Source of the DNA: an uncultured Candidatus Saccharibacteria bacterium | GTDB lineage: Bacteria > Patescibacteriota > Saccharimonadia > Saccharimonadales > Saccharimonadaceae | Assembly (NCBI GenBank): GCA_946404685.1 | Contig: CAMJEK010000002.1 | Span: forward strand, 1-48,020 | DNA length: 48,020 nucleotides | Direction: 5' to 3' | Shown: positions 1 through 48,020 of the stretch, one piece after another | Numbering within the stretch: the stretch's first letter is position 1 | Layout of the letters: the number at the start of each line of letters is the position of its first letter | Made by a program: the position numbers and the translations under genes | The notes under the pieces: model-generated | Told to the model about the DNA's origin: nothing | Seen by the model: the letters and a program-made list of their open reading frames with translations, nothing else | Databases searched by the model: none

Positions 1-10
1 CGTATAGTCA

Positions 11-50
11 GAAAATAAAATAAACCCCGTTGGGGTTTGTTTTATTTTCT
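11..50. terminator. Bidirectional Rho-independent terminator at the 3' end of tRNA-Arg
   Basis: AGAAAATAAAATAAACCCC-GTT-GGGGTTTGTTTTATTTTCT, near-perfect ~19-bp stem with A/T tracts. Confidence 0.8.
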
Positions 51-125
51 GGTGATCCGGGTGCGAGTCGAACGCACAACCTCTTCCTTAGGACGGAATT
101 GCTCTATCCATTGAGCTACCGGACC
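50..125 (-). tRNA. tRNA-Arg(CCT), CCA encoded
   Basis: Minus strand GGTCCGG...TAGCTC...GTCCTAA anticodon loop...GTGCGTTCGACTCGCAC...CCGGATCACCA. Confidence 0.9.
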
Positions 126-147
126 TCACTTATGCTATAATTATAAC

Positions 148-1152
148 ATGAAACTTTTTGGGTCTAAGAAGACTGATAATAAAACTGATCTCGAAAAAGT
201 GGAGGAGCGTCGCGAGGAAGTTCTCTCGAAGGGGCGCAAGTTTAAGTACCCTCTCCAATATACGAAGCATCGCATTGTGGTGAACACAATTTTAATCTCT
301 ATTGTCGTGGCGGTGTTTTTGGCCGTGGGCGGATGGCTCGCGCTATATCGCTTCCAGATGACTGACGAAATTTTGTACCGCATGACGACGATTGTGCCGG
401 TATCGGTAGCTAACGTGGACGGGGAACAGGTGAGATTTTCAGATTATTTGATGCTTTATCGAAGTAGCATTGCTTCGATTGGTCAGAGGTCCGGAAACTT
501 GGATGATAGTGAAAACGGTGAATGGACGCGCACGATGTATAAACGCGCGGCCCTTACCAGCGCTGAGGAATATGCATACGCGATGAAGCTCGGGCGTGAG
601 GCTGGCGTGACGGTTTCGGATGAGGAAGTCGATAATGAATTTGAGAGGCATCGCCAGGTTGGCGGTATCGATAGAAGCGAGGAAGGGTTCCTGAAGGTGT
701 TGAAGGATGATTTTGGGATGTCTCGTAGCGAATATGAGCGCATGCTTTATCTTAACATCATGAAGGCAAAGGTTTCAGCAGTGATTGATACTGATGCAAG
801 CGCACTGGCAGACCAGATCGAGGTTGCCCTTTCTGAAACTAACAATGATTTTAAGGCGGTGGCCGGGAAATTTGAGGGGCGCGTTCTCTATGAGGAGACT
901 GGTGGACTGGTCGCGAATAAAAATATTGATGGTGGTCGCGCTAGCGAGGCTTTGAAGCTTGAGCCAGGACAAACGAGCGGCAGATTTATGTCGATTAATG
1001 GTGATAGCTTCTACTTTGTAAAACTTGTGAATAAGACTGACGCGGAAGTGAACTTCGTGTCGATTGCAGTGCCATTCAGAGAATTCGACAGGCGTTTTGA
1101 GGAAATCAAGAACACTGAGGGCGGTGTTAACGAATATATCACTCTGGAATAG
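148..1152 (+). CDS. Membrane-anchored SurA-N-like / PPIase-like chaperone
   Basis: 334 aa; single N-terminal TM (VVNTILISIVVAVFLAVGGWLAL) followed by SurA-N-like helical region (LGREAGVTVSDEEVDNEFERH...). -10 TATAAT at 136-141, 6 nt before ATG. Confidence 0.6.
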   Translation: MKLFGSKKTDNKTDLEKVEERREEVLSKGRKFKYPLQYTKHRIVVNTILISIVVAVFLAVGGWLALYRFQMTDEILYRMTTIVPVSVANVDGEQVRFSDYLMLYRSSIASIGQRSGNLDDSENGEWTRTMYKRAALTSAEEYAYAMKLGREAGVTVSDEEVDNEFERHRQVGGIDRSEEGFLKVLKDDFGMSRSEYERMLYLNIMKAKVSAVIDTDASALADQIEVALSETNNDFKAVAGKFEGRVLYEETGGLVANKNIDGGRASEALKLEPGQTSGRFMSINGDSFYFVKLVNKTDAEVNFVSIAVPFREFDRRFEEIKNTEGGVNEYITLE

Positions 1153-1173
1153 TGTGGTATAATTAAGGGGTAG

Positions 1174-1248
1174 GCGGGTATCGTATAACGGCTATTATGT
1201 ATCCTTCCCAAGGATGAGACGAGGGTCCGACTCCCTCTACCCGCACCA
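1174..1248 (+). tRNA. tRNA-Gly(CCC), CCA encoded
   Basis: GCGGGTA acceptor pairs TACCCGC; anticodon loop TTCCCAA; T-arm GAGGG-TCCGACT-CCCTC. Confidence 0.9.
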
Positions 1249-1292
1249 TATAGCACAGGCGACTGGGCTATTTTTGTGTTATAATATAAGAG

Positions 1293-2951
1293 ATGGAAGA
1301 AATTGTTCAAAAATTAAAAACTATAGTTAAAGAACTTTTTGATGTAAATATAGAACCGGAAGTGACGGTGGCGCCAGCAGAGGCGAAGGCGGATTTTTCG
1401 TCGAATATAGCGATGCAGGTTGCAATTGCAATAAGCACACAAAAGAGACTGCGTCCACGAGAAATTGCTTGTGACATTGCAAAAAAGATGGGAGAGTACG
1501 ACGTCGAAGTCGCTGGACCGGGTTTTTTGAATTTTACATTATCTACTGAATACTATAGTCAAAAAATGCGGGAACTCGGGGCTGATTTTGCTAAAAATAT
1601 ATCATGTAGTGAATATTCTGGGAAAACGGTAATTTGCGAATTCTCAGATCCAAATCCATTTAAGGTATTACACGTAGGGCATTTGTACACATCGATTGTG
1701 GGCGATTCGATTGCAAGGTTATTTGAATATGCCGGTGCAAAGGTGATCCGCGCGAATTTCGGCGGTGACGTGGGGCTTCACGTGGGTAAAACTATGTGGG
1801 CACTTTTAAAGAGTGGCATGAAAGATTTTACGATTGAAGATATTGCTGCGAAGTACGTTGAAGGGACGAGAGCCTATGAAGACGACGAGGTCGCCAAGGC
1901 TGAGATCGTCGAGATTAACAAAAAGGTTTATGAAATCGCCGAGAAGGGCTTGCATGACTCGGAGCTTGCGGAGATTTATTGGAAGGGTAGGGAACTTTCG
2001 TACAAGTATTTTGAGGATTTCTATGCCAGAATTGGTGTGAAGTTTGATAAGTATTATCCAGAGTCGACTGTAGCCGGACGTGGCCTTGCTGAGGTCAGGA
2101 AAGGCCTTGAAGCTGGGGTCTACGAAGCGTCTGATGGGGCAGTGGTTTATCGTGGCGACACGAAACTCGGGCTTCATACGCGCGTTTTCATCAACAAAGA
2201 AGGTTTGCCGACTTATGAGGCAAAGGATGTGGGGCTGATTTATACCAAATGGGATGATTACCATTTTGATAAGTCAGTAGTAATTACGGGGAATGACATT
2301 ATTGATTACATGAAAATTGTGCTCGGTTCGGTGCGCGAGATGAATCCGGAACTGCCAGAACGTACAACGCATTTGACACACGGTCAAGTGAAGTTGCCTG
2401 GTTCGGTAAAAATGTCGTCTAGAAAAGGGAATTTCTTGAAGGCTGTGGATGTGCTCGATATGGTGTCTGAGGGGTTAAAGAAGAATTATGATTCGGACGA
2501 TTTTACGGTGGCGCTTGGCGCGACGAAGTATGCGTTTTTGAAGTATAAGATGGGCGGAGATATTATCTTTGATCCGGAAGAGTCGGTGAAGATGACGGGG
2601 AATTCGGGGCCGTATCTGCTCTACTCGTGCGTACGTGCGAAGAAAATATTGAGCAGAACGAATTTTATGGCTTTAGCCGATATATATGATATGGATGAAA
2701 ATGAAAAAGCTTTAGCTAAAAAACTTATTCAATACAAGATTATACTAAGAAGTTCTGTAACAAATATGGCACCAAATAAGCTTTGTGGCTACCTTTATGA
2801 CTTAGCGCAAGAATTCTCGCGTTTTTATGAAAAATGTCCAGTAGTTGGAAGTGAACGCGTAGGTGTGCGATACGCTATTTTAGATGTATATCTAAAGACT
2901 ATGTTACATGGCTTAAATATTCTGGGCATTGAAGTGCCGGAGGAAATGTAA
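1293..2951 (+). CDS. argS: Arginyl-tRNA synthetase
   Basis: SDPNPFKVLHVGHLYTSIVGDSIARL (HIGH region), GGDVGLHVG, KMSSRKGN, C-terminal anticodon-binding domain. Confidence 0.96.
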   Translation: MEEIVQKLKTIVKELFDVNIEPEVTVAPAEAKADFSSNIAMQVAIAISTQKRLRPREIACDIAKKMGEYDVEVAGPGFLNFTLSTEYYSQKMRELGADFAKNISCSEYSGKTVICEFSDPNPFKVLHVGHLYTSIVGDSIARLFEYAGAKVIRANFGGDVGLHVGKTMWALLKSGMKDFTIEDIAAKYVEGTRAYEDDEVAKAEIVEINKKVYEIAEKGLHDSELAEIYWKGRELSYKYFEDFYARIGVKFDKYYPESTVAGRGLAEVRKGLEAGVYEASDGAVVYRGDTKLGLHTRVFINKEGLPTYEAKDVGLIYTKWDDYHFDKSVVITGNDIIDYMKIVLGSVREMNPELPERTTHLTHGQVKLPGSVKMSSRKGNFLKAVDVLDMVSEGLKKNYDSDDFTVALGATKYAFLKYKMGGDIIFDPEESVKMTGNSGPYLLYSCVRAKKILSRTNFMALADIYDMDENEKALAKKLIQYKIILRSSVTNMAPNKLCGYLYDLAQEFSRFYEKCPVVGSERVGVRYAILDVYLKTMLHGLNILGIEVPEEM

Positions 2952-3475
2952 TGAAAAAAGCGAAGTTTTTGTGGATTGATCTTGAGATGACGGGGCTTTC
3001 TCCTGAGGAAGACCGCATTCTTGAGGTTGCAGCGATCGCAACGAACGTGAAGCTCGAAGAAGTCGCTAGATTTGAGGCAGTCGTGAAGGTTCCAGAAGAG
3101 CTCATGAAAAAACGTATGGTGGGTGAATTCTGGGAGAAGAACAAGGAATCGCGCGACGGTCTGATGGCTCAGAATGAAAATGGTAAGCCGGCCAAGGAAG
3201 TCGAAAAAGAGCTAATCAAGTTCGTTAAAAAGAATTTTGGTAAGGAAGTTTATCTTTCTGGCAATTCGATTCACCAAGACCGCAAGTTTATTGATAGAGA
3301 ATGGCCAGAGCTATCTAAGATGCTACACTATCGCATGCTCGATGTGTCGGCATGGAAGATTTATTTTGAAAATGTACTAGATAAACATTTTGTGAAGCGT
3401 GAGGCACACCGAGCGCTTGATGATATTGAAGGATCAATTGAGGAGTTGAAATGGTATACGACGTTTCTAAAGTAA
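2951..3475 (+). CDS. orn: Oligoribonuclease (DEDDh 3'-5' exonuclease)
   Basis: FLWIDLEMTGLSPEEDRILEVA, LSGNSIHQDRKFI, HRALDDIEGSIEELKWY. Confidence 0.93.
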   Translation: MKKAKFLWIDLEMTGLSPEEDRILEVAAIATNVKLEEVARFEAVVKVPEELMKKRMVGEFWEKNKESRDGLMAQNENGKPAKEVEKELIKFVKKNFGKEVYLSGNSIHQDRKFIDREWPELSKMLHYRMLDVSAWKIYFENVLDKHFVKREAHRALDDIEGSIEELKWYTTFLK

Positions 3476-3747
3476 GCGGCATCGAAGAGTTCGCAGAGAA
3501 AAAAGAGAAGGAGCGCACGCTCTATCTCGTTAACGAAAAAGTATTTCTCGTTGTGAATAAAAACACGATTGAGCTTCGTTCGGATTCGAAACTGTCGAAG
3601 TTCTTGGCAGAGAAGTATGAATCTGTGATGATGTCTCGTTATTTCGGAAGAGGGGGAATCGAAATCGTGATGAGCGGACAGCTCGAAGACAGCGAAATTG
3701 ATGACTTAGTGAGACTAAGCTATAATCTCTCAAAAGAAATGGAATAA
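3451..3747 (+). CDS. Hypothetical 98-aa protein
   Basis: ORF overlapping the 3' end of orn; SD-like GAGGAG upstream of ATG; followed by a terminator. Confidence 0.65.
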   Translation: MVYDVSKVSGIEEFAEKKEKERTLYLVNEKVFLVVNKNTIELRSDSKLSKFLAEKYESVMMSRYFGRGGIEIVMSGQLEDSEIDDLVRLSYNLSKEME

Positions 3748-3749
3748 AA

Positions 3750-3783
3750 AAGAGGCTCTCGAAGGAGCCTCCTTTTTTATTTT
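3750..3783. terminator. Rho-independent terminator between convergent genes
   Basis: AGAGGCTC-TCGAAG-GAGCCTCCTTTTTT. Confidence 0.75.
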
Positions 3784-4238
3784 TTCTTTTTCAAGGAATC
3801 GCGAATTTCGCGAAGGAGAACGACGGTTTCGTCGACCTTTTCTTCGCCAGCTTCTTTGGCTGCTTTCTCTTCTTGTTTCTTGAGTTTCTCAGCGCTCTTT
3901 TTGAGGCCGGTCATGAACTTAATCATGAGGAAGACTACGAAGGCGATGATGAGGAAGTTGACGATGTTTTGGATGAGGTTGCCGTAGTTCAAGGTTGCGC
4001 CAGCGACATCAACACTAAGAGTCGTGAAGTCAAAACCACCGCCGACAAGTGAGACGAGTGGCATAATGAGGTCTTTGACGAGGGAATTGACGATGGCGGT
4101 GAAGGCTGAGCCTACGACAATACCTACGGCGAGATCCATGACGTTGCCGCGATTAATGAATTCGACGAATTCTTTACGAAAACCGCCGATTTTTTTGAAG
4201 CCTTTTTTGGCTGCTCCTTTGGTATCGATTTTTTTCAT
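3777..4238 (-). CDS. mscL: Large-conductance mechanosensitive channel MscL
   Basis: FVEFINRGNVMDLAVGIVVGSAFTAIVNSLVKDLIMPLV, C-terminal K/E helix. Confidence 0.95.
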   Translation of the reverse strand: MKKIDTKGAAKKGFKKIGGFRKEFVEFINRGNVMDLAVGIVVGSAFTAIVNSLVKDLIMPLVSLVGGGFDFTTLSVDVAGATLNYGNLIQNIVNFLIIAFVVFLMIKFMTGLKKSAEKLKKQEEKAAKEAGEEKVDETVVLLREIRDSLKKKK

Positions 4239-4281
4239 AAAACTCCTTTTCCAAAATTATAGCATTTTGGAATGGAGTAAA

Positions 4282-4899
4282 CTAGTTATTCTCAGAAAAG
4301 GCAGAGAAGGTGTCGTGGAGGACTGTGAGGCTATTTGCCGATGAAGAGAGATAGGATTTTAGAGATGCGTTGCCAGTGGCTTTCTTCAAGGTGTTTTCGT
4401 AGTTGATGAGGTTTTGAGTTTCGTAGATCATTTTGCGGGCGAAGGTGCGGTCGATCATACCGTTGATTTTGGCTTCGAAGAGTTCGTTTTTTAGCTCTTC
4501 AAGAGCAGCGTTTTCTTTGTCGACAACTTTTTTGGTGTATTCCTTTTGTTTTAAAGAAAGGGAATCAGAAATGTAGTTAGCGAGAGTAGTGGAAACGTCG
4601 CTCAAAATTCCGGCGAGGGAAGTGTTGGTTGAGCGGAGGTCTGAAGATTTGATGGATTTGTTGTATTCGGTGATGACAGTTTGGAGATTGTCAGAACGAA
4701 GTTTCAAAGCGATGGCGCTGTCTTTTTCGGAGACGCGGTTTGCGGAAATGATGCCGCCGAAGATGGCAATAAGCGCAAAAAGGCCAACCGCAATGCCGAG
4801 TGCGATAAAGACTTGTTTCAAAAATGAGTTGTTACTATTTTTGGTTTTTGGGGCACTTGTTGGCGTAGAGATTTGGTCCAAATAAGCTTGATTATCCAT
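4282..4899 (-). CDS. LemA-like membrane protein (single N-terminal TM plus helical bundle)
   Basis: In-frame ATG (MDNQAYLDQIST) at 4899; TM VFIALGIAVGLFALIAIFGGII; helical C-terminus; minus-strand TATAAT at 4906-4911. Longer ORF upstream of 4899 rejected. Confidence 0.55.
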   Translation of the reverse strand: MDNQAYLDQISTPTSAPKTKNSNNSFLKQVFIALGIAVGLFALIAIFGGIISANRVSEKDSAIALKLRSDNLQTVITEYNKSIKSSDLRSTNTSLAGILSDVSTTLANYISDSLSLKQKEYTKKVVDKENAALEELKNELFEAKINGMIDRTFARKMIYETQNLINYENTLKKATGNASLKSYLSSSANSLTVLHDTFSAFSENN

Positions 4900-4948
4900 A
4901 TGCTTATTATAGCATAATACGGATTTTAAGATATGGTATACTTGGAAT

Positions 4949-6586
4949 ATGAATGATGCGAAGGAGGAGATAAAAGCGCGCCTTCCGGTTGAAGATGTCG
5001 TTTCACAATATATGGAACTGAAGCGCGCAGGACGAAGCCTGAAAGGCCATTCTCCTTGGGGTGTTGATAAGCATGAGAGCTTTATGGTGTCTCCGGAAAA
5101 AGGCATCTGGCACGATTTTTCGGCAAACAAAGGTGGAGACATTTTTACGTTCGTGATGGAAGTGGAGGGGATTTCATTCCGCGAGGCGATGGAGAAATTG
5201 GCAGCGCAAGCTGGGGTGGAACTGACGCGCTATACTGGCGGTGACCAGGAAGTGGCTAAGAAAAAGGCTAGGGCGAGAGAAGCGCTGGCGCTCGCGACGA
5301 AGTATTATCAGATTTGCTTAACTAAGAGTAAGCCGGTTTGTGAGTATGTGTTTTATAAACGCAATTTGAACCGCAAAACCGTGCAGGATTTTAAGATTGG
5401 TTATGCGCCGGCGGGAGGGAAGGTGCTAAAAGAAGTGCTTTTGAAGCGCGGATTTTCGGTGGCGGAACTTAGGACGGCGGGACTACTCAATCAGTATGAT
5501 GGCGACATGTTTAGGGGGAGAATGACAGTGCCGTTTATTGATAATTTTGGGAACGTGATTGGTTTTACGGCGCGCGTGCTGGATAAAAGTGAACCAAAAT
5601 ATTTGAACACTTCGGATACTTTGTTGTTTAATAAAAGTCGCTTTGTGTTTGGTCTTTATCAGGCTAAGGAAGCGATTCGTCGTAATGGGTTTGTGGTGAT
5701 CGTGGAGGGGAATATGGATGTGATTTCGTCACATCAGGCGGGAGTTTGCGAAGCGGTGGCGACATCCGGAACGGCGATGACTGAACAGCATCTCAAGATT
5801 TTGTCTGGCCTTACGTCTGATATTAGGCTGGCCTATGATGGTGATGATGCGGGGGTGAGGGCGGCAGAACGTGCGATTGAAATGGCGGGGGATTTGGGGC
5901 TAGATTTGTCGGTCATATCGAATTATCATGGCGCGAAGGATCCGGACGAGTTGATCCAGAAAGATCCGGAGCTTTGGCGACAGGCGGTTGAAGAACGCGT
6001 GCCGGCGATTGATTGGTTGCTCTCAAAATACGAGGAAAGAGTGGATCTTGAAAGCGGTTCGGGGAAGCGCAAATATTCGGATGTGGCTTTGAAGCTGCTC
6101 GATAAAATTACGGATGAAGTTGAGAGAGCGGGTTATGAGAAGAAGGTGGCTGAGAAGCTCGGAGTTGAGGTTGAGGACCTAAGAAAGAAGGGCAAACGTC
6201 TCGAAGAGAAGCTCGAGAAAAATAAGAGCCGCAAGATTTATAAGAATGCTAAGACTGAAGTGAAAAGTGATAGACTGAAGCAGCTCACGGAAAGTCTGCT
6301 TGCGATCAAGGTTTATGGTGGGGTGAAGACGAAGATTCCATTTGAGGTGCCGGATGACGAAACGAGACTAATGGAACTCGAGCTAGTTTTTAATCATGAA
6401 CATGAGGGAATGGAACCGGACAGCGCGGAACTTGAAAAAGAAGCTGAGGAGCTGCTTGAGAGATTTAATGCTGAGCTTAAGAAAGAACGCAAGGCAGAAC
6501 TAAACGCGAGACTCGCGGAAGTTGATGAGGATAGTCCAGAGTACGAAGAGATTCTAAAAGAGCTCCAAACCTTGCAAAAATCGTAG
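4949..6586 (+). CDS. dnaG: DNA primase DnaG with degenerate zinc-binding domain
   Basis: RLPVEDVVSQYMELKRAGRSLKGHSPW..., catalytic core YAPAGG..., Toprim VIVEGNMDVI/YDGDDAG. Confidence 0.93.
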   Translation: MNDAKEEIKARLPVEDVVSQYMELKRAGRSLKGHSPWGVDKHESFMVSPEKGIWHDFSANKGGDIFTFVMEVEGISFREAMEKLAAQAGVELTRYTGGDQEVAKKKARAREALALATKYYQICLTKSKPVCEYVFYKRNLNRKTVQDFKIGYAPAGGKVLKEVLLKRGFSVAELRTAGLLNQYDGDMFRGRMTVPFIDNFGNVIGFTARVLDKSEPKYLNTSDTLLFNKSRFVFGLYQAKEAIRRNGFVVIVEGNMDVISSHQAGVCEAVATSGTAMTEQHLKILSGLTSDIRLAYDGDDAGVRAAERAIEMAGDLGLDLSVISNYHGAKDPDELIQKDPELWRQAVEERVPAIDWLLSKYEERVDLESGSGKRKYSDVALKLLDKITDEVERAGYEKKVAEKLGVEVEDLRKKGKRLEEKLEKNKSRKIYKNAKTEVKSDRLKQLTESLLAIKVYGGVKTKIPFEVPDDETRLMELELVFNHEHEGMEPDSAELEKEAEELLERFNAELKKERKAELNARLAEVDEDSPEYEEILKELQTLQKS

Positions 6587-6607
6587 TTTTTAAGTATACT
6601 GAGCTTA

Positions 6608-7582
6608 ATGAGTATTGACAAAGACGATATTTTGGATGCGAACGATTTAACGCTCGATATTGACGAGCCAGAATCGGCGGATCTTGCGGGGGAAGAAGAG
6701 CTTTCCGATGAGGAGCTCGCAATTACTGCTGAGAATGTTGATTCTTTTGCAGACGATTCAGTTAGGCTTTATCTTCGTGAAATTGGTAAAATTCCACTTC
6801 TTTCTCAGGAAGAGGAACAAGAACTCGCTGCCCGCATCGTGAAGGGCGACAAAAAGGCCAAGGATAAAATGGTTGAATCCAACATGCGTCTCGTGGTTTC
6901 GATTGCGAAGCGTTATGGTGGCCGTGGTCTTGATTTTCTAGATTTGATTCAAGAGGGAAACACTGGCCTTCTTCGCGCAGTTGAAAAATTCGATCCAGAA
7001 AAAGGCTTTAAGTTCTCGACTTATGCAACTTGGTGGATTCGCCAAGCTATTACGCGTGCAATTGCCGACCAGGCCCGTACGATTCGTATTCCAGTGCACA
7101 TGGTTGAAACAATCAACAAAGTTCTTCGCACCACCCGCAAACTCACAACCGAACTTAACCGCGAGCCGACCAATGAGGAAATCGCTAAAGAACTCGACAT
7201 GGAACCAGAGAAGGTTGATTATGTCATGCGCATTAAGCAGGATATCGCATCACTCGACGCATCAGTTGGACGTGAAGGTGATGATGAAGATTCTGTGCTT
7301 GGTGACTTCGTTGAGGATGAAGAGCGCGACTCGCCAGAAGAGTCTGCTGCTAACCAGATTTTGAAGGAACAACTTGCAGAAATTCTTTCCACCCTTTCAG
7401 AACGTGAACAAAAAATTATTCGTCTTCGTTTCGGAATTGGTGGCGGACGTCCACATACCCTCGAAGAGGTAGGTAATGAATTTGCCGTGACGCGCGAACG
7501 TATTCGTCAAATTGAAGCTAAGGCTCTATCAAAACTTCGTAAGAATAAAGATACGAAGAAATTGCATGAATACCTAAAGTAG
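6608..7582 (+). CDS. rpoD: Primary sigma factor (sigma-70)
   Basis: [21 protein letters not shown] (1.2), [57 protein letters not shown] (2), [18 protein letters not shown] (4.2). Confidence 0.96.
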
Positions 7583-7590
7583 GAGGAAGA

Positions 7591-7980
7591 ATGAAACACT
7601 TGTTTAGAAACATTATGATCATCGCAGTGCTCGCCATTGCTCCTTGTTTTGCAGTTTTAAATACTGGTATGGCTTTTGCGGAAGGGGAACAAACCGCATC
7701 AGTTCTTAAAGATTGTGGAAGCAAGGCTTCCGGTGAAAACGGTGAAGGTATCTTCTGTTTGCTTAATACTGCTGTTGATATTCTCTCAGTTGGTGTTGGC
7801 GTGCTCGGCGTACTTGGTATTACCATCGTTGGTATTCAATATCTCACGGCTGGCGGCAGCGAGGACCAAACTCGCAAGGCAAAGCGTCGTATGTATGAAA
7901 TTGTGATTGGTCTTGTAGTTTATGTGCTGATCGCAGTGATTCTAAAATGGCTCTTGCCGTCGATGAATGCTAATAGCTAG
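7591..7980 (+). CDS. TrbC/VirB2-like (T4SS-type) pilin family protein
   Basis: Signal peptide, then two hydrophobic helices separated by GGSEDQTRKAKRRMYE; SD AGGAGG upstream of ATG. Confidence 0.6.
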   Translation: MKHLFRNIMIIAVLAIAPCFAVLNTGMAFAEGEQTASVLKDCGSKASGENGEGIFCLLNTAVDILSVGVGVLGVLGITIVGIQYLTAGGSEDQTRKAKRRMYEIVIGLVVYVLIAVILKWLLPSMNANS

Positions 7981-7981
7981 C

Positions 7982-8893
7982 ATGAAAAGAATTATTATTG
8001 TCTATAATCCTAGATCTTCTCGATTCAAAGATGTGGAGCGGGAAGTTTTGGTTGAAGCGCGTGAACTCAAGGGCTACGCGGTGGGGAAGTATGAGGTTAA
8101 GGCGACGAATCTTGAGGATAACGTGAGGAGCCTGGCGCGCATCATCCAGGATGGCGATTTGGTGGTGGCGGCTGGTGGCGATGCGACTGGTGTGATTGTT
8201 GCGAATGCCGTGATGGTGTCTTCAAAAGAGGCGCTGGTTTCGGCGCTCCCGTTTGGGAATTTTAATGACTTTTCGAGAACGCTGGGGTTACCTAATTTTA
8301 ATGATGTGCTTTCAGGGAAACTAGCGACGTATTGGCCGCTTGAGATTTTGGTGAATGGAAAACACTTCCGTTATGCGACGTGTTATGTGTCGATGGGGAT
8401 GACTGCAGAATCCGTGAAGATTTTTGATGATAAGAAGATCCGAAAGAAGCTTCAAAAGGGGCATAAGAGCTCTTGGCGAAGTTATTTCTATCTTGCAAAT
8501 TGGTATTTCAAGCATCGTCATAAGAAAAAGTTTATTCCGGAATTTTTGCTTAATGGTTCGGTTGTGAAGAAAGGGACGTCGGATTATTTCGCGATGAATG
8601 GGGCTTCGATGAGTCGCGTGATGAAGACGCGTCCGCACTATAAAAAGAGTAAAATGTTTATTCGCTTCGTGGGGAAGCTAGTGAGTTTTCCGAGACTGTG
8701 CGATTTCATGGCGAAGAGTATGTTTGTTAAGGTTCCGGGGCAGGTGGTGGACGGAGACACGATTCAGTTTTTGAATCCGGCGACGGTAGAGTTGCAGGCG
8801 GAGGGGGAGTATAAGACGTTTGAGAACGTTTCGAAGATTGAAATCCGAAAAGCAAAGACACCACTAAAAGTGGTCATGAAAAAACATAAATGA
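7982..8893 (+). CDS. Diacylglycerol/lipid kinase-like protein (DGK catalytic domain)
   Basis: IIIVYNPRSSR, DLVVAAGGDATGVIVANAVM, LPFGNFNDFSRTLGLP. ATG at 7982 preferred over 7967. Confidence 0.75.
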   Translation: MKRIIIVYNPRSSRFKDVEREVLVEARELKGYAVGKYEVKATNLEDNVRSLARIIQDGDLVVAAGGDATGVIVANAVMVSSKEALVSALPFGNFNDFSRTLGLPNFNDVLSGKLATYWPLEILVNGKHFRYATCYVSMGMTAESVKIFDDKKIRKKLQKGHKSSWRSYFYLANWYFKHRHKKKFIPEFLLNGSVVKKGTSDYFAMNGASMSRVMKTRPHYKKSKMFIRFVGKLVSFPRLCDFMAKSMFVKVPGQVVDGDTIQFLNPATVELQAEGEYKTFENVSKIEIRKAKTPLKVVMKKHK

Positions 8894-8906
8894 TATACTA
8901 GAAACT

Positions 8907-9467
8907 ATGGAAAATGTGAAGATTTTAGCAGTCGTGGGCATGAGTGGGAGCGGCAAGTCTGTCGTGGTTGATCATCTGACCGAAAAAGGCTATCCAAAGG
9001 TTTACTTTGGGGGAATGATTCTAAAAGAAATGGAGAAGCGCGGCATTGAAATTAACCCTGAGAACGAAAAGGCTTTTCGTGAGAAGATTCGTGCTGAAGA
9101 GGGAAATGATTGGGTAGTGCGCCAAGTGATTGCCGAGGTAAAAGATTTGATTAATGCCGGACAAAAACGCATTGTTCTAGACGGTGTTTATTCCTGGACT
9201 GAATACAAGATGATTAAACACGAATTTCCAGGTGCGGTGACTTTTCTTGCTGTAGTGACGACCAAAAAATTGCGTTATGCCCGCGTGGCAGAACGCACTG
9301 TGCGCCCGCTAAATTTGCAAGAGATTCAGATGCGTGACAGTGCCGAAATTGAAAATCTAGAGAAGGGTGGCCCGATTGCGGCAGCGGATTATTTTGTTTC
9401 AAACAATGGTACGATGGAAGAACTAAAATCTCGCGTGAACGAGGTTTTGAAAGAAATCGAGTTTTAG
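8907..9467 (+). CDS. P-loop nucleotide kinase (dephospho-CoA kinase/AAA-like)
   Basis: Walker A VVGMSGSGKSVVVDHL; VLDGVYSWTEY; R-rich lid region. Confidence 0.7.
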   Translation: MENVKILAVVGMSGSGKSVVVDHLTEKGYPKVYFGGMILKEMEKRGIEINPENEKAFREKIRAEEGNDWVVRQVIAEVKDLINAGQKRIVLDGVYSWTEYKMIKHEFPGAVTFLAVVTTKKLRYARVAERTVRPLNLQEIQMRDSAEIENLEKGGPIAAADYFVSNNGTMEELKSRVNEVLKEIEF

Positions 9468-9504
9468 CTTGAATAATCTGGGGTGATGTGATATAATCTC
9501 CCTT

Positions 9505-9771
9505 ATGATAACAAAAGAGAATAAAGACAAAGCTATTGCCAGTGTCGCTCGTAACAAGAACGACGTCGGTTCTCCTGAAGTTCAAGTTGCTATTCTCACC
9601 GCTCGTATCAAAGAAGTTACTGAGCACGTGAAGAATAATAAACATGACTTTATGGCTAAAAGAGGTTTAATGCAGATGGTGGGGAAGAGAAAGAAACTCC
9701 TGAAGTACCTCGAAACGACCGACTTCGAACTTTACAAGAAGACTGTCGCAAAGCTTGGCCTACGTAAATAA
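9505..9771 (+). CDS. rpsO: 30S ribosomal protein S15
   Basis: GSPEVQVAILTARIKEVTEHVKNNKHDFMAKRGLMQMVGKRKKLLKYL. Confidence 0.96.
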   Translation: MITKENKDKAIASVARNKNDVGSPEVQVAILTARIKEVTEHVKNNKHDFMAKRGLMQMVGKRKKLLKYLETTDFELYKKTVAKLGLRK

Positions 9772-9776
9772 TGAAA

Positions 9777-9802
9777 AATCCCGCCACTTAGGCGGGATTT
9801 TT
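9777..9802 (+). terminator. Rho-independent terminator after rpsO
   Basis: AATCCCGCC-ACTTA-GGCGGGATTTTT. Confidence 0.85.
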
Positions 9803-9851
9803 GTTGCAAAAGAAAATCGCTCCCCGTTAGGACTGGGGAGCGAATAAGGTA

Positions 9852-10457
9852 CTAAGGACGTTTTTTAAGCTCTTGGTAGTACTCTTCGTACTTTAGGTCT
9901 GCTTGCCAAACTTCCTCCGCACGCTCACGGAACCACGTAACCAGCTCCTCTCCGGCCTGGTTGTTTTTGTAGTTCATGACGTGCTCTTTTGAGCACCACT
10001 CATCCATTGCGGTCGTCCTGACCTGGAATTCGACGGTAACCATCTTAGTTCCGTTCGAGGTTGCAACGGCCACGCCCATGATGAGGTGGATTCCACGATA
10101 ACCGGATTCTTTCGGCGTTTCAACGTAATCCCGTTCTTCATAGAGGACAAAACCGGAGTTCTTTTTCAGGTATTCTACCACTTCCTTTATATTATGAAGG
10201 AAAGGTACAACTATCCTGAAGCCAGCAATATCTTTTATATTGTTAGCAACCGCTTCTTTGTCCTCGGGATCAATGCCTTTTCTTTGGCATTTTTCGAGGA
10301 AACTGTCCTCGGTCTTGATCCTGTTTGTTGTGCTCTTAATTGGCCAGTCAAGCTTTGGAAGACTAGCCTCTTTTTCGGATCGATAGATTTCTATGTTTGT
10401 ATCGACGTTTTTGATCGCCGAGCTGTATAGAAAGTTATCAATATATCGGTTTACCAA
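9852..10457 (-). CDS. Small alarmone synthetase (RelA/SpoT synthetase domain only), TTG start
   Basis: NRIKTEDSFLEKCQRKG, DIAGFRIVVPFLHNI, PKESGYRGIHLIM, VEFQVRTTAMDEWCSKEH; SD GGGAGGTGAT before TTG; in-frame upstream ATG is followed immediately by TGA. Confidence 0.85.
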   Translation of the reverse strand: MVNRYIDNFLYSSAIKNVDTNIEIYRSEKEASLPKLDWPIKSTTNRIKTEDSFLEKCQRKGIDPEDKEAVANNIKDIAGFRIVVPFLHNIKEVVEYLKKNSGFVLYEERDYVETPKESGYRGIHLIMGVAVATSNGTKMVTVEFQVRTTAMDEWCSKEHVMNYKNNQAGEELVTWFRERAEEVWQADLKYEEYYQELKKRP

Positions 10458-10595
10458 TCACATCACCTCCCTTATAGTTTTGGTACACCATTTATAATTA
10501 TAGCATACTTTGGCCTTTTTGTAAAGAGCATAAGCACGATAAATTGGGGTGGGGAAAGGTCCGTTTCGCCCCTTAAAAATTCGCCAACTTCATGC

Positions 10596-10666
10596 TATAA
10601 TGGGGGTAGTAAATTAACAGGGAAGACGGCAGATACGAGATAGGGGCTCATATCTGATGTTTTCCC
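10596..10666 (+). promoter_or_regulatory. pnp promoter -10 and structured 5'UTR hairpin
   Basis: TATAAT at 10596-10601; GGGAAGAC(10620-10627)/GTTTTCCC(10659-10666), CAGATA(10630-10635)/TATCTG(10651-10656), GAG/CTC inner stem. Confidence 0.75.
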
Positions 10667-10681
10667 AGAAAGGATTTTTTC

Positions 10682-12859
10682 GTGGATATTATTAATCCAA
10701 CAGGAAAACAAACACTTCGTGTTTCGACTGAGTGGCTTGGCCGCGAGTTGACGCTCGAAGTAAACCGTGTCGGGTTCCGCACCACATCGTCAGTCATGGT
10801 GACTTACGGTGACACCGTGGTTCTTGGGTCGGTCGTAGTTAGCAAAAAACCAGTAGTTCAGGATTTCTTCCCACTATCAATTGATTACGAAGAGAAATTC
10901 TATGCTGCAGGTAAGATTTCGGGTTCGAAATTTATTAAGCGCGAAGGAAAACCGGCTGATGAGGCAATTCTCGTTGGCCGTTTGATCGACCGCCCAATTC
11001 GCCCACTCTTTCCAAAGGGCTATCGCCAAGAGGTGCAGGTTGTTACAACCGTGCTTTCAATGGATCCAAACTTCCGCCCAGACTGTGTCGCTATGCTAGC
11101 AGCTTCTGCTGCTCTCATGAATGCTGGCGTGCCATTTGATGGTCCAGTTGCTGGTCTTCGTATTGGTCGTCTTGGTGGTGAATTCAAGGCCTTCCTCACT
11201 CCTGAAGAACGTGAAGAATCTCCACTTGATCTCGTGGTTGCCTGTAAAGATGGCAAGGTGATGATGGTTGAAGCTGGTGCTAAAGAAGTTCCAGAAGATA
11301 CTATTATCGAAGCCATGCACTGGGCAGTTGCTAATGTTCAACCAGCGCTCGATCTTCAACGCGAACTTGCCGAGAAGGTTGCTGCTCCAGCTCAAGAATA
11401 TGAATTACTTCTTCCTGATGAATCTCTTCAGGGCAAGGTTGATGAGTTCTGGGCTCGTGAGGGAATCGGCGAGAAAGCTCGTGGTAATGTGCTCGAACGT
11501 GCTGCTATTCTCGAAGAATTTGAGAACAAGATGCATGCTGAATTTGCCTTGGAACTTGGTGAAGGCGAAACTGATGAAGAAAAGGTGGCTGACTATGATG
11601 CTAGACTCCGTGCTGACTATTCACAAGCCTTTGAGCTTGCTAGGAACCACGAAGTTCGCCGTGCCATTATTGAGGATGGCGTGCGCCCAGATGGTCGTGT
11701 TTTGACCCAGGTTCGTCCACTTTCTTCACAGGTTGGCATTTTGCCACGTACACACGGTTCATCTCTGTTTACACGTGGTCTTACCCAAGCTATGAACATC
11801 GTTACGCTCGCTCCGCTCTCTTATGCACAAGAGCTTGATACGATGGAAGTAACTGATGGCAAGCGTCGTTACATGCATCATTACAACGCTCCTTCCTATA
11901 CGGTTGGTGAATGTGGCCGTCTTGGTTCTCCTGGACGTCGTGAGGTTGGTCATGGTTACTTGGCTGAGCGCGCACTTCTCCCTGTGCTTCCTTCTGAAGA
12001 AGAATTCCCATACGCAATCCGTTCAGTTACCGAAATTATGTCTCAAAACGGTTCAACTTCTATGGCTGCAACCTGTTCATCATGTCTTGCATTGATGGAT
12101 GCTGGCGTGCCTTTGAAGCGCCCAGTTTCTGGCGTAGCCATGGGCCTCATGGTTGATGTGCCTAAGGGACAGGAAATCACTTCTGATGATGTTGATAAAG
12201 CCTATGTCCTTACCGATCTTATGGACGCTGAGGACTTTGCTGGCGATATGGACTTCAAGGTTACTGGTACAACTGAAGGTATCACAGCTCTCCAGATGGA
12301 TATGAAAGTTCACGGTCTTCCTGTTGAAATCATGGAGAAAGCTATCAAACAATCTCATGATGGACGTATGTTCATTCTTGAGCACATGCTTTCAGTTCTT
12401 CCTGGTCCAAGGGAATCAATTTCGAAGTATGCTCCAATGATTGAGAAGTTGATGATTAATCCAGACAAAATCGGTGCTGTGATTGGTAAAGGTGGTGAGA
12501 TGATCAATAAGATTACCTCCGAAACCGGTGCTGAAGTTGATATTGATGATTCTGGTCTCGTGACGATTTCCGGCAAAGATCAAGAGAAAATCAAGAAAGC
12601 CCTTGATTGGGTGAGAAGCTTGACTGAGGAACCTGAAGTGGGGAAGATCTATGAAGGTACTGTCGTTACAATTAAAGACTTTGGTGCATTCGTGAATATC
12701 ATGCCTGGTATTGATGGTATGCTCCACATTTCACAAATTTCAGATAAGCGTCTTGAGAAAGTTACGGATGCTTTGCACGAAGGCGATAAGATTCGTGTCA
12801 GACTCGTAGCAATTGATGACAAGGGACGTTTGTCACTCTCGATGAGAAACCTAGATTAG
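10682..12859 (+). CDS. pnp: Polyribonucleotide nucleotidyltransferase (PNPase), GTG start
   Basis: Two RNase PH domains, KH (IGAVIGKGGEMINKITSETGAEVDIDD), S1 (GKIYEGTVVTIKDFGAFVNIMPGIDGMLHIS). Confidence 0.97.
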   Translation: MDIINPTGKQTLRVSTEWLGRELTLEVNRVGFRTTSSVMVTYGDTVVLGSVVVSKKPVVQDFFPLSIDYEEKFYAAGKISGSKFIKREGKPADEAILVGRLIDRPIRPLFPKGYRQEVQVVTTVLSMDPNFRPDCVAMLAASAALMNAGVPFDGPVAGLRIGRLGGEFKAFLTPEEREESPLDLVVACKDGKVMMVEAGAKEVPEDTIIEAMHWAVANVQPALDLQRELAEKVAAPAQEYELLLPDESLQGKVDEFWAREGIGEKARGNVLERAAILEEFENKMHAEFALELGEGETDEEKVADYDARLRADYSQAFELARNHEVRRAIIEDGVRPDGRVLTQVRPLSSQVGILPRTHGSSLFTRGLTQAMNIVTLAPLSYAQELDTMEVTDGKRRYMHHYNAPSYTVGECGRLGSPGRREVGHGYLAERALLPVLPSEEEFPYAIRSVTEIMSQNGSTSMAATCSSCLALMDAGVPLKRPVSGVAMGLMVDVPKGQEITSDDVDKAYVLTDLMDAEDFAGDMDFKVTGTTEGITALQMDMKVHGLPVEIMEKAIKQSHDGRMFILEHMLSVLPGPRESISKYAPMIEKLMINPDKIGAVIGKGGEMINKITSETGAEVDIDDSGLVTISGKDQEKIKKALDWVRSLTEEPEVGKIYEGTVVTIKDFGAFVNIMPGIDGMLHISQISDKRLEKVTDALHEGDKIRVRLVAIDDKGRLSLSMRNLD

Positions 12860-12880
12860 TTTCTGTGATACAATTGGGGT

Positions 12881-15217
12881 ATGAAGAGACTCGTAATTAT
12901 TGATGGGAAGTCGGTGTTCTATCGGGGTTATTATGCGATGGGGGCGTTATCGCTGCCTGATGGAACACCTACCGGAGGTATCTACGGGTTTGCTGCGATT
13001 GCGATGGAGATCGTAAAGCGGCTCAATCCTTATCAAGTGGTGGTGGCTTGGGACTCGAAGACATCTACCGCAAAGCGTAAAGCGATATTTGCTGATTATA
13101 AGGCTGGGCGTGTGAAACCGGGCGCGGATTTTTATGCGCAGATTCCACCGCTTAAGGAGCTAATTGAGAATCTTGGCTGGGCATTTGTTGAGGTGGATGA
13201 GTACGAAGCCGATGATATTATCGGCACGCTCAGCCGCCAGGCGGATGAGACGCTGGATGCGACAGGGAAATGCGAGTATGAGACATTTATCGTGTCATCT
13301 GATCTTGATATGTTGCAAATTGTGGATGATAACACAAGAATGTATAGGCTGCTCAAGGGCTTTTCGGAAATCCAGGAGATTGACGTGGCTGAGGTGGAAG
13401 CTAAGTACGGCATCAAAAAGTCGCAGTTCTTGGATTTGAAGGCGCTAAAAGGCGATAATTCCGATAATATCCCGGGTGTGCCTGGAATTGGGGAGAAGGG
13501 CGCCGTGAAGCTCCTGAACGATTTTGGGACGCTTGATGGAATTTATGAGCATATCGACGAGATTAAGGGCGCAACACATGACAAATTAGTGGCGGGGAAA
13601 GAGTCGGCATACATGTCACTTAAGCTCGCGAAGATTATGTTTGATGCGCCAGTCGAGCTTTCTAAGATCCCGGCTTTTGAGCTTAATGCTGAAAAAGTGA
13701 TTAACGGTTTGAAGAAGCTTCGCTTCAACTCGCTCATCCGAAAGTTCGAATTGAACAAAAAAGTTATACAGGAAAAACAGGGGTCGGAAGACGATTCTGC
13801 GGCAAAAAATAGCGACCTACAAAATAGTGATTCAAACGCTGAGGATGCTGGTGAGTCTAGAACTGAACTTCTGCTCGACATGACTCCGGACGAAATGAAG
13901 GCGAAAATGTATGAGGATGAGGACTTTGCCAAAAGGATTCTTTCAGGCGAACTCTTTTCTTCTTTGAAGCCTGGAAACGTTCTAAACGATCTTGATTATC
14001 CGCTAGTGCCGGTGCTCTACAAGATGGAGAAGAAGGGCATGATGATTGATCGAGTCTATTTCGATAATCTTAAGAGTGAGTATGCGGCTGAGGTTTCGAG
14101 GAAAGAACGTGAGATTCAGCTGATGGCTGGAGTGGACTTTAATGTTAATTCACCGGTGCAGTTATCTGAGGTTTTGTTTGATAAGTTGGGTCTTCCTACA
14201 AAGGGAATTAAGAAGACTTCGCGAGGGTATTCAACGGGTGTAAAGGAACTTGAGAAATTGAAGAATGAGCACGCTATTATCCCGAGAATTACGGAATATC
14301 GCGAGGCGGCAAAGCTACTTTCTACCTATATTTTGCCAATGCCGGAGTTGGCAGATGAGAATAGTCGAATCCATACGACGTTTACACAGGGGGTGACGGC
14401 GACCGGTAGGCTCTCTTCGGTGAATCCGAATTTGCAGAACATTCCTGTTCGAACGGAAGAGGGGAAGCGTATTCGCGAGGGGTTTGTGGCGCCAGAGGGG
14501 AAGGTGTTGGTGTCGGCGGATTACTCGCAGTTTGAGCTGAGACTCGCGGCGGTGCTGTCTGGGGACAAGGCACTTACGGCAGACTTTAATTCTGGAATTG
14601 ATATTCATACTAAGACGGCTGCAGAGGCGTTTTATAGAGACGAAATCGCAAGGGGTATGAGCCTCGAAGAAGCGATGAGCAAGGTAACAAAACAACAGAG
14701 GCGAGCAGCAAAGGTGATTAACTTTGGGGTGCTTTATGGTATGAGTGCAAAGGGGCTTGCAGATGCGGCAGAGATGAGCATATATGATGCAAAACAGTTT
14801 ATTGAGCACTATTTTGAGCTTCGAGCTCCAATTAGAAAAAAGCTAGATGAGATTCTGAAACAGGCGCGCGAGAAAGGCTATGTTGAGACGTTCTTTGGGC
14901 GTCGTCGTTTGACGCCAGACGTTAAGGCGCCAAACTTCTTAGTGAGGGCGGCAGCAGAACGAGCAGCGGCTAACATGCCGATTCAGGGAACAGAAGCGGA
15001 CCTGATGAAGCGTGCAATGATTCGGGTGGATCAAAAATTGCCTGAGGGGGCAGAGTTAATTATGCAGGTGCACGATTCGCTCATAGTGGAATGTGATGAG
15101 GTGCTAGAAGAACAGGTCTCGAAGATTCTAAAAGAGACGATGGAGGGGGTAGCGCCAGAGCTTGATATAAAGCTTGCTGTTGAAGTAACAAGTGGGAGAA
15201 ACTGGGGGGAATTGTAG
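12881..15217 (+). CDS. polA: DNA polymerase I lacking the 3'-5' exonuclease domain
   Basis: N-terminal 5' nuclease (GDNSDNIPGVPGIGEKGAVKLL), polymerase motifs A (SADYSQFELRLAA), B (RRAAKVINFGVLYGMSAKGLA), C (QVHDSLIVEC). Confidence 0.95.
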   Translation: MKRLVIIDGKSVFYRGYYAMGALSLPDGTPTGGIYGFAAIAMEIVKRLNPYQVVVAWDSKTSTAKRKAIFADYKAGRVKPGADFYAQIPPLKELIENLGWAFVEVDEYEADDIIGTLSRQADETLDATGKCEYETFIVSSDLDMLQIVDDNTRMYRLLKGFSEIQEIDVAEVEAKYGIKKSQFLDLKALKGDNSDNIPGVPGIGEKGAVKLLNDFGTLDGIYEHIDEIKGATHDKLVAGKESAYMSLKLAKIMFDAPVELSKIPAFELNAEKVINGLKKLRFNSLIRKFELNKKVIQEKQGSEDDSAAKNSDLQNSDSNAEDAGESRTELLLDMTPDEMKAKMYEDEDFAKRILSGELFSSLKPGNVLNDLDYPLVPVLYKMEKKGMMIDRVYFDNLKSEYAAEVSRKEREIQLMAGVDFNVNSPVQLSEVLFDKLGLPTKGIKKTSRGYSTGVKELEKLKNEHAIIPRITEYREAAKLLSTYILPMPELADENSRIHTTFTQGVTATGRLSSVNPNLQNIPVRTEEGKRIREGFVAPEGKVLVSADYSQFELRLAAVLSGDKALTADFNSGIDIHTKTAAEAFYRDEIARGMSLEEAMSKVTKQQRRAAKVINFGVLYGMSAKGLADAAEMSIYDAKQFIEHYFELRAPIRKKLDEILKQAREKGYVETFFGRRRLTPDVKAPNFLVRAAAERAAANMPIQGTEADLMKRAMIRVDQKLPEGAELIMQVHDSLIVECDEVLEEQVSKILKETMEGVAPELDIKLAVEVTSGRNWGEL

Positions 15218-16197
15218 TGAATAAACAAGTTGAGATCTATCACGGCGCCAAGAAGGACGTGGTTTTTGATATTACTGGCGAGACGATTTGGGCAACTGAA
15301 GAACAGCTTTCGGAACTTTTTGATGTGGATCGTTCGGTCATAAACCGCCATATTCGCAACATTTACAGAGACGGCGAGCTAGACGAAAAGGCAACATGTG
15401 CAAAAAATGCACAAGTTCGAATGGAGGGGAATCGCCAGGTAGTGCGTGAGGTGAGGACGTTTAATCTCGACATGATTATTTCAGTGGGGTATCGTGTGAA
15501 CTCTAGAAAAGCGACCGACTTTAGGATTTGGGCGACCAGAGTGCTTAAGGCATATGTCGTGGATGGTGCGGCGATCAACAAAAAGCGTCTTGGCGAGCTT
15601 GATTCGAAGAAGTTGCAGGAGATTGAAGGGGCGCTTGGAATCGTGAAGCGCTTGATGGCCGAAAATGAGTTAGATGCCGACGAGGCGGGTGGCATTCTTG
15701 AGGTAATTTCGAAATATAGCCCGAGCTTTAAGGCGCTTAAAGAGTTTGATGAGGGCCATATTTCGCTTAGAGCGAAAAATCCAAGAGCGACAAGAATGCT
15801 CTCGAAAGAGGAGTGCATTCAGATTATCAAGAATCTTAAGAGAAGTGTTAAAGGGGATGAGTTGTTTGGCGAACCGAGGGGCGGGGCGTTTGATTCGTCT
15901 CTTAATGCCGTGTTCCAGACTTTTGATAATAACGACCTTTATCCGTCTGTGGCAGAGAAGGCGGCGAATCTTTTGTATCTCGTAATCAAGGATCATCCGT
16001 TTTTGGATGGGAATAAAAGAATTGGTGCACTCCTGTTTGTGGTGTTTTTGACGATCAACAGTTATCACTTAACAGAGAACGGTGAGACGAAAATCTCGGA
16101 TCGTGCCTTGACGGCTCTAGCGCTTCTGATTGCTGAAAGTAACCCATCTGAAAAAGAGCTAATTGTGGCATTAATCTGCAAGTTGTTGGAGAACTAG
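15217..16197 (+). CDS. RhuM-like protein fused to Doc/Fic domain
   Basis: N-terminal RhuM-like (TIWATEEQLSELFDVDRSVINRHIRNIYRDGEL...FNLDMIISVGYRVNSRKATDFRIWATRVLKAY); C-terminal HPFLDGNKRIGALLF. Confidence 0.88.
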   Translation: MNKQVEIYHGAKKDVVFDITGETIWATEEQLSELFDVDRSVINRHIRNIYRDGELDEKATCAKNAQVRMEGNRQVVREVRTFNLDMIISVGYRVNSRKATDFRIWATRVLKAYVVDGAAINKKRLGELDSKKLQEIEGALGIVKRLMAENELDADEAGGILEVISKYSPSFKALKEFDEGHISLRAKNPRATRMLSKEECIQIIKNLKRSVKGDELFGEPRGGAFDSSLNAVFQTFDNNDLYPSVAEKAANLLYLVIKDHPFLDGNKRIGALLFVVFLTINSYHLTENGETKISDRALTALALLIAESNPSEKELIVALICKLLEN

Positions 16198-16198
16198 G

Positions 16199-17047
16199 AT
16201 GCCGGAACTGCCTGAAGTTGAGACGATTAAGCGTGGGCTGATGAATTATATTTTGAACAAAAAAATTGTTCAGGTTGAAGTATTTGAGGGAAAGTCGGTC
16301 AAGAATGGGGAACTTACCTCTGTTACTGGTGCGAAAATTACCGGCCTTAGGCGCTTTGGAAAAGCACTTGTGATTGACCTTGATAATGGTATTTCTTTGA
16401 TGGTGCACCTTAGAATGACGGGACAATTGATTTGGCGTGGGAAGGAAAATTTTGCTGCGGGGCACCCAAGCGAGAACTTTGTGGCTGAGCTTCCGAATAA
16501 GCAAACGCGGGTTGTGCTGAAATTCGAGGATGGGGTGCTTTATTTTAATGACCAAAGGAAATTTGGATTCTTTAAAATCCTTAAAACCTCGGAAGTCGAA
16601 AACGACGAGTTCATTAGGAAGCTTGCAAAAGAGCCATGGAAAATGGAAGCTAAGGAACTATACGATAAGTGTCAGCGACATGCGAAGGCACCGATTAAAG
16701 CGGTGCTTCTTGATCAGACGATTATTTGTGGACTAGGGAATATTTATGCGGATGAAGCACTGTTCTTCGCTAAGGTGCACCCGGCGACGAAGGCGGGAAC
16801 GCTAAGTGAAAAGCAGGTGGCGTTGATTCTCGAGGGGGCGAGAGAAGTGATGCAGGCCTCAATCGATTCGGGCGGCTCGACAATGGCAACTTATGTGAAG
16901 GCGGATGGCACGCGAGGGGATTACCTGGAGAAATTTGCAAAGGTCTTTAGAAGAGACGGCATGCCATGCCCAAGATGCGGTACAATAATAGAAAAGATTC
17001 GTGTGGTAGGGCGAGGCACGCATATCTGTCCGGAGTGTCAAAAATGA
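16199..17047 (+). CDS. mutM: Formamidopyrimidine-DNA glycosylase
   Basis: MPELPEVETIKRGL; C-terminal zinc finger CPRCGTIIEKIRVVGRGTHICPECQK. Confidence 0.97.
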   Translation: MPELPEVETIKRGLMNYILNKKIVQVEVFEGKSVKNGELTSVTGAKITGLRRFGKALVIDLDNGISLMVHLRMTGQLIWRGKENFAAGHPSENFVAELPNKQTRVVLKFEDGVLYFNDQRKFGFFKILKTSEVENDEFIRKLAKEPWKMEAKELYDKCQRHAKAPIKAVLLDQTIICGLGNIYADEALFFAKVHPATKAGTLSEKQVALILEGAREVMQASIDSGGSTMATYVKADGTRGDYLEKFAKVFRRDGMPCPRCGTIIEKIRVVGRGTHICPECQK

Positions 17048-17649
17048 TTAGATTGTTTTATGGTGATGATCGTCTCAAATTAAAAGAGGAAGCTAAAAAG
17101 ATTCTGGGGGAGAATTATGAGGTGCTTGAAGGTGTAAACATTCAGACTTCTGATATGCCGAGTATTTTTTATGGCGCTTCGCTTTTTAATGATAAGCGCG
17201 CGATTCTGATTACGGACCTTGGCGAGAATTTGGATGCCTTTGAGAAGCTGGATAAATATCTTGATACTCCACACGAGGTGGTTCTTATTGAATCAAAATT
17301 AGATAAGCGAACGGTGGCCTACAAGGCAATCAAAGACAAGATTGAGATTAAAGAATTTAAAGTCAAAGAGGCGATTGATCCATATCTCACCTTCAATATT
17401 TTGAAGACGGCGAAAAAGGATGGGGCGCGTGCCGTGAAGATGCTTGAAGAAATTGAAGAAGACCATGACCCGATGATGATTTTGGGTGCGTTTGTTTCGC
17501 AGGCGATTCGTGATTATAGTGCAAAGCAGGGAACAAAAGAAAAGAGAGTTCTCGAAGAACTCTCTAAACTTGATCTTTTAATGAAATCTAGCTCTATTCA
17601 GCCGTTTTCTTTGCTGAAGTCTTTTTTGCTGCAGGTTTCTTTGCTGTAG
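17044..17649 (+). CDS. holA: DNA polymerase III delta subunit-like protein (short)
   Basis: MIRLFYGDDRLKLKEEAKKIL..., ALITDLGENLDAFEKLDKYL, LGAFVSQAIRDY; ATGA overlap with mutM stop; supplied ORF extends upstream in error. Confidence 0.7.
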   Translation: MIRLFYGDDRLKLKEEAKKILGENYEVLEGVNIQTSDMPSIFYGASLFNDKRAILITDLGENLDAFEKLDKYLDTPHEVVLIESKLDKRTVAYKAIKDKIEIKEFKVKEAIDPYLTFNILKTAKKDGARAVKMLEEIEEDHDPMMILGAFVSQAIRDYSAKQGTKEKRVLEELSKLDLLMKSSSIQPFSLLKSFLLQVSLL

Positions 17650-17977
17650 CTTTTGCAGCTGGTTTTTTAGCGGCTGGTTTGGCAGCTGGTTTAGCGGCAG
17701 CTTTTGGAGCAGCTTTTTTGGCAGCTTCGAACTTGACGCCAGCTTCTTTTGCGATTTTTGCAAGAGCAGCTTTGCGACGGGAAGTAGTGTTCTTCTTCAA
17801 AAGGTCTTTTTTGACGGCTTTGTCGTATTCGCTTTGAGCTTTAGCTAAAGTTTCGGCGTTTGGATTTGCCTTGAAAGCTTTAACAGCGGCCTTGATGGCT
17901 TTCTTGATTTCGACGTTGTGCTCAGTGCGCTTGATAGCTTGGCGAGCAGCCTTTTTTGCGGATTTAATAATCGGCAT
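17594..17977 (-). CDS. rpsT: 30S ribosomal protein S20 with Lys/Ala/Pro-rich C-terminal extension
   Basis: MPIIKSAKKAARQAIKRTEHNVEIKKAIKAAVKAF..., tail AAKKAAPKAAAKPAAKPAAKKPAAKATAKKPAAKKTSAKKTAE. Confidence 0.92.
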   Translation of the reverse strand: MPIIKSAKKAARQAIKRTEHNVEIKKAIKAAVKAFKANPNAETLAKAQSEYDKAVKKDLLKKNTTSRRKAALAKIAKEAGVKFEAAKKAAPKAAAKPAAKPAAKKPAAKATAKKPAAKKTSAKKTAE

Positions 17978-18017
17978 TTAGGATTCCTATAGATTAAATA
18001 TTAATAACTTTCGAAGT

Positions 18018-18046
18018 ATTATATCTTATTTTTGCATAAAAGTAAA
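18018..18046 (-). promoter_or_regulatory. rpsT promoter
   Basis: Minus strand TTTACT-N17-TATAAT. Confidence 0.7.
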
Positions 18047-18095
18047 GCAGTTAAATTATACGAGTACGGAAAAATGATTTATCTTGAGAGTCCTC

Positions 18096-18124
18096 TTTAC
18101 AAAACATAAAACTTATGCTAATAT
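18096..18124 (+). promoter_or_regulatory. Promoter of DHH-like gene
   Basis: TTTACA (18096-18101)-N17-TAATAT (18119-18124); overlaps the upstream ATG at 18115, so start at 18154 is preferred. Confidence 0.7.
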
Positions 18125-18153
18125 TAACGGGTAAACAAGGTTCAAAAACAAAA

Positions 18154-19863
18154 ATGCCAAACGACAAAACTCAAAAACCTGAGGCGGCACCAGATCGACG
18201 AAATGGTGAGCTCGAACAGGTTATAAACAAACTTAATGAGTCAAAAAATGTACTTATTGCGCTGTCTTCGGATCCTTCCGTAGATGAGCTTTCTGCTGCG
18301 ATAGGTCTCTCTATCTATCTTGATAAGATGGGGAAGAGAGCTACAGCAATTTATTCTGGCGAGACGCCAAATGCGTTGGAATTTTTGAAACCTGATGATA
18401 AGTTTGTTGATTCTGCAGATGTTTTGCAGGATTTTGTCGTGGCAATTAACAAAGAAAAGGCTGACCATTTGAGATATAAACTCGATGGTGAGTATGTAAA
18501 AGTTTATATCACTCCATATGGACAGAAGATTACTGAGGGTGATTTGGACTTTTCGTATGGCGATTATAATGTTGACCTTGTGATTGCTCTTGATGTGGCA
18601 AATGGCATTGACCTTGATTCTGCATTGCGTGAACATGGCCGAATTATGCACGATGCGTCGATCGTGAACATTACGACTGGAAAACCAGGTAAGTTTGGCG
18701 AAATTGAATGGAGCGAGCCAGCTATGAGCTCTGTTTCTGAGATTTTGGCAAATCTTTGCTATGCATCCAGCGATGAAGTTCCACTAGGAAAGGATGAGGC
18801 AACAGCATTCCTTACGGGTATTGTTGCTGCAACGAATAGATTTTCGAATGCTAGGACGTCGTCTGCGACGATGTTGATGGCTTCAAAGTTGATGAAGTCT
18901 GGTGCAAATCAGCAACTCATCGCAAAGAATGTCACACCTGATGTTGATAACGAACTCTTCATGGAAAGCATGAGAAATGAAGCTATGCCGATTCCAGAAG
19001 ATAAGGAAGAGGCTCCGGAAGAAGTTGAAGCTCCGGCTGAAGTCGAAGCTCCGGAAGAAGAAATGCCTACCGATGCTCCAGCACCATTGCCTGAAGAAAT
19101 CGATGAGGATTTGAAAGCAGCAAAAGAATCACTCGCTGAGGTTGGCACGGAAGTCGCCAAGGCTGAAGCTAAGGCACCAATCGCAGTTAATAGCGGCGAG
19201 GCAGGGAATTTGGATGATGCTGCTGCAGCTATGATGAATGCGTCATTTGCTGATGCACCAGTTGAAGAAACTTTAGTTACGCCTCCGGACCTAGCGGCTA
19301 GTATTGCAGCACCTGAGGTCGCTCCAACTATTCAGCCACTGACTCAGCCTCAAGGATTTGATGTTAAGCCGGAAATGGTTGTCGAAACCCCAGCAGATTT
19401 AGCTAGCGGTATAGATACAGATAAATATAGTAATATGATTGCGGATGCTTTGGCAGATCAACAAAGCAATCCGGCTGTGGCGATGGCACCAGTTGTTTCT
19501 AACCAAATGGAAGCCCCAGCGCCAGAGATGGATTATAGTGCTATGACCGCTGATGCGATTGGTGCACCAGCTGTCCCAGTGATGCCTGAAGCTCCAGCAA
19601 TGCCTGAGATGCCAGTGATGCCGGTTGCTCCTGCTCCTGAAATTCCGGCTGTTCCTGCTATGGAAGTTCCTGCGGCCCCTGCTATGGAAGTTCCTGCCGC
19701 TCCTGCTATGGGAGTTCCGGCGGCTCCTGTGGAGGCAATTCAGCCAGCAGCGCCAGTTGTTGAGCCAACACCTGAACCGCTTGGTAAACAACCAGCGATG
19801 CAAGACCAGGTCTATAGCCCAGTCGCTAACGATCCTAGCGCCTTCCATATTCCTGGAATGTAA
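18154..19863 (+). CDS. Degenerate DHH-phosphoesterase-like protein with long Ala/Pro/Glu-rich C-terminal region
   Basis: NVLIALSSDPSVDELSAAIGLSIYLDKMGKRATAIYSG resembles the DHH N-terminal fold; C-terminal repeats AMEVPAAPAMEVPAAPAMGVPAAP. Confidence 0.6.
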   Translation: MPNDKTQKPEAAPDRRNGELEQVINKLNESKNVLIALSSDPSVDELSAAIGLSIYLDKMGKRATAIYSGETPNALEFLKPDDKFVDSADVLQDFVVAINKEKADHLRYKLDGEYVKVYITPYGQKITEGDLDFSYGDYNVDLVIALDVANGIDLDSALREHGRIMHDASIVNITTGKPGKFGEIEWSEPAMSSVSEILANLCYASSDEVPLGKDEATAFLTGIVAATNRFSNARTSSATMLMASKLMKSGANQQLIAKNVTPDVDNELFMESMRNEAMPIPEDKEEAPEEVEAPAEVEAPEEEMPTDAPAPLPEEIDEDLKAAKESLAEVGTEVAKAEAKAPIAVNSGEAGNLDDAAAAMMNASFADAPVEETLVTPPDLAASIAAPEVAPTIQPLTQPQGFDVKPEMVVETPADLASGIDTDKYSNMIADALADQQSNPAVAMAPVVSNQMEAPAPEMDYSAMTADAIGAPAVPVMPEAPAMPEMPVMPVAPAPEIPAVPAMEVPAAPAMEVPAAPAMGVPAAPVEAIQPAAPVVEPTPEPLGKQPAMQDQVYSPVANDPSAFHIPGM

Positions 19864-19909
19864 TTAGGGGTTGAAGTTTTTACTAAAACCTGTATAATAA
19901 AGAAATAGT

Positions 19910-19986
19910 GGACACGTAGCTCAGTTGGTTAGAGCGCCGCCCTGTCACGGCGGAGGTCGCGAGTTCGAGTCTCGTCGTGTCCGCCA
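19910..19986 (+). tRNA. tRNA-Asp(GTC), CCA encoded
   Basis: GGACACG...CTGTCAC anticodon loop...CGTGTCCGCCA. Confidence 0.94.
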
Positions 19987-20045
19987 TTTTTTGTGTGAAA
20001 AAAGTTATTGAATTTTATTTATAGAGGTGATATAATTCATCCAAT

Positions 20046-20264
20046 ATGTCAATCAAAGTTACTAGAAAAGACCAAGGCGAAGCAAACGAAAACATTATCC
20101 GTCGCTTCAATCGCAAAGTTCTTCAGAGCGGTATTATGCCACTTAAGAAAGAGCAAATGCGTTTTTCAAAGCCTCTTTCAAAGCGTGAACGCCGTCTAAA
20201 GGCAATCATCCGCGAACGCCGCAAAGCTGAAAAGACTGAAAAAATCAAATTAGGTCTTAAATAA
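20046..20264 (+). CDS. rpsU: 30S ribosomal protein S21
   Basis: ENIIRRFNRKVLQSGIMPLKKEQMRFSKPLSKRERRLKAIIRERRK. Confidence 0.82.
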   Translation: MSIKVTRKDQGEANENIIRRFNRKVLQSGIMPLKKEQMRFSKPLSKRERRLKAIIRERRKAEKTEKIKLGLK

Positions 20265-20265
20265 G

Positions 20266-20292
20266 AAAAGCGCCCCGAAAAGGGCGTTTTTT
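20266..20292 (+). terminator. Rho-independent terminator
   Basis: CGCCC-CGAAAA-GGGCGTTTTTT. Confidence 0.85.
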
Positions 20293-20324
20293 GAGGTATA
20301 ATTAAGAGTGAAAAGGAGAAATAA

Positions 20325-20915
20325 ATGATTATATTATTCGGTTTGGCCGGAACAGGGAAAGGAACGCAGGGCAAGGCTTTGTCTGAGATTTTTGGATGGC
20401 GCTGGTTGTCTGTGGGTCAGGTTATTAGGGATACTGGTCAATATGATGACGTTATTAATCGTGGGGAATTGATTGGTGATGACGATGTGATTCGATTAAT
20501 GAACGAGCGCATTGAGCGTGACGAAGCAGAAGGTTTTGATCTCATTTTGGATGGATATCCACGTGATGAATATCAGGCAAAATGGATGATGAAAAACATG
20601 GCAGAGAAGATTGACGGGGCAATTCTTTTGGAGGTGCCAAAAGAGGAGCTTTATGAACGTCTCGCTCTTAGGGGTCGTGAGGACGATAAGACTCGTGAGT
20701 CCATTGAACGCCGTTTCGAGATTTCTGAGAATAACTTTAAGGCTATTTTCCCATTACTTGAGGAGAATGGTATTGAAATTAAGCGTGTGAATGGCGTTGG
20801 AAGCGTGAAGGAAGTGACGAACCGCTTGGTTGAGGTTGTACAAAGAATAGTGCCTTCGGCTCGCGTGCAAGAGAAAGATGTTAACGGAGGCGATATTGAA
20901 CGCTATGGCGACTGA
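20325..20915 (+). CDS. adk: Adenylate kinase
   Basis: IILFGLAGTGKGTQGKALSEIFGWRWLSVGQVIR, LILDGYPRDEYQA; SD AAAGGAG. Confidence 0.87.
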   Translation: MIILFGLAGTGKGTQGKALSEIFGWRWLSVGQVIRDTGQYDDVINRGELIGDDDVIRLMNERIERDEAEGFDLILDGYPRDEYQAKWMMKNMAEKIDGAILLEVPKEELYERLALRGREDDKTRESIERRFEISENNFKAIFPLLEENGIEIKRVNGVGSVKEVTNRLVEVVQRIVPSARVQEKDVNGGDIERYGD

Positions 20916-21651
20916 TAAGATTACGGCAATGCGTGAAGGTGGGCAAATCATGGGCCATCTTTTGGCCGATCTTAAGGAGTACGTACAGCCAGGGATGACC
21001 GGGAAAGAGATTGATACGTGGGTCAGGAACGAAATCGTGAAGCGTGGGGCGATTGTGGCCTATGATCTTCTAGAAGAAAAGTTTCCGGGAGCGATCTGTA
21101 TTTCAATAAACGATCAATTGGTCCATGGAGCACCAAAAGACGAGCCGCTAGAAGAAGGGGATAAGGTTTCATTTGACCTTGTGATTTTGTACAAGGGTTA
21201 TTATACTGATTCAGCATTTACGATGATTGTGGGCAAGAAGGGTTCTCCTGCTGTCAAGAAAATGATTTCGGTGACTGAATCGGCTCTTTGGGAGGGGATT
21301 GAACAGGTTAGACCAGGCGCACATATTGGCGATATTGGTCATGCCGTTGAAAAGGTTCTTCGTGCTGGAAAGTTGGGTGTGATTGAAAACTATATTGGTC
21401 ATGGAATTGGCACAGAAATGCATATGGATCCAGAGGTGCCAAATTATGGGCGCAAGGGAACTGGGTACGTGCTGAAAGTTGGCGATACGATTTGTATTGA
21501 GCCGATGTCTTGTCTTGGAAAGCCATCAAATTATGTTGATGAGGATGATGGTTGGTCTGTGAAAATGAAGGATGGTTCGATTGGATGTCACTGTGAGCAT
21601 ACGATTCTGGTGACCGAAGATGGCTACGAAGTTTTGACTTTGCCAAAATAA
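20905..21651 (+). CDS. map: Methionine aminopeptidase type I
   Basis: LVHGAPKDEPLEEGDKVSFDLVILYKGYYTDSAFT, GHGIGTEMHMDPEVPN, CIEPM, HCEHTILVTEDG; start at 20905 or 20878. Confidence 0.93.
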   Translation: MATDKITAMREGGQIMGHLLADLKEYVQPGMTGKEIDTWVRNEIVKRGAIVAYDLLEEKFPGAICISINDQLVHGAPKDEPLEEGDKVSFDLVILYKGYYTDSAFTMIVGKKGSPAVKKMISVTESALWEGIEQVRPGAHIGDIGHAVEKVLRAGKLGVIENYIGHGIGTEMHMDPEVPNYGRKGTGYVLKVGDTICIEPMSCLGKPSNYVDEDDGWSVKMKDGSIGCHCEHTILVTEDGYEVLTLPK

Positions 21652-21675
21652 TTGACTACGTGTTATAATGTGCTT

Positions 21676-22914
21676 ATGGATGAAACTAGTCGATACGCAG
21701 TAGGACTAGATGTTGGGACAGAAAATGTCCGAGCTGTTGTTCTTTCTGTTCTTAAGAACGGCGAAATTGCCGTGGTTGGTTATAATGAAGGTAAATCTGC
21801 TGGTATGCGTAAAGGCATGGTGGCAAATCTTGCAGGCCCTGCTGGTGCAATCGACAAGATGCTCGGTGAAGTCGAGCACATGTGTGGACGCGATGTGAAT
21901 TCTGCGTATGCGACGATTAATGGTTCACAAATTTTGTCTACTAGAACTGAAGGTATGATTGCCGTAGGAACGGTTGATCACGAAATTGACGGAAATGATT
22001 TGGAACGCGTTGAGGATGTTGCGGTGATGGGTCGAATCCCGGCAAACCGTGAGGTGCTTGATGTAGTTCCGCTTGAATATGCGATTGATGGCCAAGGTGG
22101 AATCAAGGATCCAATTGGTATGTCTGGTACTCGTCTTGAGATGCGTGCGTGCGTAATTTCAGCACTTGCACCAAACGTTGAGAATTTGAAGAAAGCGGCA
22201 GAAACGGCCGATGTAGCTGTGCTTAAAGTCGTGCCAAGCGTGGTGGCGGCTGCAAGAGCTGTGCTTACGGAGAAGCAGAAAGAGAATGGCGTGGCCGTGA
22301 TCGATCTTGGTGGGGCAACGACATCAGTGGCTGTTTATGAAGAAGGTGATCTTCAATATGTTGGGGTGGTCCCGGCCGGCTCAAATAATATTACGAATGA
22401 TCTTGCGATTGTGCTCGCAATTGAGCCAGAGCTTGCTGAGGACATCAAAACTCGTTTTATTACTGGTAACTTTGATTCTGAAAAATCCAATGTGATTAAG
22501 ATCAATCATAACAAGATTGAGCGTGTGTTCGATAGAAGGGAAGTTGAAGAAGTTGCAAAGGCTCGCCTTGAAGAAATTTTCGGTGAGGTACGCAAGAAAC
22601 TCAAAGCCGCCAAATATGACCAAAGGTTGCCAGAGGGTGTGGTCTTGGTTGGTGGTGGCGCAAAAATGCGCGATATCGAGGTGTTTGCCAAGAACGTGCT
22701 CGAGGCTTCTGCTAAGGTTGGAGTTCCGAATGGACTTGGCGGTGTTTCCTCTGATATTGAAAAGCCAGAATATGCTGCTGCGGTTGGTCTTGCCTTGCTT
22801 GCTGCTGATGACGGTGATCAAATTAAGGACGTGAAGAAATCGCCAAAGAAGAAAGCTAAGAATAGTAGTGGCGGCGGCCTTTCGTTTATCAAGAAAATTT
22901 TCTCGAAGTTTTAA
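21676..22914 (+). CDS. ftsA: Cell division protein FtsA
   Basis: YAVGLDVGTENVRAVV, VIDLGGATTSVAVY, VVLVGGGAKM; C-terminal amphipathic LSFIKKIFSKF. Confidence 0.93.
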   Translation: MDETSRYAVGLDVGTENVRAVVLSVLKNGEIAVVGYNEGKSAGMRKGMVANLAGPAGAIDKMLGEVEHMCGRDVNSAYATINGSQILSTRTEGMIAVGTVDHEIDGNDLERVEDVAVMGRIPANREVLDVVPLEYAIDGQGGIKDPIGMSGTRLEMRACVISALAPNVENLKKAAETADVAVLKVVPSVVAAARAVLTEKQKENGVAVIDLGGATTSVAVYEEGDLQYVGVVPAGSNNITNDLAIVLAIEPELAEDIKTRFITGNFDSEKSNVIKINHNKIERVFDRREVEEVAKARLEEIFGEVRKKLKAAKYDQRLPEGVVLVGGGAKMRDIEVFAKNVLEASAKVGVPNGLGGVSSDIEKPEYAAAVGLALLAADDGDQIKDVKKSPKKKAKNSSGGGLSFIKKIFSKF

Positions 22915-22995
22915 TCTTATTATTAGGGGATTTTCAGGTATTTCTGGTTTTTTGTGGTATACTTATGAAAAGATATTCTAAAGCGAGGATTTATT

Positions 22996-24171
22996 ATGCC
23001 TGAAATTAAACCAACTGAGGTGGAGAGTACAGCAAGCATTAAAGTGGTCGGTGTTGGTGGCGCTGGTGGATCAGCGGTCGATCGCATGAAGGAAGTCGGC
23101 TTATCTGGTGTTGAATTTGTTGCAGTCAACACTGATGCTCAAGCTTTGCATCATTCTGCCGCCGATACAAAAGTTCATATTGGAAAAGGTCTTGGTGCTG
23201 GTGGTGATCCTGAAAAAGGTCGCGAAGCTGCCGATGAGAGCCGTGAAGAAATTGGTAAGGCTCTTGAAGGTGCCGATATGGTATTTATTACCCTTGGTGC
23301 TGGTGGTGGTACCGGTTCTGGTGCTGGTCCAATCGTAGCAGAAGAAGCACGTAAAAAAGATATCCTCACTGTTGGTGTGGCTACAAAACCATTCACCTTT
23401 GAAGGTGCTAAGCGCCGTGAAAACGCAGAACTCGCTATTGATAAACTTGCTCACCAAGTTGATGCTCTTATTACAATTCCTAACGATCGTCTTCTCCAGA
23501 CTATCGATCCTCGCACTCCACTTCTTGAAACCTTCAAGATTGCTGACGATGTGCTTCGCCAAGGTGTTCAGGGCATTTCTGAACTTATTACAGAACACTC
23601 ACTTATCAACCTCGACTTTGCCGATGTGAAGGCAATCATGAAGAACGCTGGTTCTGCTCTTATGGGTATTGGCCGCGCTTCTGGCGAGAATCGTGCTGTA
23701 CTTGCTGCCCAACAAGCTGTCGAATCTCCTCTTATTGAGGTCAGAATCGAAGGTGCTCGTGGCGTCCTCTTCTCAGTCGCTGGTGGTTATGATATGTCTA
23801 TGTCTGAAATCCAAGAAGCTGCTGAGGTTATTACTGGTTCAGTTTCTCCAGATGCAAATATTATCTTTGGTGCATCAATTCGCCCAGAACTTGGCGATGA
23901 AATCGTTGTTACGGTTGTTGCAACTGGATTTGATTCTGAATATCGCCAAGAGCCAGTTGCTCCAGCACAAAGCGAGGAAGAAAAGCCAGCTACTTCGATG
24001 GAAAATGAAAAACCAGAAGCTGAAGAAAAAGATTTTGCAATTGAGAATAAAAGCAACATGTGGGATTCTATCAAAAAGGATCCTGAACCGGAACCAGCAA
24101 CTGATGACGATGCCATGGATGTTCCACCTTCACTTCGTGAAAGATTCCTCGGAAAGAAAAAGAAAGACTAA
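22996..24171 (+). CDS. ftsZ: Cell division protein FtsZ
   Basis: [59 protein letters not shown]-terminal [15 protein letters not shown]. Confidence 0.97.
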
Positions 24172-24189
24172 TTTTAGGGAGGCTTGCGG

Positions 24190-24645
24190 ATGGAACAGAA
24201 GTTTCGAATCGGGGATAGCAAAGTTCTAGAAAGCCGCGAGACCGTCGACGGCAAGATGATTCGTAGGCGCCGTGAGTCGCCTGATGGCCATCGCTTTACG
24301 ACTTATGAGCGTATTGAAATGCCGCCACTAACTGTTCTAAAACGTAGTGGTAACAAAGAAATCTTTGACCGCGATAAGCTCCATATGGCAGTAAAACGTA
24401 GTGTCGGGAAGTTCTTTAATTCGGAAATTGAAATTGAGAACGTAATCAACAAGGTTGTTGATGCGCTGTATGGTCTTGGAAAAGACGAAGTATCCTCGAC
24501 TCAGATTGGGGAAGCAGTGCTTGACGTTCTTGCTGGCATTAATGAAGTTGCCTATGTGCGCTTTGCTAGTGTGTTCCAGGAATTTAAAACGCTTGATGAT
24601 TTTGAAGAGATTCTTCGTAAACAAAAGGAAAAGAGAGGAAAATAA
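24190..24645 (+). CDS. nrdR: NrdR-like ATP-cone regulator lacking zinc-ribbon cysteines
   Basis: DSKVLESRETVDGKMIRRRRESPDGHRFTTYERIE plus ATP-cone; GGGAGG SD 6 nt before ATG at 24190. Confidence 0.87.
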   Translation: MEQKFRIGDSKVLESRETVDGKMIRRRRESPDGHRFTTYERIEMPPLTVLKRSGNKEIFDRDKLHMAVKRSVGKFFNSEIEIENVINKVVDALYGLGKDEVSSTQIGEAVLDVLAGINEVAYVRFASVFQEFKTLDDFEEILRKQKEKRGK

Positions 24646-24647
24646 AA

Positions 24648-24905
24648 ATGGCCAGGGTGGTTTGTGTTTGTCGAGAGGGGATGGACTATTCACGTTCAAC
24701 ATTTGATTTTTTGGAGGATTTTTATCGCAAAACCGGAAAACAGATTGAGGTTTTGGATCCGGACCGAGAAGATGGGTTTTGCAGGGCGTATGATGTTGTA
24801 GAATATCCAACGATTTTGGCACTAGACAATAACGGCAAGGTGTTAGCGAGCTGGAGGGGGAAGGAAATGCCGTTAATTGATGAAGTAAACTATTATTTGA
24901 TTTAA
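24648..24905 (+). CDS. Thioredoxin/glutaredoxin-fold small protein without CxxC
   Basis: 85 aa; VVEYPTILALDNNGKVLASWRG (cis-Pro motif); active-site position reads DYSRS. Confidence 0.6.
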   Translation: MARVVCVCREGMDYSRSTFDFLEDFYRKTGKQIEVLDPDREDGFCRAYDVVEYPTILALDNNGKVLASWRGKEMPLIDEVNYYLI

Positions 24906-24933
24906 ATTTGTACTCAAGTAATAGCCTAAGCTC

Positions 24934-24962
24934 TTGATTCTCTATAGAGGTTATGCTATTAT
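24934..24962 (+). promoter_or_regulatory. Promoter of surface protein gene
   Basis: TTGATT-N17-TATTAT with extended -10 TATGC. Confidence 0.6.
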
Positions 24963-25002
24963 TTTTGTAGAGTGATGGAGCATAATTTTAAGAAGGGAAA
25001 TT

Positions 25003-27747
25003 ATGCTTACCAAAATAAAAAATAACAACAAAACCAGAATGATGGCCGCTGCGCTGGTCTTTTTGGTTTCAATTATTATTCCGAGCGCCGCTTTTGCGGA
25101 ACCAGGTGTATCAATTACGGATGCACAATGTACAAATACGTTTCAGGGTTCTGAACGTACAGACTTCAACATTACTGTTGATGGTCTTAACATTTTGACT
25201 GACGATGTTAAGTTTGAAGCTGTTGGCGATAAACTTGTTTGTTCTATTACTATTAACAACAATACGGACGACATTGTCGAGGTAAATTCGAATTCTGCTG
25301 CCTCTTTGTCGAATGACCACATTTCTCATAGCCTCACTTCGAGCACTGGGAATACGATTGATATAGATGCCTTTAAAACCTTCATCTATACAGTCCAATA
25401 CGTAGCTCCGTATACTGAGACTCAAACCTTCAATAATACTCTTGAAATTAAACTTACGGCTGATGATGTAGCAGTTCCAAATACTGGTACTATGACGACG
25501 CCAGAAACTGATGGAAAGGAAATCGTTAATATTGCCGAAACTGTTGCAATTGTCTTTGGTGTTGTAGCTTTGGTTGCACTCGTGATGAAGAAGTCTAGAA
25601 GACAAGTTGTTTCTTTTGCGGCTCTTTCAGTCCTGGCTTTGTCTGCCGCTAAGTTCTCAGCCAACGCCCTTCATGTTGCGACTGTGACGGTGAGTAATAA
25701 AATTATTGTCAGTATGGAGACCCTGGAGCCGTATACGGATGTTGATGTTTCTGAGCTATATACTCTTACATCGAACATACTGGATAATGGGTATGACAAT
25801 GAGAGATTCCCGTACAACGTGTATGCCGTGCCTTCTACATCGAATAATATTGATGTTTCTTCAGGCGACTTCGTAAGTAATGAGGTCACCTTCCTTATCG
25901 ATCATGTTAATGCTTATAACCAATATCTTATTGATCTAACGAATAATGGTAGTACGGATGCTATGTATGTGGGGGCCCCGGTCATTACAGGTCTTACGGA
26001 TGAGCAAAAAGAATTCATCCAGGTTGTTGCTACTTATGAATTTGGTACACCAATGCAGAGGGGCGATTTGATTCGTCCTGGCGAAATGAAACGGGTTCTT
26101 GTACGTGTCAAATATAAAGATGGTTACAGTGGGCCATTCCATACTGGCGAAGCGATTTCATTTAACCTTGAGTTCCCGTTCGTGAAGGCTAACTATTCTG
26201 CTAAGGAGGTGAATGATGGTGCAGGATGGTTAAACATGAGACTTAGTTCGGCGCCTATGGTTAGGACTCCAGACAATATTACCTATTATGATTCCAGAAG
26301 AGTTAAACGTATTGAAAGCTATAACCCGCAATTCTCGAATCCGAGGAGTGATGGCGTAATAGTATCGTTCCAGGCGGCGGATGAGCTAGATCTTAGTAAC
26401 GCCGTGGAAATGGATTCTGGCGAAAAGATTGAAGATTTGTCCATTATGCAGGACGGTTCTGTTGTTGCGTGGATTGAACTGAATGAAGATGGGGAAGATT
26501 ACGATGGCCCATATAGTGATAAAAAATTCTATGACTACTATGTCTATTCTAAAACTGGCTCTGTGGTTGTAGATAATTGTGACTATCTCTTTAGAGAAAC
26601 GTTTTCTTACGTCAATAAAATGGATTTGCATGGTTTTGATTTGAGTCGCTGTACGAGTGCGCATTTTATGCTTTCTGGTGTTGGTTATAGTGTTGATGGT
26701 TCAGTTCAGACTCCGTTCGTGATTGATATGGGTGACTGGACTGGCGAAAATCTGTATTATTCTGATGATTTGTTCCTCCGCGCAGGGAATGGTAACACAG
26801 TTAGTGCTGAGATCAGATTTTCAGAAAATTGGAACCCAATTAATTTGACCCATGCCTCGTATATGTTCCATGAATTTGGTAGCCATGCTGCGACCGTCAC
26901 GGTTAATACGGAGGGTTGGCGTCTCAGCAACCTTATCGATGCTAGCTTTATGTATGCGGATATTGGCGAATATAATCCAGATGGTACAGTTGTTGTCAAA
27001 GCTAAGAATATGTATATGCCAAGAGTTAAGAACTTGAGCAATGCATTCTATGACGTTGGTGGATATGCACATGCTAAGCATGTAAATATTGATGCGGCCG
27101 GCTGGGAGTATGGCAACGTTCAGTCGATGTATAAAATGTTTGCTAATACCTGTACCGGTTCTGGGCGCTACACGGATGCGACATGTGATGTAAAGTTTGA
27201 TCTTAAGACTCATGGCATTACTGATTTTTCCGATATGTTTAGCTGTACCGGTATGATGATTGGCGGGGAAGGGTTTAACTTTGACGAATTTGATACATCG
27301 GCCGCTACAAATATGGATAGGCTATTCTATCAAGTGGATGTTAAAGCGCTTGCTGACAGTGGTGCGCTTAGCAAGATCGACTCGACGAATGTTACCAGTA
27401 TGGACTCCATGTTCTATATCCTGTCTAATATTACTAATGCAGAGACGGTTACATTAGATATGTCATCATTTGACACTTCGGATGTAACGAAGATGGCATA
27501 CTTCCTTTCTGGAATCGGAGGCGTAAAGAATCTCATTATCGACATGTCGAGCTTTGACTTTGGTAGTGTCACTGATCTTCCGTCTGGCCCATACACTAAA
27601 TTGATCAAATTACCATCCGGAATAGATAGCATATTGATCTATGTGAAGGATCAGGCAGCAAAAGATTTCGTTATGGCCAATAGTGGAATTGAAGGCGACT
27701 ACGGCGGCTATACTAGCTTCACTGATGATCAGGTCGTAATCAAGTAG
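25003..27747 (+). CDS. Large surface protein: signal peptide, VPNTG plus TM, second signal-like helix, DUF285/BspA-like repeats
   Basis: 914 aa; repeats FDTSAATNMDRLFYQ, STNVTSMDSMFYI, FDTSDVTKMAYF typical of DUF285; central EIVNIAETVAIVFGVVALVALVMKKSRRQVVSFAALSVLALSAAKFSANA. Confidence 0.75.
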   Translation: MLTKIKNNNKTRMMAAALVFLVSIIIPSAAFAEPGVSITDAQCTNTFQGSERTDFNITVDGLNILTDDVKFEAVGDKLVCSITINNNTDDIVEVNSNSAASLSNDHISHSLTSSTGNTIDIDAFKTFIYTVQYVAPYTETQTFNNTLEIKLTADDVAVPNTGTMTTPETDGKEIVNIAETVAIVFGVVALVALVMKKSRRQVVSFAALSVLALSAAKFSANALHVATVTVSNKIIVSMETLEPYTDVDVSELYTLTSNILDNGYDNERFPYNVYAVPSTSNNIDVSSGDFVSNEVTFLIDHVNAYNQYLIDLTNNGSTDAMYVGAPVITGLTDEQKEFIQVVATYEFGTPMQRGDLIRPGEMKRVLVRVKYKDGYSGPFHTGEAISFNLEFPFVKANYSAKEVNDGAGWLNMRLSSAPMVRTPDNITYYDSRRVKRIESYNPQFSNPRSDGVIVSFQAADELDLSNAVEMDSGEKIEDLSIMQDGSVVAWIELNEDGEDYDGPYSDKKFYDYYVYSKTGSVVVDNCDYLFRETFSYVNKMDLHGFDLSRCTSAHFMLSGVGYSVDGSVQTPFVIDMGDWTGENLYYSDDLFLRAGNGNTVSAEIRFSENWNPINLTHASYMFHEFGSHAATVTVNTEGWRLSNLIDASFMYADIGEYNPDGTVVVKAKNMYMPRVKNLSNAFYDVGGYAHAKHVNIDAAGWEYGNVQSMYKMFANTCTGSGRYTDATCDVKFDLKTHGITDFSDMFSCTGMMIGGEGFNFDEFDTSAATNMDRLFYQVDVKALADSGALSKIDSTNVTSMDSMFYILSNITNAETVTLDMSSFDTSDVTKMAYFLSGIGGVKNLIIDMSSFDFGSVTDLPSGPYTKLIKLPSGIDSILIYVKDQAAKDFVMANSGIEGDYGGYTSFTDDQVVIK

Positions 27748-27759
27748 TTCCACTTGAAT

Positions 27760-27797
27760 AACTCGCTTATGCGCGGTAAAATTAGCATAAGCGAGTT
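27760..27797 (+). terminator. 13-bp perfect hairpin ending 2 nt before the next start codon
   Basis: AACTCGCTTATGC-GCGGTAAAATTA-GCATAAGCGAGTT then TTATG. Confidence 0.65.
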
Positions 27798-27799
27798 TT

Positions 27800-29518
27800 A
27801 TGATGAAAAAAATAGGTCAGCTATTGATTTTAGGATTAGTCCTGTCCTTTGTCGGGGCTGATTCTGCATGGGCGGATCCGTCTTCGACTATTGATATTGA
27901 AGTTACAACGACACTTAGTCTCTCGCTCAGCCAGACTTTAGTTAATTTTAATTTATCGTCTGGTAGCTTCATGACGAGAAATATTTCTATTACCGGCATG
28001 ACTAATAGTCCGGCCGGATACAGCATTAGTGTCAGGCCAACTGGGGAGACGGCTGGACTTAAACATAGCAGAGCCTCGGTTAGTGCGGTGATCCCGACGC
28101 TAGATGCGCCTGCTTTGGTGGCAGATTTTCCGGACAGTGGTTGGGGATATTCCGGAGAGGACACCGTGACAACTTATAATCCGTTTTCTACCGAGAATAC
28201 AAATGTTTTTGTGACGGGCGAGCACGGCCAGGCGACACACAAGTTTACGATTGGTATTGGTGTCGGCGAAGAGCTTCCGGCGGGTGTTTATTCAAATGAG
28301 TTGATGTTTACGATGGTGGGGAACATACCGCCAGAACCGGAACCGGCGGGAACGCAGGGCGGAAGCATTAATGAGCCTGGTGGCTCGAATGCTGGGCGTG
28401 TTTATGCGGCTAATTCGCTCGAGAGAGCCTTCGAGATTGCTTATGTGAAGGCAAGGAAACCAGTATATATTGAGGATAGTTCCGCCACGCTTGGTTGGCG
28501 TCCAATGACGGATACTGACGATGCTTCTGATAAGGAAATCCGCTTTGCGATTCAGGATATTGGTTTGACGTTTGAAGAGAATGATACGACGAAAGACGTC
28601 TGCGCTTGGGTTACCGATGGTACGGAAGCAAAGCTGTTGGATCTTAGGGACGGTAAGTCTTATTGGGTGGCTAAGCTTCAGGATGGTCATTGTTGGATGA
28701 CTCAGAACCTAGACTATAACATCGTTGCTGGAGTTCCAATCACTTCAGAAACGACAAACCTGAAACAATTCGGAGTTGGCGCATATACAACAGAAAACGG
28801 ATATGCCCAGGATGCAGCAACAGGAGTTATTTCTTGGACGCCAGCAAGCGGTGCGGGCACAATCGATGCTCAAGCTGCGGCTGCTGGAAATAGCTATGGG
28901 TTTATTACTGGATGGGCGGGCAGTTATTATGTTCCGGCCTCTGCGGATCCGGGTGATTGGTATTGGAAGAGCCAACCATTCTATCAGTCATCGGTTTGCG
29001 ATACTGCGAGTTGTAATTATCTTGCTAAGTCAAACGAACTCTATGCTACCTATTTTTCGGAAACTCCGAGTGCTGCGACAAATAACGAACACGGGCATGT
29101 GGGCAACTATTACGACTGGACAGCCGCTATCGCTACAAATGATTCTACAGTCTATGATGCGGCTACAAATATAATCGATAATCCGGGGAATTCAATCTGT
29201 CCTAAAGGTTGGAGGCTTCCTATTGGCTCAAACATAACTACTGGCGAGAATATGAATGAATTTATGCGCCTAATAAATCTTTATAATGGCGGGCTTACTA
29301 CTAGTAGCGAAAGCATTGAGGGGGCTCCGCTATACGTGGTTCGAGCTGGCGGCATTGGAAGTGGTAGATTATACTCTGCAGGGAACAATGGCCAATACTG
29401 GTCTTCAACTCTCAGTAGTGGATCTCACGTTTACGAGTTGTTCTTTACCTCAGGGCGTGTAGCTGCGTCTGATTCTACTCGGGATTTCGGGTATTCAGTG
29501 CGTTGTGTATCTGAATAG
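27800..29518 (+). CDS. Secreted FISUMP-domain (Fibrobacter paralogous domain) protein
   Basis: Signal peptide; GKSYWVAKLQDGHCWMTQNLDYNI, NSICPKGWRLPIGSN, QYWSSTLSSGSHVYELFFTSGRV...FGYSVRCVSE. Confidence 0.78.
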   Translation: MMKKIGQLLILGLVLSFVGADSAWADPSSTIDIEVTTTLSLSLSQTLVNFNLSSGSFMTRNISITGMTNSPAGYSISVRPTGETAGLKHSRASVSAVIPTLDAPALVADFPDSGWGYSGEDTVTTYNPFSTENTNVFVTGEHGQATHKFTIGIGVGEELPAGVYSNELMFTMVGNIPPEPEPAGTQGGSINEPGGSNAGRVYAANSLERAFEIAYVKARKPVYIEDSSATLGWRPMTDTDDASDKEIRFAIQDIGLTFEENDTTKDVCAWVTDGTEAKLLDLRDGKSYWVAKLQDGHCWMTQNLDYNIVAGVPITSETTNLKQFGVGAYTTENGYAQDAATGVISWTPASGAGTIDAQAAAAGNSYGFITGWAGSYYVPASADPGDWYWKSQPFYQSSVCDTASCNYLAKSNELYATYFSETPSAATNNEHGHVGNYYDWTAAIATNDSTVYDAATNIIDNPGNSICPKGWRLPIGSNITTGENMNEFMRLINLYNGGLTTSSESIEGAPLYVVRAGGIGSGRLYSAGNNGQYWSSTLSSGSHVYELFFTSGRVAASDSTRDFGYSVRCVSE

Positions 29519-29569
29519 GCTGTGGGTGCTGGAAAAATTGGAGAAAATATGCTATATATAATATATATA

Positions 29570-29725
29570 GCGTTTGAGTGGTTATCAGCCACGAGCTGGC
29601 GAAAGAACGGTTTTCCTAGTAGAATCGCCCGTGAATCTGCGTAAAAGACGAATTAAGGGCCGAGTAATCGGAAATTGGATGGTACCGCTCCGCATGAGTT
29701 CCAATGGTAAAACATTGGATTTTTT
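29570..29725 (+). promoter_or_regulatory. T-box-like leader of ileS with Rho-independent attenuator
   Basis: T-box motif ATTGGATGGTACCGC (29674-29688); ATTGGA can pair with TCCAAT (29700-29705); competing terminator TCCAATG-GTAAAA-CATTGGA-TTTTTT; upstream GGTTATCAGCC with Ile codon ATC. Confidence 0.82.
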
Positions 29726-29742
29726 AATATAAAGGAGAAACC

Positions 29743-32646
29743 ATGAAATACAAGTCCGGTGAAAGACGCAGGGCGATCGAATATGAAAAAGCCCTCGTGG
29801 AGTGGTGGAAAGAGAATCGCTGCTTCGAGAAGTCGGTCGAGAATCGTCCGATTGATAATTCGTATGTTTTTTATGACGGACCTCCGTTTATTACTGGTAA
29901 TCCACATCATGGAACGTTGCTTTCTTCAATCGTGAAGGATGCGGTGCCACGTTTCTGGACGATGCGCGGAAAGCGCGTTGAACGTCGTTGGGGTTGGGAT
30001 TGTCATGGTCTCCCAGCTGAAAACTTCGTTGAAAAACAACTTGGCATCACGGATCGTCGCGACATTGGTACGAAGATTTCTCTTGAAAGCTATATTTTGA
30101 AAGCGCGTGAGTCGATGGTGGCAAATTCAGAGACTTGGCGCGGCACGATTGACCGTATTGGACGTTGGGTTGATTTTGATAATTGCTACCGCACCATGAA
30201 CAAAGATTTTATGGAATCGGTATGGTGGGCATTCAAGACTTTGTATGAAAAGGGGAAGATCTATGAAGGCCGTAAGGTTTTGATGTATGATACAAAGTTT
30301 GCGACACCTGTTTCGAAGGCTGAAGTTACGATGGATAATGACGCCTATCAGGTGGTGACGGATCCAAGCGCCTATGTGAAGTTTAAAGCAACGGATGAGG
30401 ATTATTATTTCCTCGCCTGGACGACAACGCCATGGACTTTGCCGGCCAATATGTGTCTGGCGGTTAATCCGGAAATGGATTATGGGGTTTATGAGGTTGA
30501 AGGCGACAAACTCGTGGTTGCGCTTGAGCGTGCTAAAGTTTTGTTCCCAGATCTTAAGCCAGTGGTGGCTTATAAAGGTACGGCACTTGTGGGGAAGAAA
30601 TATGAACCAATTCTGCCAGTAGCAGACAGCTTGTTTGATCTTGGTCTTAGAGGTGAAGATGGAACGATGCGCCGTGATGAGACTTATACGGTGCTTGCTG
30701 GCGATTTTGTGTCTTCTGAAAATGGTACCGGAATTGTGCATATCGCGCCGGCCTATGGTGAAGATGACTACGCTTTGGTGCAGAAGCATGCCGTGGACTT
30801 TGTAGATTGTCTTGACGAGAACGGCTATTACTTGCCAGAGATGAGGAAGACTTTGAACGACCTTGGCGTCCGCGACACGGACGAAAATGGTATTCAAGTT
30901 TGGGCGGGAAATAAGTTTATTGCGAAGGTGCTTGAGGAGAGGGGAATCATCTTTAAGATTGAATATATTCAGCACGAATATCCGTTTAACCCTCGCTCGA
31001 AGGAACGCATTATCTATCGTGCATTCCCAAGCTGGTTCTTTGATGTTGATGGCAGCAAGAGCCTGATGCTTGAAGAGAACGAGAATATTAACTGGTTCCC
31101 AGAATACTTGAAGCATGGTCGCTTTGCGAAGAACATTGAGGCGGCGCCAGATTGGAACCTCTCGCGCGATCGTTTCTGGGCTACGGCAATGCCGGTCTGG
31201 AAGGGTGATAAAGGTTCGGTTAAGGTGGTGGGCTCTTACGATGAGCTTTATGAGCTATCTGGAGTACGTCTTGAAGACTATCACCGCCCATGGGTGGATG
31301 AAATCGAATTTGATATCGATGGCGAGCATTTTAAACGCATTGAGAAGGTTTTGGACTGCTGGTTTGAGTCTGGTTCGATGCCGTTTGCGCAGCTTCACTA
31401 TCCTTTTGAAAATAAAGAGAAATTCGAGCAGAACTATCCGGCAGATTTTATCGTAGAATATGTGGGGCAGGTGCGTGCATGGTTCTATTATGTTCATTGC
31501 GTGAATACGGCGCTATTTGGTCATAATGCGTATAAAAACGTGATTACGACTGGTACGCTGGCTGGAAATGATGGTCGCAAGATGAGTAAGTCACTAGGGA
31601 ACTATACGGATCCAAACGAATTGATGGATAAATATTCGGCTGATTCGCTACGCTTCCTTTTGCTTAGCTCGCCAGTTCTTGCTGGTGAAGACTTTGCGCT
31701 GCTTGATAAGGATGTTTCGGATACGGCGCGCAAGCTTTCGATGATTTGGAACGTGTATGATTTCTTCACGACGTATGCCGAGGTTGAGGGGTGGGATTCT
31801 GAAAATGCCAAGTTGGAACTGAAGAATCCACTCGACGCTTGGATTGTGTCTAGAGTTTATCAACTCCGTGACGAGATTACGGACGGGATGGAGAAATATG
31901 ATATCCCGACGGCAGTTTCTGGAATCTTGCCATTTGTTGATGATTTGTCGAACTGGTTTGTACGTCGTTCACGTCGTCGTTTTTCGAAGAATGATGATGC
32001 TGCTGACAAGGAAGAGGCATTCTCGACTTTGTATTTCGTCTTGGTGTATTTGAGCAAAATTATTGCACCGTTCGTGCCATTCCTCGCAGAGGAGTTGTAT
32101 CAAAAAATGACTCAGAGCGGCGAGTCGGTCCATCTTTTGGACTGGCCAGAAGCTGGTGCGATTAATACTGAGGTACTCGAGGAAATGTCCCGCACACGCG
32201 AGATTATCACCGAGGGACTTGCCCTTCGTATGCAGAAGTCTGATACTGAAGAACAAATTAAAGTTCGTCAGCCACTATCCGAGATTACATATGGTGGGGA
32301 AAAGCTTTCGGAGTTCTATGAAGGTATCATTGCGGATGAAGTGAACGTTAAAAAAGTTACTCATGCGGATGTAGTTTCTTTGAACAAAGAGCTTACGCCA
32401 GAACTGTTGGACGAGGGGTATACGCGTGAGTTGATCCGTGCCGTTCAGAATGCTCGTAAGAATGCTGGGCTCAACATGAATGACCATATATTATTATCTG
32501 TGTCCTGCAAGGTGCCAGAAGCGTTTTCTGACATGTTCATGGCGGAAGTGTTGGCGGATAGCGTGTCTGATAATGGTAACTATTCGTATGATGAGATCGT
32601 GAAGGTGAATGGGGAAAACGTCACGGTGTCGCTTGAAAGAGCGTAA
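29743..32646 (+). CDS. ileS: Isoleucyl-tRNA synthetase, type 2-like
   Basis: FYDGPPFITGNPHHGTLLSSIVKDAVPRFWTMRGKRVERRWGWDCHGLPAE, GRKMSKSLGNYTDP; SD AAAGGAG. Confidence 0.96.
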   Translation: MKYKSGERRRAIEYEKALVEWWKENRCFEKSVENRPIDNSYVFYDGPPFITGNPHHGTLLSSIVKDAVPRFWTMRGKRVERRWGWDCHGLPAENFVEKQLGITDRRDIGTKISLESYILKARESMVANSETWRGTIDRIGRWVDFDNCYRTMNKDFMESVWWAFKTLYEKGKIYEGRKVLMYDTKFATPVSKAEVTMDNDAYQVVTDPSAYVKFKATDEDYYFLAWTTTPWTLPANMCLAVNPEMDYGVYEVEGDKLVVALERAKVLFPDLKPVVAYKGTALVGKKYEPILPVADSLFDLGLRGEDGTMRRDETYTVLAGDFVSSENGTGIVHIAPAYGEDDYALVQKHAVDFVDCLDENGYYLPEMRKTLNDLGVRDTDENGIQVWAGNKFIAKVLEERGIIFKIEYIQHEYPFNPRSKERIIYRAFPSWFFDVDGSKSLMLEENENINWFPEYLKHGRFAKNIEAAPDWNLSRDRFWATAMPVWKGDKGSVKVVGSYDELYELSGVRLEDYHRPWVDEIEFDIDGEHFKRIEKVLDCWFESGSMPFAQLHYPFENKEKFEQNYPADFIVEYVGQVRAWFYYVHCVNTALFGHNAYKNVITTGTLAGNDGRKMSKSLGNYTDPNELMDKYSADSLRFLLLSSPVLAGEDFALLDKDVSDTARKLSMIWNVYDFFTTYAEVEGWDSENAKLELKNPLDAWIVSRVYQLRDEITDGMEKYDIPTAVSGILPFVDDLSNWFVRRSRRRFSKNDDAADKEEAFSTLYFVLVYLSKIIAPFVPFLAEELYQKMTQSGESVHLLDWPEAGAINTEVLEEMSRTREIITEGLALRMQKSDTEEQIKVRQPLSEITYGGEKLSEFYEGIIADEVNVKKVTHADVVSLNKELTPELLDEGYTRELIRAVQNARKNAGLNMNDHILLSVSCKVPEAFSDMFMAEVLADSVSDNGNYSYDEIVKVNGENVTVSLERA

Positions 32647-32658
32647 AGGGAATAAAAG

Positions 32659-32833
32659 ACTAGCACAGCGAGTCTAGAAATGTTTCACGTCGCGCGGTCC
32701 TAATTCCTACAACATGTTCGCGGAATAAAAATGAAAAATGGAGTCTTCTTATGGAAGACTCCTTTCATTTTTATCCGGAAATGTTGTAAGAATTCCGGCT
32801 CGTTCAATATATTTCTAGCCTCGCCATGCCAGT
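32659..32833. repeat. ~175-bp imperfect palindrome (MITE-like or long-hairpin RNA/terminator)
   Basis: Left arm ACTAGCACAGCGAGTCTAGAAAT...AATTCCTACAACAT...ATAAAAATGAAA...GGAGTCTTC mirrors right arm reverse complement ACTGGCATGGCGAGGCTAGAAAT...AATTCTTACAACAT...ATAAAAATGAAA...GGAGTCTTC; TTTTTT follows. Confidence 0.8.
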
Positions 32834-32860
32834 TTTTTATTCATTTTTCTCTCTGTTAAT

Positions 32861-32923
32861 TTGACAAAAGTGCGAAAATAAAGCATAATCAGTATTGACA
32901 AAAATGGCAAAGTGTGCTACTAT
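32861..32923 (+). promoter_or_regulatory. Two tandem near-consensus sigma-70 promoters
   Basis: TTGACA (32861)-N17-CATAAT (32884) and TTGACA (32895)-N17-TACTAT (32918). Confidence 0.78.
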
Positions 32924-33048
32924 TAGGACAGTTAGGAAATAAATAAAAACTAACAAACAAAAAACAACTTGATACTTAATCCGAAAACAGAAAGGAGGAT
33001 TCGGGAACAAGGTCAAGAAAAAACAAACAATAACAAAAGGAAAATAAA

Positions 33049-33174
33049 ATGAAATTCGAGGCATATAAGAATGAGGTCGATTACACTAGCCCAGACTACG
33101 TAAGCGATGAAGCACTCAAGAAGATCAAATCAGCTAAGGTTGGGATGAAGGTTCTCGACGTATTCCATATGTAG
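33049..33174 (+). CDS. Candidate 41-aa small protein
   Basis: MKFEAYKNEVDYTSPDYVSDEALKKIKSAKVGMKVLDVFHM; AAAGGA SD 8 nt upstream; downstream of tandem promoters; absent from ORF track because of length. Confidence 0.45.
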   Translation: MKFEAYKNEVDYTSPDYVSDEALKKIKSAKVGMKVLDVFHM

Positions 33175-33332
33175 TTTTCCGGAAAGGTATCCAATGTAAG
33201 GAAATTTGAATACTAACTAACGGAAAGGATAAATATACCGATGTAGCGAAGCAAAGTTCTACTATATATTATTTAAGGGAATTATAAGCATAAGATAGAG
33301 AAAAGCTTTAGAAAAACAACCATAAATTACCT

Positions 33333-33361
33333 AAAAAACCGAACAATTAGTTCGGTTTTTT
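33333..33361. terminator. Bidirectional Rho-independent terminator
   Basis: AAAAAACCGAAC-AATTA-GTTCGGTTTTTT. Confidence 0.85.
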
Positions 33362-33378
33362 AGTGGGTTTTCTTGGGG

Positions 33379-33407
33379 TTGACTCTTTAAGACGTTTATG
33401 CTAAATT
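33379..33407 (+). promoter_or_regulatory. Promoter of cassette A
   Basis: TTGACT-N17-TAAATT, spacer ends GTTTATGC. Confidence 0.7.
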
Positions 33408-33457
33408 TTTATCAGATAAGGTCATATCAAAATAAACAATTTAAGGAAAGGTATTCC

Positions 33458-33859
33458 ATGGATAATACTACCGTTTCGAATATCAACGATAACATCATGT
33501 CTGATGAAGACTTGAAAGACACTCTCAATTCAATGTCGACAGATGAGGTTTTGCACGTTGTTGCGATTACTTTGTTGACAGAGAAAGGCTTCACTGATCT
33601 TGACGATGACACTAAGAGAGATATGGTTGAAGACTTGGTCCAAAGGGAATACGAATTTATCAACCGTTCCATAATTGCTGCACTTCCTGCTGAAGGAAAA
33701 GCGGAACTTGACCAATTAGTTGAATCAGGAGAAGTTACGGCTGAAGCGATGCAAGGCATCGTGGATAAATCTGGCATTGATGCCAACGCGATTACTGAAG
33801 AAGCAATGAAGAAATTCAGAGAGATTTATCTCGCCGACCACAAAGAAATGGAGGAGTAA
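33458..33859 (+). CDS. Small acidic helical protein, cassette A
   Basis: 133 aa from MDNTTVSNIND; GGAAAGG SD; C-terminal half resembles the 37815 product. Confidence 0.75.
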   Translation: MDNTTVSNINDNIMSDEDLKDTLNSMSTDEVLHVVAITLLTEKGFTDLDDDTKRDMVEDLVQREYEFINRSIIAALPAEGKAELDQLVESGEVTAEAMQGIVDKSGIDANAITEEAMKKFREIYLADHKEMEE

Positions 33860-33860
33860 G

Positions 33861-36800
33861 ATGCCTGGCGGAAATAAAGCGCCTAATGCAGGCGGCGGCC
33901 AGGAGGCTATCCAGAATGATCCTCAGGTCGAGAACAATGTGACTGATGCAGAGGTTGAGAAGAAGCTTGAAACTCTATATGCTAAGCGCGGTAAAAAAAC
34001 ATATGATGTCGTAATTGCAGATATTGGTAAGGAAGGCATCAAGAATGCTGCACAGGGGTATGCGATTGATGCAATCGAGCAGTGGGACAAGGAAGAAAAC
34101 CCTCTATCCAAAATTAAAAATCCTGCCGCAAGGATTGCCTTGTCTTTGCCTCTTAATGTTGCGAATACATTTAAGCGCACTGTGCGCCTATATAAATATG
34201 ACCAAATTGCAAAAAGTATTGGTGAGGAAATGAATAGCCTCGATGCTGTATCTCTAGCCATGGAAGAGATGCAGAAAATTAAGAAGACTTCGCAAATAAA
34301 GAAAAATAATATTGCCGAGATTGTCGCTAACCGTTTGAATGAAAAAGGCGGCGCTCGCGGTATTGATGAAAGCATACGTGAACGTGTGATGGAGGCACGC
34401 GATGCTGGTGAAGATAATATCGATACTGGCGTCGCTAAGAAAACTGATGATTTTCGCCAAGACGTTTTGCACGACATTTTTGCCGAATACGCTAGGGAAG
34501 TTGCAACATATAAAGGTGGGGCAAAAACCAAAGCCGTGAAGGAGGCTCGCGAAGAAGCGGATGCTTTGATTAGTGAGGTAGACAAGAAGGGGACAATAGC
34601 TAACTATGATGAGGTCTTCGCAAAAATCAACAAGGACCTTAAGGGGGCCTTTGCGGAAGAGCTCGGCAAGAAGGCTGAGAAGCATGACCATGACGTAGCC
34701 ATCGCTGCAATTGATAAATATATTGAAGATAACTTGAATGTGTTTGAGGCAGACGTGAAGACTGGCCTCGACGTCAAGGAAGTTAAATATGTCAGTGCTG
34801 GTGATAGATCGACACTTCAGCATGGTATAGTTACAGGTCTTGCAGTTGCACTTGGCACCTCGCTTGTCGTCAACGTAGCAAAGAGCACAGCTATAAAGGC
34901 TGTAACCAATTCAAATGTTGTAGGTGCTATTGCTAAGGTGGTCGCTGCCGGAACCATTGGCGCCATTGCTGGTCGCAACAAGAAAGAAAGGGAACAGCGA
35001 CGCGGAAATATTAAAGACGCGTTAAGTGGTGAATCGAAAGAGTCTGATGGTAAGACTTTTGAAATCGTAAATATTAGCGAGAAAATTGATGAGTTGAACA
35101 AACTTGTTGATGCTGGCTTTAATAGTCAAGAAGAGTATGATAATGCCTCAATGATTATTGCGGATCTTAGAGCGAGAAACAAGATTCAGAATGAGAAACA
35201 CATTCAGTTGCTCGGTTTTAATGGTCGTGACGATGTCGAGAAGTCAAAGCTTGAAATGTTTAAGGCACTCAACAAAGCTCAAAAGGCAATGAAGGGTAGC
35301 GACTTTAATAAGAACGATGAACTTGAATCAATGATGACTCGCAGACTAACTGATCTTTATGTTAAGACTGGTGATGTTGAGAAGAGCCAACGCAAAGAGA
35401 GAACTGCTGCTGCCCTAAAGACAGCTGTCATTTCTGCTGCTACTGCTGCTATTTCGGTCGCAGCATTCGATATGATTAGTGGTTTGGCACACGGAGATGG
35501 CCTACTTGGGGGAAAATTATTCTCAGAGATAAAAGGCCTTGCTAATCACGAGCTGAAACTTGATGGTCTCCATGTGGTAGCAACCGGCGCAGGCGCGGAA
35601 AGTCTCGAAGCTGTTGCAAATAGCGCAGAAAACGTTGAGGTTGATACTGGAGCTGGCGAACACTTGGATAAGGGAAGCGGCGCTGTACTCATTAACGATG
35701 ATCCGGCTGGCGGTGTTGAGGTTGGTTTGGATAAGGATGGTGATGGTGTTATCGACACTTATTTGTTTGGTGAGGGCGAGCAGCCTGGCATTGACCTTAG
35801 CGATGAGTCTCAAATCGCCGAGCTAAATGAGTCGCTTAATCAATATGGTATTGAACTTCAACATGAACAAATAATTTCTTCAGAATATGGCCAGGTCAGC
35901 ATTGAAGATTATATTAATAACGCTGAGAATTCTGTTGAGGTTGGGCCAGTTGACTGGAGTCAAAGCGGAACAAGAGTTGTATTTGGTAATCCGGTTGCCG
36001 TTGCAGCCGATGGTATGGACCAATATGAAGTCAATATTGCAGCCCTTAACGGCGGTGAAATTCCAGACGGAGCTAAATTCTTTATCGATCTCGATGGGGA
36101 TGGTCCTGGAAGAGCTCTCGAATATACAATTCAGGATGGTAAGGCGATTATTCCGGCTGACGTACTCGACACCAGTCGTGTCGGTACTGGTGGCGTAGCC
36201 AACTTCATTGGCGTTGCTCGTGTGGGCGAGGTTAACGCTGAAGGGAATATGATTTCTTATGCAACGAGCTTCGGCAAGACCGCTAATCTCTCAGACACGC
36301 TCATGGCGAGCGTAGATAACGATGTTCATGCCTTTACTGCGATTGACGTTGAAACTGGTGAAAGACTAAGTCAATTCGCCGTGAATCCAGAGAGTGCAGA
36401 AATTAGCAATATGAGCGAAATCTTTAATGGTATCGAGGTTTCTGGCCATGATCGCTTGCCGTCAGTCTTTACGGTTAATGATCTTGGCGACAATGCTGAG
36501 CCAGTCACGCTTGCAAGTGGTGAAGTACTGCAAGACTACGACGTTAGTGGTGGATATCATCCAGAATTTGATGCATTTGAAAATACCGCATTCAAAGGGA
36601 GTGATACGTTCCTTGGTACTCCAATGACATGGGATGCTGATATGGATGGCGTGATGAGTCCTGCGGAAGAGCTAAGCTATATTAAACAGCTGATTGTGCG
36701 TACCGGAACTAACCCATATATGCTTGGTCAGAATGCTTCAAACTATGGCATCCTCGAACCAGAGACGCTTGAAAATATTATTCCTCGCGAAAAGCTTGTC

Positions 36801-48020: not shown

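Follow-up and report, generated by a model that had tools for sequence, protein, structure and literature searches.

A predicted T-box leader coupling an ultrashort stem I to a transcription terminator upstream of ileS in Saccharibacteria, and its relatives across the CPR

Introduction

The described T-boxes closest to the leader analysed here are the class III ileS leaders of Actinobacteria, such as those of Nocardia farcinica and Mycobacterium tuberculosis. They combine a short stem I, which has a K-turn and lacks an elbow-binding motif, with an Ile specifier in an apical loop of 5-6 nt, an S-turn stem II, a IIA/B element, stem III and the T-box bulge. They carry a Shine-Dalgarno sequestrator, and most described members of the class, though not all, act on translation (PMC10482949, PMC7583486). 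Class I, the Bacillus subtilis tyrS type (RF00230), differs in its long stem I, which carries the interdigitated double T-loop motif, and in placing the specifier in an internal loop; its antiterminator and terminator compete, and the 3' strand of helix A1 takes part in both folds. As a rule, transcriptional T-boxes depend on a long stem I to capture tRNA quickly, and in those described elsewhere the A1 3' strand forms the 5' arm of the terminator (PMC7583486).

A 2008 survey found T-boxes in five phyla, namely Firmicutes, Actinobacteria and three others (PMC2494555). Our search, which covered openly accessible papers, returned no report of a T-box in the CPR phylum, so that the doubt voiced in the preliminary description as to whether any had been described there was justified. 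Here we analyse a leader in a Saccharibacteria MAG, that is, an ultra-small episymbiotic bacterium of the CPR, as had been supposed. The window is a 48,020-nt stretch of contig CAMJEK010000002.1.

Results

A T-box leader overlooked by default annotation

Upstream of the leader is a surface-protein gene, and downstream of it is ileS, the gene before which a T-box had been proposed. The ileS product matches TIGR00392 with 777.8 bits (cut-off 621.4) and is 99% identical to the IleS of the closest named relative. Its best matches among solved structures are IleRS entries, including cytoplasmic ones, which rank above 1ffy-type enzymes; the protein is far closer to the former than to the latter and looks like the type-2 (eukaryote-like) kind.

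The Rfam T-box model RF00230 aligns end to end (1-219 of 219 positions) with 29564-29706, scoring 41 bits (E 6.5e-8), well past what chance would give, and in a search of the whole genome this leader was the sole T-box match (E 2.8e-8). Because the gathering score of the model is 93 bits, a default Rfam scan did not report a T-box here, and routine annotation overlooks the leader. Overall, we put the probability that it is a T-box riboswitch working by transcription attenuation at about 93%. Its features are as follows.

27800-29518: surface-protein gene with a FISUMP domain
29557..29562, + strand: -10 promoter element TATAAT, from sequence; predicted start at about 29569, the first base of stem I
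29569-29725, + strand: predicted T-box leader, upstream of ileS
29569..29597, + strand: ultrashort stem I (AGC/GCU base, K-turn-like GUUUGA/GA, GUGG/CCAC helix), from alignment and covariation
29584..29586, + strand: specifier AUC (Ile) in the apical loop; tRNA-Ile(GAU) is present in the genome
29598..29629, + strand: stem II with S-turn (AAAGAA / AGUAGAA), from covariation and the conserved S-turn sequence
29630..29649, + strand: stem IIA/B region with F-box-like CCGUGA, from the RF00230 alignment and invariant CG/CG pairs; pseudoknot predicted
29660..29671, + strand: stem III CCGA-GUAA-UCGG, flanked by purines AAGGG (5') and AA (3')
29674..29705, + strand: antiterminator, with helix A1 29674-29679/29700-29705, bulge UGGUACC 29680-29686 and helix A2 29687-29690/29696-29699
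29700..29725, + strand: intrinsic terminator, from a terminator scan (7-bp stem, loop GUAAAA and U6), with the A1 3' strand serving as 5' arm
29732..29738, + strand: Shine-Dalgarno AAGGAGA, from sequence; outside terminator and antiterminator
29743..32646, + strand: ileS, isoleucyl-tRNA synthetase, 967 aa, type-2-like (TIGR00392)

Anatomy of the leader

The elements named in the preliminary description were all recovered: the T-box word ATTGGATGGTACCGC at 29674-29688, the antiterminator pairing ATTGGA/TCCAAT (29674-29679 with 29700-29705), the mutually exclusive terminator TCCAATG-GTAAAA-CATTGGA-TTTTTT at 29700-29725, and an Ile codon ATC near the 5' end, at 29584-29586 within GGTTATCAGCC. Measured from the predicted transcription start, the length had been estimated at about 150 nt; through the last U of the U-run it comes to about 157 nt.

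The 5' end had also been placed correctly, since the -10 element directly precedes stem I. Of 27 close leaders, 25 have a -10 matching at least five of six positions in the 26 nt that precede stem I, and only 6 have one in a control stretch; the signal is weaker across the wider class (19/40 versus 5/40), and a general promoter scan did not list the element at 29557-29562. Because the -10 directly precedes stem I in so many close leaders, its position indicates that the transcript would begin at the short stem I, with no longer stem I being overlooked.

Stem I spans 29 nt in the window and lacks an elbow-binding motif; throughout the alignment of 60 class leaders it is a short hairpin with an apical AUC, which keeps the same loop position while the neighbouring bases vary. 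Counted by Watson-Crick pairs, its apical loop UUAUCAG has 7 nt, above the 5-6 nt of Actinobacterial class III, and it would have 5 if a U-G pair closes it. Downstream, the purines around stem III (AAGGG-stem III-AA) fit the motif RRRxG-stem III-AA (PMC7583486). The bulge UGGUACC agrees with the 7-nt UGGNACC consensus, being complementary to tRNA NCCA and set inside a two-helix antiterminator, of which A2 closes with a terminal G-U pair (G29687-U29699). The same heptamer is found in 53 of the 60 class leaders and a near variant in the remainder, with UGGN invariant. The terminator has a short stem, rich in A+T, with three G-C pairs.

The likeness to the ultrashort stem I ileS T-boxes of Actinobacteria that had been pointed out is borne out (class III; PMC10482949): short stem I, K-turn-like element, apical Ile specifier, S-turn stem II, predicted IIA/B element, stem III, bulge and controlled gene all correspond. 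The differences lie in the host phylum, in the apical loop as drawn with 7 nt and in the intrinsic terminator, which stands in place of the Shine-Dalgarno sequestrator. With class I the leader shares the competition between antiterminator and terminator, with the A1 3' strand in both folds, whereas the long stem I, the interdigitated double T-loop motif and the internal-loop specifier are absent. The leader is, by its predicted structure, a class III-like architecture tied to a transcription terminator.

tRNA partner and mode of switching

The tRNA-Ile(GAU) of the genome ends in ...CCCCACCA, that is, in an ACCA complementary to the UGGU of the bulge, and its anticodon GAU reads the AUC specifier. 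The segment UCCAAU (29700-29705) is common to helix A1 and the terminator. The leader almost certainly senses uncharged tRNA-Ile to decide whether transcription continues, in the manner predicted from its parts. By analogy with the known T-box family, from which we take tRNA binding, the discrimination of charged from uncharged tRNA and the sign of the control, RNA polymerase would start the transcript at stem I, and an uncharged tRNA-Ile would then place its anticodon on AUC and its ACCA end on the UGGU bulge. The bound tRNA would keep helices A1 and A2 together, leaving UCCAAU unavailable to start the terminator, and ileS would be transcribed. The 3' end of a charged tRNA would not fit at the bulge, so the terminator would form and transcription would stop at the U-run. 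The calculated energies are -9.3 kcal/mol for the terminator versus -6.9 kcal/mol for the antiterminator module (A1 and A2), and the OFF state is therefore likely the default without tRNA.

We considered that the same T-box might act on translation, as in Actinobacteria, with an alternative fold hiding the Shine-Dalgarno. The prevalence of translational control among described class III T-boxes would favour this, and the antiterminator CUCC (from 29688) could pair with GGAG. However, the last C required for that pairing is not conserved, and an intrinsic terminator with U6-7 precedes a Shine-Dalgarno that lies exposed outside it. We therefore rejected Shine-Dalgarno sequestration at this leader and regard translational control as very improbable, in line with the transcriptional platform that had been assigned to it.

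Covariation and folding

We aligned 20 close leaders (the window's and 19 relatives; 205 columns) to one common structure. Compensatory changes occurred in 13 of its 33 pairs and 99.5% of cells were paired; none of 500 shuffles matched these values, and slid controls paired 29-37%. Across 60 leaders from Saccharimonadia, compensatory changes were found in 28 of the 33 pairs and 97.4% of cells were paired, in an alignment fitted to a structure-imposing model and so biased towards that structure. They include 5 of 6 pairs in A1, 4 of 4 in A2, 5 of 5 in stem II and 5 of 5 in stem III; A1 is nearly invariant in close relatives, and its covariation stems from the class-wide leaders. Sequence and covariation support the parts of the leader and how they pair, the use of UCCAAU by one fold or the other, the fit to the tRNA of the genome, and the controlled gene.

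Free folding was uninformative as a guide to stems I and II: the minimum-energy fold contains the terminator and lacks the stem I/II fold (z-score -2.17), and without tRNA or pseudoknots another long-range pairing dominates. An ordinary attenuator, or chance hairpins around a T-box-like word with no tRNA sensing, could draw on this modest z-score and on the sub-threshold Rfam score, but is a more remote prospect still, given the invariant specifier and bulge, the S-turn, the purine flanks of stem III, the covariation across the class, and the fact that among controls RF00230 at E<=0.01 matched only groups known for T-boxes (Bacillus, Lactococcus, Corynebacterium, Thermus and Deinobacterium).

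T-boxes across Saccharimonadia and the CPR

A covariance model, R1, built from the 20 close leaders matched 232 of 393 Saccharimonadia genomes and 102 of 152 genera (E<=0.01), nearly always once per genome. All 40 matches sampled from other genera lie upstream of ileS, about 28 of them directly before it and the others with one or two short genes between. A second TGGTACCG at 1576 in locus L035 was considered as a tandem T-box and rejected; it apparently belongs to the coding region upstream, and the locus has a single match to the model.

At the phylum level, 133 of the 380 genomes had an RF00230 match at E<=0.01, just 13 of them above the gathering score; a few of these matches (for example L238) lack a clear T-box bulge and could be false positives. 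Scanning 47 downstream proteins revealed mostly aminoacyl-tRNA synthetases: 16 belong to the ileS/valS group, followed by proS, thrS, tyrS and aspS, and argG is also present. In several other CPR leaders with a predicted ultrashort stem I, loop codons read by eye fit the gene downstream: AUC before ileS (L200, L226, L234), GUC before valS (L219, L233, L240), UGG before trpS (L204) and before a Trp-dehydrogenase-like gene (L203), GGC before glyS (L237), and AAC before a non-discriminating aspS (L214). We also observed a putative short-stem-I T-box in L213 (419-1006) before a 196-aa protein that NCBIfam matches with none of its models at E<=1e-10. Predicted T-boxes are common in the whole phylum, and the window's leader belongs to a class-wide family of them.

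A second predicted terminator design

All 27 leaders of the window's clade have a terminator with a U-run whose 5' arm is formed by the A1 3' strand. Most of the class outside this clade (examined in L142-L181) differs: stem III, upstream of the T-box, supplies the 5' arm with its 3' strand, and the antiterminator lies inside a terminator loop of about 39 nt. This design was seen in 33 of the 37 leaders classable by script, one or two of the 33 being weak. The median complementarity score between stem III strand and terminator arm was 25.25 within a locus versus 13 between loci and 12 for shuffled arms, and it is locus-specific, 33 of 40 exceeding 95% of shuffles. Free folding yields the nested hairpin, for example in L152 at -40.4 kcal/mol; before the last arm is made, the same leader folds into stem III plus the antiterminator (-22.2). 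Since stem III is needed for tRNA binding by the discriminator (PMC7583486), the choice in these leaders may be between stem III and the terminator, with a direction of control that we infer.

Probable repeated loss in the window's genus

Among 80 close ileS loci, 27 have the T-box and 53 do not. On an IleS tree, made by a quick method and with many weak forks, at least eight changes of T-box state are required. Repeated loss is the likelier history because the outgroup, which was picked from T-box carriers, and a basal clade all carry the T-box, and because the predicted T-box is spread class-wide. In about 38 of the 53 T-box-less loci (by our own count; L008, L010-L017 and others of L002-L081), a -10 matching at least five of six positions ends 6-8 nt before the ATG, and no obvious Shine-Dalgarno was seen in these same loci; most T-box-less ileS mRNAs are predicted to be leaderless. 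In L066 (1936-2003), a stem I without the specifier AUC and the 5' strand of stem II are followed by the ileS ATG; by its sequence this is a decaying T-box, a truncated remnant fused to the start codon.

Discussion

The window's copy is a clean example of its kind, and the surprise lies in the spread through the CPR, in a terminator predicted to work with an ultrashort stem I, and in the stem III design seen among its relatives. Taken together, we consider it fairly probable that T-boxes make up a widespread but so far unrecognised layer of regulation in the CPR, one that joins an ultrashort stem I to transcription termination and serves several amino acids, and that in most ileS T-boxes of Saccharimonadia the terminator uses up stem III's 3' strand while an intact antiterminator lies within its loop, a mode undescribed in the literature that we found.

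The presence of predicted T-boxes in about one third of the sampled CPR genomes would change the known range of these elements, and with it the question of how old they are. An ultrashort T-box coupled to a terminator would also challenge the view that transcriptional T-boxes require a long stem I to capture tRNA fast enough (PMC7583486). For Patescibacteria, inducible expression systems are still to be developed (PMC11665869). In episymbionts that depend on others for amino acids, the T-box offers a predicted direct sensor of starvation and a candidate control element.
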